This document shows, piece after piece, positions 1-64,000 of a stretch of 64,000 nucleotides of DNA. A program made the translations under genes and the position numbers. The notes under the pieces were generated by a model. That model did not search any database. It worked only from the letters and a program-made list of their open reading frames with translations, and had not been told where the DNA came from. The stretch is from Stutzerimonas frequens (GTDB taxonomy: Bacteria > Pseudomonadota > Gammaproteobacteria > Pseudomonadales > Pseudomonadaceae): positions 186,001 through 250,000 of the forward strand of contig NZ_JAMOHM010000005.1 of NCBI RefSeq assembly GCF_024448335.1, written 5' to 3'. Position 1 is the stretch's first letter. The number at the start of each line of letters is the position of its first letter.

Positions 1-678
1 GCGATGTCGCGACTGATGCAGATCGGCGCCGCCAACCTGCATCGCAGCTGGCTGAACGTGCCGCACGTGACCCAGTTCGAGTCGGCCGACATCACCGAGC
101 TGGAAGCCTTCCGCGTGGCGCAGAAGGCGGTGGCCGAGAAGGCCGGCGTCAAGCTCACCGTGCTGCCGCTGCTGCTCAAGGCCTGCGCGCACCTGCTCAC
201 GGAGCTGCCGGACTTCAACAGTTCGCTGGCGCCGAGCGGCAAGGCGCTGATCCGCAAGAAGTACGTGCACATCGGCTTCGCCGTGGACACGCCGGACGGC
301 CTGATGGTCCCGGTCATCCGCGACGTGGACAAGAAGAGCCTGCTGCAACTGGCTGGCGAAGCTGCCGAACTGGCGGACAAGGCACGCAACAAGAAGCTCT
401 CTCCGGACGCCATGCAGGGCGCCTGCTTCACCATCTCCAGCCTCGGCCACATCGGCGGCACCGGTTTCACGCCGATCGTCAATGCGCCTGAGGTGGCGAT
501 CCTCGGCGTCAGCAAGGCCACCATGCAGCCGGTGTGGGACGGCAAGGCGTTCCAGCCGCGCCTGATGCTGCCGCTGTCGCTGTCCTACGATCACCGAGTG
601 ATCAACGGCGCCGCGGCGGCGCGCTTCACCAAGCGCCTGTCCGAACTGCTGGCGGACATCCGCACGCTGCTGCTGTAA
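1..678 (+). CDS. aceF: Dihydrolipoamide acetyltransferase (pyruvate dehydrogenase E2), C-terminal part
   Basis: This is the catalytic end of the E2 core of pyruvate dehydrogenase, which transfers acetyl groups from lipoyl arms to CoA in the cytoplasm. The frame is open from base 1, so the lipoyl and E1/E3-binding domains lie outside the window and the first ATG is not the true start. The active-site signature SYDHRVINGAAAARF is visible near the C-terminus, with Asn where many E2 proteins have Asp in HxxxDG; I recall the same variant from Azotobacter and Pseudomonas E2. A strong terminator follows. The order aceF-dipA-msrA matches Pseudomonas chromosomes. Confidence 0.95.
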   Translation, partial: AMSRLMQIGAANLHRSWLNVPHVTQFESADITELEAFRVAQKAVAEKAGVKLTVLPLLLKACAHLLTELPDFNSSLAPSGKALIRKKYVHIGFAVDTPDGLMVPVIRDVDKKSLLQLAGEAAELADKARNKKLSPDAMQGACFTISSLGHIGGTGFTPIVNAPEVAILGVSKATMQPVWDGKAFQPRLMLPLSLSYDHRVINGAAAARFTKRLSELLADIRTLLL

Positions 679-691
679 CCGCTCGGGCTGA

Positions 692-734
692 AGAAAAAAC
701 GCCGCATTCTCTTCGAGGATGCGGCGTTTTTCTT
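692..734 (+). terminator. Rho-independent terminator after aceF
   Basis: Arms CGCCGCAT and ATGCGGCG enclose a short loop and are followed by TTTTTCTTT. An A-run on the other side means it could also work for the convergent minus-strand gene at 789-1316. Confidence 0.9.
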
Positions 735-788
735 TACCGGAGCCGTCTACGACTCAGCCCGACGGACGAACAATCTGCAGCGTCGGGT

Positions 789-1316
789 TCACCCCTTCTG
801 CAGGTTTCGGATCAGATAAGACAGCGCCTTGGCAAGCTCCTCAGCACCCGCCGGGTCACGCTGGATCACCACCAGCGGCAAACCATCGGCCGGACTGTTG
901 ATCGCGCAACTGAAGCCCTGCGCCGGACATTGGTACTGGAGATAGGGGTCGAGCCCGAATACCGAAAGGCTGCGGTTGCGTACCGCTACGCCGCCGTTAC
1001 TGCCACGCACCTCTTCGCGGATGCGGAGCTCGCCGGGCGTCGCCACGCTCAGCTCGTAGAGCACATCCTGGGGGTTGGGCTGACCGATCTGGAAACCGGC
1101 ACGCAAGGCGTAGGTGCCGAGCAGCCCGTTGCTGTGTGCCAGCAAGGCCTGACGGTCGCTGCCGGTCAGATACAGCCGGCGCAGTTCGGCCAGATAGTTG
1201 GCCGATTCATCAGATGCGAACTCCACCGGTTCAGCAGCCTGAAGGGGTATCCCGAAGGTACAGAAAAGCGAGACCATCACTAACTTCGCAAGCCGACTTG
1301 TCAGTCCCTGTCGCAT
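789..1316 (-). CDS. Exported protein of unknown function
   Basis: I do not recognise this 175-aa protein. It begins with a basic, hydrophobic signal-like segment ending in LQAAEP (about residues 1-27), so it is probably periplasmic. The mature part has an Arg/Leu-rich helical stretch (ANYLAELRRLYLTG), then a mixed region with two cysteines (QYQCPAQGFSCAIN). The ATG at 1316 is chosen because AAGGG lies just upstream and the signal peptide starts there; the open frame reaches 1439 but that extension looks non-coding. It is divergent from the DipA-like gene and converges on aceF. A role in surface or biofilm biology is only guessed from that neighbour. Confidence 0.7.
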   Translation of the reverse strand: MRQGLTSRLAKLVMVSLFCTFGIPLQAAEPVEFASDESANYLAELRRLYLTGSDRQALLAHSNGLLGTYALRAGFQIGQPNPQDVLYELSVATPGELRIREEVRGSNGGVAVRNRSLSVFGLDPYLQYQCPAQGFSCAINSPADGLPLVVIQRDPAGAEELAKALSYLIRNLQKG

Positions 1317-1427
1317 GATGCACCCTTGCCCGGAATTAATATTATTTAGCCATCGTCCTTCGCTGGAACGGCACCTGGAGCCCAGGCCAGCCCAACTCCG
1401 TGGAGCATACTGGAAGCCAGCCGCTCG

Positions 1428-4100
1428 ATGAAAATACATACCGATGCCGCCAGCCGACTGGCGACCGAGGTTGTGACGCAGTTGCCAGTGCCATCACGGC
1501 TCGGCATGCTGCGCTTCGAGCGTTTGAACGAGCCGAGCTGGACACTGCTGTTTCTCGATCCGACCTGCGAGCGTGCATTCGGAGTCAGCGCCGGCGATCT
1601 CTGCTCGCTGGTCGACTCGCCCTACGCCAGTCTCATGGAACCCAGCGCTCGCCACCAGCTGCACGAAGACATCCAGCAGCAGCTGGCCGGGCGCAATCAC
1701 TATCAGGTCGGCTACCGGCTGCACACGCCTGACGGGGTCCTGGATATCACCGAACTCGGCGAAGTTTGCCAGCAATACGGTCGCGAGCTACTCAGGGGAT
1801 ACCTGTTGGCCGGCCGGCACCCCGAATCGGATCATGACCTGAGAACGCAGAACGCCCGCTTGCGCATGGCACTGCAGGAGCATGAGCAGGCCCAGGACGA
1901 GCATGTCGAGCACATGCTGCGCTCACGCACCCAGCAGAGCCTCATCGTCCGGCTGGCCAGGCACCGCTACGGCTCGGCCAACCCACAACTCGAAGCGGCG
2001 CAGCTGATCACCCAGGCGGCCTGCGAAGTCTACGAGGTCAACCGTGCCGCCATCTGGCACCTGAGCGGAACGCGCCTGGAGCCGATCGCCTGCTACGCAC
2101 GCATCAGCGATAGCTATGAAACCCTCGCGCCGCTCGAGCTGGCGCCTTTTCCCCGCTACTTGCAGGCGCTGCAGAGCGGTCGAGCAGTGGATGCACGGGA
2201 CGTGCTGCAGGATCATCGAACCAGCGAACTCGGCGGACAGCTCTACGCGCCCCTGGGTACCCAGTCGATACTCGACGCCAGCATCCGAGTCGGAGGCGAG
2301 GTGGTTGGCGTGCTGAGCCTGCAACACGATGGCAAACCGCGAATCTGGCAAGCCGACGAGATTGCGTTCGCCGGCGAGCTGGCCGATCAGTACGCTCAGG
2401 TACTGGCCAACCAGCAGCGCCTCAGTGCCACCCATATGCTCGGCCTGTTCCAGCGCGCCGTCGAGCAGAGTGCCAGCGCGTTCATCCTGGTCGACCGCGA
2501 AGGACGGGTGGAGTACGTCAATCCGGCCTTCACGACCATCAGCCAGTTCACCGAGTCCGAGGTTCGCGGTCAGCGTCTGGCAGACCTCAAAGCGCTGGAA
2601 AATCTCAGCGAGCTGCTGTTCGCCACGTCATCGGCACTGGCGCACAGCAACAGCTGGCAGGGCGAGTTCCGCTCGCGACGCAAGAACCTCGAGCCATACT
2701 GGGGCCAGCTGTCGATCTCCAAGGTCTTCAACGAGGACGGCATTCTCACCCACTACATCGGCATCTACGAAGACATCACCCGTAGCAAGCTGGCGCACCA
2801 GCACATCGAGCGCCTGGCCTACACCGACAATCTCACCAGCCTCGGCAATCGTCCCTATTTCATCCGCAGCCTCGAAGAACGCTTCGCAGCCGGCGCCGAG
2901 CCGCGGCTCTGCCTGCTGCTCGTCGATATCGACAACTTCAAGCGGATCAACGACAGCCTTGGCCACCAGACCGGCGACAAGTTGCTTGCCAGCCTCGCCC
3001 GCCGCCTGCGCAACGGATTGAGCCAGCAGAGCGTATTGGCGCGCTTCGCCAGCAACGAGTTCGCCCTGATGTTCGATGAAATGGAGCTCGAGGAGGGGAT
3101 TCGCCTTGCCGACCAGGTCTTGCACATCCTCGACAAGCCACTGTTCGTCGATAAACACCTGATCAGCGTCAGTGGCTCGCTCGGTCTCGCCTGTTCGCCC
3201 GAGCATGGCCGCGATCCCGAGACGCTGATGAAGCATGCCGGGCAGGCACTGCACAAAGCCAAGGCCAACGGCAAGAATCAGGTACAGGTGTTTACCGAGG
3301 CGCTGCACGCCGAGGCCAACTACAAACTGTTCGTCGAGAACAGCCTGCGCCGCGCGCTCATACAGAACGAGCTGGAGGTGTTCTATCAACCCAAGCTCTG
3401 CCTGCGCAGCGGTCGACTGCAGGGCCTGGAGGCACTACTGCGCTGGAACCATCCGGAAAAGGGCATGATCAGCCCGGATCAGTTCATCAGCGTTGCGGAA
3501 GAAACCGGCCTGATTATCCCCATTGGCAAATGGGTGGCGCGCGAAGCGTGCCGCATGGGTGTCCGGCTGTCGGCACTAGGGTTTGGCGCCCCTCAAGTGG
3601 CGATCAATCTGTCACCCAAGCAGTTCTCCGATCCCGACCTGCTCGGTTCGATCGCGACAATACTGCTCGAAGAGCAACTGCCACCTGCTCAGCTGGAGCT
3701 GGAACTGACCGAGAGCCTGCTGCTCGACGCCACCGAGGAAACCCGCCAGCAGCTGCTCGGCCTGAAGGCGCTGGGGCTGACCCTGGCGATGGATGATTTC
3801 GGCACAGGGTATTCCTCGCTCAGCTACCTGAAGAAGTTTCCCATCGACGTCATCAAGATCGACCGAAGCTTCATCAAGGACATCCCGGGCAACCAGGATG
3901 ACGTCGAGATCACTTCGGCAGTGATCGCCATGGCACGCAAGCTGAATCTGAAAGTCGTCGCCGAAGGCATCGAAACCGCCGAACAGCTAAGGTTCCTGCG
4001 CCAGCATCGCTGCGACATCGGCCAGGGCTACCTGTTCGACAGACCGATCTCCAGCAGCTCGCTGCACGAGGCGCTGCAGCGTTATCCCCACAATGCCTGA
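1428..4100 (+). CDS. dipA: PAS-GAF-PAS-GGDEF-EAL cyclic-di-GMP phosphodiesterase, DipA-like
   Basis: This 890-aa protein should hydrolyse cyclic di-GMP to pGpG. Domains in order: an N-terminal PAS-like region (about 20-130), a coiled linker, GAF (about 175-335), PAS (about 340-455), GGDEF (about 460-620) and EAL (about 635-885). The GGDEF site is degenerate, ASNEF at residues 541-545, so cyclase activity is unlikely; the domain may bind GTP or regulate. The EAL domain looks intact, with EALLRWNHP (E668), ELTES, DDFGTGYSSL, KIDRSF and EGIET. Position between aceF and msrA matches P. aeruginosa DipA (PA5017), the phosphodiesterase needed for biofilm dispersal. There is no membrane segment, so it is cytoplasmic. 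Confidence 0.92.
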   Translation: MKIHTDAASRLATEVVTQLPVPSRLGMLRFERLNEPSWTLLFLDPTCERAFGVSAGDLCSLVDSPYASLMEPSARHQLHEDIQQQLAGRNHYQVGYRLHTPDGVLDITELGEVCQQYGRELLRGYLLAGRHPESDHDLRTQNARLRMALQEHEQAQDEHVEHMLRSRTQQSLIVRLARHRYGSANPQLEAAQLITQAACEVYEVNRAAIWHLSGTRLEPIACYARISDSYETLAPLELAPFPRYLQALQSGRAVDARDVLQDHRTSELGGQLYAPLGTQSILDASIRVGGEVVGVLSLQHDGKPRIWQADEIAFAGELADQYAQVLANQQRLSATHMLGLFQRAVEQSASAFILVDREGRVEYVNPAFTTISQFTESEVRGQRLADLKALENLSELLFATSSALAHSNSWQGEFRSRRKNLEPYWGQLSISKVFNEDGILTHYIGIYEDITRSKLAHQHIERLAYTDNLTSLGNRPYFIRSLEERFAAGAEPRLCLLLVDIDNFKRINDSLGHQTGDKLLASLARRLRNGLSQQSVLARFASNEFALMFDEMELEEGIRLADQVLHILDKPLFVDKHLISVSGSLGLACSPEHGRDPETLMKHAGQALHKAKANGKNQVQVFTEALHAEANYKLFVENSLRRALIQNELEVFYQPKLCLRSGRLQGLEALLRWNHPEKGMISPDQFISVAEETGLIIPIGKWVAREACRMGVRLSALGFGAPQVAINLSPKQFSDPDLLGSIATILLEEQLPPAQLELELTESLLLDATEETRQQLLGLKALGLTLAMDDFGTGYSSLSYLKKFPIDVIKIDRSFIKDIPGNQDDVEITSAVIAMARKLNLKVVAEGIETAEQLRFLRQHRCDIGQGYLFDRPISSSSLHEALQRYPHNA

Positions 4101-4185
4101 GCATGCCAGGCGACGCGCGACGCTTTCGCTGCCGCCCGGCCTTTTGTAGCCTACAAGTCCAGCTCACGCTCTGACCGAGGCCCGC

Positions 4186-4833
4186 ATGTCCCTACGTTCG
4201 CAGATTCTGCTCAACAAACAGACATTGCCGACGGCCGAGCAGGCGTTGCCTGGCCGTTCGACACCGATGCCGGTTCCCGCTGCACACTATGTCAACGGGC
4301 ACCCGCTGCAACCGCCCTTTCCCCAAGGCCTCGAGCAGGCCGTTTTCGCGATGGGCTGTTTCTGGGGGGCGGAGCGGAGATTCTGGGAACTGCCTGGCGT
4401 CTGGACGACGGCTGTCGGTTACGCTGGCGGCCCGACGCCCAATCCGACTTACGAAGAAGTCTGTTCCGGCCTGACCGGCCATACCGAAGCCGTGCTGGTA
4501 GTTTTCGATCCACAGATCATCGATTACGAAACACTGCTGCGGGTCTTCTGGGAATCGCACAACCCCACCCAGGGGATGCGTCAGGGCAACGATGTCGGCA
4601 GCCAGTACCGATCCGCGATCTTTTGCATGGACGAGCGTCAGCGGGGTGCAGCGGAGGCCAGTTGCGAGCGATTCCAGCGTGGCCTCAGCGCTGCCGGCTA
4701 TCCCGCGATCACCACGGAAATTGCCGACGCTCCAGCTTTTTTCTATGCAGAGGCATACCACCAGCAATATCTGGCCAAGAATCCGGGGGGTTATTGCGGG
4801 CTGGGTGGAACAGGCGTGTGCCTGCCCGGCTGA
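4186..4833 (+). CDS. msrA: Peptide-methionine (S)-S-oxide reductase MsrA
   Basis: MsrA reduces methionine-S-sulfoxide in oxidised proteins. The catalytic signature [12 protein letters not shown] is present with the nucleophilic cysteine at residue 58, and GYAGG and HNPTQ follow as expected. The 215-aa length, with about 50 residues before the catalytic domain, is usual for the long gammaproteobacterial form. It lies about 85 bp after the DipA-like gene on the same strand, as in P. aeruginosa. The ATG at 4186 follows a purine-rich stretch (GAGGCCCGC) and is the first in frame. Confidence 0.96.
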
Positions 4834-4924
4834 AAGCGCCGAAGGGGCAGGTTAAGCCTCACCCCAAAAGAGGGCTCGCGCGCTTTGCCCATAGCACCAT
4901 GGCTAAGCCACGGCGGCGCGGAAA

Positions 4925-4950
4925 AGAAAAACCCCGCCGAAGCGGGGCTC
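4925..4950 (-). terminator. Terminator of the Rsm-type small RNA
   Basis: On the minus strand GCCCCGC and GCGGGGT flank a TTCG tetraloop and are followed by TTTTCTTTT. No minus-strand protein gene ends nearby, since the acyl-CoA dehydrogenase stops about 300 bp upstream. That is what pointed to an RNA gene here. Confidence 0.88.
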
Positions 4951-5048
4951 TGCAGACTGAATCCTGACATCCATGATCGCGTGCCGTCCTGGCACCGCTC
5001 CTTGTTGGTCCGTGTTGTTGATCCGCGCTTTCCTTGTGCAACGTCCCT
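4925..5048 (-). ncRNA. RsmX/RsmY/RsmZ-family small RNA (predicted CsrA/RsmA sponge)
   Basis: Read on the minus strand, about 100 nt carry eight GGA motifs, beginning near AGGGACGTTGCACAAGGAAA and including GTGCC-AGGAC-GGCAC, a textbook hairpin presenting GGA in its loop. The RNA ends in a strong terminator with a TTCG loop and T-rich tail. TACTCT at 5056-5061 is a possible -10, putting the 5' end near 5047-5048 and the length near 124 nt, typical of RsmY/RsmZ. Two GacA-type boxes lie upstream. The family sequesters RsmA/RsmE to relieve translational repression of biofilm and secondary-metabolism genes. The position by msrA is not where P. aeruginosa keeps rsmY (by dnr) or rsmZ (by rpoS/fdxA), so this may be an extra copy. 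The ends are inferred. Confidence 0.85.
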
Positions 5049-5106
5049 ATGCAGTAGAGTACCGCCGTGCCTCGTGAGCCAGTAGTAGCCATTTTGCATC
5101 ACGCCC

Positions 5107-5124
5107 TGTAAGCCTTTTCCTACA
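5107..5124 (-). promoter_or_regulatory. GacA box 1 (proximal) for the Rsm-type RNA
   Basis: TGTAAG-N6-CCTACA differs at one base from the published GacA upstream activating sequence TGTAAG-N6-CTTACA. Its centre is about 68 bp before the predicted RNA start, near the usual UAS distance in fluorescent pseudomonads. Confidence 0.7.
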
Positions 5125-5147
5125 TCGCGTCATCCTTGACGCAATCC

Positions 5148-5165
5148 TGTAAGTCCAGGCTTACA
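5148..5165 (-). promoter_or_regulatory. GacA box 2 (distal), perfect consensus
   Basis: TGTAAG-N6-CTTACA is an exact match to the GacA binding palindrome and lies about 41 bp (four helical turns) upstream of box 1. The exact match next to a GGA-rich RNA is the main reason the RNA call is confident. Confidence 0.88.
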
Positions 5166-5192
5166 TGGCGCGAGTTTTATGACAGAAGGGGC

Positions 5193-5248
5193 GGCTTAAT
5201 CGTTCCACGTCATGGCCAAATAATTTCAAATTGCCCTTAGATTAAGCC
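5193..5248. repeat. Inverted repeat between the acyl-CoA dehydrogenase and the GacA boxes
   Basis: GGCTTAATC (5193-5201) and GATTAAGCC (5240-5248) are perfect 9-bp arms 38 bp apart. The region is AT-rich for this genome and lies upstream of the GacA boxes, so the repeat could be an extra regulator site. No T-run supports a terminator. Confidence 0.45.
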
Positions 5249-5255
5249 TCTCCAC

Positions 5256-7034
5256 TCAGAATTGTGCCGCTTCGAGCAGGTACAGCGAATCGCTTCCTGC
5301 TTTGACCGAGGCAGTCAGCGAGTGGATGCGTGGCAACAGCCGGGCGAAGTAGAAGCGCGCCGTGCCCAGCTTGCTCTGATAGAAATCGCCCTCGCCCTGC
5401 TTGGCCAGTGCAACCGCCGCCATCCGCGCCCACATGTAGGCGTACGCGGTGTAGCCGAACACGTGCAGGTACTCGACCGAAGCGGCGCCGATCTCGTTCG
5501 GATTGGTCTTGGCCTGATCGATCACCCAGGCGGTCAGCTCGTCCAGATTGTCCAGCGCAGCCTTGAGGGGCTCGGTGAACTCGCGCAGATCCGCACCGGC
5601 ACTGGCGACGAACGCGCGGATCTCATCGACGAACGCCTGATACATGGTGCCGCCGCTGCCGACAATCTTGCGTCCGACCAGGTCCAGCGCCTGGATGCCG
5701 TTGGTGCCTTCGTAGATCTGGGTAATACGGCAGTCGCGCACCAGTTGCTCCTGGCCCCATTCGCGAATGAAGCCGTGGCCGCCGAACACCTGCTGACCAT
5801 GCACAGTGGTTTCCAATCCCATGTCGGTGAGGAAGGCCTTGGCCACCGGCGTCAGCAGCGCAACCTGCGCCTCGGCCCGCTGCCGTGCCGCTTCGTCGTC
5901 GCTGAACTTGGCGATATCGAGCTGCAGCGCGACGTAGCTGGAAAACGCACGCCCACCTTCGTTCAAGGCCTTCATGGTCAGCAGCATGCGCCGCACATCG
6001 GGATGCACGATGATGGGATCGGCGGCCTTGTCCTGCGCCACCGGGCCAGTCGGGGCACGGCTCTGGATGCGCTCGCGAGCGTACTCGATGGCGCTCTGGT
6101 AGGAACGCTCGCCAGTGGCCAAGCCCTGGATACCGACGCCCAGACGCTCGTAGTTCATCATGGTGAACATCGCCGCCAGACCCTTGTTGGGTTCGCCAAC
6201 CATCCAGCCGGTGGCACCATCGAAGTTCATCACGCAGGTGGCGGACGCCTGGATGCCCATCTTGTGTTCGATCGAACCGCAGGACAGCGAGTTGCGCTCG
6301 CCGAGCGAGCCGTCGTCATTGACCAGAACCTTGGGCACCAGGAACAGGGAGATGCCGCGCGAACCGGCCGGCGCATCCGGCAGCTTGGCCAGCACCAGAT
6401 GAATGATGTTGTCGGTCAGGTCGTGCTCGCCGCCCGTGATGAAGATCTTGGTACCACTGACCTTGTAGGAGCCATCGGCCTGCGGCTCGGCCTTGGTGCG
6501 GATGATGCCGAGGTCGGTACCGGCATGCGGCTCGGTCAAGCACATGGAACCGGACCAGACGCCGGCGTACATGTTCGGCAGGTACTTCTGCTTAAGCTCT
6601 TCGCTGGCATGGGCGTAGATCGACAAGCAGGCGCCGGATGTCAGCATCGGATACAGACCGAACGCCAGGCTGGCGGAGTTCATCATCTCCTCCACCTGCG
6701 CCGAGATGACCTTGGGCATGCCCATGCCACCGAATGCCGGGTCACCACCGACACCCACCCAGCCACCTTCGGCGTACAGCTGATAGGCCTCGCGATAGCC
6801 GGCCGGTGTCGACACCGCACCGCCGTCCCAGCGGCAACCCTCTTCGTCACCACTGCGATTGAGCGGGGCGATGCTGTTGGCGGTGATCTTGCCGGCCTCT
6901 TCGAGGATCGCGTCGGCGGTTTCCGCGTCGACCACCTCGGCCAGGGCTGGCAGCGCCTGCCAGAGCTTCGGCGCATCGAAGACTTCATTCAGGACAAAAC
7001 GCATGTCGCGCAGCGGCGCTTGGTAGTCAGCCAT
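5256..7034 (-). CDS. Acyl-CoA dehydrogenase (FadE-type, about 600 aa)
   Basis: This 592-aa FAD enzyme should catalyse the first step of fatty-acid beta-oxidation. It shows the N-terminal MADYQAPLRDMRF stretch of large bacterial enzymes, CLTEPHAGTDLG and KIFITGGEHD in the FAD/substrate region, and QIYEGTNGIQALDLVGRK, which holds the catalytic glutamate. The ATG at 7034 is chosen over upstream in-frame codons because GAGGAA sits 8 bases before it. Its place after msrA resembles P. aeruginosa PA5020. No PsrA box is visible upstream, but an 8-bp inverted repeat is (see 7127-7156). Chain-length specificity cannot be read. Confidence 0.93.
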   Translation of the reverse strand: MADYQAPLRDMRFVLNEVFDAPKLWQALPALAEVVDAETADAILEEAGKITANSIAPLNRSGDEEGCRWDGGAVSTPAGYREAYQLYAEGGWVGVGGDPAFGGMGMPKVISAQVEEMMNSASLAFGLYPMLTSGACLSIYAHASEELKQKYLPNMYAGVWSGSMCLTEPHAGTDLGIIRTKAEPQADGSYKVSGTKIFITGGEHDLTDNIIHLVLAKLPDAPAGSRGISLFLVPKVLVNDDGSLGERNSLSCGSIEHKMGIQASATCVMNFDGATGWMVGEPNKGLAAMFTMMNYERLGVGIQGLATGERSYQSAIEYARERIQSRAPTGPVAQDKAADPIIVHPDVRRMLLTMKALNEGGRAFSSYVALQLDIAKFSDDEAARQRAEAQVALLTPVAKAFLTDMGLETTVHGQQVFGGHGFIREWGQEQLVRDCRITQIYEGTNGIQALDLVGRKIVGSGGTMYQAFVDEIRAFVASAGADLREFTEPLKAALDNLDELTAWVIDQAKTNPNEIGAASVEYLHVFGYTAYAYMWARMAAVALAKQGEGDFYQSKLGTARFYFARLLPRIHSLTASVKAGSDSLYLLEAAQF

Positions 7035-7126
7035 GGCAAGGTTCCTCGCAAGACACTGGGTTGCAGCCACTGTGGGCCGTTTCCAGCGAGTCTAACCGAA
7101 CAACCAGGACAGGATTAAGCGTCTTT

Positions 7127-7156
7127 TTATGACCAGATAGTTTTGTGCGGTCATAA
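7127..7156. promoter_or_regulatory. Inverted-repeat candidate operator upstream of the acyl-CoA dehydrogenase
   Basis: TTATGACC and GGTCATAA are perfect 8-bp arms with a 14-bp spacer, about 93-122 bp before the start at 7034. The form suits a dimeric regulator, but I do not recognise the motif. The site lies only 17 bp from the stop of the diguanylate cyclase gene. Confidence 0.4.
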
Positions 7157-7172
7157 GCGAACCGCTACAGCC

Positions 7173-8462
7173 CTAACGCGAATGGCCGGCCATACGCACT
7201 GCGCCGCGCCCGCTGCCATGCACCCGAACACAATTGCGGCCGGCCTTCTTGGCGCCATACAGCGCCTGATCGGCCGCCTTGATGACTTCCTCCGGGCTGC
7301 GCTGGTCGCTCTGCCGCTCGGCCACCCCGATACTGATGGTCACCGACACCTGCGCTGTCGATGAATGACCACGCGCCATACGTCCCTGGCGGTCATCCTT
7401 GGGCCGCTTGCTGGCGTCACGCAGTTGCAGGGCATACCCCTCAATCGCTTGGCGGACAGCCTCCAGGTGCGGCAGACACTGCTCGACGCTACGCCCCGGA
7501 AACACCAGAGTGAACTCCTCGCCACCGTAGCGATAGGCGCGCCCGCCACCACCGACCTTGCGTAGGCGGCTGGCCACCATTTTCAGCACCTGGTCGCCGA
7601 CATCATGCCCATGGGTATCGTTGAAACTCTTGAAATGATCCACGTCCGCCATGGCCAGCACGTACTGCCGGCCGAGGCGCTGCAGCCGCTCGTTCAGCGC
7701 ACGCCGCCCCGGCAGACCGGTCAGCTCGTCGCGAAAGGCCATGAGATAGGCTTCGTGAGCGATGGCCACGACCAGCATGAGCAACACGTGGCTGCTGAGG
7801 ATGTTCAGTGCGGCGATGCGACTGAACGTCTGAGGCAGCATCAGCAGCAAGGCGATCAGCGCGACGATCTGCGCCGCATGTGAAGGCCTGGGCTGCCGCA
7901 GGTACTGCACCACCAGCAACGCCAGCGCAACGATGAAAGCGGGATAGGCCAGCTGGATGAGCGGCAGCCAATCGGCCTGCAGCGATGGCCAGCGGATCAC
8001 CACCAGCCAGGCGTGCAGCGCCTCCGGAAATCGCTTCGCCAACGCGACCGCAACGACGCCCAGGGCAAACAGCACCGCCGCCCGGGCCAGACCATCCTGT
8101 GCCAGGTGGCTGCGCTCTCGCCACAGGCCATACAAGCCATATAAAAGCGGTAGCAACAGACTGCACAGATGGAACGTCAGCGCCGCGTCGTCCAGCAATC
8201 TGCCATGGGCCCGGTAATAGTCGGCGTGAGTGTCGAGCAGGAAATAGACGATATAGACGCAAAGCAGCAGGAATAGCTCGCGAATGCGGCCGTACATCGC
8301 GCACAGCGCCCCACCGAGCAGCAACAGTACCGTCGGCAGCACGTTGTACAGCGAAGTGAAGAACTCGTTCAGCACGACCTGGCGTGCGATCGCCTCGCCG
8401 CCAAGCAGCAATGCCAGCGGTGCAAGGAAGTGACTGAAGCGAGGCGAATAGGGGCGCGACAC
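7173..8462 (-). CDS. Membrane-anchored diguanylate cyclase (GGDEF)
   Basis: This 429-aa protein should make cyclic di-GMP from GTP. The first about 245 residues form roughly seven or eight hydrophobic segments, a membrane sensor module of no named family that I can identify. The C-terminal GGDEF domain has an intact GGEEF active site within RYGGEEFTLVF, plus DELTGLPGRRAL and DVDHFKSFNDTHGHDVGD for metal and GTP binding. The longest frame starts at a GTG (8462) with no clear Shine-Dalgarno, so the start is uncertain, though the first membrane helix supports it. It is monocistronic, between two same-strand acyl-CoA dehydrogenases. Confidence 0.9.
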   Translation of the reverse strand: MSRPYSPRFSHFLAPLALLLGGEAIARQVVLNEFFTSLYNVLPTVLLLLGGALCAMYGRIRELFLLLCVYIVYFLLDTHADYYRAHGRLLDDAALTFHLCSLLLPLLYGLYGLWRERSHLAQDGLARAAVLFALGVVAVALAKRFPEALHAWLVVIRWPSLQADWLPLIQLAYPAFIVALALLVVQYLRQPRPSHAAQIVALIALLLMLPQTFSRIAALNILSSHVLLMLVVAIAHEAYLMAFRDELTGLPGRRALNERLQRLGRQYVLAMADVDHFKSFNDTHGHDVGDQVLKMVASRLRKVGGGGRAYRYGGEEFTLVFPGRSVEQCLPHLEAVRQAIEGYALQLRDASKRPKDDRQGRMARGHSSTAQVSVTISIGVAERQSDQRSPEEVIKAADQALYGAKKAGRNCVRVHGSGRGAVRMAGHSR

Positions 8463-8570
8463 GAGAATACCGGCGCAGCGAGAAAAGCTGGCATTTTGCC
8501 TTAACGGCTACGGATGTGCAGCCAAAAGGTCGAAAAGCACAGTTGTCTTGCAGACCGGCCGAAAGCGGCG

Positions 8571-8602
8571 CAAAAAAAAGCCGCTGCAGATGCAGCGGCC
8601 TT
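8571..8602 (-). terminator. Terminator of the 8619-10424 acyl-CoA dehydrogenase
   Basis: On the minus strand GCCGCTGCA and TGCAGCGGC flank a very short loop and are followed by eight T residues, about 17 bp past the stop codon. Confidence 0.9.
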
Positions 8603-8618
8603 CTTCAGCAACAACCGA

Positions 8619-10424
8619 TCAGTAACCGAGGGCGAAATCTTCCTCGGCCATCTCCATCAGGTTGTCGGCGCCGGACAGCATGGCGTCCACATGGGTACGG
8701 GTACGCGGCAGGATGCGTGCGAAGTAGAAGCGAGCAGTCTGCAGCTTGGCCTTGTAGAAGCCCTCTTCCTCGGTGCCGGCCGCCAGCTTCTCGGCTGCGA
8801 CGCGCGCCATGTCGGCCCAGAAGTAGGCCAGGCATGCATAGCCGGAGTACATCAGATAGTCGACCGATGCGGCACCGACTTCCTCGCGGTTCTTCATGGC
8901 GGCCATACCGACCTTCATGGTCAGCTCGCCCCATTCCTTGTTCAGCTTGGCCAGCGGCTCGACGAATTCCTTGACGGTATCGTTGCCTTCGTTGGCCTGG
9001 CAGAACTTGTGCACGATCTTGGTGAAGCCCTTGAGCGCCTCGCCCTGAGTCATCAGCACCTTGCGGCCGAGCAGGTCGAGCGCCTGGATGCCGGTGGTGC
9101 CTTCGTACAGGCAGGAGATGCGGCTGTCGCGCACGTTCTGCTCCATGCCCCACTCGGCGATGAAGCCGTGGCCACCGTAGATCTGCACGCCGTGGTTGGC
9201 CGCTTCGAAGCCGACTTCGGTCATGAACGCCTTGGCGATCGGGGTGAGGAAGGCCAGCATGGCGTCAGCCGCCTTGCGCTGCTCCTCGTCCTGGCTGCGC
9301 TGCATCACGTCGACCTGCTTGGCGGCGAAGTAGAGCATGGCGCGGTTGCCTTCGGCGAAGGCCTTCATGGTCAGCAGCATGCGGCGCACGTCCGGATGCA
9401 CGATGATCGGGTCGGCGGCCTTTTCCGGAGCCTTGGGGCCGGTCAGCGAACGCATCTGCAGACGCTCGCGGGCGTACTTGATGCCGCCCTGGAAGGCCAC
9501 TTCGGCGTGGGCCAGGCCCTGCAGCGCGGTACCCAGGCGCGCGGTGTTCATGAACGTGAACATGCAGTTCAGCCCCTTGTTCGGCGGGCCGATCAGGAAG
9601 CCAGTGGCGCCGTCGAAGTTCATCACGCAGGTGGCGTTGCCGTGGATACCCATCTTGTGCTCGATGGAGCCGCAGGACACGCCGTTGCGCTCGCCCGCCT
9701 CGCCTTCGGCGTTCGGCAGGAACTTCGGCACGATGAACAGGGAGATCCCCTTGGTACCGGCAGGGGCGTCGGGCAGGCGGGCCAGTACGATGTGGACGAT
9801 GTTCTCGGCCATGTCGTGCTCGCCAGCGGAGATGAAGATCTTGGTGCCGGTGACCTTGTAGCTGCCGTCGGCCTGCGGCTCGGCCTTGGTGCGTAGCATG
9901 CCCAGGTCGGTACCGCAGTGCGGCTCGGTCAGGCACATGGTGCCGGTCCACTGGCCGGATACCAGCTTGGTCAGGTAGGTCTGCTGCTGCTCGGGAGTCC
10001 CGTGGGCATGCAGGGTGTTCATGGCGCCGTGGGACAGGCCGGGGTACATGCCCCAGGACCAGTTGGCTTCACCGATCATTTCACTCATGGCCATGCCGAG
10101 AGACTCCGGCAGGCCCTGGCCGCCGTGCTCGACGTCGTGGGCCAGGCTCGGCCAGCCGCCTTCGACGAACTGCTGATAGGCCTCCTTGAAGCCGGTCGGC
10201 GTCTTCACGCCGGACTCGCTCCAGGTACAGCCCTCGGTATCGCCGACGCGGTTCAGCGGTGCCAGCACCTGCTCACAGAACTTCGCGCCTTCATCGAGAA
10301 TGGCATTGACCATGTCCGGGGTGGCGTCTTCACATCCCGGGAGGCTCTGATAGTGCGCCTCGTAGCCGAGCAGCTCGTCACGTACGAAGCGGATATCGCG
10401 CAAGGGGGCCTTGTAATCGGGCAT
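8619..10424 (-). CDS. Acyl-CoA dehydrogenase with PsrA-type operator (FadE1-like)
   Basis: This 601-aa FAD acyl-CoA dehydrogenase is parallel to the 5256-7034 enzyme. [13 protein letters not shown] opens it, [12 protein letters not shown] and [10 protein letters not shown] follow, and [18 protein letters not shown] carries the catalytic glutamate. The ATG at 10424 has GAGG 8 bases upstream. Its place by the 82-aa gene and bioD matches P. aeruginosa PA0506, which I recall as a PsrA-controlled long-chain dehydrogenase. Two overlapping PsrA boxes about 100 bp upstream fit fatty-acid induction. The exact substrate range is not visible. Confidence 0.93.
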
Positions 10425-10791
10425 AGCGTAAACCTCAGCGGTGAGTTCTTGTTGCAGCTGACCGGCAAGTCCGGCCATTCGAATTCGATTCCGACCGTCG
10501 GACGATACGCCCGACGGGTCAAACAGGCGTTTGAAACATACGTTTCGACCTGAGCGATGTCAAGCAGGGGAAGGGTCGCCATCGATCGGCTGAATCGGCC
10601 AGATTACGGGCACAGTCGCACCGGCCTCGACGCCAGGCAAGGCAGATGGGTCTACTGGAAATGCATTGTTGCAATCACTTGTCGGGGTGGCGTAAGCGAT
10701 GGCGAGCCAGACAACGAGCGTGGAAACAGCCGAACAGGCGCCTGGCAGAGCGGCGCGCTCGCAGCAAGAGAATGGGGAGCGGGAAGCTCGA
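10425..10791. other. Intergenic region between the acyl-CoA dehydrogenase and the 82-aa gene
   Basis: About 367 bp without a convincing gene. The left third holds the dehydrogenase leader and the PsrA-type boxes (10520-10546). From 10547 to 10791 I see no coding frame with a ribosome site, no terminator hairpin with a T-run, and no other strong motif. Confidence 0.6.
10520..10546. promoter_or_regulatory. Double PsrA-type operator
   Basis: CAAACAGGCGTTTG (10520-10533) and GAAACATACGTTTC (10533-10546) each fit the PsrA consensus (G/C)AAAC-N2-4-GTTT(G/C) exactly and share one base. PsrA represses beta-oxidation genes and is released by long-chain acyl signals, which fits the adjacent acyl-CoA dehydrogenase. 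Confidence 0.8.
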
Positions 10792-11040
10792 TCAGGCCTG
10801 AGTGTCGATCAGCGTACCGAGCACTTCGTCGGCGCTCTGGATCATGCGGGCGCCGAGCTTGGCAGTGTGCTCGCCGACCTTCAGCTGGATCAGCTCTTCG
10901 GTGAGCTCGGCGACCGCCTGGGAATTGCCCAGCGCGGGCGCACTGGCGGAGGCGATGCTGGATGCGGCCTGCTCGACGCGCTGCTGACCGTTCTGGAAGG
11001 CGCTCAGCCCGGCGCCCATGAGGCTGTTGGTGATCTGCAT
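10792..11040 (-). CDS. Small protein resembling fused ends of flagellar rod/hook proteins
   Basis: This 82-aa protein starts MQITNSLMGAGLSAFQNGQ and ends AELTEELIQLKVGEHTAKLGARMIQSADEVLGTLIDTQA. The start resembles the N-terminal helix of flagellar axial proteins (small/hydrophobic residues, GLSAFQ, then QAASSIAS). The end closely recalls the FlgC/FlgF C-terminal motif of the type DLAEELVxL...ANAKVIxTADEMLGTLLD. There is no middle domain. ATG 11040 has GGAG 6 bases upstream and is preferred over GTG 11052. It is the last gene after bioD and corresponds by position to P. aeruginosa PA0505, annotated as hypothetical. Function unknown; the flagellar resemblance is my reading. Confidence 0.75.
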   Translation of the reverse strand: MQITNSLMGAGLSAFQNGQQRVEQAASSIASASAPALGNSQAVAELTEELIQLKVGEHTAKLGARMIQSADEVLGTLIDTQA

Positions 11041-11104
11041 GGTTCGCTCCACGCGCTATCAGGTTGCCAGCATTCAAGCAGATGCCGGTTGCGCCGGCAA
11101 GGCG

Positions 11105-11812
11105 CTAGTTCGTGGAACCTCGACCGCTCGGCAGTTGCAGGGCGCCGAGCGACAGATGGCGGGCGACCTCCTGAGCATCTGGCTGGTCCAGACGCGGCAC
11201 ACGGCCGAGACAGGGCGCTGGCAGCAGCTCGGCCAGCGTCGCCAGATTCTCCTCCATACGCGAGGTTGCCGGGTCGACGATGTTGGCCACCCAGCCGGCC
11301 AGTGCCAGCCCATCCCGGGCAATCGCCTCGGCACTGAGCACCGCGTGATTGATGCACCCCAGCCGCACGCCGACGACCAGGATCACCGGCAAGCCCAGCG
11401 CCTGTACGACCGCCGAAAGACTTTCCTGCGCGTTGAGCGGCACGCGCCAGCCGCCTGCACCTTCCACCAGGGTGAAATCGGCCTGCCGCGCCAAAACCGG
11501 CCGTATCACTTGAACCAGACGCTCGGCGCTCAGCTCGACACCGGCTTCGCGAGCGGCGATATGCGGCGCGATCGCCGGCGCGAAGGCAAACGGGTTGACC
11601 GTGGCGTAATCCAGCGCTGGACTGCACTCGGCTTGCAGCGCCAATGCGTCGCTGTTGCGCAGGCCGGCGTCGGTCAGTTCACAGCCGGAGGCGACCGGCT
11701 TGATCGCCGCGGTGGACATCCCCTGCGCGCGGGCGGCATGCAGCAGGCCGGCGGCGATGGTGGTCTTGCCGACATCGGTATCGGTACCGGCGACGAAGAA
11801 GGCCAGACTCAT
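11105..11812 (-). CDS. bioD: Dethiobiotin synthetase
   Basis: BioD closes the ureido ring of dethiobiotin from 7,8-diaminopelargonate, CO2 and ATP. The P-loop-like FVAGTDTDVGKTT lies at the N-terminus, and VEGAGGWRVPL is the second family signature. The protein is 235 aa, normal for the family. ATG 11812 is the family start; upstream in-frame codons lie inside bioC. The start is 1 bp from the bioC stop, so the two are translationally linked. It is the fifth enzyme gene of the bioB-F-H-C-D operon. Confidence 0.96.
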   Translation of the reverse strand: MSLAFFVAGTDTDVGKTTIAAGLLHAARAQGMSTAAIKPVASGCELTDAGLRNSDALALQAECSPALDYATVNPFAFAPAIAPHIAAREAGVELSAERLVQVIRPVLARQADFTLVEGAGGWRVPLNAQESLSAVVQALGLPVILVVGVRLGCINHAVLSAEAIARDGLALAGWVANIVDPATSRMEENLATLAELLPAPCLGRVPRLDQPDAQEVARHLSLGALQLPSGRGSTN

Positions 11813-11813
11813 T

Positions 11814-12611
11814 TCACGATTCCTTGCGCAGCAGGCCATAGACGACCTGATAGGTGGCTGGCAGCCCCTCGGCCTGGCGGTAGCGCTCGTAGGCACTGAC
11901 CAACGCGCGGATGCGTGCACGGCCGGTGAGGCCGCCCGGACGACCGGGATTGAGGTTGTGCGCGCCCAGCGCCTTGAGTTCGTGGGTCAGCTGACGCAGA
12001 TCGGCAAAATGCAGCACCTCGGGGCGAACCTCGAGGCCGAGCAGTTGCAAACCGCTGTCCCGGCAGAGTCGTTGGTAGGTGTCCAGGGTGCGAAAACGGT
12101 TGACGTGGGTAAAACCGTCCACCGCCTGCCAGCTGTCGCGCAGCTCCTGCAGGGTACCCACACACAGGCTGCTGAAGGCAAAGGTGCCGCCTCGGCGAAG
12201 CACCCGTCGCGCCTCGCCGAGCACGCTGGCGAAATCTTCGCACCACTGCAGGGCCAGGCTGGAAAAGATCAGGTCCAGGCCAGCATCGCGCAGCGGCAGG
12301 CGCTCGGCATCGCCGGCCACGAAATGGCGCGCACCGCCCTGCGGCCGGGCATGACGCAGCATGCCCTCGGCGATATCCAGCGCGATGCCGTCGCCCTGGG
12401 GAAACGCTGCTGCCAGTGCGCGAGAGAAATAGCCGGTGCCGCTACCCAGATCGAGCCAGCTGGCGACCTGCAGATCGGCGGGCAGCCGCGCCAGCAGCTG
12501 GTTGCCGACCTGCCGCTGCAGGGCCGCGACGCTGTCGTAGCTGGCCGCCGCGCGGGAAAAGGACGCGGCGACCTGGCGCTTGTCCGGCAACAGGGTGGTG
12601 CTGTCAGTCAT
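11814..12611 (-). CDS. bioC: Malonyl-[acyl-carrier protein] O-methyltransferase BioC
   Basis: BioC methylates malonyl-ACP with SAM so that fatty-acid synthesis can build pimeloyl-ACP methyl ester. The SAM site is the class I motif [14 protein letters not shown], with [12 protein letters not shown] further on, typical of BioC. It is 265 aa. ATG 12611 overlaps the end of bioH by 8 bp and begins [22 protein letters not shown], the usual family N-terminus. Confidence 0.95.
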
Positions 12612-13329
12612 CCTCGCCCTCACCCATGAAGGCCAGCATCGCCGTCGCCACGTCTTCCGCGCGTTCCAGCGGCAAACCATGGCTGGCATTGGCCAGCACA
12701 TCGACCTCTACATCCGGCAGGCAGGCCAGCAAGGCATCAGCCGCAGTGGCGGGGACCAGCGCATCGCTGCCGGCGAACAGGTGCAGCTGCGGCCCGACGT
12801 AACGCTGCAGCGCCGCGCGCCCATCCAGTTCGGCGAGCAGGCGCAGGCCCGCAGCCGCCACGGCCTGCGGCTGATCCAGCAGGCTCACCTGCAATTGCCG
12901 GGCAAGGGTGCGTGGATCGTAGGCGCCGCGACTGCAGAGCAAACTGAAGCGCTTGAGCGTGTCGTCCGGGCCGAGGCGGAAGGCCTCTTCGAAGGCATTG
13001 AACACTTCCGCTTGCATGGCCGTCGGCCAGTCGTCGCGACTGCGAAAGCAGGGGTTGCTGCAGATGGTGATCAGGCCGGGGCAGCTGTCGCCGCGGCGCG
13101 CCGCCAGTTGCGTGGCCAGCATCCCCCCCAGTGACCAACCGGCCAGCCAGCTGTCCGATGGCAGACGCGCATCCAGTTCGTCGAGCCAGGCGTCGGGCTG
13201 TTCCAGTGCAGGCAACGGGGCGATCTCGACCTGCAAACGCGGTTCACGTTCGCGCAGCAGTTCGGCCAGTGGTTCGAGGGCAGCGGGGCCAAAGGCCCAG
13301 CCCGGCAGCAGGGTCAGTCGATCACGCAT
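12604..13329 (-). CDS. bioH: Pimeloyl-[acyl-carrier protein] methyl ester esterase BioH
   Basis: BioH hydrolyses pimeloyl-ACP methyl ester and so ends chain elongation. It is an alpha/beta-hydrolase of 241 aa with LLPGWAFGP near the N-terminus (oxyanion region) and nucleophile elbow GWSLGG. The late segment FAGSDALVP and NASHGLPLE supply the acid and histidine positions. It overlaps bioF by 8 bp and bioC by 8 bp. Confidence 0.94.
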
Positions 13330-14500
13330 CGTCGCACTCCTCGGGCATCAGAGCCCAACAGTCGGCCAGCGCCTCCAGCAGGCGCTCCAGCTGCGCGTCG
13401 GTATGGGCCGCGGTCAGGGTGATCCGCAATCGCGCGCTGCCGGCCGGAACGGTCGGCGGACGTATGGCGCCGACCAGAATGCCGCGCTCGCGCAGCAAGG
13501 CCGACAACCTCAGCGCCCGCGCACTGCTGCCCACCAGCACCGGCTGGATCGGCGTCGGGCTGGCCATCAGCGTCAGGCCGATCTGCGCCGCGCCGGCGCG
13601 AAAGCGCGCGACCAGTCGGTTCAGCTGGTCTCTGCGCCAGCCCTCGCTGCGCAGCAGCTCCAGGCTTTTCAGTGTGGCACAGGCCACCGCTGGCGGCTGG
13701 CTGGTGGTGTAGATGTAGGGACGGGCGAACTGGATCAGCGTTTCGATCAGCTCCTCGCTGCCGGCGACGAAGGCGCCCGCGGTACCGAAGGCCTTGCCGA
13801 GGGTGCCGACCAGCACCGGCACCTCGTCGATCCCGAGACCGAAATGCTCGGCGATGCCGCCGCCGGTGGCGCCCAGCGGGCCGAAGCCATGGGCATCGTC
13901 GACCATCACCCAGGCGCCATGTCGCTTCGCCTCGGCGCAGAGCGCCGGCAGGTCGGCGAGATCGCCGTCCATGCTGAACACGCCATCGGTGACCACCAGG
14001 GTGTTGCCGCTGGCCTTTTCCAGCCGCTTGGCGAGGCTGCTCGCGTCGTTATGCAGATAACGCGAGAAGCGCGCGCCGCTGAGCAGCCCGGCATCGAGCA
14101 GCGAGGCGTGGTTGAGCCGATCCTCCAGCACCGTGTCGCCCTGCCCGACCAGCGCGGTTACTGCGGCCAGGTTGGCCATGTAGCCGGTGGAGAACAATAG
14201 CGCACGCGGCCGGCCGGTGAACTCGGCAAGCGCCTCCTCCAACTGGTGATGCGGCGTGCTGTGACCGATCACCAGATGCGAAGCACCGCCGCCCACGCCC
14301 CACTTCGCAGCGCCCTGCTGCAGCGCCGCGATCACCTCGGGATGGTTGGCAAGGCCCAGGTAGTCGTTGGAGCTGAACGCCAGCAGGCGTTCACCGTCGA
14401 CCGTCACCTCAGGCCCTTGCGGACTCTGCAGCAGCGGACGCCGGCGGTAGAGGTGCTCGGCACGACGGGCGGCGAGGCGGGAAGCGAGATCGAATGTCAT
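13322..14500 (-). CDS. bioF: 8-amino-7-oxononanoate synthase
   Basis: BioF is the PLP enzyme condensing pimeloyl thioester with L-alanine. The 392-aa sequence shows [14 protein letters not shown], the glycine-rich [24 protein letters not shown] (PLP-binding Asp/His region) and [15 protein letters not shown] with the Schiff-base lysine. It starts about 106 bp after bioB and overlaps bioH. bioA is not in the window. Confidence 0.96.
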
Positions 14501-14606
14501 GGCAGGAACCGGAGACGGTGAACAACCGCAAGCGGGCCGTCACTGCGAAGAAACCAGAGCAGGCACCGAGAGGACGAACGCGACGCTCATCCCCCCGGCG
14601 AGAAGA

Positions 14607-15662
14607 TCAGACCGCGGCGTTGTAGAACAGCTTGCTGTCGCGCTGCTCGATCAGCGCCTGCTCGATGGCTGCCTGGTGCACCTCGTCGGCGTGCTCCTGA
14701 CGTTCTTCCGGCTTGATGCCCAGACGCGCGAACAGCTGCATGTCCTTGTCCGCCTGCGGGTTGGCGGTGGTCAGCAGCTTCTCGCCGTAGAAGATCGAAT
14801 TGGCACCCGCGAAGAAGGCCAGGGCCTGCATCTGCTCGTTCATCTGTTCACGCCCGGCCGACAGACGCACATGGGATTTCGGCATCATGATCCGCGCCAC
14901 CGCGAGCATGCGGATGAAGTCGAACGGATCGACGTCCTGTTCCTCGGCCAGCGGCGTGCCCTTGACCTTGACCAGCATGTTGATCGGCACCGACTCTGGG
15001 TGCTCCGGCAGGTTCGCCAGCTGGATCAGCAGGCCAGCGCGATCGTCCAGCGACTCACCCATGCCGAGGATGCCGCCCGAGCAGATCTTCATCCCCGCCT
15101 CGCGCACGTAGCTCAGCGTCTCCAGACGCTCGGCGTAGGTGCGGGTGGTGATGATGTTGCCGTAGAACTCCGGCGAGGTATCCAGGTTGTGGTTGTAGTA
15201 GTCCAGGCCCGCAGCGGCCAGGGCGCGGGTCTGCTCCTGATCCAGCTTGCCAAGAGTCATGCAGGTTTCCAGGCCCATGGCCTTGACGCCCTCGACCATT
15301 TTCAGCACGTAGGGCATGTCCTTGGCTGACGGATGCTTCCAGGCCGCGCCCATGCAGAAGCGCGTCGAGCCGATGGCCTTGGCCTCGGCTGCGGCCTCCA
15401 GCACCTTCTGCACTTCCATCAGTTTCTCTTTATCGAGACCGGTGTTGTAGTGACCGGACTGCGGGCAGTACTTGCAGTCTTCCGGGCAGGCACCGGTCTT
15501 GATCGAGAGCAGCGTCGAAACCTGAACACGATTGGGGTCGAAGTGCTGGCGATGCACGGTCTGCGCCTGGAACAGCAGGTCGTTGAAGGGTTGCTCGAAG
15601 AGCGCCTTGACCTCGGCGAGGGACCAGTCGTGGCGGGTAACGGAAGCGGAGGTGGCGCTCAT
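14607..15662 (-). CDS. bioB: Biotin synthase (radical SAM)
   Basis: BioB inserts sulfur into dethiobiotin. The radical-SAM cluster motif is [14 protein letters not shown], and [13 protein letters not shown] and GGILGMGES follow as in the family. I place the start at ATG 15662 (351 aa) because AAGGA lies 6 bases upstream; the ATG at 15668 abuts that Shine-Dalgarno and is less likely. It is the first gene of the bio operon and divergent from comF. A BirA-type operator lies 73-104 bp upstream, consistent with biotin repression. Confidence 0.97.
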
Positions 15663-15734
15663 GGGCATTCCTTGTAATTAATAGCGGCGCGGCGGCCTGA
15701 CACGGATGCGGAATGGTTAGCCAAGCCCGATACG

Positions 15735-15766
15735 CTGTCAACCAGGAACGGAATCATGGTTTACAA
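15735..15766. promoter_or_regulatory. BirA-type biotin operator between bioB and comF
   Basis: CTGTCAACC (7 of 9 matches to TTGTAAACC), a 14-bp spacer, then a perfect GGTTTACAA reproduce the Gram-negative BirA site TTGTAAACC-N14/15-GGTTTACAA. The right half lies inside the start of comF (ATG 15756), so binding could affect both divergent genes. Confidence 0.7.
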
Positions 15767-16460
15767 CTGGTCAATTATTGAACACCACTGCCTGCTCTGC
15801 GACGAGCGCTGCGAGGGTCAGCCACTGTGCAGCCACTGCGAGGCGGATCTGCCTTGGCTCGACGGTCGGTGCACGGTCTGCGCGGTCCCGCTGCCCAGCC
15901 GCGGGCTGGTCTGTGGCGAATGCCTGAAGCGACCGCCCAGCTACGATCACGTCGAAGTGCCCTGGCGCTTCGCCTTCCCGGTGGATGCGCTGATCACCCG
16001 CTTCAAGCACCAGGCGCGCTGGCCCTATGGCCGGCTGCTCGGCGAACGCCTGGCCCATCATCTTGAGCATGCCTTCGCCGATGGGCTGCCGCGGCCGGAC
16101 CTGCTGCTGCCGGTGCCATTGGCCCGTCGTCGCTTGCGCCAGCGCGGTTTCAACCAGGCGCAGATGCTCGCCGACTGGCTGAGCCGCCCACTGGGCATCG
16201 CCACCGACGCCCGCGTGCTCGAACGTGTGCTCGACACCCCGGCTCAGCAGCAGCTGGACGCCGCCACCCGCCGCCGCAACCTGCGTCAGGCCTTCGCCAT
16301 CGCAACCGGTGCCGACATCAAGGGCCGGCATCTGGCGCTGGTCGACGATGTGCTGACCACCGGCGCCACCGCCGAAGCCCTTGCGCGCCTGCTCAAGCGC
16401 GCCGGCGCCGAACGGGTCGATGTCTACTGCCTGGCGCGCACCCCGAAGCCCGGCGAATGA
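15756..16460 (+). CDS. comF: ComF-family phosphoribosyltransferase-like protein
   Basis: This 234-aa protein has an N-terminal cysteine-rich zinc-ribbon pattern (CLLCDERC, CSHC, CTVC, CGEC) and a C-terminal phosphoribosyltransferase fold with LALVDDVLTTGAT as the PRPP loop. ComF proteins are linked to natural transformation in several bacteria; Stutzerimonas is naturally transformable, so a role in DNA uptake is plausible, but I infer this only from the family. It is divergent from bioB, as in other pseudomonads, and its start codon lies in the BirA-type site. Confidence 0.9.
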   Translation: MVYNWSIIEHHCLLCDERCEGQPLCSHCEADLPWLDGRCTVCAVPLPSRGLVCGECLKRPPSYDHVEVPWRFAFPVDALITRFKHQARWPYGRLLGERLAHHLEHAFADGLPRPDLLLPVPLARRRLRQRGFNQAQMLADWLSRPLGIATDARVLERVLDTPAQQQLDAATRRRNLRQAFAIATGADIKGRHLALVDDVLTTGATAEALARLLKRAGAERVDVYCLARTPKPGE

Positions 16461-16514
16461 AGCCGCCGACCGATGGAGGGCGTACACTGGACGACCTAGT
16501 CAGCGGAGCCGGTC

Positions 16515-17489
16515 ATGTCCCATCCCTTCGACACACTCACGCCGGACCTGGTCCTCGACGCCGTGGAAAGCATCGGCTACCTCAGCGATGCCCGCGTGCT
16601 GGCGCTCTGCAGCTACGAGAACCGCGTCTATCAGGTGGGCGTCGAAGACGAAACGCCGCTGATCGCCAAGTTCTATCGCCCGGGCCGCTGGAGCGACGCG
16701 GCGATCCTCGAGGAGCACCAGTTCAGTCTGGAACTGGCCGAGCACGAGGTGCCGGTGGTGGCACCGCTCGAGCGCGACGGCAGCACGCTGTTCGAGCACG
16801 CAGGCTTTCGCTTCGCCCTCTTCCCGCGGCGCGGCGGCCGCGCACCGGAGCCCGGCAATCTCGACCAGCTCTATCGCCTCGGCCAGCTGCTGGGCCGCAT
16901 GCATGCGGTAGGCGCCAACCGCCCGTTCGAGCATCGCGAAACGCTGGGCGTGCAGAACTTCGGCCATGATTCGCTGAGCACGTTGCTGGAAGGCGACTTC
17001 GTGCCGCGGAGCCTGCTGCCGGCGTACGAGTCGGTGGCGCGGGACCTGCTCAAGCGGGTCGAGGATGTCTTCGCCAGCACCAACTTCACCCCGATCCGCC
17101 TGCATGGCGATTGTCACCCGGGCAATATCCTCGCCCGCGACGACGCCTTCTATCTGGTCGACCTGGATGACTGCCGCATGGGCCCGGCGGTACAGGATCT
17201 GTGGATGATGCTCGCCGGCGAGCGACACGAGCGGCTCGGCCAGCTGGCCGAACTGGTGGACGGCTACAACGAATTCCACGATTTCGCCCCGCGCGAGCTG
17301 CCGCTGATCGAGGCCCTGCGCGCGCTGCGGCTGATGCACTACAGCGCCTGGCTGGCACGACGCTGGGACGACCCGGCCTTCCCCATGAGCTTTCCCTGGT
17401 TCGGCAGCGAGCGCTACTGGGGCGACCAGGTGCTGATCCTGCGCGAGCAGATGTCGGCGTTGCAGGAAGAGCCGCTCAGGCTGTTCTGA
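16515..17489 (+). CDS. srkA: Stress response serine/threonine kinase SrkA (YihE/RdoA)
   Basis: This 324-aa kinase of the aminoglycoside-phosphotransferase fold is linked in E. coli to survival under envelope and oxidative stress. Key segments are IAKFYRPGRW (ATP lysine), IRLHGDCHPGNIL (catalytic loop with Asp) and YLVDLDDCRMGP (metal-binding region). Length and N-terminus (HPFDTLTPDLVLDAVESIGY) fit the family. It is downstream of comF on the same strand, a pairing also present in P. aeruginosa. An inverted-repeat element and the convergent rlmJ follow. Confidence 0.93.
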   Translation: MSHPFDTLTPDLVLDAVESIGYLSDARVLALCSYENRVYQVGVEDETPLIAKFYRPGRWSDAAILEEHQFSLELAEHEVPVVAPLERDGSTLFEHAGFRFALFPRRGGRAPEPGNLDQLYRLGQLLGRMHAVGANRPFEHRETLGVQNFGHDSLSTLLEGDFVPRSLLPAYESVARDLLKRVEDVFASTNFTPIRLHGDCHPGNILARDDAFYLVDLDDCRMGPAVQDLWMMLAGERHERLGQLAELVDGYNEFHDFAPRELPLIEALRALRLMHYSAWLARRWDDPAFPMSFPWFGSERYWGDQVLILREQMSALQEEPLRLF

Positions 17490-17524
17490 GGACGGCCAAG
17501 CGGTGCGACTTCAGCCCCGTGACG

Positions 17525-17599
17525 GTGGATGTGAAAAGCGACATCCACCCTACGAAACCAGGCGTCTGCGTAGGGTGGATAGCGCTTAATCGATCCACC
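17525..17599. repeat. Nested inverted-repeat element (GTAGGGTGGAT type)
   Basis: Three nested palindromes are visible: GTGGATGT/ACATCCAC (17525-17532, 17541-17548), ATCCACCCTAC/GTAGGGTGGAT (17543-17553, 17570-17580) and GGTGGAT/ATCCACC (17574-17580, 17593-17599). It sits between convergent srkA and rlmJ, typical for dispersed extragenic repeats, and could fold as a transcript-end structure for both. Confidence 0.7.
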
Positions 17600-17618
17600 G
17601 GGTGGTGATCTCAGCGGC

Positions 17619-18458
17619 TCAGGCCTCTTCGATCAGCCAGTCCAGCCGCCAGCTACCCTGACTCTGCGCCAGCTGCTCGGCCAGCCATGGCAGCAGCTCT
17701 CGCAGTTCATCCTCCAGCCCCCACGGCGGGTTGACGATGGCCAGGCCCGAGCCGGCCAGGCGGCTGGCGTCGTCGGCGGGGTGGACGAACAGTTCGGCGC
17801 GCAGCAGTTTCGGGGCGCCGCTGCGGGCGAGGTCCTGATAAAAGCGTTTGAGCTGGCGCTCGTCCTTGATCGGGTACCAGATCACGCCGATGGTCTGGCG
17901 CATGCGGCCGAGCGCTTCCTTGAGCGCCGTGACGCATCGGCTCAGTTCGTCGGCCTGTTCGAATGGCGGGTCGATCAGCAGCACCACACGCTTCTCGCGG
18001 GTCGGCATCAGCGCCCGCGGTACATGCCAGCCCTCGCCCCGGTGCACCGCCACGCGGCGGTCGCCGGACATGTTGTCCTTGAGCAGGGCGCCATCCTCGG
18101 GATGCTTCTCGTTGAGCTGCAGCCGATCCTGCTCGCGGGTCAGCTGCCGCGCCAGTTCCGGCGAGCCCGGGTAGTAGCGCAGCGCGCCGTCCGGGTTGAG
18201 CGAGCGGATCACGCCGAGGTAGTCGTCTAGTAGCGCCGGGCGGGTTTCGGCCTGCCAGATGCGGGCGATGCCCTGCAGCCACTCGCCGGTACGGCTGGCC
18301 TGGTCGCCGGCCAGGTCGTAAAGGCCGACGCCGGCGTGGCTGTCGAGGTAGGCGAACGGGGCCTCCTTGCGCGACAGCAGGGCGAAGATCCGGCTCAACA
18401 CCAGGTGTTTGAGCACATCGGCGTGGTTGCCGGCATGGAAGGCGTGGCGGTAGTTCAT
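17619..18458 (-). CDS. rlmJ: 23S rRNA (adenine(2030)-N6)-methyltransferase RlmJ
   Basis: RlmJ methylates A2030 of 23S rRNA. The 279-aa sequence begins MNYRHAFHAGNHADVLKHL, nearly invariant in the family, and has LDSHAGVGLYDL for SAM binding and the catalytic motif LLIDPPFE (a DPPF variant of DPPY). ATG 18458 has a perfect GGAGG upstream. The open frame extends far upstream to 19853, but that part runs antisense through another gene and is not coding. Confidence 0.95.
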   Translation of the reverse strand: MNYRHAFHAGNHADVLKHLVLSRIFALLSRKEAPFAYLDSHAGVGLYDLAGDQASRTGEWLQGIARIWQAETRPALLDDYLGVIRSLNPDGALRYYPGSPELARQLTREQDRLQLNEKHPEDGALLKDNMSGDRRVAVHRGEGWHVPRALMPTREKRVVLLIDPPFEQADELSRCVTALKEALGRMRQTIGVIWYPIKDERQLKRFYQDLARSGAPKLLRAELFVHPADDASRLAGSGLAIVNPPWGLEDELRELLPWLAEQLAQSQGSWRLDWLIEEA

Positions 18459-18593
18459 CTGATCCTCCTCGAGAGCCGCGCAGTTTACCCGTCCGCCTTG
18501 CGCCGCGCAGGTCCGGCATGACCAGCGTCGTTTTCCCCGGCCACCGACTAGGGCTACAGTGCCCACCCACGACGACTGAACGGAGCTGACCTC

Positions 18594-19637
18594 ATGGACC
18601 TGCGCGATTTTTTCGGCATCGAGCATCCCATCATCCAGGCACCCATGGCCGGTGCGCAGAATCATCTGCTGGCCGCGGCGGTCTGCGAGGCCGGCGGGCT
18701 GGGTTCGATCCCGGCCGGTATGCTCAACGCCGAGGCGCTGGACGCCGAGCTGACCGCCATCGAGGCGCTGACCGACCGGCCCTACAACGTCAACTTCTTC
18801 TGCCACCAGACGCCGGCTGCCGACCCGACGGCCTTCGACGCCTGGCACCGGATGCTCGCACCCATGTTCGCCGAGTTCGCCATCGACCCGGCGAGCATTC
18901 CCACCGGCGCCACCCGCCAGCCGTTCGACGCGGCAATGGCCGCGGTGCTGGAGCGGCACAGGCCCGCACTGGTCAGCTTCCACTTCGGCCTGCCTAGCCC
19001 CGACCTGTTGCAGCGCGCCCGCGCCACCGGGGCGAAGATCGCGTCCAGCGCGACAACGGTCGCCGAAGGCCTCTGGTTGCAGCAGCACGGCGTCGACCTG
19101 GTGATCGCCCAGGGCCTGGAGGCCGGCGGCCACCGCGGCATCTTCCTCGGCGAGGACCTGACCACCCAACTCGGCACCTTCGCCCTCCTGCCGCAACTGG
19201 TCGCCGCGCTGGACGTACCGGTGGTCGCCGCTGGCGGCATCGCCGATGCCAATGGCGTGACGGCAGCGCAGGCCCTGGGCGCCGCTGGTGTGCAACTGGG
19301 CACCGCCTACCTGCTGTGCCCGGAGAGCCGCACCAATGCGCTGCATCGCGCCGCGCTGAAGAGCCCGCAGGCGGCACATACGACGCTGACCACCCTGTTC
19401 AGCGGGCGCCCGGCGCGTGGCATCGTCAACCGCATCATGCGCGAACTGGGTCCGCTGCCCGAAGGCGTGCCGCCCTTCCCGCTGGCCGGCAACGCCATCG
19501 GCGCGCTGCGCGCCCAGACCGAGAAGCAGGGCCTGGATCACTGCACGCCGCTGTGGGCCGGGCAAAACGTCAGCGGCTGCCGGGAGATTCCGGCCGGTCA
19601 GCTGACGCGTGAACTTGCCGGCGGCTGGCGGGCCTGA
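18594..19637 (+). CDS. Nitronate monooxygenase (2-nitropropane dioxygenase family)
   Basis: This FMN enzyme should oxidise alkyl nitronates such as propionate-3-nitronate, a detoxification step. FFGIEHPIIQAPMAGAQ at the N-terminus, AQGLEAGGHRGIF with the conserved glycine/histidine loop, and AAGGIADANGVTAAQALGAAGVQLGTAYL at the phosphate-binding end are classical. It is 347 aa. It is divergent from rlmJ and followed by an 11-bp-arm hairpin before crtZ. No link to the crt genes is evident. Confidence 0.9.
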   Translation: MDLRDFFGIEHPIIQAPMAGAQNHLLAAAVCEAGGLGSIPAGMLNAEALDAELTAIEALTDRPYNVNFFCHQTPAADPTAFDAWHRMLAPMFAEFAIDPASIPTGATRQPFDAAMAAVLERHRPALVSFHFGLPSPDLLQRARATGAKIASSATTVAEGLWLQQHGVDLVIAQGLEAGGHRGIFLGEDLTTQLGTFALLPQLVAALDVPVVAAGGIADANGVTAAQALGAAGVQLGTAYLLCPESRTNALHRAALKSPQAAHTTLTTLFSGRPARGIVNRIMRELGPLPEGVPPFPLAGNAIGALRAQTEKQGLDHCTPLWAGQNVSGCREIPAGQLTRELAGGWRA

Positions 19638-19650
19638 GTCATTACGCATT

Positions 19651-19682
19651 CCGTCGCGGCGAGCCCTGAGCCGCCGCGACGG
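19651..19682 (+). terminator. Strong GC hairpin after the nitronate monooxygenase
   Basis: CCGTCGCGGCG and CGCCGCGACGG form perfect 11-bp arms with a 10-nt loop. No T-run follows, so intrinsic termination is uncertain; it may only block 3' degradation or weaken read-through into crtZ. Confidence 0.45.
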
Positions 19683-19719
19683 GGCGTAGAATCGACCGCA
19701 CGTCACACGGAATCCCGCC

Positions 19720-20208
19720 ATGAGTCCACTGACCAATACGCTCGTCTTCCTGGCCACCCTGGCCGGCATGGAAGTCTTCGCCTGGTGGGCGCACAAGTAC
19801 GTGATGCACGGCTGGGGCTGGGGCTGGCACAAGTCACACCACGAGCCGCGCAACGGCTGGTTCGAGAAGAACGACCTCTATGCGGTGGTGTTCGCTGGCG
19901 TGGCGATCCTGCTGATCGCCCTCGGCACGGCCGGTTATCACCCGCTGGAATGGATCGGCGCCGGGATGACGGCCTACGGATTTCTCTACTTCGTCGCCCA
20001 CGACGGGCTGGTCCATCACCGGTGGCCGCTGCGCTACGTGCCGCGCAACGGCTATCTCAAGCGGCTGTATCAGGCGCACCGTCTGCACCATGCGGTCGAA
20101 GGCAAGGAGCGCTGCGTATCCTTCGGTTTTCTCTACGCGCCGCCGCTGCCGGTGCTCAAGCGCCAGCTGCGCGAGCTGCACGACGGGCCGCTGCGCAAGA
20201 AGAATTAG
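19720..20208 (+). CDS. crtZ: Beta-carotene hydroxylase
   Basis: CrtZ hydroxylates the beta-ionone rings of beta-carotene to give zeaxanthin. The 162-aa integral membrane di-iron enzyme shows the histidine clusters HKYVMHGWGWGWHKSHHEPR, HDGLVHHRWP and HRLHHAVEGKE, with hydrophobic helices between. It converges on crtB, on the opposite strand from most of the cluster. Its stop codon is TA of the genome plus the first G of the MITE-like element, so the element insertion probably set or preserved this C-terminus. The start at 19720 is the first ATG. Confidence 0.95.
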   Translation: MSPLTNTLVFLATLAGMEVFAWWAHKYVMHGWGWGWHKSHHEPRNGWFEKNDLYAVVFAGVAILLIALGTAGYHPLEWIGAGMTAYGFLYFVAHDGLVHHRWPLRYVPRNGYLKRLYQAHRLHHAVEGKERCVSFGFLYAPPLPVLKRQLRELHDGPLRKKN

Positions 20209-20472
20209 GGTCTGTTGACGTTTCGGCGCGAGCCGCGTTGCCGTGTCAAATGGCGCCAACTTAGGCGCAGGACGCCGGTAATGGTTATTCCCTTGCCAAG
20301 TCCTGCAACGACAGCTGGCGCCATTTGCCGCGCAACCCGAAGGGCCGGGCCCATTTTTGCGCGGCGCGGCGTTATTCGTCGTTCATTTGGAATAACCAAA
20401 CTTCTCTCCTCATGCCTTGCTCCGCGGAAAAATGAGCTCCGGCGCGGCCGCGAGCGAAACGTCAACAGACCC
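20208..20472. mobile_element. MITE-like element between crtZ and crtB
   Basis: A 265-bp element with perfect 18-bp terminal inverted repeats (GGGTCTGTTGACGTTTCG at 20208-20225; its complement at 20455-20472) is flanked on both sides by TA, as for elements duplicating a TA target. Inside are two further nested perfect repeats: AAATGGCGCCA/TGGCGCCATTT (20248-20258, 20316-20326) and TGGTTATTC/GAATAACCA (20282-20290, 20390-20398). No transposase frame is present, so it would be moved in trans. It could also end transcription of both convergent crt transcripts. Confidence 0.85.
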
Positions 20473-20475
20473 TAC

Positions 20476-21402
20476 CTAGCGAGGACGTCTCCAGAGATCG
20501 TCAGGACGCGGCCTGACCTGCATCCGCCGCGAGGCCAGCGCCAGCACGCCGCCCCCCAGCAGGAACTGCAGCTTCTGCCCTTTGCTGGTCGACACCCGCG
20601 CATCCCAGGCCGCCGCGCCGCGCGCTTTCACCTCGACGCCGATCTGCCGGTAGACGCCATGCGCCGTGGCGATCGACCAGGCCGAGCGTAGCGGCAGGTC
20701 GCGCAAGCCCTGAGACGCAGAGCGATAGTAGGGCTCGGCCAGATCCACCAGTCGCGCCGCCAGCGTCGCCAACGCGGCACGATGCTGAGGCAGCGCGACC
20801 TCGTCCTCTGGAATACCCACCTCCGCCAGCCACTCGACCGGCAGATAGACACGGCCGACCTGCGCATCCTCGACGATATCGCGGGCAATGTTGGTCAGCT
20901 GAAAGGCCAAGCCCAGATCACAGGCGCGATCCAGCGTCGGCTCCGCTTCGGCGCCCATCACCCGCGCCATCATCAGGCCCACCACGCCGGCAACGCGGTA
21001 GCAGTACAGCAAGGTGTCGTCGAGGGTCTGGTAGCGGTAGCCCTGCACATCCATGCGAAAACCCGCCAGGTGCTCCAGCGGATGGGCCTTGGGAATCCGA
21101 TGACGCTGGATCACCTGCTGGAAGGCGGCGAACGCCGGATCGACCATTGGCTCGCCAGCGTAGGCGCGCTCGGTGAGATCGACCAGCTCGGCCAGCCGCG
21201 CCTTACCGCTGTTGCGATCGCCCTCGACCTGGCCATGCCCCAGCGTCTGGCCGTCGATCACATCGTCGCAATGACGGCACCAGGCGTAGAGCATCACCGC
21301 GCTCTGTCGGGTGCGCTCGTCGAACAGCTTCGCCGCCGCGGCGAAGCTCTTGGAGCCGACATTGATCGCCTGAGTGGAGTGATCGATGACCTGATCGTTC
21401 AT
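20476..21402 (-). CDS. crtB: Phytoene synthase
   Basis: CrtB condenses two geranylgeranyl diphosphates into phytoene. The 308-aa protein carries the first aspartate-rich motif in YAWCRHCDDVID and the second in QLTNIARDIVEDAQVGRVYLP, both intact. ATG 21402 overlaps the crtI stop in an ATGA, so translation is coupled. It is the last gene of the fni-crtX-crtY-crtI-crtB transcript, and the MITE-like element begins 4 bp after its stop codon. Confidence 0.97.
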   Translation of the reverse strand: MNDQVIDHSTQAINVGSKSFAAAAKLFDERTRQSAVMLYAWCRHCDDVIDGQTLGHGQVEGDRNSGKARLAELVDLTERAYAGEPMVDPAFAAFQQVIQRHRIPKAHPLEHLAGFRMDVQGYRYQTLDDTLLYCYRVAGVVGLMMARVMGAEAEPTLDRACDLGLAFQLTNIARDIVEDAQVGRVYLPVEWLAEVGIPEDEVALPQHRAALATLAARLVDLAEPYYRSASQGLRDLPLRSAWSIATAHGVYRQIGVEVKARGAAAWDARVSTSKGQKLQFLLGGGVLALASRRMQVRPRPDDLWRRPR

Positions 21403-22916
21403 CCGGCCTGCCCCTTCAGCATGAAGTCCTCCAGCATCAGCCCGGCGGTGGCCTTGGCCGAACCGACGACCCCCGGCACGCCGGCACCCGGGTGAGTGCC
21501 GGCGCCGACGATATAGAGGTTGGGAATCACGTCATCGCGGTTGTGCGGGCGGAACCAGGCGCTCTGGGTGAGGATCGGCTCCAGCGAAAACGCCGAGCCT
21601 AGATGGGCGTTGAGCTCGTCGCGGAAATCCTGCGGCGTGAAGATCCGGTGAGTCACGAGATCGCCACGCAGCCCCGGCATGTAGTGCCGATCCAGGTACT
21701 CGAAGATGCGGTCGCGGTACTTCGGCCCCTCCTCCGCCCAGTCGATATCTGCCGTGCCCAGGTGCGGCACCGGCGCCAGCACGTAATGGCTGGCGCAGCC
21801 TTCCGGCGCAAGCGAAGGATCGGTGACGCAGGGCGCGTGCAGGTAGAGGGAAAAGTCGTCGGCCAGCGTCTCGCGCTTGAAGATCTCGTCGATCAGCTCG
21901 CGGTAACGCGGGCCGAAACACACCGTGTGGTGCTGCAAGTGCTCATGCCGGCGCTTGAGGCCGAAATGAATGACGAACAGCGACATCGAGAAACGCTTGC
22001 CGGAGAGCCGTTTGGCCTCGTCGCGACCACGCTCCTCATGCCCGAGCAGCTGCTTGTAGGTGTTGACCACATCCGCGTTGGACGCCACCGCATCGGTGTC
22101 GAAGCGGCGACCGTCACCGGTGATCACGGCCTTCGCGCGTCCAGCCTCCAGCTCGATCCGCGCGACCTCGGCGTTCAGCTCCAGCCTGCCGCCCAGATCT
22201 TCGAACAGCCGGACCATGCCCTGCACCAGCGCCCCGGTGCCGCCGCGGGGAAACCAGACGCCACCCTGGCGCTCCAGGGCATGGATCAGCGCGTAGATGG
22301 ACGAGGTCTCGAACGGATTGCCGCCGACCAGCAGCGAGTGAAAGGACAGCGCCTGGCGCAGCCGGTCGTTCTCCACGAAGTTGGCCACCATGCTGTACAC
22401 GTTGCGCCAGGCCTGCAGCTTGGCCAGCTGCGGTGCGACGCCGATCATGCTGCGAAACGACAGGAAGGGCACGGTGCCGAGCTTGACGTAGCCCTCCTCG
22501 TACACCGCCCGCGAATAGGCGAGAAAGCGCTGATAGCCGGCCACGTCACGAGGGTTGAGCGCGTGGATCTGCCGGTCCAGCTGGGCCTGGTCGTTGACGT
22601 AGTCGAAGCTGTAGCCGTCCTCCCAGCACAGCCGGTAGAAGGGGCTGACCGGCAGCAGCTCGACGTAGTCGGCCATGCGCTTGCCGGCGCCGCTGAAGAG
22701 TTCTTCCAGCGCCGGCGGATCAGTGATCACCGTCGGCCCGGCGTCGAAGGTGAAGCCCTGGTCGTGATAGACGTAGGCGCGGCCACCCGGCTTGTCGCGC
22801 TTCTCCAGCAGCGTCGTCTGGATGCCGGCACGCTGCAGGCGGATCGCCAACGCCAGCCCGCCGAAACCGGCACCGATCACCACCGCCCGCCTCACACCAC
22901 CTGTTGCCTGGTTCAT
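21399..22916 (-). CDS. crtI: Phytoene desaturase (lycopene-forming)
   Basis: CrtI carries out four desaturations of phytoene to lycopene using FAD. The 505-aa sequence has the N-terminal dinucleotide motif VVIGAGFGGLALAIRLQRAG, EKRDKPGGRAYVYHDQGFTFDAGPTVI, and the C-terminal family signature YIVGAGTHPGAGVPGVVGSAKA. ATG 22916 overlaps the crtY stop (ATGA). In-frame upstream sequence to 23156 lies inside crtY and is not used. Confidence 0.97.
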   Translation of the reverse strand: MNQATGGVRRAVVIGAGFGGLALAIRLQRAGIQTTLLEKRDKPGGRAYVYHDQGFTFDAGPTVITDPPALEELFSGAGKRMADYVELLPVSPFYRLCWEDGYSFDYVNDQAQLDRQIHALNPRDVAGYQRFLAYSRAVYEEGYVKLGTVPFLSFRSMIGVAPQLAKLQAWRNVYSMVANFVENDRLRQALSFHSLLVGGNPFETSSIYALIHALERQGGVWFPRGGTGALVQGMVRLFEDLGGRLELNAEVARIELEAGRAKAVITGDGRRFDTDAVASNADVVNTYKQLLGHEERGRDEAKRLSGKRFSMSLFVIHFGLKRRHEHLQHHTVCFGPRYRELIDEIFKRETLADDFSLYLHAPCVTDPSLAPEGCASHYVLAPVPHLGTADIDWAEEGPKYRDRIFEYLDRHYMPGLRGDLVTHRIFTPQDFRDELNAHLGSAFSLEPILTQSAWFRPHNRDDVIPNLYIVGAGTHPGAGVPGVVGSAKATAGLMLEDFMLKGQAG

Positions 22917-24079
22917 CGTCTGTCCTTGTGCAGATTGCTGGCGGCCAGCGCCCGCAGCGCCTCGCCCACCGGCACGGGAGGTTTGCCCGAGACGATGCGC
23001 AAGCGGTCCCAGGCAGTCAGCTCGGCCGCGTAGAAGCGCTGGATCAGCGGTTCGCGCAGCCGGTAGAAACGTTGCATCACCGCCCAGCGGCGATCCGCCG
23101 GGCCGGCCATGAACAGCATGCGATTGAGCAGGCGGAAGAAGCCGCGCCTGCGCCACTGCAGCGTGGAATAGTCGCGAATCGCGGCGAACAGGCTGCTTGC
23201 ATCCCAGCGATCGAGGGCAACCAGGTGGTCGGCCAGGCGCACCGCATCGGGCAGCGAATAGCCCGTGGTGGGGTGGAACAACGCAGCCGACAGCCCGCTC
23301 TGCGGCACGCCACGCGCCTCGCCCCAGAAGGCGGCAATGTCGCCGGACAGCACGATAGGCAGCACGCCCTGCTCCTCGCGCAGCACCTGGCGGATCGCCC
23401 AGCCGCGGCCCTCGGCGTAGCGCTGGATATTGGCGCGCAGTGCCTCCGGCGCCACCGCATCGCCGTCGGCGTAGTAGGTGTCTTCGATCAGCAGGCTGTC
23501 GACGCTGAGCGGCAGCACGTAGACGAAGCGATAGCCGTCTTTCTGGGCGACGCTGGCGTCCATGATGATCGGCACCTGCAGGCCATGGGGCTGCTGCAGG
23601 CGCAACTCCTGGCCGAGAAACTTCTGGAAGCCCAGCGCCAGCTGAGCGCTGCGCCGCACGCCGCGCCCGTCGATCACCGCCCCGGCCTCCAGGCTCTGCC
23701 CGCCGACCAGCTGAACGCGTTGCGGCTCGACCGCGGACACCTCCACGCCCAGGCGGATCTGCCCGCCGAGCTCAGCCATCAGGTGCTGATGAAAGCGCGA
23801 CGAGAAAATGCTCGCGTAGCCGCTGCCGAGCTGCCGTCGCAGGGCGGGAAAGATCACCTCGTAACCCAGCCAGCGCTGCTCCACCAGCGGCGCCAGCCAG
23901 GCCTGCTGCGCCGGGGTCAGGTCGTGCTGGTGGAACGACCAGGTGTGGTTGCCGCCGAGGGTTTCACCCTGCTCCAGGATCAGCACGCGCAGCTCCGGCC
24001 GCTGCTGGCGCAAGCGCAGGGCCAGCAGCCCGTTGGCCAGGCCACCGCCGACCAGGATCAGGTCTGCATCAGGCGTCAT
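22913..24079 (-). CDS. crtY: Lycopene beta-cyclase
   Basis: CrtY cyclises both ends of lycopene to beta-carotene. The 388-aa protein begins with the FAD/NAD-binding ILVGGGLANGLLALRL, then ILEQGETLGGNHTWSFH typical of the CrtY type, and later HPTTGYSLPDAVRLAD. It overlaps crtX by 11 bp at its start and crtI by 4 bp at its end. Confidence 0.96.
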   Translation of the reverse strand: MTPDADLILVGGGLANGLLALRLRQQRPELRVLILEQGETLGGNHTWSFHQHDLTPAQQAWLAPLVEQRWLGYEVIFPALRRQLGSGYASIFSSRFHQHLMAELGGQIRLGVEVSAVEPQRVQLVGGQSLEAGAVIDGRGVRRSAQLALGFQKFLGQELRLQQPHGLQVPIIMDASVAQKDGYRFVYVLPLSVDSLLIEDTYYADGDAVAPEALRANIQRYAEGRGWAIRQVLREEQGVLPIVLSGDIAAFWGEARGVPQSGLSAALFHPTTGYSLPDAVRLADHLVALDRWDASSLFAAIRDYSTLQWRRRGFFRLLNRMLFMAGPADRRWAVMQRFYRLREPLIQRFYAAELTAWDRLRIVSGKPPVPVGEALRALAASNLHKDRR

Positions 24080-25352
24080 CGGCTACCTCCGACCGAGGCC
24101 GAACGCAGCCGAGCGCGCTTTCGATCAGCTCGGCGGCGCGGGCCGCGCCACCGGCCTGACGAACCTCTTCACCGAGCGCCGCGGCACGCTGGCGGAAGGC
24201 CGCTTCGGCGAGCAGCCGCCGCAGCGCATGGGCGATACGCGCCGGGCTGGCCAGCGCCGGAAGCAGGCGCAGCCCGACGCCGGCGTGCTCGATACGCGCG
24301 GCGACGCCGGGCTGGTCGAAGGCGATCGGCAGCGCCAGCATCGGCACACCCGCCTCCAAGGCATCGAGCACGGTGTTCAGCCCGGCATGAGTCACCACGG
24401 CCGACGCCTGCGCCAGCACGGCCCGCTGCGGCGCGAAATCGGTGACCCAGCATGCGCCTTCCTGCCGGAGCCTGGCGGCCGCTGCGGCATCCAGCCCACC
24501 GCAATGGGCGATCAACAGCTGCACATCGAGCCGCCGACAGGCGCGGGCGATACTGCGCAACAGGCCGTAGCGGTGGCCCTGCAGCGTGCCCAGCGAGGCG
24601 AAGACGAAGGGCCGCGCGCGGTCGATCGGCAGGTCCAGCTCCCCCTCCGCCTGAGGCCGACGCAACGGGCCGACGGCATGGAAATGTGGCGGCAGGGCCT
24701 GCCGCGGAAAGTCGAAACCTTCCACCGTCTGGCTGATCTGCAGCAGCGGCGACAGACAGTCGCTCAGGCTCGTGCGTCTGGCCAGGCCGAACGCCCGGCA
24801 ATAGCGCTCGATCACTTCGCCGTGCGGCCGCATCAGCCGATCGTAGACGCCGCTACTGTGCCGGTTGAGCTGCTCGCCCCAGTCCGTGGCACGGTAACGC
24901 CAGGGCATCACCGGCAGCGGCACCCGCGGCTCGCGGTTGAACGGCAGGGCGCAGGCGATGGAAACGAATGGCAGCCCGAGGTGCTCGGCCAGCAGCGCAC
25001 CGGCCGGCTCCATCTGGTCGGCCAGCACCGCCTCCACTTCCAGCGCCCGCAACACGGCAGGCGCCTCGCGGCCGAACAGCTCGGTGCTCGCCGCCATGTC
25101 GGCGATCACCCGGCGAATGCCGAACGGTCCGGGACTGGCGGCACGACGCACCACCGCGGCCAGCGAGCCCGGCGGATGGGTGTCGCTACCGATGGCGGCG
25201 AAGCCCGCCGCAGGCAGGTCCAGCAGCGCGCCGACATCGGCCTGCTGGATAAAGGTCAGACGGTGGCCACGTTGCTGCAGCTGCCAGGCGATCGCCTCGA
25301 ACGCCCGCAGATGGCTGAGAAAGGGCGGCACAATTGCCGCAAAATGTGTCAT
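24069..25352 (-). CDS. crtX: Zeaxanthin glucosyltransferase
   Basis: CrtX adds glucose from UDP-glucose to the hydroxyls of zeaxanthin, giving the diglucoside. The 427-aa GT1-type sequence opens with HFAAIVPPFLSHLRAFEAIA and has the nucleotide-sugar motif VVTHAGLNTVLDALEAGVPMLALPIAFDQ near the C-terminus. It lies 19 bp after fni and overlaps crtY. Its presence implies the final pigment is glycosylated zeaxanthin. Confidence 0.95.
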   Translation of the reverse strand: MTHFAAIVPPFLSHLRAFEAIAWQLQQRGHRLTFIQQADVGALLDLPAAGFAAIGSDTHPPGSLAAVVRRAASPGPFGIRRVIADMAASTELFGREAPAVLRALEVEAVLADQMEPAGALLAEHLGLPFVSIACALPFNREPRVPLPVMPWRYRATDWGEQLNRHSSGVYDRLMRPHGEVIERYCRAFGLARRTSLSDCLSPLLQISQTVEGFDFPRQALPPHFHAVGPLRRPQAEGELDLPIDRARPFVFASLGTLQGHRYGLLRSIARACRRLDVQLLIAHCGGLDAAAAARLRQEGACWVTDFAPQRAVLAQASAVVTHAGLNTVLDALEAGVPMLALPIAFDQPGVAARIEHAGVGLRLLPALASPARIAHALRRLLAEAAFRQRAAALGEEVRQAGGAARAAELIESALGCVRPRSEVADDA

Positions 25353-25371
25353 CGGCGCGCCTGGCCGGGCA

Positions 25372-26412
25372 TCAGCAGGCGGATAGCTGCAGCAGCCGGG
25401 CCTGTCGCAGCGCGGCGAGATCGGTCGAGCCGGTGCAGAAGCAGGCGATGCGCAACTGCTCGATTAGCATCTCGAAATGGCTGACCACCGCCTCGCTGCT
25501 GTGCATCGCCGCCTGCAACACGCCGGCCGCCTGCCCCACCAGATCGGCGCCCAGGCGGATCGCCTTGGCCGCCTCGACGCCATCGCGGATACCGCCGGAG
25601 GCGATCAGCGGCGTGTTCGGGCAGGCCTCTCGCACCGCCAGCAGTGCTTGCGCCGTGGGTATGCCCCAGTCGGCGAAGGCCTGGGCGACGGCCTGCTGGC
25701 TGGCGTCTGCCGCCCGCGCGGCCTCCACCGCAGCCCAACTGGTGCCGCCGGCACCAGCCACATCGATGGCGGCCACCCCGGCATCGATCAGTCGCCGGGC
25801 CACCGCTGCGGATATACCCGCGCCGACTTCCTTGATCACCACCGGCACCGGCAGGCGCGCGGCCAGTGCCTCGATCGCCTGCAGCACGCCGCGCCAGTCC
25901 CGATCGCCGCCGGCCTGCACGGCCTCCTGCAGCGGGTTGAGGTGCACGATCAGCGCATCGCCTTCGATCATCTCCACCGCCCGCCGCGCCTCGTCCACGC
26001 CATAGCCCCGAACCAGCTGGGCGGCGCCGAAGTTCGCCAGCAGCAGGATGTCCGGCGCCAGCTGGCGCAGCTGACCGGTGAGCCCCTGGTCGCCCGCAGT
26101 TTCCAGCGCCACCCGCTGCGAACCGACAGCCATGGCGATGCCCAGCTGCTGAGCGGCCTCGGCCAGATGCGCATTGATCGCCGCCGAGCGCGCCGCACCA
26201 CCGGTCATGGAGCTGATCAGCAGCGGTGCCTGTAGCGGCCGCCCGAACAGCTGACTGCGCAGGTCGATCTGGTCGAGGTGCAACTCGGGCAGGGCGCAGT
26301 GCTCAAAGCGGAAGGCAGCGAAACCGTTCCCTGCTGCGCTCGCCGCGCGCCCGGGATCGAGGACGATGTCCAGATGATCGTTCTTGCGGCTCACCAGCGA
26401 TTGCTTGCTCAT
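25372..26412 (-). CDS. fni: Type 2 isopentenyl-diphosphate delta-isomerase
   Basis: This 346-aa FMN enzyme interconverts IPP and DMAPP to feed carotenoid synthesis. [17 protein letters not shown] at the N-terminus, [34 protein letters not shown] and the C-terminal [25 protein letters not shown] (FMN phosphate loop) are typical. ATG 26412 has GGGGAG about 8-9 bases upstream and matches the family N-terminus. It is first in the minus-strand crt operon; the promoter region is shared with divergent crtE. Pantoea clusters also carry this gene beside crtE. Confidence 0.96.
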
Positions 26413-26481
26413 GGAATCGGCTCCCCGGAATGACTTCATTGGACGTGATGACCTGAAAAAAGTGCTATGCGATGGCACGAG

Positions 26482-26489
26482 TTGTACAA
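26482..26489. promoter_or_regulatory. TTGTACAA palindrome 1 in the fni/crtE promoter region
   Basis: A perfect 8-bp palindrome lies just downstream of a perfect minus-strand -35 hexamer (TTGACA, 26495-26500), so it would fall in the spacer of a fni promoter with a weak -10 candidate TGCCAT at 26472-26477. TGTACA cores are typical of CarH/LitR-type MerR light regulators. Confidence 0.55.
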
Positions 26490-26510
26490 GTTTCTGTCAA
26501 ACCGTCCATC

Positions 26511-26524
26511 AGGTTGTACAACCT
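26511..26524. promoter_or_regulatory. TTGTACAA palindrome 2 in the fni/crtE promoter region
   Basis: AGGTTGTACAACCT is a perfect 14-bp palindrome with the same TTGTACAA core as site 1; the centres are 32 bp apart, about three helical turns. It lies 46-59 bp upstream of the crtE start. Two such sites between divergent crt genes suggest one regulator controls both. Confidence 0.6.
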
Positions 26525-26569
26525 ATCCGCCATCCTGGCTCGTGCCGGGACGCCAGCGAGGGCAGCGCC

Positions 26570-27463
26570 ATGCAAACGCCGAATACCAGCCTCCCGCTCC
26601 CGTCATGCGACAGCCTGCTGCGCCTGCGCCGGCAAGTCGACGAGCGCCTGGCGCTGCGCCTGCCGTTTCCCGAATCGGAGCTGGACACGGTCACGCTCGC
26701 GCTTCGCGAGGGCACCCTGGCACCCGGCAAGCGCTTGCGCCCGCTCTTGCTCCTGCTGGCGCTCGGCGACCTGGGCAGCGACCCGACCATCGGCCTGGAT
26801 CCGGCCTGTGCGCTGGAGATGATCCATGCCGCGTCGCTGTTTCTCGACGACATGCCCTGCATGGATAACGCCAGCCTGCGCCGCGGCCAGCCGACTCTGC
26901 ACCTGCGTTTCGGCGAAGACGTCGCCGTACTCGCCTCGGTGGCCCTGCTCAGCCACGCCTACGGCATCACCGCCACCGCTCCAGGCCTGACGCCCAGACA
27001 GCGCAACGAAGCGGTCGCCATCCTGGCTCGCGCCGTCGGTGCGCAGGGCCTGGTGCGAGGGCAGTTCCGCGACCTGCACGGTGCGCAGCAACGGGCTCAC
27101 CCACTCGATGCAGCCACCACCACCAACCAATTGAAGACCGGCTCCCTGTTTAGCGCTGCGCTGACCCTGGCCGGGCTGCTGGTCGGGGCCGATCGAACGC
27201 TGATGCGGCATCTTCACGGTTTCGCCGTCGAACTGGGCCTGGCCTTCCAGCTGCTCGACGACATCGCCGACGGCCTCAGCCCCGAGCAGACCGGCAAGGA
27301 TTGCCAGCAGGATCGGGCCAAGGCCACGGTGGTCTCGCTGCTCGGTCCGCAGGCCGCGCGCCAGCAACTGGCGACGCACCGCGAAGCGGCACTGGCGCAC
27401 TTGCAGGCCGCCGGGCTGGCCGAAGGCGAGCTCGCCTCGCTGATGCGCCAGCTGCTCGGCTAG
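26570..27463 (+). CDS. crtE: Geranylgeranyl diphosphate synthase
   Basis: CrtE builds geranylgeranyl diphosphate, the C20 precursor of phytoene. The 297-aa protein has the first aspartate-rich motif FLDDMPCMDN (DDxxxxD type, usual for bacterial GGPP/FPP synthases) and the second in AFQLLDDIADGL, plus LKTGSLF. ATG 26570 follows GAGGG by about 7 bases; the upstream in-frame extension is the promoter region. It is divergent from fni, unlike the single-strand order in Pantoea. Confidence 0.94.
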   Translation: MQTPNTSLPLPSCDSLLRLRRQVDERLALRLPFPESELDTVTLALREGTLAPGKRLRPLLLLLALGDLGSDPTIGLDPACALEMIHAASLFLDDMPCMDNASLRRGQPTLHLRFGEDVAVLASVALLSHAYGITATAPGLTPRQRNEAVAILARAVGAQGLVRGQFRDLHGAQQRAHPLDAATTTNQLKTGSLFSAALTLAGLLVGADRTLMRHLHGFAVELGLAFQLLDDIADGLSPEQTGKDCQQDRAKATVVSLLGPQAARQQLATHREAALAHLQAAGLAEGELASLMRQLLG

Positions 27464-27567
27464 CTGACGAGGGCGACCGTGTTGACGCTCCATCAGTGCA
27501 ATGGATGGAGCTAGGCAATGGAAAACCGCGGTCCTTAGACTCGGGTCGATAAAAATGGAGGTTGACC

Positions 27568-29370
27568 ATGACCGAGACCCTGCTCTGCCCGCGCAACCTG
27601 GCTTTCGAACTCTACGAAGTGCTCGACGCCGAAGCCCTGACCCGCCGCGAGCGCTTCGCCGAGCACAGCCGCGAAACCTTCGATGCCGCCCTCGGCACCG
27701 CACGTACCATCGCCGAGAAGTACTTCGCCCCACACAACCGCAAGTCCGACGAGCACGAACCGGTCTACCAGAACGGCGAGGCTGTGCTGATTCCCGAGGT
27801 GAAGCCGGCGGTCGATGCCTTTATCGAGGCGGGCTTCCACAACGCCGGACGCAACTTCGAAGACGGCGGCATGCAGATGCCCAACCTGCTGTCGCGCGCC
27901 TGCTTCGCTCACTTCCAGTCGGCCAACATCGCCACCAGCTCCTATCCGATGCTGACCATGGGCGCGGCCCACCTGATCGAGGCCTTCGGCTCCGACGAGC
28001 AGAAGCGCCTGTTCCTGCAGCCGATGATCGATGGCCGCTTCTTCGGCACCATGGCGCTCACAGAGCCGCACGCCGGCTCCTCGCTGTCGGACATCCGCAC
28101 CCGCGCCGAACCGGCCGGTAACGGCAGCTATCGCCTGAAGGGCAACAAGATCTTCATCTCCGGCGGCGACCACCCGCTGTCGGAAAACATCGTGCACATG
28201 GTGCTGGCCAAGCTGCCGGACGCACCGCCCGGGGTGAAGGGCATCAGCCTGTTCATCGTGCCGAAGTTCCTGGTCAACGACGACGGCAGCCTCGGCGAGC
28301 GCAATGACGTGCTGCTCGCCGGTCTGTTCCACAAGATGGGCTGGCGCGGTACCACCAGCACCGCGCTGAACTTCGGCGACAACGGCAACTGCGTCGGCTA
28401 CCTGGTAGGCGAGCCGCACAAGGGCCTGGCCTACATGTTCCAGATGATGAACGAGGCGCGCATCGGCGTCGGCATGGGCGCGATCATGCTCGGCTACGCC
28501 GGCTACCTCTACTCGTTGAACTACGCCCGCGAGCGTCCGCAGGGTCGCCTGCCGGACGGCAAGGACCCGGCGTCGACCCAGGTACCGATCATCGAGCACA
28601 CCGACGTCAAGCGCATGCTGCTGATGCAGAAGGCCTATGTCGAAGGCGCCTTCGATCTCGGCCTGTACTCGGCACGCCTGGTGGACGACGAGCACACCGC
28701 CGAGAGCGACGAGGAGCGGCGCAACGCCGGCGAACTGCTCGACCTGCTGACGCCGATCGTCAAGTCCTGGCCATCGGAGTACTGCCTCAAGGCCAACGAG
28801 CTGGCGATCCAGATTCTCGGCGGGCATGGCTACACCCGCGAATACCCGGTGGAACAGTACTACCGCGACAACCGCCTCAATCCGATCCACGAAGGCACCC
28901 ACGGCATCCAGTCGCTGGACCTGCTCGGCCGCAAGCTGATGCAGAACAAGGGCGCCGGCCTGCGCCAGCTACTCGGGTTGATCCAGGCCAGCTGCGCGCA
29001 CGCCGCCGAGTACGACTCGCTGAGCGCACTGCGCCAGCCGTTGGAGCAGCACATCGCCCGCCTCACCAGCGTGACCCAGGCGCTGCTCGGCGACCTGATG
29101 GCCGGCAAGGTCAACCAGACCCTGGCCAACTCGGCGCTGTACCTGAAGGTATTCGGCCATGCCGTGGTTGGCTGGCGCTGGCTGGAACAGGCGCTGCACG
29201 CCGAGCGCGGGCTGGCCGAAGGCAATCCGGCCGATGCCGACTTCTATCGCGGCAAGCTACAGGCGGCGCGCTACTTCCTGACCTGGGAGGTACCGGGCTG
29301 CGCCCATGAGCTTGCCATTCTCGAAGCCCGCGACGACACCTGCCTGGGCATGCAGGACGCCTGGTTCTAA
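27568..29370 (+). CDS. Acyl-CoA dehydrogenase (third copy)
   Basis: This 600-aa FAD dehydrogenase of the large bacterial type has ALTEPHAGSSLSDIRTRAEP, KIFISGGDHPLSENIVHM and the catalytic glutamate region NPIHEGTHGIQSLDLLGRK. The ATG at 27568 has GGAGG 6 bases before it; a TTG at 27562 is in frame but overlaps that spacing. It is more distant from the two copies at 5-10 kb than they are from each other. No PsrA box is visible in its 100-bp leader. A strong terminator follows. Substrate unknown. Confidence 0.92.
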   Translation: MTETLLCPRNLAFELYEVLDAEALTRRERFAEHSRETFDAALGTARTIAEKYFAPHNRKSDEHEPVYQNGEAVLIPEVKPAVDAFIEAGFHNAGRNFEDGGMQMPNLLSRACFAHFQSANIATSSYPMLTMGAAHLIEAFGSDEQKRLFLQPMIDGRFFGTMALTEPHAGSSLSDIRTRAEPAGNGSYRLKGNKIFISGGDHPLSENIVHMVLAKLPDAPPGVKGISLFIVPKFLVNDDGSLGERNDVLLAGLFHKMGWRGTTSTALNFGDNGNCVGYLVGEPHKGLAYMFQMMNEARIGVGMGAIMLGYAGYLYSLNYARERPQGRLPDGKDPASTQVPIIEHTDVKRMLLMQKAYVEGAFDLGLYSARLVDDEHTAESDEERRNAGELLDLLTPIVKSWPSEYCLKANELAIQILGGHGYTREYPVEQYYRDNRLNPIHEGTHGIQSLDLLGRKLMQNKGAGLRQLLGLIQASCAHAAEYDSLSALRQPLEQHIARLTSVTQALLGDLMAGKVNQTLANSALYLKVFGHAVVGWRWLEQALHAERGLAEGNPADADFYRGKLQAARYFLTWEVPGCAHELAILEARDDTCLGMQDAWF

Positions 29371-29390
29371 GCCGTTAGAAATCCTGTTAC

Positions 29391-29420
29391 AGCGCCCCGC
29401 ACAATGCGGGGCTTTTTTTT
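29391..29420 (+). terminator. Terminator after the third acyl-CoA dehydrogenase
   Basis: GCCCCGC and GCGGGGC flank the loop ACAAT and are followed by eight T residues. Confidence 0.95.
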
Positions 29421-29497
29421 GACAGCCCGTCAAATCATCAGGTTAGAATCGCTGGCATGCCCCCTGCATGGGGCCGCAATGACCGGGGAGAGCGCAT

Positions 29498-31243
29498 TTG
29501 GACGTCGGCAACATCAACCACCTGTTTTTTATCGGTGCCTTGTTGGTTGCTGCCAGCATCCTGATGAGTTCGCTGTCGAATCGCCTCGGCGTACCGATCC
29601 TGGTCATCTTCCTCGCCGTGGGCATGCTCGCCGGCGTCGACGGCATCGGCGGTATCGTCTTCGAGGACTACCAGCTCGCCTTCGTCATCAGCAACCTGGC
29701 GCTGGCGGTGATCCTGCTCGATGGCGGCATGCGCACGCGCACCGCGACCTTCCGCGTCGCGCTGAAACCGGCCTTTTCCCTGGCCACCCTGGGCGTCGCC
29801 ATCACCTCCGGCCTGACCGGCCTCGCCGCCGCCTGGCTGTTCGATCTGCCGCTGCTGCAGGGCCTGCTGATCGGTGCGATCGTCGGCTCCACCGATGCCG
29901 CGGTGGTGTTCAATCTGCTCAACGGCAAGGGCCTCAACGAACGGGTCGGCTCGACCCTTGAGATCGAATCGGGCAGCAACGATCCGATGGCGATGTTCCT
30001 TACCGTCGCGCTGATCGACATGCTGCTCGCCGGGCAGACCACGTTCGGCTGGAATTTCCTGCTCAACCTGCTGCAGCAGTTCGGCATCGGCACCGTGCTC
30101 GGCCTGCTCGGTGGCTGGCTGCTGCTGCAACTGATCAACCGGCTGTCGGTGGCCGACGGGCTCTACCCGCTGCTGGCGGTGGCCGGCGGCCTGATGATCT
30201 TCGCCCTGTCCGGCGCGATTGGCGGCAGCGGCATCCTGGCGATCTACGTCTGCGGTCTGCTGCTGGGCAACCGGCCGATCCGCAACCGCCACGGCATCCT
30301 GCACATGTTCGACGGCCTGGCCTGGCTCAGCCAGATCGGCATGTTCCTCGTGCTCGGCCTGCTGCTCACGCCCAGCGAGCTGTTGCCCATCGCCCTGCCG
30401 GCGCTGCTGCTGTCGCTGTGGATGATCCTCTTCGCCCGGCCGCTGGCGGTATTCGTCAGCCTGCTGCCGTTTCGCAGCTTCCACCTGCGCGAGCGCCTGT
30501 TCATCTCCTGGATCGGCCTGCGCGGCGCGGTGCCGGTGATCCTCGCGGTGTTCCCGCTGATGGCCGGGCTGGAAAATGCCCAGCTGTTCTTCAACGTGGC
30601 GTTCTTCATCGTCCTCGTATCGCTGCTGCTGCAGGGCTCGACCCTGGCCTGGGCGGCGAAGAAAGCCAAGGTGGAAGTCCCGCCGGCGCCTATGCCGATC
30701 TCGCGCACCGGCCTGCAGGTGCACACCACCAGCCAGTGGGAGATGTTCGTCTACCGCCTGAGTGCCAGCAAATGGTGCGTCGGCGCCGCGCTGCGCGAGT
30801 TGAAAATGCCACCCGGTACTCGCATTGCTGCGCTGTTCCGCGGCAAGGAGCTGCTGCACCCGTCGGGCAGTACCCGTCTGCAGGTGAACGACATCCTCTG
30901 CGTGATCGGCCATGACGAAGACCTGCCGGCCCTCGGCAAGCTGTTCAGCCAGGCGCCCAAGCGCGGCCAGGACCTGCGCTTCTTCGGCGATTTCATCCTC
31001 GAAGCCGACGCCCAGCTCAGCGCCATTGCCGCGCTCTACGGGCTCAAGCTCGGCGAGGTCGACGGCAGCCTGAGCATCGGTGCCTTCATGGCCGAGCAGG
31101 TCGGCGGCCGCCCGGTGGTCGGCGACCAGCTCCAATGGAACGGTCTGACCTGGACCGTGGCGGCCATGGAAGCCGGCGAAGTGCGCAAGGTCGGCCTGAA
31201 ATTTCCAGAAGGCGACAAGCCCGGCCCGCAGCTGATGTTCTGA
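29498..31243 (+). CDS. nhaP2: K+/H+ antiporter, NhaP2/CvrA type
   Basis: This inner-membrane antiporter exchanges K+ (or Na+) for H+ and helps with osmotic and pH homeostasis. The 581-aa protein has about 12-13 hydrophobic helices over the first 390 residues, with [16 protein letters not shown] and [12 protein letters not shown] as the conserved transport-site segments, then a cytosolic RCK_C-like domain ([33 protein letters not shown]) and a C-terminal CorC-like segment. The start is a TTG at 29498: GGGGAG lies 8 bases upstream, and [22 protein letters not shown] fits the family N-terminus. Confidence 0.92.
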
Positions 31244-31371
31244 TGCCAGCACAGCCGCCGGCTGGCGCGGCCTCGCCGCTCATCCGCCGCTCGGTTGCCG
31301 GGTACTCGCGCTGGGCCGGCACAGTCCGTAGACTTCCGCTCTTCCCGGTCATCCGCTACGTCACTGCCCTC

Positions 31372-34300
31372 ATGTCACTTCTGCGCACGCTGTTGCTCTC
31401 GACGCTCTGCCTGATCGTCGCCCCCTTGCATGCCCAATCGCTGGACAGCCTCACTGGAACGCCCCCCAGCGCCGAAGGCGAAGCGAAGCCCGCCGCGCAA
31501 TCGCTGGGCGAGCAGACCCAGCGCATGGTCGAGCAGACCGAAACCAGCAAGACCCGCCTCGACGAGCTGAAGACGCAACTGGCGCAGGCGCCGAAGGAGA
31601 TCGCCGAAGCCCAGCGCGAGCTGGCCAGACTCAAGGCCAGCCCCGAGCAGGACCCCGCCGAACGCCACGCCAAGCAATCGGTCGAGGCGCTGGAGCAGCG
31701 TCTGAGCGCGCGGGTCGAGGAACTGGCTGAATGGCAGAAGCAATACAGCTCGGCCAACAGCATGATCATCTCGGCGCAGACACGCCCCGAACGCGCTCAG
31801 GCGCAGATCGGTACGGCACAGACACGCATCCAGGAGATCAACAACCTGCTCAAGAGCGGCCGCGAAGCCGGCAAGCCGCTGAGCGACGAGCGACGAGCGC
31901 TGCTAGATGCCGAAATCCTCGCGCTCGGCGCGCAGATCGAGCTGCGCCGCCAGGAACTGGCCGGCAACAGCCTGCTGCAGGACCTCGGCAAGGCTCGCCG
32001 TGATCTGCTCGCCGAACGCATTCGGCGTGCGGAGGAAGAAACCCAGGCGCTGCAGAACCTGATCAACGAAAAGCGCCGGGCCGAATCGGAACAGACCGTG
32101 GCGGAGTTCTCGGCACGGGTGCAGCAGGCCGGCTCGGACAAACTGCTCGCCGCCGAAAGCGCCGAGAACCTCAAGCTCTCCGATTACCTGCTGCGCGCCA
32201 CCGAACGCCTCAACCGTCTGAACCAGCAGAACCTGCAGACCCGTCAACAGCTCGACACGCTCAACCAGACCGACCAGGCACTGGAGGAGCAGATCGCCGT
32301 GCTCGAAGGCAGCCTGCTGCTGTCGCGCATTCTCTATCAGCAGAAGCAGGCGCTGCCGAGCCTGCAGCTGGACAAGAATCTCGCCGACGAGATCGCCGAT
32401 ATCCGCCTCTATCAGTTCGAGCTGAACCAGCGCCGTGAAGCCGCAGGCAACCCCTCTGCCTACGTCGAGCAGCTGTTGGCCCAGCAGAACGCAGAGGAGG
32501 TCACACCGGAACTGCGGCGCACCCTGCTGGAGCTGGCGACCACCCGCAGCGAGCTGCTCGATCGGCTCAATCGCGAACTGGATGCCCTGCTCAACGCATC
32601 CATCACCCTGCAGCTGAACCAGAAGCAGCTGCAGGACACCGCCAGCGCGCTCAGCGAAACCCTCGACGAGCAGATGTTCTGGATTCCCAGCAACAAACCG
32701 CTCGATTTCAGCTGGTTGAAGACCGCGCCCCTGCTGCTGGAGCGGCAAATCAGCACCCTGCCTTGGGCGTCGGCGCTACAGGGCCTGGCCGCCGGGCTGG
32801 GTGAGCGGCCGCTGCTGTTCCTGCCACTGTTCCTGATGATCGCAGCGCTGCTCTGGCGGCGACCGGCGATCAACGCCAAGCTGGACGCACTGAGCAAAGA
32901 CATCGGCCACTTCCGCAACGACAGCCAGTTGCATACGCCTCTCGCCCTACTGCTCAATCTGCTGCTGGCGCTGCCCGGCGCGCTGCTGCTGGCGCTGTGC
33001 GGTTACCTGTTGCAGATCGATGCGCGCGGACAGAATCTCGGCATCGGCGCCGCGTTTTACCAGATGGCGCAGGGCTGGCTGGTGTTCTACACCGCCTATC
33101 GCATGCTCTCCCCTGGGCGGGTTGCGGAATTGCATTTCCGTTGGTCGCACCCGCAGGTGATCTTCCTGCGCAACGAGATTCGTCGCCTCGGGCTGATCGT
33201 GCTTGCGCTGGTGGTGGTGGTCAGCATTGCCGAGCAACGACCGGCCAACCTGGCGGACGACGTGCTGGGGCTCCTCGTCGTTCTTGCCTGTTATGCACTA
33301 ATGAGCTGGCGGCTGACGCGCATGCTGCTCAAAGGCCCGTCACATGAAAACGCCCCACCGAGCCGCCTGTTGCTCGGGATGACTTTTACCATGCTTCCCC
33401 TGGCACTGATCGTCGCAGTCGGAGCGGGTTACTACTACACCGCACTGAAACTTACCGATCGACTTATCGACACGCTCTACCTGCTGATGATCTGGGTCGC
33501 GCTCGAGGCTACGCTGGTTCGATCGCTGACCATCGCCGCCCGACGGCTTGCCTATCAGCGAGCTATCGCCAGGCGCCAGGCGGCCGAAGAATCCGCCAAC
33601 ACGGAGCTTGACGAAACGGTCGACGAGCCGGGGCTGGATATCGAACAGGTCAACCAGCAGTCCTTGCGCTTGACCCGGCTCGCCACTTTCGCGCTACTGC
33701 TGGTGGCACTGTACTGGGTCTGGTCGGACCTTTTCTCGGTAATCTCATACCTGGATAACGTCGCCCTCTACGAATTTTCCAGCGGCAGTGGCGACACGCT
33801 GACCACTTCGACGATAAGCCTGAACGACCTGATCGGCGCACTGGCAATCATCGGCATCACGCTGGTGCTGGCGCGCAACCTGCCTGGCTTGCTGGAGGTT
33901 GCAGTGCTATCGCGCCTGCGCTTGGCGCCCGGTAGCGCTTATGCCACTGGCACGCTGCTTTCCTACACGCTGGTCGGCACTGGCATTGTCTCGAGCCTGT
34001 CGACCCTCGGTGTCAGCTGGGACAAGCTGCAGTGGCTGGTAGCGGCGCTCTCGGTGGGCCTGGGCTTCGGCCTGCAGGAAATCTTCGCCAACTTCGTTTC
34101 CGGCCTGATCATCCTGTTCGAGAAACCAGTGCGTATCGGCGACGTTGTGACCATCGGCAATCTGTCCGGCACGGTCAGCCGCATTCGCATCCGGGCCACG
34201 ACGATCACTGATTTCGACAACAAGGAAATCATTGTCCCGAACAAGACATTCGTGACCGATCAGTTGGTGAACTGGTCGCTGAGCGATACCGTCACGCGCG

Positions 34301-34668
34301 TCACGATACGCATCGGGGTCGAATTCGGTTCTGATCTTGAAGCCGTCCGCGAAATGCTGTTCAAGGCCGCCCGGGAGAACGCGCGCGTGCTAAAGGAACC
34401 CGAGCCGCAGGTGTTCTTCCTCAACTTTGGCGAAAGTCGACTGGAACACGAGTTGCGCCTGCACGTCCGTGATCTGGGTGACCGCAACCCCGTGATCGAC
34501 GAGATCAACAGGCGCCTGGACCGGGAGTTCCGTGAAGTTGGCATCGTCGTCGCCTTCCGCCAGCTGGATGTGCATCTGAAGAACCGCAATGGCCAGCAGC
34601 TGCAGCTCAGCGCTACCCCCAAGCCGTTAGAGGATGGCGACAAATCGGAGACCGACGATCGCGGCTGA
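31372..34668 (+). CDS. mscK: Large mechanosensitive channel, MscK/KefA type
   Basis: This 1098-aa channel should open on membrane tension to release solutes during osmotic downshock. A signal peptide (MSLLRTLLLSTLCLIVAPLHAQ) is followed by a long periplasmic coiled-coil region rich in Gln, Glu and Leu (about 30-470), then about 11 membrane helices, and the MscS pore and beta domain at the end, with GLGFGLQEIFANFVSGLIILFEKPVRIGD and VPNKTFVTDQLVNWS. ATG 31372 is chosen for the signal peptide; no strong Shine-Dalgarno is visible. It lies 128 bp after the K+/H+ antiporter, a functional match in osmotic control. Confidence 0.92.
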   Translation: MSLLRTLLLSTLCLIVAPLHAQSLDSLTGTPPSAEGEAKPAAQSLGEQTQRMVEQTETSKTRLDELKTQLAQAPKEIAEAQRELARLKASPEQDPAERHAKQSVEALEQRLSARVEELAEWQKQYSSANSMIISAQTRPERAQAQIGTAQTRIQEINNLLKSGREAGKPLSDERRALLDAEILALGAQIELRRQELAGNSLLQDLGKARRDLLAERIRRAEEETQALQNLINEKRRAESEQTVAEFSARVQQAGSDKLLAAESAENLKLSDYLLRATERLNRLNQQNLQTRQQLDTLNQTDQALEEQIAVLEGSLLLSRILYQQKQALPSLQLDKNLADEIADIRLYQFELNQRREAAGNPSAYVEQLLAQQNAEEVTPELRRTLLELATTRSELLDRLNRELDALLNASITLQLNQKQLQDTASALSETLDEQMFWIPSNKPLDFSWLKTAPLLLERQISTLPWASALQGLAAGLGERPLLFLPLFLMIAALLWRRPAINAKLDALSKDIGHFRNDSQLHTPLALLLNLLLALPGALLLALCGYLLQIDARGQNLGIGAAFYQMAQGWLVFYTAYRMLSPGRVAELHFRWSHPQVIFLRNEIRRLGLIVLALVVVVSIAEQRPANLADDVLGLLVVLACYALMSWRLTRMLLKGPSHENAPPSRLLLGMTFTMLPLALIVAVGAGYYYTALKLTDRLIDTLYLLMIWVALEATLVRSLTIAARRLAYQRAIARRQAAEESANTELDETVDEPGLDIEQVNQQSLRLTRLATFALLLVALYWVWSDLFSVISYLDNVALYEFSSGSGDTLTTSTISLNDLIGALAIIGITLVLARNLPGLLEVAVLSRLRLAPGSAYATGTLLSYTLVGTGIVSSLSTLGVSWDKLQWLVAALSVGLGFGLQEIFANFVSGLIILFEKPVRIGDVVTIGNLSGTVSRIRIRATTITDFDNKEIIVPNKTFVTDQLVNWSLSDTVTRVTIRIGVEFGSDLEAVREMLFKAARENARVLKEPEPQVFFLNFGESRLEHELRLHVRDLGDRNPVIDEINRRLDREFREVGIVVAFRQLDVHLKNRNGQQLQLSATPKPLEDGDKSETDDRG

Positions 34669-34705
34669 GGAACGCCCAGACGGATCGCAGCCTCCAACCA
34701 CCTGA

Positions 34706-36220
<1,515 letters not shown>

Positions 36221-36277
36221 GGTGCGCGGCCCGTGACGGGCCGAGTCCATATCGCCCGCTGGAGTGCCGTCGCTGCG

Positions 36278-37468
36278 CTACTTGCCCAATGGCAGCAGCA
36301 CGCGGAACCGCGAGCCCTGACCTTCCTCGCTGTGAACCTGGATGCGGCCGTTGTGCGCCCTGACGATCTGGTCGGCGATGAACAGGCCAAGCCCGAGTCC
36401 GGCGCTGCTTTCGCTACCCTCGGCACGCTCGAACTGGCAGAAGATGCGCTCCAGACTCTGCGGGCTGATGCCGATGCCGTGGTCGCGCACCTCGATGCAC
36501 GCACCCTCCGCACAGGACGCAACACTGACATGTACCGGCTTGCCGGCACCGTAGCGCATCGCATTGGTCAGCAGGTTGGCCAGCACCTGTTCGATACGGA
36601 AGGCATCCCAGACGCCGATGATCGGCTCGTTTCGCTCCAGCCGCAGTTCGCAGCCGCAGGCTTCCATCTGCGCTGCGAAACTCTCCACGACGTTGCCCAC
36701 CAGTTGCGCCAGATCGATCTGAGCCGGGCGGATCGACAGTTTGCCGGTACGGATTCGCGACACGTCGAGCATGTCGTCGATCAGCCGGATCAGGCTCTGA
36801 ATCTGCCGCTCGTCCTTGTCCACCATGTTGCGCAGGCGCTCTTCGCTGAAGGCCTCAAGGTTGTTGCGACCGAGCTGCAGCTTGCGCAGCTGCACCTCGA
36901 GAATCAGGGTGTTGAGCGGGGTCTTCAGCTCGTGGGAGACGATCGACATGAAGTCATCGCGCATGCGCACCGCATTCTCCAGCTCAGCCTGGGTGCTGCG
37001 CAGTTCGTCGAGCAGCACTTCCTGCTCGCGGCGACTGCGCTCCAGCGCATCGAGCTGGCGAGCCAGACGCTTGCGCCCGCGATACAGGTCGACGAACACA
37101 CTGACCTTGCTGCGCACCGCATGGGCGTCCAGCGGCTTGTGCATGAAATCCACCGCGCCGCTCTCGTAGCCCTTGAAGGCATAGTTGAGTTCGCGACCGG
37201 CGGCGCTGACGAAGACGATGGGGATCTGCTTGGTGCGCTCGGTGCCGCGCATCAGCTCGGCCAGCTGGAAGCCGTCCATGCCCGGCATTTGCACATCGAG
37301 AATGGCCAGGGCGAATTCGTGCCGCAGAAGCAGTTCGAGCGCCTGTTCGGCCGACTCGGCCTGGTACACCCTGACGCCCGGCGCCTGCAGCAGTGCATCA
37401 AGGGCCAGCAGGTTCTCCGGCAGGTCATCGACGATCAGCAGATTCACCTCGTCGGTATGGTCGGGCAT
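36278..37468 (-). CDS. Receiver-histidine kinase protein (last gene of CheR/CheB operon)
   Basis: This 396-aa cytoplasmic protein has an N-terminal receiver domain (LLIVDDLPENL, phospho-acceptor D58 in AILDVQMPGMDG, lysine in FMHKPLD), a coiled linker, HisKA with H179 in MSIVSHELKTPLN, and a HATPase domain (VLANLLTNAMRYG, VRDHGIGISP, GLGLGLFIADQIV). ATG 37468 has GGAG 7 bases upstream, and the gene starts 2 bp after the cheB-like stop. It may be phosphorylated by the large hybrid kinase at 38887-42387 and pass the signal to an output outside the operon. Partner unknown. Confidence 0.92.
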   Translation of the reverse strand: MPDHTDEVNLLIVDDLPENLLALDALLQAPGVRVYQAESAEQALELLLRHEFALAILDVQMPGMDGFQLAELMRGTERTKQIPIVFVSAAGRELNYAFKGYESGAVDFMHKPLDAHAVRSKVSVFVDLYRGRKRLARQLDALERSRREQEVLLDELRSTQAELENAVRMRDDFMSIVSHELKTPLNTLILEVQLRKLQLGRNNLEAFSEERLRNMVDKDERQIQSLIRLIDDMLDVSRIRTGKLSIRPAQIDLAQLVGNVVESFAAQMEACGCELRLERNEPIIGVWDAFRIEQVLANLLTNAMRYGAGKPVHVSVASCAEGACIEVRDHGIGISPQSLERIFCQFERAEGSESSAGLGLGLFIADQIVRAHNGRIQVHSEEGQGSRFRVLLPLGK

Positions 37469-37470
37469 GG

Positions 37471-38070
37471 TCACTCCAGTTCTCGCAACAATCGGTGGAT
37501 GTCGCGCAGAGGCAAGATGAAATCCGGCGCGAAGCGCTGGAGCGCGGCACGCGGCATGGTCGGTACCGCCGCTTCGGCTGGGTCCTGGACAACGGTCAGG
37601 CCACCACAACGATGGATCGCCTCGAGTCCCGCGGCGCCGTCCTCATTGGCACCGGTGAGCAGCAGCCCGGCGAGTTGCGCGCCCCATGCATCGGCGGCGG
37701 ACTCGAACAGTACGTCGATGGACGGCCGCGAGAAATGCACCGCATCGTCCTGGCTCAGCGACAGGCTGCGATCGCGCTCGACCAGCAGGTGATAGCCGGG
37801 CGCCGCGAAGTACAGGGTGGCGCCACTTACCGCGTCCTTGTCGTCGGCCTCCTTCACCCGCAACCGGGTCCGGCGGCCGAAGATTTCGGCCAGGTGGGTC
37901 GGGCCGTTGGCCGGAACGTGCTGCACCACCAGAATCGGCAGGCGGAAGTTGGCCGGCAGATCGTCGAGCAGCATGCCGAGCGCCTCCAGCCCGCCAGCCG
38001 AGGCACCGATCACCACGGCCTCGATGGGCGGCTGCCGTTTGCTGCGCAATATAGCCTGCTCGCTGCTCAT
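37471..38070 (-). CDS. CheB-type methylesterase lacking a receiver domain
   Basis: This 199-aa protein is a CheB catalytic domain alone. The Ser-His-Asp triad is visible as S24 in VVIGASAGG, H51 in VVQHVP and D144 in LLTGANEDGA. Classical CheB has an N-terminal receiver that gates the esterase; here it is missing, so activity may be constitutive or controlled by a partner, perhaps the receiver-kinase encoded 2 bp downstream. It overlaps the cheR-like gene by 4 bp. No chemoreceptor or CheA gene is in the operon, so the substrate is unknown. Confidence 0.92.
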   Translation of the reverse strand: MSSEQAILRSKRQPPIEAVVIGASAGGLEALGMLLDDLPANFRLPILVVQHVPANGPTHLAEIFGRRTRLRVKEADDKDAVSGATLYFAAPGYHLLVERDRSLSLSQDDAVHFSRPSIDVLFESAADAWGAQLAGLLLTGANEDGAAGLEAIHRCGGLTVVQDPAEAAVPTMPRAALQRFAPDFILPLRDIHRLLRELE

Positions 38071-38885
38071 AGCTTGCGGAAGATCCTTTCCGATTTGTCG
38101 AATGGCTCGTAGAGACCGGCAAAGGCCGAGAACTCGACGGTCTCCTTGCTGCCAAGGCCAAGGAAACCCCGGTGGCAGAGCGACTCGTGGAACAGGCCGA
38201 ACGCCCGATCCTGCAGCGGCTTATTGAAGTAGATCAGCACATTTCGGCAAGAAATCAGCTGTGTCTCGGAAAATACGCTATCGGTCGCCAGGCTATGGTC
38301 GGCAAACGTAACCTTTTCTTTCAGCGACTTGTCCATGATCGCCGAGTCGTAGGCGGCGGTGTAGTAGTCGGAAAAGCTCTGCGTGCCACCGGCCTGCTGG
38401 TAATTGGCGGTGTACTGACGCAGGTGGTCGATGGAGAAGATGCCCTGGCGCGCCTGTTCCAGCGACCGCGGGTTGATGTCGGTGGCGTAGATGATCGAAC
38501 GCTCCAGCAGGTCCTCTTCCTTGAGCAGGATGGCCATCGAATAGACTTCCTCGCCGGTGCTGCAGCCCGCGATCCAGATCTTCAGCGACGGGTAGGTACG
38601 CAGCACCGGCACCACGTGCTCGCGCAGCGACCGGTAGTAGCTCGGGTCGCGGAACATCTCGCTCACCGGAATGGTGAGGTACTGCAGCAGCTCCATGAAC
38701 GCCTGCGGATCGTAGAGAATCTTGCGCTGTAGTTCGGAGATGCTCTGGCACTGCAGCTGCTTCAATGCCAGCAATACCCGGCGCTTGAGCGAGGCGCCGG
38801 AATAGTCGCGGAAGTCGTAGCTGTACTTGAGGTAGATCGCCTCGATCAGCAGCTTGAGTTCGATCTCGACGTTACGGTCGGGCAT
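38067..38885 (-). CDS. CheR-type methyltransferase
   Basis: This 272-aa protein is a CheR-like SAM-dependent protein-glutamate methyltransferase. It has the N-terminal all-helical part (YLKYSYDFRDYSGASLKRRV), the SAM motif IWIAGCSTGEEVYSMA, YATDINPRSLEQAR and SCRNVLIYFN. ATG 38885 starts 1 bp after the stop of the hybrid kinase (TGACATG). It would methylate glutamates, normally in chemoreceptors; here the long coiled coil of the adjacent kinase is a conceivable target, which is my speculation. Confidence 0.92.
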   Translation of the reverse strand: MPDRNVEIELKLLIEAIYLKYSYDFRDYSGASLKRRVLLALKQLQCQSISELQRKILYDPQAFMELLQYLTIPVSEMFRDPSYYRSLREHVVPVLRTYPSLKIWIAGCSTGEEVYSMAILLKEEDLLERSIIYATDINPRSLEQARQGIFSIDHLRQYTANYQQAGGTQSFSDYYTAAYDSAIMDKSLKEKVTFADHSLATDSVFSETQLISCRNVLIYFNKPLQDRAFGLFHESLCHRGFLGLGSKETVEFSAFAGLYEPFDKSERIFRKL

Positions 38886-38886
38886 G

Positions 38887-41800
38887 TCACAGCAGCTCCA
38901 CTTTCGGCAGCCAGACACGGATCAGCGAGAACAGCCGATCGAGGTCGATGGGCTTGGCCAGGTAGTCGTTGGCGCCAGCGCTCAGGCAGCGATCCTGGTC
39001 ATCCTTCATCGCCTTGGCGGTCACCGCGATGATCGGCAGCTTGGCGAAACGGGAGTCCTTGCGAATTTCCTGCATGGCGGTGAAGCCATCCATCTCCGGC
39101 ATCATGATGTCCATCAGCACCAGGTCGATGGTGCCGTCGTGCTGCAGCCTGTCGATGGCCTCCAGGCCATTGCGGGCGATTTCCACCAGTGCGCCCTTCT
39201 GCTCCAGCGCGCTGGTCAGGGCGAACACGTTGCGTACGTCGTCGTCCACCACCAGGATCTTGCGGCCCTCGAAGGCCTTCTCGCGGCTGCGCGCGCTTTT
39301 CAGCATCTTCTGCCGCTCGGGCGGCATGTCCGACTCGACCTTGTGCAGGAACAGGGTGACCTCGTCGAGCAGGCGCTCCGGCGAGCGCGCCCCCTTGATG
39401 ATGATCGAGCGCGAGTATTTGAGCAGCGCCGCTTCCTCGTCGCGGGTCAGGTTGCGCCCGGTGTAGACGATCACCGGCGGGAAGGAGCAGATGTCCTCCT
39501 TGGCCATGCGTTCGAGCAGTTCGCTGCCATCCATGTCCGGCAGTTTGAGATCGATGATCATGCAGTCGAACACGGTGCTGCGCAGCAGTTCGAGGGCCTG
39601 CTCGCCGAACTCGACGGCGGTGATCTCAATGTCCACGTCCTCGATCAGCCGCGACATGCTCTCGCGTTGCAGGGCGTCGTCCTCGACCAGCAGGATGCGT
39701 TTGACCTTCTGCGCCAGCTTGGCCTCCAGCCGGCTGAAGACGTCCTTGAGTTCTTCGCGGGTGGTCGGCTTCATTGCGTAGCCCACCGCGCCCATCTGCA
39801 GCGCCGCTTCCTTGCGGTCCTCTACCGATACCACGTGCACCGGGATATGCCGAGTGGCGGGATTTTCCTTGAGGCGTTCGAGCACGGTCAGCCCGGAGTG
39901 ATCCGGCAGGCGCATGTCGAGCAGGATCGCGTCGGGCTTGTACTGCACGGCGGTATCGAAGCCGTCGTCGGCGTTCTGCGCCAGCAGGCAGCTGTAGTTC
40001 AGCTCGTGGGCGAGGTCGTAGAGGATGCGCGCGAACTGCGGCTCGTCCTCGATCACCAGTACGCAGCGCGCCTCGAACGGCCGCTCGTCACGGTCGTCCG
40101 GCAGCCACTGGCGGGGAGCCGCGGCACGCTGCAGCAGGTCTCGCTCGACGGCGGCTGGAGGCGCCGGAGGCTCGAGCGCGACCACAGGCGCCGCCACCGG
40201 CACGCTGGCAGGCGTGGTGGGGCGCGGCTCACTGTAGTGTTCCGGCACCACCAGGGTGAAGGTGCTGCCCGCCCCCGGCCTGCTCTGCACCTCGATCTCG
40301 CCACCGAGCAGATTGGCCAGTTCGCGCGAGATCGACAGCCCCAGGCCGGTGCCGCCGTAGCGGCGATTGGTGGTGCCGTCGGCCTGACGGAACGCTTCGA
40401 AGATGGCGGCCTGCTGCTCCGGCGCAATCCCGATGCCAGTGTCGCGCACGGCGAATGCCAGCTGGTCTTCGCCACGCTTTTCCACCCGTAGCGTCACCGA
40501 GCCCTTCTCGGTGAACTTGAAGGCATTCGCCAGCAGATTCTTGAGAATCTGCTCCAGACGCTGCCGATCGCTGAACAGGCTGACCGGCAGATCATCGGCC
40601 AGCTCGACCTCGAATTGCAGCGATCGCTCCATGGCCTGTGGCAAGAACAGGTTCTTCACCCCATCGACCAGTCGCGCGAGCACGGTCAGCTCGGGGTGCA
40701 CCTCGAGCTTGCCGGCCTCCACCTTGGAGATGTCGAGAATGTCGTTGATCAGCGTGAGCAGATCGTTGCCCGCCGAATAGATGGAGCGGGCGAACTGCAC
40801 CTGATCGTCGCTGAGATTGCCCTCGGGGTTGTCGGCCAGCAGCTTGGCCAGGATCAGCGAGCTGTTCAGCGGCGTGCGCAACTCGTGGGACATGTTGGCG
40901 AGGAACTCGGACTTGTAGCGGCTGGCGCGCTGCAGTTCGTCGGCGCGCTGCTCGAGCATCAGCTGGGCCTCGTTCAGGCGCTGGTTCTTCTCGTCCATCT
41001 CGTCGCGCTGACGCGCGAGGGTTTCGGTCTGCTCGGCCAGCTGCTCGTTGGTCTGCTCCAGCTCGGCCTGCTGTTCTTCCAGGTGCGATTGCGACTCGCG
41101 CAGGGCGCTCGACTGTTCTTCCAGCTCTTCGTTGGCGGCACGCAGCTCTTCCTGCTGCACCTGCAGCTCCTCGTTGAGCTGCTGGGTTTCGGCCAGCACC
41201 TTCTGCAGGCGCTGGCGGTAGCGCGCTGCCTCGATCGCCGAGCCGATGCTGGGCACGATGCGCCGCAGCAGCTCGCTGTCCTGCTCGCGCAGCGGTCGCA
41301 GGAAGCCCAGTTCGATCACGCCATTGAGCAGGCCGCTGTCTTCCACCGGCACGATGAGCACCGAACGCGGCTGGGTGCAGCCCAGCGCCGAGGTCACCTT
41401 GAGATAGCCGGCCGGCAGGTCTTCGAGCGCCATCATCCGCCGCTCCAAGGCGGCCTGCCCTACCAGCCCCGTACCGACCTCGAGGCTACGCGCGCTCTGC
41501 AGATGCTCCGGGTCGTAGGCGTATTCGGCAACGCGCTGCAGCTTGCCGTCCTGCACCACGTACAGCGCGCCGACGGCGGCGTCGATGTAGCGCGAGAGGA
41601 AGTTCAGCACGCCCTGGCCCAGGGCCGGCAGCGCCAGTTCGCCGATGATGGAGTCGCTGAGCTGGGCCTGCCCGGTGCGATACCAGGCCTGTTGCTCCAG
41701 CGCCTCGGCATGGGACTGTTGGCGCTGAAGCGACTCCGAGTAGCTTTCCGACAGCGAGGTCAGGTCGCGGCGGCCAAGGTAGACCAGCAGGCCGCTGAAG

Positions 41801-42387
41801 ATCAGGCTGAACAGCAGGAACCCCCCGATCAGCGCGGTGGTGATGACCTCCGAGACATCTGTACGCTCGCTGCGCAGCTGGCGTTCGCGGGCGATGAAAT
41901 CGTTGAGCAGCCGGCGCTGATCCTCCTTCAACTCGAGCCCACGTTTGCTCTGCACGTCCTCGATGACCGAAAGCCCCTGACCGCGCTGGCCGATCAGGTC
42001 CTCGGCAAAGGCCAGCCACTGGCTGTGCAGCATCGCGACGCGTTCGACGCGTTCGAGCTGCTCGGCATCTTCCGCCGAGTACTTGCGCATCAGTTCCAAC
42101 TGCTCCTCGAACAACGGCCGCTCGCGCTCGTAGGGCTCGAGGAACCGCTCCTGGCCGGCGATCAGATAGCCACGCATCGAGGATTCGATGTCGTTGAGCA
42201 TCTTCTGCGCCTCGTGCGCATAGGCGACGCCTTGAACCGAGCGCTCGACCCATTGGCCCACACTCAGCAGGTAATAGACGATGGCGCTGAAGAAGAAGGC
42301 GCTGAGAAAACCGAACCCCAGGGGCACCGCCACGTTGCGGTTGAGGATCCGCCTGAAATTGTTCTGGTCGATGAAGGACTCGCTCAT
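38887..42387 (-). CDS. CHASE3/GAF hybrid histidine kinase with three receiver domains
   Basis: This 1166-aa membrane sensor kinase leads the operon. Order: TM1 (about 20-40), a periplasmic helical domain of CHASE3 type with SSMRGYLIAGQERFLEPYE (about 45-185), TM2, GAF (about 240-390), a Gln/Glu-rich coiled coil (about 390-480), HisKA with H501 in ANMSHELRTPLNSS, HATPase (LLANAFKFTEKG, DTGIGIAP, GTGLGLSI), and three receivers with acceptors in LLDMRLPDHSG, IIDLKLPDMDG and LMDIMMPEMDG. ATG 42387 has AAGGAAA upstream. A candidate extracytoplasmic-function promoter lies about 100 bp upstream. Ligand and output are not deducible. Confidence 0.93.
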   Translation of the reverse strand: MSESFIDQNNFRRILNRNVAVPLGFGFLSAFFFSAIVYYLLSVGQWVERSVQGVAYAHEAQKMLNDIESSMRGYLIAGQERFLEPYERERPLFEEQLELMRKYSAEDAEQLERVERVAMLHSQWLAFAEDLIGQRGQGLSVIEDVQSKRGLELKEDQRRLLNDFIARERQLRSERTDVSEVITTALIGGFLLFSLIFSGLLVYLGRRDLTSLSESYSESLQRQQSHAEALEQQAWYRTGQAQLSDSIIGELALPALGQGVLNFLSRYIDAAVGALYVVQDGKLQRVAEYAYDPEHLQSARSLEVGTGLVGQAALERRMMALEDLPAGYLKVTSALGCTQPRSVLIVPVEDSGLLNGVIELGFLRPLREQDSELLRRIVPSIGSAIEAARYRQRLQKVLAETQQLNEELQVQQEELRAANEELEEQSSALRESQSHLEEQQAELEQTNEQLAEQTETLARQRDEMDEKNQRLNEAQLMLEQRADELQRASRYKSEFLANMSHELRTPLNSSLILAKLLADNPEGNLSDDQVQFARSIYSAGNDLLTLINDILDISKVEAGKLEVHPELTVLARLVDGVKNLFLPQAMERSLQFEVELADDLPVSLFSDRQRLEQILKNLLANAFKFTEKGSVTLRVEKRGEDQLAFAVRDTGIGIAPEQQAAIFEAFRQADGTTNRRYGGTGLGLSISRELANLLGGEIEVQSRPGAGSTFTLVVPEHYSEPRPTTPASVPVAAPVVALEPPAPPAAVERDLLQRAAAPRQWLPDDRDERPFEARCVLVIEDEPQFARILYDLAHELNYSCLLAQNADDGFDTAVQYKPDAILLDMRLPDHSGLTVLERLKENPATRHIPVHVVSVEDRKEAALQMGAVGYAMKPTTREELKDVFSRLEAKLAQKVKRILLVEDDALQRESMSRLIEDVDIEITAVEFGEQALELLRSTVFDCMIIDLKLPDMDGSELLERMAKEDICSFPPVIVYTGRNLTRDEEAALLKYSRSIIIKGARSPERLLDEVTLFLHKVESDMPPERQKMLKSARSREKAFEGRKILVVDDDVRNVFALTSALEQKGALVEIARNGLEAIDRLQHDGTIDLVLMDIMMPEMDGFTAMQEIRKDSRFAKLPIIAVTAKAMKDDQDRCLSAGANDYLAKPIDLDRLFSLIRVWLPKVELL

Positions 42388-42485
42388 CTGGTTTCCTTTC
42401 CGTGTACCCGGGGCGGGCGAACGCAAGCAAGGATTGCCGGCGGCAGGCATGGCTACCGCCTGATCGCACTCGTTAACGGCGTTTT

Positions 42486-42513
42486 CTTGAGTGTTTCCCG
42501 CGCAATAGGTTCC
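42486..42513 (-). promoter_or_regulatory. Candidate AlgU/RpoE-type promoter for the hybrid kinase operon
   Basis: Minus-strand GGAACCT (42507-42513), a 16-bp spacer and TCAAG (42486-42490) approach the envelope-stress sigma consensus GAACTT-N16/17-TCTGA (E. coli GGAACTT...TCAAA). The leader would be about 93 nt. Confidence 0.45.
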
Positions 42514-42588
42514 ATAGCGCCGGGACGGCGACTCTACACGGCCAGGAGAGGGAGTTCAAAATGGCCCGACCATCCGGGCCGGGGCTCG

Positions 42589-42747
42589 TCAGCGGCGGGC
42601 GATGACCCAGACCGCATGGATGATGCCCGGGATGTAGCCCAGCAGGGTGAGCAGGATGTTCAACCAGAACGCACCGGCAAAGCCCACCTGGAGAAATACG
42701 CCCAGCGGCGGCAGCAGAATCGCAAGGATGATGCGGATGAGGTCCAT
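42589..42747 (-). CDS. PMP3/YqaE-family small membrane peptide
   Basis: This 52-aa proteolipid has two hydrophobic helices (IIRILAILLPPLGVFLQVG-like and FWLNILLTLLGYIPGIIHAVWVI), the hallmark of the PMP3/YqaE stress family. Of two tandem ATG codons, 42747 has the better spacing (GGAG 6 bases upstream). Family members are induced by salt or osmotic stress and are thought to influence membrane potential; the mechanism is unclear. A GGAACC-type promoter candidate precedes it. Confidence 0.93.
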   Translation of the reverse strand: MDLIRIILAILLPPLGVFLQVGFAGAFWLNILLTLLGYIPGIIHAVWVIARR

Positions 42748-42792
42748 CATGGTCTCCGTCAGGTCAGAGGTCGCCAAACTTGGCTTACCTGA

Positions 42793-42820
42793 ATCGACCT
42801 GATCGGTGTCGACCGGTTCC
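42793..42820 (-). promoter_or_regulatory. Candidate AlgU-type promoter for the PMP3 peptide
   Basis: Minus-strand GGAACCG, a 16-bp spacer and TCGAT partly match GAACTT-N16/17-TCTGA and would start transcription about 40 nt before the gene. The -10 is imperfect. Confidence 0.35.
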
Positions 42821-43174
42821 TTCGCGCTGCCGCCGGGCAAGTCCGCTGCCGGGGCAGCGGCGCCACGATCCGAAGGCGACCGGATAAGTCGCCGAGGGCA
42901 TCTGATCGATGCACAGAGGAAAGGACGCAGCCCCACCTGCGGTGGCTGCCGCGTCGTGCCACTTCGCCTTTTGGACCAAGGGGCAGCGCCAGGCTTTCGC
43001 TTAGCCTGCTAACAATCTCAGACTAAAGACGTAATCGCTATTGGCCATTGGTCGATAGCCGAGCGGATCACTCGGAAAATGCGTCCGTCGTGAGCAGGAA
43101 CTCGCCAGCGCTGCGGCAGGTCGCTTACAGAGCCGGCCAATGTACCGGCGGTTAACTGACGACAGGGGGATTCC
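42821..43174. other. Intergenic region between the PMP3 peptide and the SDR
   Basis: About 350 bp with no credible gene. It contains GCCGCTGCCGGGGCAGCGGC (42842 region), a hairpin without a T-run, and at 43098-43125 a weak GAACTC-N17-TCGCT stretch that could be an ECF promoter for the SDR. AGGGGGA just before 43175 is the SDR ribosome site. Nothing else stands out. Confidence 0.55.
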
Positions 43175-44167
43175 ATGGCCGAACCAACTGCGGTGATCTG
43201 CGGTGCGACCGCCGGTGTCGGCCGCGCGACCGCCTGGGCCTTCGCCAGGGCCGGTTACCGCGTGGCATTGATCGCCCGTGGCGAGCAGGGGCTGCACGAA
43301 ACGAGGCTGCAGATCGAAGCGTCGGGCGCGCAGGTGCTGGCCCTGTCCGTCGATGTCGCCGACGCGGCTGCGCTGGACGCCGCGGCGACGCGCATCGAGG
43401 CGGAACTGGGGCCCATCGAGGTCTGGGTGAATGCTGCAATGGCCACCGTGTTCGGGCCGGTCGCCACGCTCAGCGCAGAGGAGATCGCCCGCGTCACCGA
43501 GGTCACCTATCTCGGCAGCGTGCACGGCATTCTCGCTGCGCTGCGCTGCATGCGCCCACGCAACCGCGGCACCATCGTCCAGGTCGGCTCGGCGCTGGCC
43601 TATCGTGCGATTCCGCTGCAGTCGGCCTATTGCGGCGCCAAGTTCGCCATCCGCGGCTTCATCGATTCACTGCGCTGCGAGCTGATTCACGACAAGAGCG
43701 CCATTCGCCTGACCATGGTGCAGTTGCCGGCGCACAACACGCCGCAGTTCGACTGGGCGCGCAACCGGATGAGCCGGCGCGCGCAGCCGGTGCCGCCGAT
43801 CCACACGCCGGACGTCGCGGCCCGCGCCATCCTGCGTGCGGCCAGGCATGCGCCACGAGAACTCTGGCTGGGTGCCGCCAGTTTCAAGGCGATCCTGGGT
43901 ACGCAGCTGATGCCCGGCCTGCTCGATCGAATGCTCGCCCGTCAGGCCTGGGATGGTCAGCTGACCGCCGAACCTGCCCCGTCCGAGCGACCCGACAACC
44001 TGTTCGAGCCGGTAGCGGGTCTGCACCGGACCGACGGGCGTTTCACCGAGCAGGCCGTACCCCGGGCCGTATCGCTCAGTGCGGCGACCGCCAGCGGACT
44101 GGCCGTTGGCGCCGGTGCGCTGTTGGCGCTCGGCGTTGGCCTGTTGCTCGGCCGTCGCCGGCGCTGA
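43175..44167 (+). CDS. SDR-family oxidoreductase with C-terminal membrane anchor
   Basis: This 330-aa short-chain dehydrogenase/reductase has the classical NAD(P) motif CGATAGVGRATA, NAAMATVFG (NNAG-like), catalytic Ser in VGSALAYRAIP and YCGAKFAIRG (YxxxK). After the about 260-aa catalytic part there is a linker and a final hydrophobic helix (AATASGLAVGAGALLALGVGLLLG) capped by RRRR, so it is probably tail-anchored in the inner membrane. The substrate cannot be told. It stands alone, next to the PMP3 peptide and convergent with the 62-aa membrane protein. Confidence 0.88.
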   Translation: MAEPTAVICGATAGVGRATAWAFARAGYRVALIARGEQGLHETRLQIEASGAQVLALSVDVADAAALDAAATRIEAELGPIEVWVNAAMATVFGPVATLSAEEIARVTEVTYLGSVHGILAALRCMRPRNRGTIVQVGSALAYRAIPLQSAYCGAKFAIRGFIDSLRCELIHDKSAIRLTMVQLPAHNTPQFDWARNRMSRRAQPVPPIHTPDVAARAILRAARHAPRELWLGAASFKAILGTQLMPGLLDRMLARQAWDGQLTAEPAPSERPDNLFEPVAGLHRTDGRFTEQAVPRAVSLSAATASGLAVGAGALLALGVGLLLGRRRR

Positions 44168-44174
44168 GCTGCAG

Positions 44175-44363
44175 TTACCGGCGCGGCTCGCGTTTGCGGC
44201 GGATATTGATCCAGGAGAGCACGGCCAGCGCCAGCATGGCGCCGGTCATGCTGTAGTTGCCGATCGCCGCATAGCCGAGCGCGGCCAGCGAACAGGCGCC
44301 GAAGCCGATCCAGCGCACGGCGGCCATCATCCGCTCCACCGCCCGGCTGCGTGGCGCCGCCAT
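44175..44363 (-). CDS. Small membrane protein of unknown function
   Basis: This 62-aa protein is not recognised. It has basic ends (MAAPRSRAVERMM; RRKREPRR) and two hydrophobic segments (WIGFGACSLAALGYAAIG and GAMLALAVLSWINI). It starts on the last base of the upstream hydrolase stop (TGATG), so translational coupling is likely and it is probably real. Function open. Confidence 0.65.
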   Translation of the reverse strand: MAAPRSRAVERMMAAVRWIGFGACSLAALGYAAIGNYSMTGAMLALAVLSWINIRRKREPRR

Positions 44364-45196
44364 CAGTGCGCACCACGCTGCATGCGCGCCAGCTCCTGCG
44401 CGTCATGGCTGCAGAACAGCGTGACCTCGTCGCGGTGCTCCAGCGACAGCGTCCACAGCCGGTGCTGATTGGCCAGCCGCGCGGTGCGATCGACCTCCAT
44501 CATGCGCTGGTAGAAGCGCAGCCCCGGCGTGCAATGGCGCTCGTTGCGGCCGACCTCCTCGCGGAAGAAATAGGCGTCGCCGGCATGCAGTAACCAGCCG
44601 CTGTCGGTCTGCACGGCGACCCCGGCGTGACCATGGGTATGCCCCGTCAGCGGGATCAGCTGGATTTCCGGCGGCAGCCCGCGCAACTCGCGAGCGGCCT
44701 GGAAGCCGAACCAGAGATCGCCGCCCGGCTCGTAGAACTGCCAGTTGCGCACTTCGTCCCACTGCCGGTGACGGTAGCGGTTGTGGCCGATGAAGCTGCG
44801 TGTCGCCCGGGCGGCATCCATCTCGCGCTGCAGCACGTGCACCTGTGCCTGCGGAAAATCCGACAGGCCGCCGGCGTGGTCGAAATCCAGATGGGTGAGC
44901 ACGATATGACGCACGTCCCCGGCGTCAAACCCGAGCTGGCGCAGCTGCTCCAGCGCGGTGTAGCGCGGCTCCAGCTGGATGTTGTTGAGCACGCGGAAGA
45001 ACCGGCTGAGGCGATCACCCGGGCGCCGCACGTCTTCGGTGCCGAAACCGGTATCCACCAGCACCAGCCCGTGCTGGTCGGTTTCCAGCAGCAGGCAATG
45101 GCAGACCAGCTGCGCCGTCAGCCCCTTGCTGAAGCCATCGAACAAGGCGCCGCCGAGCGGGCACATGCAACCGCAGTTCAGGTGATGGACGCGCAT
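44363..45196 (-). CDS. Metallo-beta-lactamase-fold hydrolase (AHL-lactonase-like)
   Basis: This 277-aa protein carries the zinc motif THLDFDHAGG (HxDxDH variant of HxHxDH), the upstream VDTGFG, a second ligand in LTGHTHGHAGV and HAGDAYF. Asp in place of the first-motif second His also occurs in some quorum-quenching lactonases and related enzymes, so lactone hydrolysis is possible but unproven. Its N-terminal half has GCMCP. ATG 45196 has GAGGAG upstream and is preferred to GTG 45202. It is coupled to the 62-aa gene and divergent from nfeD. Confidence 0.85.
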   Translation of the reverse strand: MRVHHLNCGCMCPLGGALFDGFSKGLTAQLVCHCLLLETDQHGLVLVDTGFGTEDVRRPGDRLSRFFRVLNNIQLEPRYTALEQLRQLGFDAGDVRHIVLTHLDFDHAGGLSDFPQAQVHVLQREMDAARATRSFIGHNRYRHRQWDEVRNWQFYEPGGDLWFGFQAARELRGLPPEIQLIPLTGHTHGHAGVAVQTDSGWLLHAGDAYFFREEVGRNERHCTPGLRFYQRMMEVDRTARLANQHRLWTLSLEHRDEVTLFCSHDAQELARMQRGAH

Positions 45197-45376
45197 GGGC
45201 ACTCCTCGCTCGACGAGCCGACAGGATCGCCGGCTCTATGTCGTCAGAGGCCGTGCCGCGCGCCGGAGTTCAGCCCGCCAGGATGCGAACTCTGTCCGCC
45301 GCAACCCGGTAACAGCCGGTGGTCTACGCTGAACAGGGGCACGCCGGGTGCCCGTTCGCACGAGAGGACGCCTGTC

Positions 45377-46753
45377 ATGCCTCGCCATCCCGCCCACTGG
45401 CTGCTGGCCATGCTGCTCCTGCTGGCGGTCCAGAGTGCGAGCGCCGCCGCACCGGTGACGCTGCTGCGGGTCGATGGCGCCATCGGTCCGGCGAGTGCCG
45501 ACTACATCCTGCGTGGCCTGCAACACGCCCGCGACGAGGGCGCGCAGCTGGTGGTGCTGGAACTGGACACTCCCGGCGGACTGGACACCTCGATGCGCGC
45601 CATCATCAAGGCGATCCTCGCCAGCCCCATCCCGGTCGCCACCTACGTCACCCCCAGCGGCGCCCGCGCGGCCAGTGCCGGCACCTACATGCTCTACGCC
45701 AGCCATGTCGCGGCGATGGCGCCGGGCACCAACCTGGGCGCGGCGACGCCGGTGCAGATCGGCGGCATGCCCGGCGCGCCGCCCGAGCAGCCGCAAGGCG
45801 AGCGGGACGAGCAAACCAAGGCACCCGGCGATGCCATGAGCCGCAAGCAGGTCAACGACGCGGCGGCCTATATCCGCGGCCTCGCCCAGCTGCGCGGGCG
45901 CAACGCCGAGTGGGCCGAGCAGGCGGTGCGCGAGGCGGTCAGCCTGTCGGCCAGCGAAGCGCTGGAGCACAAGGTGATCGACTACCTGGCGCGCGACGTC
46001 GCCGACCTGCTGCGCCAGCTCGACGGCAAGACGCTCGCCGTCCCGGATATCGAAGTCACGCTGCACACGGCTGACGCGCAGTTGATCGAGCACGCGCCGG
46101 ACTGGCGGGTACGCCTGCTGGCGGTGATCACCAACCCGAGCGTGGCACTGATCCTGATGATGATCGGCATCTACGGGCTGATCCTTGAATTCTCCAACCC
46201 CGGCATCGGCGCCGGCGGCGTGCTCGGCGGCATCTGTCTGATCCTCGCGCTGTATTCGCTGCAGCTGCTGCCGGTGAACTACGCCGGCGTGGCGCTGATC
46301 CTGCTCGGCATCGCCTTCATGGTCGCCGAAGCGTTTCTACCGAGCTTCGGCGTGCTCGGCATCGGCGGCGTGGCCGCGTTCGTTGCCGGCGCGGTGATCC
46401 TGATCGACACCGAAGTGCCCGGCTTCGGCATTCCGCTGGCATTGATCATCACCCTTGCCCTCACCAGTGCGCTGCTGGTGTTCGCCATCGTTGCCATGGC
46501 GCTGAAGGCGCGACGCCAGCGCCTGGTTGGCGGCGACAGCGAGCTGATCGGCAGCGTCGCGCCGATCAGCTCGGTCTCGACACAGGATCCGCACAGCGCC
46601 TGGCTGCATCTGCAGGGCGAGAATTGGCAGGTGCACAGCGCCACGCCGCTGGCGGCCGGCCAGCAGGTACGCGTGATCGCGCGGCACGGACTGCAGCTGG
46701 AAGTCGCTGCACAGCCATCAAGCAATCGAGAGGAGCTGAACCATGGGCTATGA
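45377..46753 (+). CDS. NfeD-family membrane serine protease (NfeD1b, ClpP-like)
   Basis: This 458-aa protein has a signal peptide ([17 protein letters not shown]), a ClpP/SppA-like protease domain with the catalytic serine in [28 protein letters not shown], four to five membrane helices (about 240-375) and a C-terminal OB-type NfeD domain ([23 protein letters not shown]). In archaea the homologue cleaves the hydrophobic end of its partner stomatin. ATG 45377 follows GAGAGGA. It overlaps the slipin gene by 11 bp, the standard nfeD-slipin operon, with a role in membrane quality control. Confidence 0.94.
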
Positions 46754-47501
46754 AACGAGTTTTCTGGTGTTGCTGGTGCTGCTGTTCGGCCTGCTGGCGT
46801 CGACGTTCCGCATCCTGCGCGAATACGAGCGTGGCGTGGTGTTCATGCTCGGACGTTTCTGGAAGGTCAAGGGGCCGGGCTTGATCCTGGTGATTCCCGG
46901 CATCCAGCAGATGGTGCGGGTCGATCTGCGCACGCTGGTGCTCGATGTGCCGACCCAGGACGTGATCTCCCGCGACAACGTTTCGGTGAAGGTCAATGCG
47001 GTGGTCTACTACCGCGTGCTGGACGCGCAGAAGGCGATCATCCAGGTCGAGGATTACCATTCGGCCACCAGCCAGCTGGCGCAGACCACGCTGCGTGCGG
47101 TGCTCGGCAAGCACGAACTGGACGACATACTGGCCGAACGCGAACAGCTCAACAGCGACATCCAGCAGGTGCTCGATGCGCAGACCGACGCCTGGGGGAT
47201 CAAGGTGGCGAACGTCGAGATCAAGCACGTCGACCTCGACGAATCGATGATCCGGGCCATCGCGCGGCAGGCCGAAGCGGAACGCGAGCGGCGGGCGAAG
47301 GTCATTCATGCGGAGGGCGAACTGCAGGCGTCGGAGAAGCTGATGCAGGCCGCCGAGATGCTCGGCCGGCAATCGGGCGCCATGCAGCTGCGCTACATGC
47401 AGACGCTGAGCAGCATCGCCGGTGACAAGAGTTCGACCATCGTTTTCCCGCTGCCCATCGAGCTGCTGCAGGGCATCAAGAACCTCGACAGGAAACCCTG
47501 A
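46743..47501 (+). CDS. Slipin (SPFH/stomatin-like protein)
   Basis: This 252-aa protein has one N-terminal membrane helix ([16 protein letters not shown]) and an SPFH domain ([47 protein letters not shown]) followed by a helical region rich in Glu/Arg/Ala ([24 protein letters not shown]). It should oligomerise on the inner membrane and be the NfeD partner and substrate. It overlaps nfeD and is followed directly by a lipoprotein gene. Confidence 0.95.
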
Positions 47502-48005
47502 GTGCACACATCTTCCGCGTTCCACCACCCGCTGCGCCTGCTGCTGATCATTCTGCTTGCATCGGCTCTGGGCGCCTGCGCTGCCTTTTCGCCGCGCGAT
47601 CCGCTCAATGTCCAGGTCGCCGGTATTCAACCGCTGCAGGGCGAGGGACTGGAGGTGCGCTTCCTGGTCAAGCTGCGCCTGCAGAACCCCAACGAGGGCG
47701 CCATCGACTACAACGGCGTCGCCCTGGACCTGGAGATCAACGGCCGGCGGCTGGCCAGTGGTGTCAGCGACCAGCGCGGCACGGTGCCGCGCTTCGGCGA
47801 GAGCGTGCTCGAAGTGCCGGTGACGATCTCCGCCTTCTCCGCCGCGCGCCAAGCCCTGGGGCTGGCCGAGCACATCGGCCTCGACGAAGTGCCCTATGTC
47901 TTGCGCGGCAAACTCGCCGGCGGCCTGTTCGGTACCCAGCGCTTCGTTGAGAAGGGCACATTTGACCTGTCACCCGTGAAAGACTCGCCCTATCGACGCC
48001 CCTGA
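47502..48005 (+). CDS. LEA type 2 (WHy domain) lipoprotein
   Basis: This 167-aa protein has a lipoprotein signal with lipobox LGAC (Cys at residue 26) and a LEA_2/WHy-type beta domain (VQVAGIQPLQGEGLEVRFLVKLRLQNPNEGAIDYNGVALDLEINGR). Such domains are linked to desiccation or stress protection in plants and bacteria. The start is a GTG right after the slipin stop; the signal peptide supports it. Placement in the nfeD-slipin operon suggests an envelope-integrity role, which is inference. Confidence 0.88.
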   Translation: MHTSSAFHHPLRLLLIILLASALGACAAFSPRDPLNVQVAGIQPLQGEGLEVRFLVKLRLQNPNEGAIDYNGVALDLEINGRRLASGVSDQRGTVPRFGESVLEVPVTISAFSAARQALGLAEHIGLDEVPYVLRGKLAGGLFGTQRFVEKGTFDLSPVKDSPYRRP

Positions 48006-48112
48006 GCAGCTGCTCCACACGTATGGCTGCGCTTGCAAAAATGCACGTGAGGGGGCCGTGAAGCCGCCTCACCGGCATAATCGAGCACCGCAGCAGGTGG
48101 ATCACAACTTCC

Positions 48113-49021
48113 ATGCAGACGACCGCCACGCCATTTCCGCGCCATACCGCCGTGCTGATCCTCGCCGCACTGGCCAGCTCCTTTGCCGCCAATCATATTG
48201 CCGCACGCATCGCCTTCGACCATGACACTGGACTGCTACTGGCCGTGCTCTGCCGCGCCGGGGTGACGATGCTGGCGCTGGCCACACTGGTGTTATGGCG
48301 CCGCGAGTCGTTGCAGCTGAGCCCCGCCACCTGGCGCTGGCAAGTCCTACTAGGCCTGCTGATCGCAGTGCAGAGCATCTGTATCTATTCGGCTGTAGCA
48401 CGCATTCCGGTGGGGCTTGCACTGCTGGTGGTCAACCTCTCGCCGATCCTGCTGGCACTGCTGACCTGGCTGCTCGGCGGCCCCCGGCCGACCCGCCAGA
48501 CACTGGCGGTCATGGGCCTGATCCTGTTCGGCCTGGTGCTGGTGCTCGACGTGCCTGCACGTCTGGTCAGCAGCGAGGCGCCGGACGGCCAGTGGGTCGC
48601 CGGCATCCTGTTCAGCCTGACGGCTGCCGCGGTGTTCGCGGTGGCGCTGTGGGTGACCGAACACAAGCTGTCGAGCATGGCCGGTTCGGTGCGCAGCATG
48701 CTGACGCTGATCGTGGTGTTTCTCGCCTCGGCCCTGCTCGGCAGCAGCGGCCTGATTCCCGGCGGGCTCGGCCTGCCCAGCGCCACAGCCGGCTGGATCG
48801 CCCTCGCCTGCCTGGTGCTGCTCTATGGCGCGGCCTTCTCGACCTTGTTCATCTGCATGCCACGGCTGAACATTGCACGCAACGCTCCAGTGATGAACAT
48901 GGAACCGGTCGCCGGCATGCTGCTGGGCTGGCTGGTGCTTGGCCAGCTACTCGGACCCTTGCAAGTGCTCGGTAGCCTGATCGTCGTAGGGGGTATCGTT
49001 CTGCTGGCGTACCGCCGCTAG
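48113..49021 (+). CDS. EamA/DMT-family transporter
   Basis: This 302-aa inner-membrane protein has about ten helices in two EamA repeats, e.g. VLILAALASSFAANHIAAR at the start and FICMPRLNIARNAPVMNMEPVAGMLLGWLVLGQ in the second repeat. Members export amino acids, nucleosides or metabolites; the substrate is unknown. Its stop codon overlaps that of the convergent trehalase in a CTAG. Confidence 0.88.
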   Translation: MQTTATPFPRHTAVLILAALASSFAANHIAARIAFDHDTGLLLAVLCRAGVTMLALATLVLWRRESLQLSPATWRWQVLLGLLIAVQSICIYSAVARIPVGLALLVVNLSPILLALLTWLLGGPRPTRQTLAVMGLILFGLVLVLDVPARLVSSEAPDGQWVAGILFSLTAAAVFAVALWVTEHKLSSMAGSVRSMLTLIVVFLASALLGSSGLIPGGLGLPSATAGWIALACLVLLYGAAFSTLFICMPRLNIARNAPVMNMEPVAGMLLGWLVLGQLLGPLQVLGSLIVVGGIVLLAYRR

Positions 49022-50670
49022 GGCCGGCGCCCGCCGTTGCCGGAACCCAGCCGTTCGCGTCCGCTGCGGTCAATCTGCGAGCATTGCCCGGCACGACAGC
49101 GGTTGGCCTCGTGATTGGGATCTTCCTGCATCAGTTTGCGGGTGACGCCGTTGGTCCAGCCGAAGCCGTCCTGCAACGGGTATTCGCCGCCGCCGGCGTG
49201 CTCGGTACAGGGCCGCAGCACGTATTTTTCCACCAGCTTGTTCTCGCGCTCGAACAGGTGACTGACGATGGTCAGCCAGCGCTCCTCGATCTCGAGCGCC
49301 AGGGCGTTATGGCCATAGTGCTGCAGGCCACGAATGGCCATCCACTGCAGCGGTGCCCAGCCATTGGGGCGGTCCCACTGCTCGCCGCTGCCGCTGATCT
49401 CGGTAGTGGCCAGCCCGCCTGGCGCCAGCAGGCGCTCACGTACCGTCGCCGCCACCGCCGCGGCCTGCTCGACGCCGGCCATGCGCACGAACAATGGCGC
49501 GAGGGTCGCGGCGGTGAGGTTGTCGCGCGGCCGGCCACGCTGCCAGTCATAATCGAAATACGCACCGCAACGCGGGTTCCACAGGTATCGATCGATGGCC
49601 GCCCGGCGCGATTCGGCACGCTGGGCAAAGGTCTCGGCACAGCTGTGCTGGCCCTTGACCGCCGACAGCTCGGCGATCTGCCGCTCCAGCTTGTAGAGCA
49701 GCGCGTTGAGGTCGATCGGCAGGATGCCGGTGGTACGGATGGTCGCCAGCCGGTGGGCGTCGTCGAGCCAGCGCGAGCTGAAGTCCCAGCCCGACTCGGC
49801 GCCAGCGCGCAGATCGCGGTAGACCTCGTGCCGCGGCCGGCAGCTGGCCCGCGCAGTCTCGACATCCTCGCGATAGGACTCCTCGCGTGGCGTGTCGCGC
49901 TCGTCCCAGTAGCGGTTGAGCACCACCCCATCCGCCAGACAGACGCAGCGTCGATGCTGCTCGCCTGGGCGCAGCGAGTCGGCACCCTCCATCCAGAAGG
50001 CGTATTCCTTGCGCAGTTGCGGCAGGTAGTCGCTGGCGCGGTGGACGCCGGTTTCCTCGAACAGCTCGGTCATCAGGGCGAATACCGGCGGCTGCGAGCG
50101 CCCCAGGTAATAGGTGCGGTTGCCGTTGGGCACGTGGCCGTAGGTGTCGATGAGGTAGGCGAAGTTGTCTGCCATCGAGCGCAGCAGGTCGCAGTGTCCG
50201 CTTTCGTCCAGGCCGAGCATGGTGAAGTAGGAGTCCCAGTAGTACAGCTCGGTAAAGCGCCCGCCTGGTACCACGTAGTCGTACGGCAGCGGCAGCAGCG
50301 AGGAATGCGCCGGATGGTCCTGCGGCTGCCGGGTGAGCACCGGCCAGAGCCGGTCGATGTGTTCGGCCAGGCTGTCATCGGGGTTCGCGACGAATTCCCT
50401 GGCCGGCATCTCGTAAAGGCTGAAGTGCTCATGAACGAAGGCGCCGAGATCGAAGCCCGGCTCGTTGCAGCGGGCGCGGTAGGCCTCGAGGATGACTTCG
50501 GGATGGCGCCGCGGCGCGCAGTCGACGAAGGTCTTGCTATCGGCAAACACCCGCTGCATCTGCACGGCGACGAACAGCTCCTGATAGCGCTCGGCAGGCG
50601 TGAGCGTGTCGGCCCGCGAGATGGCGCTGGTGTCGTGGCTGAACGGCTGGCACGGCGGGATATCGGTCAT
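49018..50670 (-). CDS. treF: Trehalase (GH37), probably cytoplasmic
   Basis: This 550-aa enzyme hydrolyses trehalose to two glucose. Both family signatures are present: PGGRFTELYYWDSYF and QWDRPNGWAPLQWMA, plus SGWDFSSRWL with a catalytic acid. No signal peptide is seen (MTDIPPCQPFSHD), which points to the cytoplasmic TreF type. The C-terminus runs about 30 residues past GFGWTNGV in a polar, low-complexity tail. ATG 50670 overlaps the stop of the upstream SDR (ATGA), so the two are co-translated. Confidence 0.94.
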   Translation of the reverse strand: MTDIPPCQPFSHDTSAISRADTLTPAERYQELFVAVQMQRVFADSKTFVDCAPRRHPEVILEAYRARCNEPGFDLGAFVHEHFSLYEMPAREFVANPDDSLAEHIDRLWPVLTRQPQDHPAHSSLLPLPYDYVVPGGRFTELYYWDSYFTMLGLDESGHCDLLRSMADNFAYLIDTYGHVPNGNRTYYLGRSQPPVFALMTELFEETGVHRASDYLPQLRKEYAFWMEGADSLRPGEQHRRCVCLADGVVLNRYWDERDTPREESYREDVETARASCRPRHEVYRDLRAGAESGWDFSSRWLDDAHRLATIRTTGILPIDLNALLYKLERQIAELSAVKGQHSCAETFAQRAESRRAAIDRYLWNPRCGAYFDYDWQRGRPRDNLTAATLAPLFVRMAGVEQAAAVAATVRERLLAPGGLATTEISGSGEQWDRPNGWAPLQWMAIRGLQHYGHNALALEIEERWLTIVSHLFERENKLVEKYVLRPCTEHAGGGEYPLQDGFGWTNGVTRKLMQEDPNHEANRCRAGQCSQIDRSGRERLGSGNGGRRP

Positions 50671-51434
50671 TGCTCGCTGTAGTTCCATAGCAGGCCGCCA
50701 TCGACCACCAGTGTAGACCCGGTGATGTACTCGGCGTCGGGTGAGGCCAGAAAGGCAACGACGCCGGCGACGTCGTGCGGGCGGCCGAGACGGCCGGCAG
50801 GGATGTTCTGCAGCAGGTTGGCGAGCTTGTCCGGCTGATTCATCAGCTCGCGGTTGATCGGCGTTTCCACCGCGCCGGGCGCCACGTTGTTCACCGTGAT
50901 GCCCAGCGGCGCCAGCTCGATGGCGATGTTGCGCATGAGCATCTTCAGCCCGCCCTTGCTTGCACAGTAGGCGGTGAAGTTGGGGTGCGGCAATTCCTCG
51001 TGCACCGAACTGTTGTTGATGATCCGCCCACCACGGCCCTGCTCGCGCAGATAGCGGGCGAAGGCCTGGGCGAGGAAGAACGGCCCGCGCAGGTTGACGT
51101 CGAGTACCCGGTCGTAGTCGCCCTCTTCGGCGTCGAGAAATGCGGCGTGGGTCTGCACCCCGGCGTTGTTGACCAGGATGTCCAGCCTGCCCATCTGCGC
51201 GATGCTTTCGCGCACCAGCCGCTGGCATTGCCCGACCTGGCTGACGTCCGCGGCGATGAAGCAGACCTTCCTCCCAACGGCGCGTACCTGTTCGAGGCTG
51301 GCACGGGCCTCGTCATCCTCCTCGCGACCGTTGATGACCACGTCGGCCCCCTCCTCGGCCAGGCGCACGGCGATGCCGCGGCCGATGCCCTGAGTGCTGC
51401 CGGTGACCAGGGCGACCTGATTGTGCAAGCGCAT
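50667..51434 (-). CDS. Glucose-1-dehydrogenase-like SDR
   Basis: This 255-aa classical short-chain dehydrogenase has VTGSTQGIGRGIAVRL, NNAG, catalytic Ser in NNSSVHEEL and YCASKGGLKML. The sequence VHEELPHPNFTAYCASKGG is typical of glucose 1-dehydrogenases, which oxidise beta-D-glucose to gluconolactone with NAD(P)+. It is first in a two-gene operon with trehalase, so the pair could turn trehalose into glucose and then gluconate, consistent with Entner-Doudoroff use in pseudomonads. Confidence 0.88.
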   Translation of the reverse strand: MRLHNQVALVTGSTQGIGRGIAVRLAEEGADVVINGREEDDEARASLEQVRAVGRKVCFIAADVSQVGQCQRLVRESIAQMGRLDILVNNAGVQTHAAFLDAEEGDYDRVLDVNLRGPFFLAQAFARYLREQGRGGRIINNSSVHEELPHPNFTAYCASKGGLKMLMRNIAIELAPLGITVNNVAPGAVETPINRELMNQPDKLANLLQNIPAGRLGRPHDVAGVVAFLASPDAEYITGSTLVVDGGLLWNYSEQ

Positions 51435-51489
51435 TGCCGTCCTCCGCTCGCGCTGACCCGCGCGCTGCCGTCTCGATTAGCGATGCAGA

Positions 51490-51517
51490 TGAGACGAGGG
51501 CAAGCGCCCGAGTGTTC
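51490..51517 (-). promoter_or_regulatory. Candidate ECF/AlgU-type promoter for the SDR-trehalase operon
   Basis: Minus-strand GAACAC (51512-51517), a 17-bp spacer and TCTCA (51490-51494) partly match GAACTT-N16/17-TCTGA. The predicted start is about 48 nt before the SDR gene. Weak evidence. Confidence 0.3.
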
Positions 51518-51637
51518 CCCTTTGTTGATCGATCGGACAGTCCGTCGCGCGGGAACGCTCTGTTAGCTGACTAATCTTTCTCTCCCGCAGGCAAAGGCGC
51601 AGAATGGCCGGCTCTCCGCTGCCCGTAGAAGGAATTC

Positions 51638-52528
51638 ATGCAAACCGCCGATTTGCGCAAGGGTTATCTGCTGGGGCTGGCCACCTTCAGCATCTGGGGC
51701 ATGTTTCCGCTCTACTTCAAGGCGCTCGAGCAGTACGGCGCGCTGGAGATCGTCACCCAGCGGGTGATCTGGTCGGCCGTGTTCGGCTCGCTGGTACTAC
51801 TGGTCTGGCGCCATCCAGGCTGGTGGCGCGAGCTGCTGGCGCACCCGCGGCGCCTGGGCGTGCTGGGTATCTCCAGCGTGCTGATCGCGGCCAACTGGCT
51901 GATCTACGTCTGGGCGGTGAACCACGACCGCATGGTCGAGGCGAGCCTGGGCTACTACATCAATCCACTGGTCAATGTGCTGCTCGGCATGATCGTGCTG
52001 CGCGAGCGGCTGCGCCCGCTGCAGTGGCTGGCGGTGGCGATGGCCACCGTCGGCGTCAGCCTGCAGTTGCTGATGCTCGGCGAATTCCCGTGGATTTCCA
52101 TGGTGCTGGCGCTGAGCTTCGGCAGCTACGGCCTGCTGCGCAAGCTGGCACCGGTGGCCGCGCTACCCGGACTGGTGGTGGAAACCTGGATGTTGCTGCC
52201 GGTCGCGCTGGTCTGGCTGTTCTGGTTCAGCAGCGGCACGAGCACGGAACCCGCATTCTGGACCAGCACCGACGCGCTCTGGCTGATGGCGGCCGGCCCG
52301 GTGACGCTGATCCCGCTGCTCGGCTTCAACGCCGCCGCGCGCCACCTGCCGTATTCGACCCTGGGCTTCCTGCAGTACCTGACGCCGACGCTGCTGCTGA
52401 TCCTCGCCGTGCAGCTGTTCGGCGAGCCGTTCCCGGTCGACCGGCAACTGGCCTTCTTCTGCATCTGGGCCGGACTTGCGGTGTACAGCCTGGATACCTG
52501 GCGCATCATGCGCAAAAGCGCCGGCTGA
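51638..52528 (+). CDS. rarD: RarD-type EamA transporter
   Basis: This 296-aa membrane protein has ten predicted helices and the RarD N-terminus KGYLLGLATFSIWGMFPLYFK, with WAVNHDRMVEASLGYYINPLVNVLLG in the middle. RarD proteins are named for chloramphenicol sensitivity but their substrate is not settled. AAGGAATTC precedes ATG 51638. It converges on gcvR with 3 bp between stops. Confidence 0.9.
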   Translation: MQTADLRKGYLLGLATFSIWGMFPLYFKALEQYGALEIVTQRVIWSAVFGSLVLLVWRHPGWWRELLAHPRRLGVLGISSVLIAANWLIYVWAVNHDRMVEASLGYYINPLVNVLLGMIVLRERLRPLQWLAVAMATVGVSLQLLMLGEFPWISMVLALSFGSYGLLRKLAPVAALPGLVVETWMLLPVALVWLFWFSSGTSTEPAFWTSTDALWLMAAGPVTLIPLLGFNAAARHLPYSTLGFLQYLTPTLLLILAVQLFGEPFPVDRQLAFFCIWAGLAVYSLDTWRIMRKSAG

Positions 52529-52531
52529 GCA

Positions 52532-53056
52532 CTACACCTGCTCGGCAGGCTGCAGCTTGAGCTCGACCATCAGGTCGTCGGCAAGGGTTTCCAGGCGCTG
52601 CTGCAGCCGCTCCAGCGACAGCTCGCTGGGCACCGCCAGACGCACCTCGGCGCGGAAAAGCAGTTCGCTGCTCATCGGCGCCGGCAGCACCTCGGTATCC
52701 AGGCTTTCCAGATTGACGCCGTGCTCGGCGAGCAGGTGGGTGATGTCGCGGACGATGCCCGGCCGGTCGTTGCCGACCAGCTCCAGCTGAATCTCCTGCC
52801 AGCTTGTTGTCGGCTCCGCACCGCTGTGGGCCAGCAACACGCGAATGCCCTGGGTCTGCAGGCTTTCCAGCGCGGCAGTCAGCTCGGCATGGGCGTCTGC
52901 CGGCACGGCCACCCGCAGAATGCCGGCGAACTGCCCAGCCATGCGCGACATGCGGCTCTCCAGCCAGTTGCCGCCATGATCGGCAATGCACTTGGCCAGT
53001 CGTTCGACCAGACCGGGCTGATCTTTGGCAATGACGGTGAGAACGAGGTGATCCAT
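52532..53056 (-). CDS. gcvR: Glycine cleavage system transcriptional repressor GcvR (double ACT)
   Basis: This 174-aa protein has two ACT domains: MDHLVLTVIAKDQPGLVERLAKCIADHGGNWLESRM and QLELVGNDRPGIVRDITHLLAEHGVNLESL. In E. coli GcvR antagonises GcvA in glycine control; in pseudomonads the role is less clear and it may be a general ACT regulator. ATG 53056 has AGGAG about 6 bases upstream. It is divergent from glcB, which serves glyoxylate use, so a glycine/glyoxylate link is plausible. Confidence 0.88.
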   Translation of the reverse strand: MDHLVLTVIAKDQPGLVERLAKCIADHGGNWLESRMSRMAGQFAGILRVAVPADAHAELTAALESLQTQGIRVLLAHSGAEPTTSWQEIQLELVGNDRPGIVRDITHLLAEHGVNLESLDTEVLPAPMSSELLFRAEVRLAVPSELSLERLQQRLETLADDLMVELKLQPAEQV

Positions 53057-53283
53057 GGACTGCTCCTGTGGCGGGATTCGCGCGCCCGATGGCGACGGCC
53101 CAATAGGTATAGCAGGCCCCACTCGCGATGACAGCACCGCCTGTACCGGCATGCTCGCAAGGCCGACGCAACCTGCGCTTTCAGCGGACTGATTTTCCCC
53201 GACGCTTCATGTAGTATCCGGCGACCTCGGACTACAAAAGCGAAACCGTCCGGCGAAATTAGAAGAACCAAGTGAGGCGAGTA

Positions 53284-55464
53284 ATGACTGAGCGCGTTCA
53301 AGTCGGTGGCCTGCAGGTCGCCAAAGTCCTGTATGACTTCGTGAACAACGAGGCGATTCCCGGTACCGGCGTCGATGCCGCCGCCTTCTGGGCTGGCGCC
53401 GACAGCGTCATCCACGACCTGGCGCCGAAGAACCGCGCCCTGTTGGCCAAGCGCGACGAGCTGCAGGCCAAGATCGACGCCTGGCACCAGGCTCGCGCCG
53501 GTCAGGCCCATGACGCCGTGGCGTACAAGGCCTTCCTGCAGGAAATCGGCTACCTGTTGCCGGAAGCCGAAGACTTCCAGGCCACTACCGAGAACGTCGA
53601 CGAAGAAATCGCCCGCATGGCCGGCCCGCAGCTGGTGGTGCCGATCATGAATGCGCGCTTCGCCCTGAACGCGGCCAACGCTCGCTGGGGCTCGCTGTAC
53701 GACGCGCTGTATGGCACCGACGCCATCTCCGAAGAAGACGGCGCTACCAAGGGCCCGGGCTACAACGAGATCCGCGGCAACAAGGTCATCGCCTACGCGC
53801 GCAACTTCCTCAATGAAGCCGCTCCGCTGGAAACCGGCTCGCACGTCGACTCCACCGGCTACCGCATCGAAGGCGGCAAGCTGGTCGTCTCGCTGAAGGA
53901 CGGCAGCACCACCGGCCTGAAGAACCCGGCTCAGCTGCAGGGCTTCCAGGGCGAAGCCAGCGCACCGATCGCCGTGCTGCTGAAGAACAACGGCATTCAC
54001 TTCGAGATCCAGATCGACCCGGCCAGCCCGATCGGCCAGACCGACGCCGCCGGCGTGAAGGACATCCTGATGGAAGCGGCGCTGACCACCATCATGGACT
54101 GCGAAGACTCCATCGCCGCCGTCGACGCCGACGACAAGACCATCGTCTACCGCAACTGGCTCGGCCTGATGAAGGGCGACCTGGTCGAGGAGCTGGAAAA
54201 GGGCGGCAAGCGCATCACCCGCGCGATGAACCCGGACCGCGTCTACACCAAGGCCGACGGCAACGGCGAGCTGACCCTGCATGGCCGCTCGCTGCTGTTC
54301 ATCCGTAACGTCGGTCACCTGATGACCAACGACGCCATCCTCGACAAGGAAGGCAACGAAGTGCCGGAAGGCATCATGGACGGCCTGTTCACCAGCCTGA
54401 TCGCGGTGCACAACCTCAAAGGCAACACCAGCCGCAAGAACACCCGCACCGGCTCGATGTACATCGTCAAGCCGAAGATGCACGGCCCGGAAGAAGTGGC
54501 CTTCGCCACCGAACTGTTCGGCCGCGTCGAGGACGTCCTCGGCCTGCCGCGCAACACTCTCAAGGTCGGCATCATGGACGAGGAGCGTCGTACCACGATC
54601 AACCTCAAGGCCTGCATCAAGGAAGCGCGCGAGCGCGTGGTGTTCATCAACACCGGCTTCCTCGACCGCACCGGTGACGAGATCCACACCTCCATGGAAG
54701 CCGGCCCGATGGTGCGCAAGGCGGCCATGAAAGCCGAGAAGTGGATCAGTGCCTACGAGAACAACAACGTCGACGTCGGTCTGGCCTGCGGCCTGCAGGG
54801 CAAGGCGCAGATCGGCAAGGGCATGTGGGCCATGCCTGACCTGATGGCCGCGATGCTCGAGCAGAAGGTCGGCCACCCCATGGCCGGCGCCAACACCGCC
54901 TGGGTACCGTCGCCGACCGCTGCCACCCTGCACGCCATGCACTACCACAAGATCGACGTGCAGGCGCGTCAGGTCGAACTGGCCAAGCGCGAGAAGGCGT
55001 CCATCGACGACATCCTCACCATCCCGCTGGCGAAAGACACCAACTGGAGCGAGGAAGAAAAGCGCAACGAGCTGGACAACAACTCGCAGGGCATCCTCGG
55101 CTACATGGTCCGCTGGGTCGAACAGGGCGTTGGTTGCTCCAAGGTGCCGGACATCAACGACATCGCGCTGATGGAAGACCGCGCCACCCTGCGTATCTCC
55201 AGCCAGCACGTGGCCAACTGGATGCGCCATGGCGTGGTGACCAAGGATCAGGTGATCGAGAGCCTCAAGCGCATGGCCCCGGTAGTCGACCGTCAGAACC
55301 AGGGTGACCCGCTGTACCGCCCGATGGCGCCTGACTTCGACAACAGCGTGGCCTTCCAGGCCGCGCTGGAGCTGGTCCTCGAAGGCACCAAGCAGCCCAA
55401 CGGCTACACCGAGCCGGTGCTGCACCGCCGCCGCCGCGAGTTCAAGGCCAAGAACGGCCTGTAA
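53284..55464 (+). CDS. glcB: Malate synthase G
   Basis: GlcB condenses glyoxylate with acetyl-CoA to malate. The 726-aa length is that of the G isoform. Recognisable segments are [40 protein letters not shown] and [30 protein letters not shown] 53284 has GAGG about 6 bases upstream; the earlier in-frame start at 53272 is rejected. A strong terminator follows. With actP at the window end it supports growth on acetate and C2 compounds. Confidence 0.97.
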
Positions 55465-55485
55465 CGCTCAGCCTGGCTGCAAACG

Positions 55486-55511
55486 AACCGCCCTACGGGG
55501 CGGTTTTTTTA
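55486..55511 (+). terminator. Terminator after glcB
   Basis: ACCGCCC and GGGGCGGT flank a short loop (TAC) and are followed by seven T residues. Confidence 0.95.
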
Positions 55512-55580
55512 TCTTCCGAATCCGCTCAACGGCGCTCAAGTTCGGCATGCGACAACCGATACCGTGACCAAGCTAACAAA

Positions 55581-55604
55581 TCAAGTCACACTGGTTTCCG
55601 ATAG
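55581..55604 (+). promoter_or_regulatory. Candidate FliA (sigma-28) promoter for the chemoreceptor operon
   Basis: TCAAGT, then 10 bp, then TCCGATAG resemble the motility-sigma elements TAAAGT and GCCGATAA. Spacing is shorter than the enteric 13 bp, so this is tentative. The start would fall near 55612, about 53 nt before the gene. Confidence 0.4.
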
Positions 55605-55664
55605 ATGGCATGTCGCCACCATGTGTCATCTCGTAGTATTCGCCGCCCGCCGTGGAGTCGCTGC

Positions 55665-57287
55665 ATGTTCAAGAATCTTTCGTTGACCGCCAAGCTTTCG
55701 TTGGTGCCTGCCGTCGCACTGCTCGGGCTGATCCTCTATGTCGGCTATACCTCGCTGCAGCTGTCGGCGACCGATTCTCGGCTGCAAATGCTTGAAAGCC
55801 AGAGTTACCCGACACTGGAAAAGGCCGATGCGGTGATCTTTCAGTTTTCACGCATTCCAGGGCTGCTGAACAACGCTGTTGCGGCGGGCGAAGCGGGCAT
55901 TCTCGGCGAAGCGCGTGAAGTCCTGAGCGAGATAGATGCACAACAGCAGGCGCTGGCGACGCTTCTCAGCGGCCAACCTCAACGCCGACAGGCGCTCGAT
56001 AGCTGGCGCAATGCGGTGAAGGGCTACGCCGACAATGCCCTCGGCGCGTCTGCAAAGCTGATCGATGGCAGCGCCTCGTTTGATGACCTGCGACCGAGCC
56101 TGGATCGCATGGCCAGTGATCTGGCTCAGGCGCAGAAACTGGCCAGCGACTTCCGTGCCGGTGCCTACGCCGACTTCCAGCAAACCCTCGCGGAAACCCG
56201 CGAAGCCAACGAAAACACCACGCGCCTGGGCATCATCCTCAGCCTGGTGCTCGTCGTCGTGGTAGGCCTCGGTGCCTGGCTTGTCATCCGTAGCGTAATG
56301 GTCAACGTGCGTGGCGTGATCGCGTCGCTGCAATCTATCGCCCGCGGCGACGGCGATCTGACGCAGCGCGTGAACGTCAAATCGAATGACGAGATTGGCG
56401 CAATGATCGAGCTGTTCAATGGTTTTCTCGACAAGCTGCAGGGCACCATTCGCCAGATTATCGAGGCCGCCAGCCCGCTCGGCCAGGTATCGAAGGAGCT
56501 CTACAACCTGACCCAAGGTTCAGAAGAGAACGCCAAGTCGCAACAGCACCACACTGACTCCATTACCCGCGACATCCTCACCATGACCGGTAGCATTCAA
56601 GAGGTGGCGCAGCGCTCGCAGCAGGCCTCCGACGAAGCCAACTCCGCCGCCCGCCAGGCCGCCACCGCGCGTGAGCACGTCGGCAGCCTGTCCAGCGGCA
56701 TCAGCGATCTGGGCAACAGTGTGATGAGCGCTGTGCAGGCCATGGAGCAGCTGGAAGAGGAAACCCAGGAAGTGGGTTCAGTGCTGACGGTGATCCGCAG
56801 CATTGCCGAGCAGACCAATCTGCTGGCGCTCAACGCCGCCATCGAGGCCGCCCGCGCCGGTGAGCAAGGCCGCGGTTTCGCCGTGGTCGCCGATGAGGTG
56901 CGTAACCTCGCCCAGAAGACCGCCGCCTCCACCGCCGAGATCCAGCAGATCATCCAGCGCCTGCAGAACAGCGCCAACACCGTACTCAACGTAATGACCA
57001 GCAACGGCGAGAAATCCCGCGCCAGTATCGAGCGCTCGGTAGAAGCCACCCAATTGCTCGAAACCATTGCCCAGACCGTCAACCAGATCGACGAACTCAA
57101 CGCCGGCATCGCCCAGTTCACTCAGGAGCAGATCGGCCTGTCGAGTTCCATCCAACAAGAAACCCAAGTGTTGCAGCAGGACGCACAAGCAACCGCAAAC
57201 GGCGCCGAAGCCACCGCCCGCCTTGGCGAACAACTGGTGAGTACCGGAGACCACCTGCGCGCGGCTACGGGCCAATTCCGTGTTTAA
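55665..57287 (+). CDS. Methyl-accepting chemotaxis protein
   Basis: This 540-aa chemoreceptor has TM1 (about 10-32), a periplasmic helical domain of about 155 residues with 4-helix-bundle character (about 33-188), TM2 ([23 protein letters not shown]), HAMP (about 212-265) and the cytoplasmic signalling domain with the hairpin tip [37 protein letters not shown]. No CheR-docking pentapeptide is seen at the C-terminus. ATG 55665 has GGAG about 8 bases upstream. It lies 18 bp before a porin gene and then a PstS-like protein, suggesting it senses a solute handled by them. Confidence 0.94.
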
Positions 57288-57305
57288 CGATTCCTGGAGC
57301 ATCAA

Positions 57306-58487
57306 ATGACTGCACTTCGTGTCGCCGGCCTGGCAGCTGTCTGCCTGGCCGCAACTCCTGCCTTCGCCCTGGAACAGGGCGAACACCGCTTCAACGGTTT
57401 CGGTACCGTCGGCTTCACCCACCTGGGTGGTGAAGATGACGGTCGCAGCTACGGCATTCAGGGCCAGACCAACGACTCCTGGCGCGGCGATCAGCTGTCC
57501 AAGTTCGGCGCCCAGCTGAGCTACGGCATCACCGATACCCTCGGCGTGACCGTGCAGGGCACAGCCAAAGCCCAGCAGGATGAGTGGAAAGCCAATCTGG
57601 AATGGGCCTATCTGTCGCTGCAGGCCAACGACCAGCTGATGCTCCGCGCCGGCCGCCTGCGCAGCCCGGTCTACATGTATTCCGAAAGCCTCGACGTGGG
57701 TTACAGCTACCCCTGGCTGCGCCTGCCCGACGAGGTCTACAGCCAGGTGCAGGTCACCAATTACGAAGGCATCGATGCGGTGTACACCGTACCGCTGTCG
57801 TACGGCTCGGTGACCTTCCAGATCGCTGGCGGGCAAGCGAAGAATCGCGATTACTACTCCTACGACGAGCAGTTCGATATCGACTACGGCAAGCTGTTCG
57901 GCGCCAGCGTCAGCCTGGCCACCAATGACTTCGGCACGCTGCGTATCGGTTATGTCGAAGCGGATATTAAGACCGATATCACCGGCAACGTGGTCAGCGT
58001 ACTGCCGCAGCCCTATGGCCCGGGCGTTGGAGTCGCCGAGCAGCGCTCGCTGCTGCAGCTGAACAAGGAGAAAGGCAAGTTCACCTCGATCGGCTACCAG
58101 TACGACAACGGCACCTGGATCAGCAGCAACGAGTGGACTTCGCGCCTGATCGAGAACGACGGCATGGAAGCGATCGACTCCTTCTACCTGATGGGTGGCC
58201 GCCGCTTCGGTGATTTCCTGCCGCATGTCACCTATGCGCAGCTGGACGACAACGGTGGTCGCCAGAGCTCCTGGACCCTGGGACTTAACTACCAGGCCAC
58301 GCCGACCGTGGTGGTGAAGGGCGAGTACAAGCGCGTCGACACCAAGAACGGCTACGATGGAGTGTTCACCCGCAACGCCCAAGAGCTTTACGAGAACGAG
58401 GCGTTCGCACGAACCGGCGTAGCCGGCACTCCGGCCCGCAACTACGACGGCGACATCGTTTCCGTCGGCGTCGATTTCGTATTCTGA
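57306..58487 (+). CDS. Outer-membrane porin-like beta-barrel
   Basis: This 393-aa protein has a signal peptide (RVAGLAAVCLAATPAFA) and then alternating beta-strand segments ending in a terminal aromatic (VSVGVDFVF), typical of Gram-negative barrels. Strand-like runs such as GFGTVGFTHLGG, FGAQLSYGITDTLGVTVQG and VVVKGEYKRVD recur. It is not a close match to OprD or OprP in memory; the permeant is unknown. It is between the chemoreceptor and the short binding protein, with 18 and 11 bp gaps, so the three are one transcript. Confidence 0.88.
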   Translation: MTALRVAGLAAVCLAATPAFALEQGEHRFNGFGTVGFTHLGGEDDGRSYGIQGQTNDSWRGDQLSKFGAQLSYGITDTLGVTVQGTAKAQQDEWKANLEWAYLSLQANDQLMLRAGRLRSPVYMYSESLDVGYSYPWLRLPDEVYSQVQVTNYEGIDAVYTVPLSYGSVTFQIAGGQAKNRDYYSYDEQFDIDYGKLFGASVSLATNDFGTLRIGYVEADIKTDITGNVVSVLPQPYGPGVGVAEQRSLLQLNKEKGKFTSIGYQYDNGTWISSNEWTSRLIENDGMEAIDSFYLMGGRRFGDFLPHVTYAQLDDNGGRQSSWTLGLNYQATPTVVVKGEYKRVDTKNGYDGVFTRNAQELYENEAFARTGVAGTPARNYDGDIVSVGVDFVF

Positions 58488-58498
58488 GGAGCGCACCG

Positions 58499-58903
58499 AT
58501 GAAAGCATCCATTCGCATCCTCTGCGGCGCCGCCGTGCTCGGTCTGGCCGCCATGGCCCAGGCCGAGGTCGCCGTGATCGTCAATCCCGCCGCAGCCAAG
58601 ACGCCCTCTCAGTCGGATGTCGCCAACATCTTCCTGGGCAAGGACAAGTCCATGAAGGGTGTCGACCAGGCGGGCTGGAACCCGGCCAAGGAAGCGTTCT
58701 ACGCCGGCGTGACCAGCAAGAACGAGTCGCAGCTCAAGTCCTACTGGTCGGGTCTGATCTTCACCGGCAAGGGCCAGCCCCTGCCCAGCGTCGCTGACGA
58801 CGCGGCGGTGGTGGCCAAGGTAGCTGCCGAAGCCGACGCCATCGGCTACGTCGACGCCTCGGCAGTAAACGGCTCGGTCAAGGTGCTGTTCACCCTGCCC
58901 TGA
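58499..58903 (+). CDS. Short PstS-like periplasmic binding protein
   Basis: This 134-aa protein has a signal peptide (AAVLGLAAMAQA) and one lobe-like alpha/beta domain (VIVNPAAAKTPSQSDVANIFLGKDKSMKGV; YWSGLIFTGKGQPLPSV; IGYVDASAVNGSVKVLF) resembling part of phosphate ABC-transporter binding proteins. Full PstS proteins are about 320 aa, so this is less than half the length, yet it has its own start, signal and stop, and is not a frameshifted remnant. No ABC permease is near. It may act as a small ligand-presenting partner for the chemoreceptor or porin; this is inference. Confidence 0.82.
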   Translation: MKASIRILCGAAVLGLAAMAQAEVAVIVNPAAAKTPSQSDVANIFLGKDKSMKGVDQAGWNPAKEAFYAGVTSKNESQLKSYWSGLIFTGKGQPLPSVADDAAVVAKVAAEADAIGYVDASAVNGSVKVLFTLP

Positions 58904-58921
58904 GCTCGATGACGAAGCAAA

Positions 58922-58951
58922 GGAGCCGGCCCCAGTGGCCGGCTTTCTTAT
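58922..58951 (+). terminator. Terminator of the chemoreceptor-porin operon
   Basis: AGCCGGCC and GGCCGGCT flank CCAGT and are followed by TTCTTAT. The T-run is short. Confidence 0.78.
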
Positions 58952-59088
58952 GCCTGAAATTCATCGCAACAGCTCGAAACACGAGGCTGATCCCGATCAG
59001 CTTTCCTAGCGTCCGCGCTGACTAGACTTACGTCCAATTGGGTCTGGCCGACCCGCAGCCCACCATTAATAAAAAGTGGAAGCCAAAC

Positions 59089-61023
59089 ATGAGCACACCC
59101 GACGCCTTCTCCCAGGCAGGGAAGACGGCTGTACTGCAGAACATCCATGGAACCATGGAGTTTCTGCGCAAGTACGCCCCGTTCAACCAGATGGAGCCGG
59201 CCCATCTGGCTTACCTGGTGGAGAACTGCGAGCTGCGCTTCTACGCCGAGGGCGACTGCATCATTTCGCCCGAGGACGGTGTGGTACAGCATTTCTATAT
59301 CGTCAAGCAGGGCCGCGTTCACGGTCAGCGCCCGCACACCGCCAAACGCGGCACCGACACGACCTTCGAGGTCATCGTCGGCGAATGCTTCCCGATGGCC
59401 GCGCTGATGGGCGAGCGAGCGACCCGTACCGCGCATCTGGCGGCCGAGGACACTTTCTGTTTCCTGCTGAACAAGCCTGCCTTCGTCAAGCTGGTCTCCA
59501 GCTCCGACGTGTTTCGCGACTTCGCCATACGCGGCGTCAGCAGCCTGCTCGACCTGGTCAACCAGCAGGCGCAGATGCGTGCGGTGGAAAGCCTCGGTGA
59601 GAACTTCTCGCTGGAAACCAGCATTGGCGAGCTGGCCCTGCATCACCCGGTGTCCTGCCTGCCGAGCCGGCCGCTCAACGAAGCGGTGGCGATGATGCAG
59701 GAGGAGAACGTCGGCAGCATTGTCATCGTCGATGAAGCGCTGCACCCCCAGGGCATCTTCACTCTGCGCGACCTGCGTCGCGCCATCGGCACCGGCACCA
59801 CCGATCTGAGCCAGCCGATCTCGCAGTTCATGACGCACGATCCATTCTATCTGCCACCCGACGCCACCGCCTTCGACGCGGCGATCGCCATGACCGAGCG
59901 GCATATCGCCCATGTCTGCGTCGTCGATAACGGGCTGCTGCGCGGCGTGATCTCCGAGCGCGACCTGTTCTCCCTGCAGCGGGTCGACCTGGTGCACCTG
60001 GCACAGACGATTCGGCATGCCGACCATGTCGATGCACTGGTGGTCATCCGCAGCCGCATTCGCCAGCTGGTCGACAACATGCTCGCCCATGGCGCGTCGT
60101 CGACGCAGATCACCCGCATCGTCACCCTGCTCAATGATCACACCGTCTGCCGCGTCATCGAGCTGGCGATCAAGCACATGGGCGATCCAGGCGTTCCGTT
60201 CACCTGGCTGTGCTTCGGCAGCGAGGGTCGACAGGAGCAGACGCTGCACACCGACCAGGACAACGGCATGCTTTTCGAGGCCGCCGATGCCGCCGAGGCT
60301 GCGCATATCCGCGGCCGGCTGCTGCCGCTGGCCGAGCGGATCAACCGCGACCTGGATACCTGCGGCTTTACCCTGTGCAAAGGCAACATAATGGCCAGCA
60401 ACGCGCAGCTGTGCCTGTCGCGACAGGAATGGAGTCGGCGCTTCAGCTCGTTCGTTCGTGAGGCTACGCCGGAAAACCTGCTCGGTAGCTCCATCTATTT
60501 CGATCTGCGCAGCATCTGGGGCCCTTCCGAGGGCTGCGAGCAACTGCGCCAGGACCTGCTCGAGGAGATCGGCGACAACAGTCTGTTCCAGCGCATGATG
60601 GCCGAAAACGCCCTGCGCCATCGTCCACCGGTCGGCCGCTTCCGTGACTTCGTGGTGGCCCGCAAAGGCGACGGCAAGGACACCCTGGACCTCAAGGTGC
60701 AGGGCCTGACGCCGTTCGTCGATGGTGCACGGCTACTGGCGCTGAGCAATGGCATCGGCAACTGCAACACGCTCGAACGATTGCGCAAACTGGTCGAAAA
60801 GGGTGTGATCGAAAAGAAGGACGGCGCGGCCTACGAAGAGGCCTATCATTTCATTCAGCAGACCCGCATGCAGCACCACCAGCAGCAGGCACGCGACGGA
60901 TTGCCCTATTCCAACCGCTTGGACCCGGATACGCTCAACGTGCTCGATCGCCGGATCCTACGGGAGTCGTTCCGTCAGGCCCAGCGTCTACAGGCCAGTC
61001 TCGCGGTGCGCTATCAGCTATGA
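59089..61023 (+). CDS. cNMP-binding/CBS/DUF294 putative nucleotidyltransferase
   Basis: This 644-aa cytoplasmic protein has an N-terminal cyclic-nucleotide-binding-like beta barrel (about 25-140), a CBS pair (about 185-305: HPVSCLPSRPLNEAVAMMQEENVGSIVIVD and THDPFYLPPDATAFDAAIAM), a DUF294 nucleotidyltransferase core with GSEGRQEQTLHTDQDN (from about residue 377) as the GlnD-like site, and a C-terminal helical part. ATG 59089 has GTGGAAG upstream. It overlaps the exonuclease gene by 4 bp. In pseudomonads this pair lies next to actP, suggesting that it regulates acetate uptake or metabolism. The reaction is not established. Confidence 0.88.
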   Translation: MSTPDAFSQAGKTAVLQNIHGTMEFLRKYAPFNQMEPAHLAYLVENCELRFYAEGDCIISPEDGVVQHFYIVKQGRVHGQRPHTAKRGTDTTFEVIVGECFPMAALMGERATRTAHLAAEDTFCFLLNKPAFVKLVSSSDVFRDFAIRGVSSLLDLVNQQAQMRAVESLGENFSLETSIGELALHHPVSCLPSRPLNEAVAMMQEENVGSIVIVDEALHPQGIFTLRDLRRAIGTGTTDLSQPISQFMTHDPFYLPPDATAFDAAIAMTERHIAHVCVVDNGLLRGVISERDLFSLQRVDLVHLAQTIRHADHVDALVVIRSRIRQLVDNMLAHGASSTQITRIVTLLNDHTVCRVIELAIKHMGDPGVPFTWLCFGSEGRQEQTLHTDQDNGMLFEAADAAEAAHIRGRLLPLAERINRDLDTCGFTLCKGNIMASNAQLCLSRQEWSRRFSSFVREATPENLLGSSIYFDLRSIWGPSEGCEQLRQDLLEEIGDNSLFQRMMAENALRHRPPVGRFRDFVVARKGDGKDTLDLKVQGLTPFVDGARLLALSNGIGNCNTLERLRKLVEKGVIEKKDGAAYEEAYHFIQQTRMQHHQQQARDGLPYSNRLDPDTLNVLDRRILRESFRQAQRLQASLAVRYQL

Positions 61024-61727
61024 GTATGTTCTGGTTCAACCCACGCGGGCCGAAACTATCCCTGGAGCAGCAACAGCGCGTTGCCGAGCTGCAGCGGCCG
61101 TCTCCTCCCAAAGCCGTGCCTCTGCGCGAGCAACGGCTGGTCGTCCTGGATCTGGAAACCACCGGCTTGCATCTCAAGCGCGACCTGGTGATCGCCATCG
61201 GCGCAGTGGTAATCGAGAACGGCGCCATCGCCTATTCCCAGCAGTTCGAATGCACGCTCTGTCGCCAGGTCAAGGTAAACGAAAGCGTACTGATCCATGG
61301 CATCGCGCCCAGCGAACTGGCCAGCGGCCTGCCGCCGGCAGAGGCTTTACTGAGCTTCATGGAGTTCGCCGCCGACAGCGTCATCCTGGCCTTTCACTCC
61401 CCGTTCGATCAGCGCATGCTGGCCCGCGCGTTGAAACAGGAGCTTGGCTATAACCTGGAACACAGCTTTCTCGATGTAGCCGACCTGGCGCCCATGCTGT
61501 TTCCGGAAGCGATGATTCATCGCGGCGGGCTGGACCACTGGCTCGGTTACTTCAACATCCACATTCCGCAACGCCACAATGCCGCAGCCGACGCCATGGC
61601 TACAGCTGAGATCGCCCTGATCCTGCTGAATCGTGCGCAGCGCACCGGACTCCAGCGTTTCGACGAACTGGCTCAGCGGCTCAGATGCTGGCAGCGCGCA
61701 CGCAAGGCGGCGTTCAACTCGATCTGA
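61020..61727 (+). CDS. DEDDh 3'-5' exonuclease (DnaQ/PolC epsilon-like)
   Basis: This 235-aa protein has the DEDDh motifs: VVLDLETTGLHLKRD (ExoI), LAFHSPFDQRML (ExoII) and RHNAAADAMATAEIAL (ExoIII with His and Asp). It resembles stand-alone DnaQ-type nucleases, but the substrate is unknown. ATG 61020 overlaps the stop of the CBS/nucleotidyltransferase gene (ATGA), so they are coupled; an ATG at 61026 is an alternative. The pair is conserved beside actP in Pseudomonas. Confidence 0.9.
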   Translation: MSMFWFNPRGPKLSLEQQQRVAELQRPSPPKAVPLREQRLVVLDLETTGLHLKRDLVIAIGAVVIENGAIAYSQQFECTLCRQVKVNESVLIHGIAPSELASGLPPAEALLSFMEFAADSVILAFHSPFDQRMLARALKQELGYNLEHSFLDVADLAPMLFPEAMIHRGGLDHWLGYFNIHIPQRHNAAADAMATAEIALILLNRAQRTGLQRFDELAQRLRCWQRARKAAFNSI

Positions 61728-61865
61728 TGCCCCGACCGCGCCGCGACATGGCGGCAGGTGGCCTCGGTCACGCGGACTTCGGCCCGCTCCGATTTGCGCC
61801 ACGCCGTGGTAGGCACCGAACACCAGTGGCCGGTGCGTGGTGCCTGGCTCTGCTGGTATATCCCG

Positions 61866-62384
61866 TCAACGGTCACGTTCGCAGATGGCCTGGTACAGCG
61901 GTGAATCGCTTTCCAGCTCGGTCAGCGTTTCGACCTTGGCCTCTCCGGCATCGTTGAGCCTGAACATGGCCCTCTCGCTGCAGATCAGCTGATAGCTGGC
62001 GCTCTTCACGACCGACGTCAGGTGTTGCTTCTCGAAACGGTACAGCACGAAGCGGCCGAGACGGCCTTGAGTGGTGTCCTGTACCTGGGCATTCGCACCG
62101 TCCAGCACGGTATAGGCCAACGGCATCGGATAGATCATCGTCCAGGGGCGCCAGAGCATTTCGCCCTCTTCGCTCCTGACCACCAGCGATCCTTCCGGCA
62201 GGCGCGCTTGCGTGGTTTCGAACCAGGTGTACTCGTAATGGATGGTGTAACTCAGCATTCCCAGTCCGGCGCAGACGGGAATGATCCATTTCGGCAGTCG
62301 CTTACGCGTCAGTGAGCGCAGCAGCAGGCCAATACCGGCTCCCGCCACACCTGCGACGATTGCCGCGATTAGATGCCAGAACAT
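61866..62384 (-). CDS. Membrane protein of unknown function
   Basis: This 172-aa protein has two N-terminal hydrophobic helices (HLIAAIVAGVAGAGIGLLL and WIIPVCAGLGMLSYTI) and a probably periplasmic C-terminal domain with VVRSEEGEMLWRPWTMIYPMPLAY and SYQLICSERAMFRL. I do not recognise a named family. ATG 62384 has GGGGAG about 7 bases upstream. It is downstream of actP on the same strand but separated by a strong terminator, so it may have its own promoter or rely on read-through. Confidence 0.75.
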   Translation of the reverse strand: MFWHLIAAIVAGVAGAGIGLLLRSLTRKRLPKWIIPVCAGLGMLSYTIHYEYTWFETTQARLPEGSLVVRSEEGEMLWRPWTMIYPMPLAYTVLDGANAQVQDTTQGRLGRFVLYRFEKQHLTSVVKSASYQLICSERAMFRLNDAGEAKVETLTELESDSPLYQAICERDR

Positions 62385-62396
62385 ATACGACTCCCC

Positions 62397-62431
62397 TAAA
62401 AAAATCGGGCTTCCAACTGGAAGCCCGACTT
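62397..62431 (-). terminator. Terminator after actP
   Basis: On the minus strand TCGGGCTTCC and GGAAGCCCGA form perfect 10-bp arms with a 4-nt loop and are followed by seven or eight T residues. Confidence 0.95.
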
Positions 62432-62481
62432 CTACCTCAACCTTGTGTCAGAGCAGGTCTGACGTCCGGCTGCATTATCAG

Positions 62482-64000
62482 TTAGTGATCAAGTGCAACG
62501 CCAGCACCCTTCGGGGTACGAACGCTCTCGACCAGATCCTGAATCTCCTGCGGCGGAGCCTCGGTAGCCATCGAAACGGCGTAGGCAACAGCGAAGTTCA
62601 GAATCGCACCCACGGCACCGAAGGCCTGCGGGGAGATGCCCATCCACCACTGATCAGGAGTGTTCGGGATGCTTGCGGTGCCAGGGATGAAGAACCAGCC
62701 GAGGTACAGGAAGATGTACACGGCAGTGGAGATCACACCAACCAGCATACCGGCGACCGCACCCTTGCTATTCACGCGCTTGGAGAAGATACCCATCATC
62801 AGCGCCGGGAACAGGCTCGCTGCCGCCAGACCGAATGCCAGCGCCACCACTTGCGCGGCGAAGCCCGGTGGATTCAGACCCAGCCAGGTGGCCAGCAGAA
62901 TCGCTGCCGTCATGGACAGACGGGCTGCCAGCATTTCGTTCTTCTCGCTGATCTTCGGATTGATGAGTGTCTTGATCAGGTCATGACTGATCGCAGACGA
63001 GATCGCCAGCAGCAGACCCGCAGCGGTCGAGAGCGCAGCAGCGATAGCACCCGCAGCGATCAGACCGATGACCCAGCCCGGCAGGTTGGCGATTTCCGGG
63101 TTGGCCAGAACGATGATGTCATTGTTCACGGTCAGCTCGTTGCCGTTCCAGCCACGCTCGGTAGCGGTCGGAGTGAAGGCGGCGTTGGCGTCGTTGTACA
63201 TCTGCACACGACCGTCGGCGTTCTTGTCTTCCCACTTGATCAGACCAGTCTGTTCCCAGGTCTGCACCCACTGCGGACGATCTTCATAACGGATCGCTTC
63301 GGCCTGCGGGCCTTCCGGATAGATGGTGTTGACCAGGTTCAGGCGTGCCATGGAGGCAACGGCCGGAGCGGTGAGATACAGCAGGGCGATGAAGACCAGG
63401 GTCCAGCCAGCGGACCAGCGGGCATCAGCCACCTTCGGTACGGTGAAGAAGCGGATGATGACGTGCGGCAGACCAGCGGTACCGATCATCAGCGACAGGG
63501 TGAACAGGAACATGTTCAGCTTGTTGTCGACGTCAGCGGTGTAGGCAGCGAAGCCAAGGTCAGTAACGACCTGGTTCAGCTTGTCGAGCAGCGGCATACC
63601 GGACTCGGTATGAGTGCCGAACATCCCGAGCATCGGGATCGGGTTGCCAGTCAGCTGCATGGCGATGAACACGGCCGGGATGGTGTAGGCAATGATCAGA
63701 ACCACGTACTGCGCCACCTGGGTATAGGTGATGCCCTTCATGCCGCCGAATACTGCGTAGGCGAACACGATGGCAGCAGCGATCCAGATACCGGCGGAGT
63801 TGCTCACTTCCAGGAAGCGGGAGAACGCCACACCAGCACCAGCCATCTGGCCGATTACGTAGGTAACGGAGATGAGGATGAGGCAGACGACAGCTACCAG
63901 GCGAGCGCCACGGCTGTAGAAACGGTCACCGATGAAGTCCGGCACGGTGAACTTGCCGAACTTGCGCAGGTACGGCGCCAGCAGCATCGCCAGCAGCACG
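62482..64000 (-). CDS. actP: Cation/acetate symporter ActP, 5' end beyond the window
   Basis: ActP takes up acetate with Na+ (or another cation) across the inner membrane. The visible part is over 500 residues, about the C-terminal nine-tenths of the usual about 550 aa, with many helices and SSS-family segments such as FTVPDFIGDRFYSRGARLVAVV, GGMKGITYTQVAQYVVL and AAGAIAAALSTAAGLLLAISSAISHDL. The frame is open through base 64000, so the start lies outside. An insert rich in charged residues (IKWEDKNADGRVQMYNDANAAF) between helices is typical for the Pseudomonas form. A terminator follows. Confidence 0.95.
   Translation of the reverse strand, partial: VLLAMLLAPYLRKFGKFTVPDFIGDRFYSRGARLVAVVCLILISVTYVIGQMAGAGVAFSRFLEVSNSAGIWIAAAIVFAYAVFGGMKGITYTQVAQYVVLIIAYTIPAVFIAMQLTGNPIPMLGMFGTHTESGMPLLDKLNQVVTDLGFAAYTADVDNKLNMFLFTLSLMIGTAGLPHVIIRFFTVPKVADARWSAGWTLVFIALLYLTAPAVASMARLNLVNTIYPEGPQAEAIRYEDRPQWVQTWEQTGLIKWEDKNADGRVQMYNDANAAFTPTATERGWNGNELTVNNDIIVLANPEIANLPGWVIGLIAAGAIAAALSTAAGLLLAISSAISHDLIKTLINPKISEKNEMLAARLSMTAAILLATWLGLNPPGFAAQVVALAFGLAAASLFPALMMGIFSKRVNSKGAVAGMLVGVISTAVYIFLYLGWFFIPGTASIPNTPDQWWMGISPQAFGAVGAILNFAVAYAVSMATEAPPQEIQDLVESVRTPKGAGVALDH

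Follow-up and report, generated by a model that had tools for sequence, protein, structure and literature searches.

A conserved hairpin built from two GacA-type boxes precedes rsmY in Stutzerimonas and may mark a second, upstream start

RsmY acts as a hub through which pseudomonads control biofilm, nitrogen fixation and virulence, and the usual view is of a 120-nt RNA made from one Gac promoter. In Pseudomonas stutzeri A1501, according to the accessible passages of PMC8249394, RsmY binds RsmA with a Kd of 55 nM and depends on GacA: its level is strongly reduced in a gacA mutant, and its promoter carries a GacA site. The same passages count only RsmY and RsmZ in this strain, and an excerpt of PMC4950607, citing an earlier paper, reports several rsmX copies there. 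A1501 RsmY lies between PST_3857 and PST_3858 and binds Hfq, as described in part of PMC11332353. For P. aeruginosa, the corresponding excerpts state that GacA binds only upstream of rsmY and rsmZ (PMC9159945) and place a GacA box at -75 (PMC4950607).

We analyzed a 64,000-nt stretch of a Stutzerimonas frequens genome (here referred to as the window), in which a first-pass annotation had proposed a small RNA of the Gac/Rsm type. That call was borne out by the Rfam model RF00195 (RsmY), which matches positions 4928 to 5048 on the minus strand over its full length (model positions 1 to 121 of 121) with 82.9 bits against a cut-off of 57. RsmY is a single copy by this model, as the rest of the genome holds nothing above the cut-off. 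The eight GGA motifs noticed at first pass were recovered in the 121-nt RNA, compared to an average of 3.8 in dinucleotide shuffles, 1 of 2,000 of which reached eight; among the 127,758 121-mers of the window, both strands included, 37 contain eight, all of them inside 4926 to 5082 on the minus strand. The GGA motifs end, as claimed, in an intrinsic terminator (4928 to 4951, minus strand), which corresponds to the 3' hairpin of the Rfam match and is the one terminator-like site found by the scan, at 4951 to 4928 (shuffles of the region average 0.7). The GGA-containing hairpin GTGCC-AGGAC-GGCAC was likewise located, at 4981 to 4995 on the minus strand, where the Rfam consensus is paired. The local fold of RsmY alone is unremarkable (z = -0.97). 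Taking the start of rsmY from the Rfam family, a conserved TA.TCT about 7 nt before it (5056 to 5061, minus strand) is the probable -10 region of the canonical promoter; a scan of the rsmY promoter with the sigma-70 consensus returned no site. We are nearly certain that the locus is rsmY, at which phosphorylated GacA bound to the proximal box described below would drive a 121-nt RNA whose GGA motifs sequester RsmA and so free target mRNAs. Homology establishes this role, that of an RsmA sponge under Gac control, and both RsmA binding and GacA dependence in the S. frequens strain are predicted from A1501 RsmY.

The first-pass annotation had also suggested that this might be an additional Gac/Rsm RNA distinct from RsmY, since the location differs from that of rsmY and rsmZ in P. 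aeruginosa. That difference is one of lineage in where rsmY sits. The proposed search with the RsmY, RsmZ and RsmX models placed RsmY at the locus and found one rsmZ and two rsmX elsewhere, with no separate RsmY over the cut-off in the genome. Comparison of rsm loci across the genus, also proposed at first pass, found rsmY downstream of one and the same acyl-CoA dehydrogenase gene in all 56 genomes searched, and RsmY has already been named in A1501. An additional RNA was therefore rejected and is, in our estimation, extremely improbable.

The acyl-CoA dehydrogenase gene (5256 to 7070, minus strand; identified by Pfam) lies upstream of rsmY on the same strand. On the other side, msrA (4186 to 4833, plus strand; PF01625 and TIGR00401) is convergent with rsmY; TIGR00401 confirmed the first-pass naming of this neighbor. 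It is downstream of rsmY in 50 of the 56 genus genomes (in G032 only 1.4 kb away), and the six genomes without it there include G034, which is cut by a contig end. Since rsmY is over the cut-off and follows the dehydrogenase gene in all genus genomes, with msrA downstream in most, it is at its ordinary place in the lineage. A c-di-GMP phosphodiesterase-type gene with GAF-PAS-GGDEF-EAL domains in Pfam (1428 to 4100, plus strand) had been called dipA; the DipA name does not occur among the 25 NCBIfam families listed of the 37 matched. Elsewhere in the window, two related acyl-CoA dehydrogenase genes (about 58% identical) flank a GGDEF gene (5256 to 10478, minus strand).

The remaining Gac/Rsm parts are also present. 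Matches over the Rfam cut-offs were found for rsmY in 56, rsmZ in 55 and rsmX in 46 of the 56 genus genomes. In the genome of the window, the single rsmZ scores 94.7 bits and lies beside an ORF that we take to be rpoS, and the two rsmX genes (93.7 and 81.8 bits) are in tandem on the minus strand at L158:3783-3892 and 4006-4114 (G000:C1:338782-338891 and 339005-339113), each with a degenerate GacA box near -63. The gacA gene adjoins uvrC (NF007018, 323 bits against a cut-off of 280), and there is one CsrA-family gene. Genome G052 has two rsmZ matches over the cut-off, and both of its rsmY GacA boxes are degenerate.

With up to two mismatches, the GacA palindrome TGTAAG-N6-CTTACA occurs at two places in the 64 kb, both upstream of rsmY on the minus strand: a proximal box at 5107 to 5124 (one mismatch, centre at -67.5) and a distal GacA-like box at 5148 to 5165 (no mismatch, centre at -108.5). 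Their centres are 41 bp apart, and the pattern scan thus agrees with the first-pass description of one perfect and one singly mismatched palindrome. Allowing up to one mismatch, a scan of the complete genome gave six sites for the palindrome, including three exact ones, compared to two for a reversed control pattern. Across the genus, a box with up to two mismatches lies between -65 and -76 in 55 of 56 genomes and between -101 and -112 in 49 of 56, while none was found in the 13 other bins tested in these 56 genomes. We also examined 82 named loci, of which 26 are Stutzerimonas-like by their neighboring proteins (our own cut; five are labelled only Pseudomonas) and 56 are others. One locus in each group (L073 and L047) did not extend far enough for the upstream region to be tested, so that 25 and 55 were used; the 55 include six loci without a GacA box (L029, L036, L043, L061, L069 and L088), which are probably chance matches. 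A box in the distal bin was found in 24 of the 25 Stutzerimonas-like loci versus 0 of the 55 others, and with up to two mismatches before rsmX in 0 of 30 loci (31 minus L140). The first-pass view that both boxes lie at the distance expected of GacA sites holds for the proximal box; the distal box makes better sense as the strand that pairs with the proximal box in an RNA hairpin, though it may bind GacA as well.

Related arrangements were seen at a few other places. The third exact palindrome of the genome (L155:2679-2696; G000:C7:46178-46195) is embedded in a longer inverted repeat that is also perfect; about 280 bp downstream comes an ORF that we take to be a TssA-like type VI secretion gene, and no Rfam match was obtained at this site. 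In Denitrificimonas and relatives (L059, L052 and L056), the single GacA box at about -58 from rsmY is part of a longer perfect palindrome, GCGCAA...TTGCGC; L056 and L052 also give a weak partial match to the hairpin model described below. In Pseudomonas sp. UBA2684 (L060), a hairpin with a GGA loop, GGCCGCC-AGGGAT-GGCGGGCC, lies upstream of the single GacA box before rsmY and may be due to chance.

The two palindromes upstream of rsmY pair with each other as the arms of one hairpin, a point that had been missed at first pass. This long hairpin (5099 to 5173, minus strand) was delimited by folding, covariation and a covariance model (R1, match 5091 to 5177), and it is made up of an outer stem, a box-box stem with the distal box as its 5' arm and the proximal box as its 3' arm, and an apical hairpin. 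An 87-nt segment folds with -44.2 kcal/mol (z = -8.56), and 0 of 200 shuffles were as good. Of the 45 distinct genus promoters, all have a z score below -2 (mean, -5.5) and pair box to box in the minimum-energy fold. The apical hairpin, GCGTC-AAGGAT-GACGC (5127 to 5142, minus strand), is supported by covariation and by conservation of ANGGA in its ANGGAN loop, the outer A and T of which pair in the minimum-energy fold. GGA is in the apical loop of 36 of 45 minimum-energy folds, and ANGGA is at the tip in 40 of 43 distinct windows, a count that leaves out G051, where GGA is lacking; the apical GGA is missing from three genomes (G022, G039 and G051). Judged by its motif, an ANGGAN loop on a short covarying stem, the apical hairpin is predicted to be an RsmA/CsrA-type site. 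We found no description of the hairpin or of two boxes before rsmY of Stutzerimonas in the literature searched, which comprised abstracts and passages of openly accessible papers; as a genus-wide element, the hairpin looks new.

The simplest alternative is that the locus is a plain rsmY with tandem GacA boxes, at which two GacA dimers bound 41 to 42 bp apart (about four helical turns) co-operate. The hairpin would then be incidental, since two copies of any palindrome are able to pair. The box spacing fits such an arrangement, with 40 of the 43 distinct promoters at 41 or 42 bp, as does the far stronger conservation of the half-sites relative to the spacers and flanks (entropies of 0.34, 1.14 and 1.53 for the distal box and 0.13, 1.03 and 1.12 for the proximal box; for both measures, five genomes without a clear distal box were excluded). 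Excerpts from the literature are also in line with it: GacA/UvrY bind the palindrome, with a partial second copy at E. coli csrB, and PMC4950607 mentions UAS1 and UAS2 for P. aeruginosa rsmY and rsmZ, the assignment of gene to UAS not being stated in that passage. Against this, many distal boxes have lost bases of the GacA consensus (TGTAGT, TGTAGC), and these deviations also fit pairing with the proximal box. Tandem boxes further predict neither a conserved ANGGA loop nor covariation of the spacers, the linker stem and the outer stem.

Since box-box pairing is trivial for palindromes, the covariation tests were aimed at the parts that palindromy does not explain. Of the 56 genus genomes, 54 were used in the hairpin work; G008 and G024, which have no hairpin, were excluded from covariation. 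Identical promoters were merged, giving 45 rows in alignment A3 and 43 in A2, and changes were counted on a single-gene tree (acyl-CoA dehydrogenase). The covariation score of the apical stem was 0.597 (43 distinct sequences), compared to 0.291 when shuffled and at most 0.190 when slid, and that of the spacers, which the GacA consensus leaves free, was 0.352 (45 distinct sequences), compared to 0.151 when shuffled and at most 0.115 when slid. None of 5,000 shuffles paired the spacers between the boxes as well. Pair-keeping double changes on the tree numbered 10 in the apical stem, versus 0 to 3 in six slides, and 6 in the spacers, versus 0 to 1 in ten slides; as the structure was taken from one of the aligned sequences, it is favored over its slid versions. 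The outer stem also covaries. Within the half-sites, pair 30-64 is U-A in 24 promoters, U-G in 11 and C-G in 9, so where one box departs from the GacA consensus, the other often carries the matching change.

The measures that the tool rates as more robust than the covariation score gave a mixed picture. Pairs changed on both sides did not beat shuffles (apical stem, 5 versus 5.1; spacers, 4 versus 4.4), whereas the number of pair types was above shuffles in the apical stem (20 versus 16.1; 1 of 500 as high) and not in the spacers (12 versus 11.4; 227 of 500 as high). Single changes in the spacers broke 22 pairs and kept 17, no better than in slid controls. RNAalifold, run on the MAFFT alignment A3, recovered 12 box-box pairs and neither the apical nor the outer stem. 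By the covariation tests, tandem GacA boxes were demoted as a full explanation, and we regard this account as doubtful.

The complementarity of the arms could also stem from quasipalindrome correction, in which template switching keeps the arms matched with no selection for RNA structure. Short, close inverted repeats are a known substrate of this process, and the arms are repeats of that kind. The reverse complement moreover folds nearly as well as the rsmY strand (mean z of -4.9 for the 45 promoters). Template switching leaves unexplained, however, the ANGGA loop, the co-conserved promoter-like motif described below and the excess of G-U pairs over A-C mismatches in the apical and outer stems. 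At 54:19 for the apical and 60:32 for the outer stem, this excess favors an RNA on the rsmY strand. In the half-sites, the ratio of 38:6 is not specific, given that the proximal box paired with itself gives 47:10, and in the spacers the excess is slight (20:16). We consider quasipalindrome correction a poor candidate.

R1 was built from 45 genus promoters. In the genome of the window, it matched a single place, with 85.6 bits on the rsmY strand and 27.4 bits on the other strand. In the family, 56 of 248 genomes gave a match, of which the 53 from the genus are matches by construction and three are from outside it. Two of these (G091 and G217) are hairpins with no RsmY match in the surrounding stretch. 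The third, G092, belongs to another genus and has an acyl-CoA dehydrogenase that is 70% identical, an RsmY match of 80.1 bits and, upstream of rsmY, TGAAATTA, GAAC-N19-TCTTA, two boxes 41 bp apart and a hairpin of -48 kcal/mol. Its hairpin tip contains GGGA; in the minimum-energy fold, the loop is GGG and the A of GGA is paired. By sequence, G092 is the sole independent member among the R1 matches. The named relatives on which R1 was also run are largely of the same species, and the six probable chance loci were left out of that run.

Directly before the hairpin, we found a conserved promoter-like motif of the sigma-E/ECF type, GGAAC-N18-GTCATA (5178 to 5206, minus strand), and upstream of this a conserved TGAAATTA element (5221 to 5228, minus strand), which was found without mismatch in 50 of the 56 genus genomes and also occurs in L216, from another genus. 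The motif in the form GAAC-N18/19-TCNTA is carried by 53 of the 56 genus genomes and by all 25 named relatives, compared to none of the 55 other named loci; G008 and G024 lack it together with the hairpin. Its spacing and hexamers resemble those of sigma-E/AlgU promoters (-35 GGAAC/GAACTT and -10 TCnnA, 16 to 17 bp apart) and of the wider ECF class, N18/19 being N16/17 once a six-base -35 is counted. For AlgU, the cited part of a paper on A1501 algU gives the consensus GAACTT-N16/17-TCCAA. In the genome of the window, exact GGAAC-N17/18-GTCATA occurs at one site, versus 4 for a reversed control pattern, so that no regulon sharing the motif is visible; within one genome, then, its frequency does not exceed chance, and its weight comes from conservation. 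We infer that 5178 to 5206 is a putative sigma-E/AlgU-type promoter. A start 5 to 8 nt downstream, as expected from such a promoter, would coincide with the base of the hairpin.

The hairpin might instead be the 3' end of an acyl-CoA dehydrogenase mRNA that reads through, with RsmA or an RNase acting on the tail and the rsmY promoter unaffected. Such read-through is compatible with the position of the dehydrogenase gene, upstream and in the same orientation in all 56 genus genomes, and with our scan, which showed no terminator-like site between the dehydrogenase stop and the hairpin. Against such a tail, the hairpin follows directly on a conserved promoter-like motif that co-occurs with it, and no U-tract comes behind it. 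We judge this reading unlikely.

The reading that we moderately favor is an ordinary GacA-driven rsmY with a second, GacA-independent start that would give a longer RsmY with a 5' RsmA-binding hairpin. A second start would tie together the hairpin and the motif preceding it, as well as the loop and the strand of the hairpin. RNA would begin about 5 to 8 nt downstream of the sigma-E/ECF-type motif, at the hairpin foot, and would contain the two GacA boxes as paired arms, the ANGGAN loop at the tip and then RsmY, ending at the terminator after about 245 nt; RsmA would bind the extra loop. With the GacA operators inside the long transcript, bound GacA should block the upstream start while driving the downstream one, and rsmY would then switch between stress-type and Gac-type input. 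That the lineage has a second, upstream rsmY start at all we hold to be evenly balanced, its transcription, sigma factor, RsmA binding and switch being deduced from sequence. In its strictest form, which we put forward tentatively as a possibility, the rsmY GacA operator is itself transcribed: a sigma-E-type promoter would give a long RsmY whose 5' hairpin is the operator plus its mirror copy with an RsmA-binding loop, one stretch would act both as GacA switch and as part of a sponge RNA, and the two inputs would be mutually exclusive. We counted in favor of a second start that rsmY of P. brassicacearum, unlike rsmX, is not exclusively GacA dependent in the accessible part of PMC7911923. Counted against it is a passage on an A1501 algU mutant, cited in part, which names rsmA and rsmZ as reduced and does not name rsmY, and the single exact copy of the motif in the genome likewise counts against it. 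The strong reduction of rsmY in the A1501 gacA mutant implies that a GacA-independent start would be minor there.

The gene is already known, and the novelty lies in the upstream module. If the second start is real, a genus-wide hairpin with its own promoter-like motif adds a second input and a second RNA form to RsmY. The locus also cautions that sites taken from DNA for "tandem GacA boxes" can be opposite strands of one RNA stem. Mutants of rsmY, gacA, rsmA and algU exist in A1501, according to excerpts of PMC8249394 and of the algU paper.

Compared with known systems, the S. frequens RNA agrees with RsmY (RF00195) and with A1501 RsmY in length, sequence, GGA motifs, terminator, one GacA box at about -67 and a single copy over the cut-off. 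It differs from P. aeruginosa rsmY in its site, between the acyl-CoA dehydrogenase gene and msrA, as in certain other Pseudomonadaceae, Denitrificimonas among them, and from RsmY of the 55 other named loci in having the upstream hairpin and the promoter-like motif. The proximal box matches the GacA/UvrY UAS (TGTAAG-N6-CTTACA) in position and sequence; unlike that UAS, it is joined by a second box, at -108, and the pairing between the two extends in part to the spacer; this second box has no counterpart in the 55 other named loci. CsrA/RsmA-binding hairpins have a stem of five to six pairs with an ANGGAN loop at the tip, and the apical hairpin has the same stem and loop form, whereas here it tops a long stem that is formed by a transcription-factor operator, and binding is putative. 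RsmW of P. aeruginosa, as described in the accessible part of PMC4950607, is likewise an RsmA-binding RNA with GGA loops that is transcribed other than from a Gac promoter; it is a separate gene, from the PA4570 3' UTR, whereas the S. frequens element would be a 5' extension of RsmY itself.
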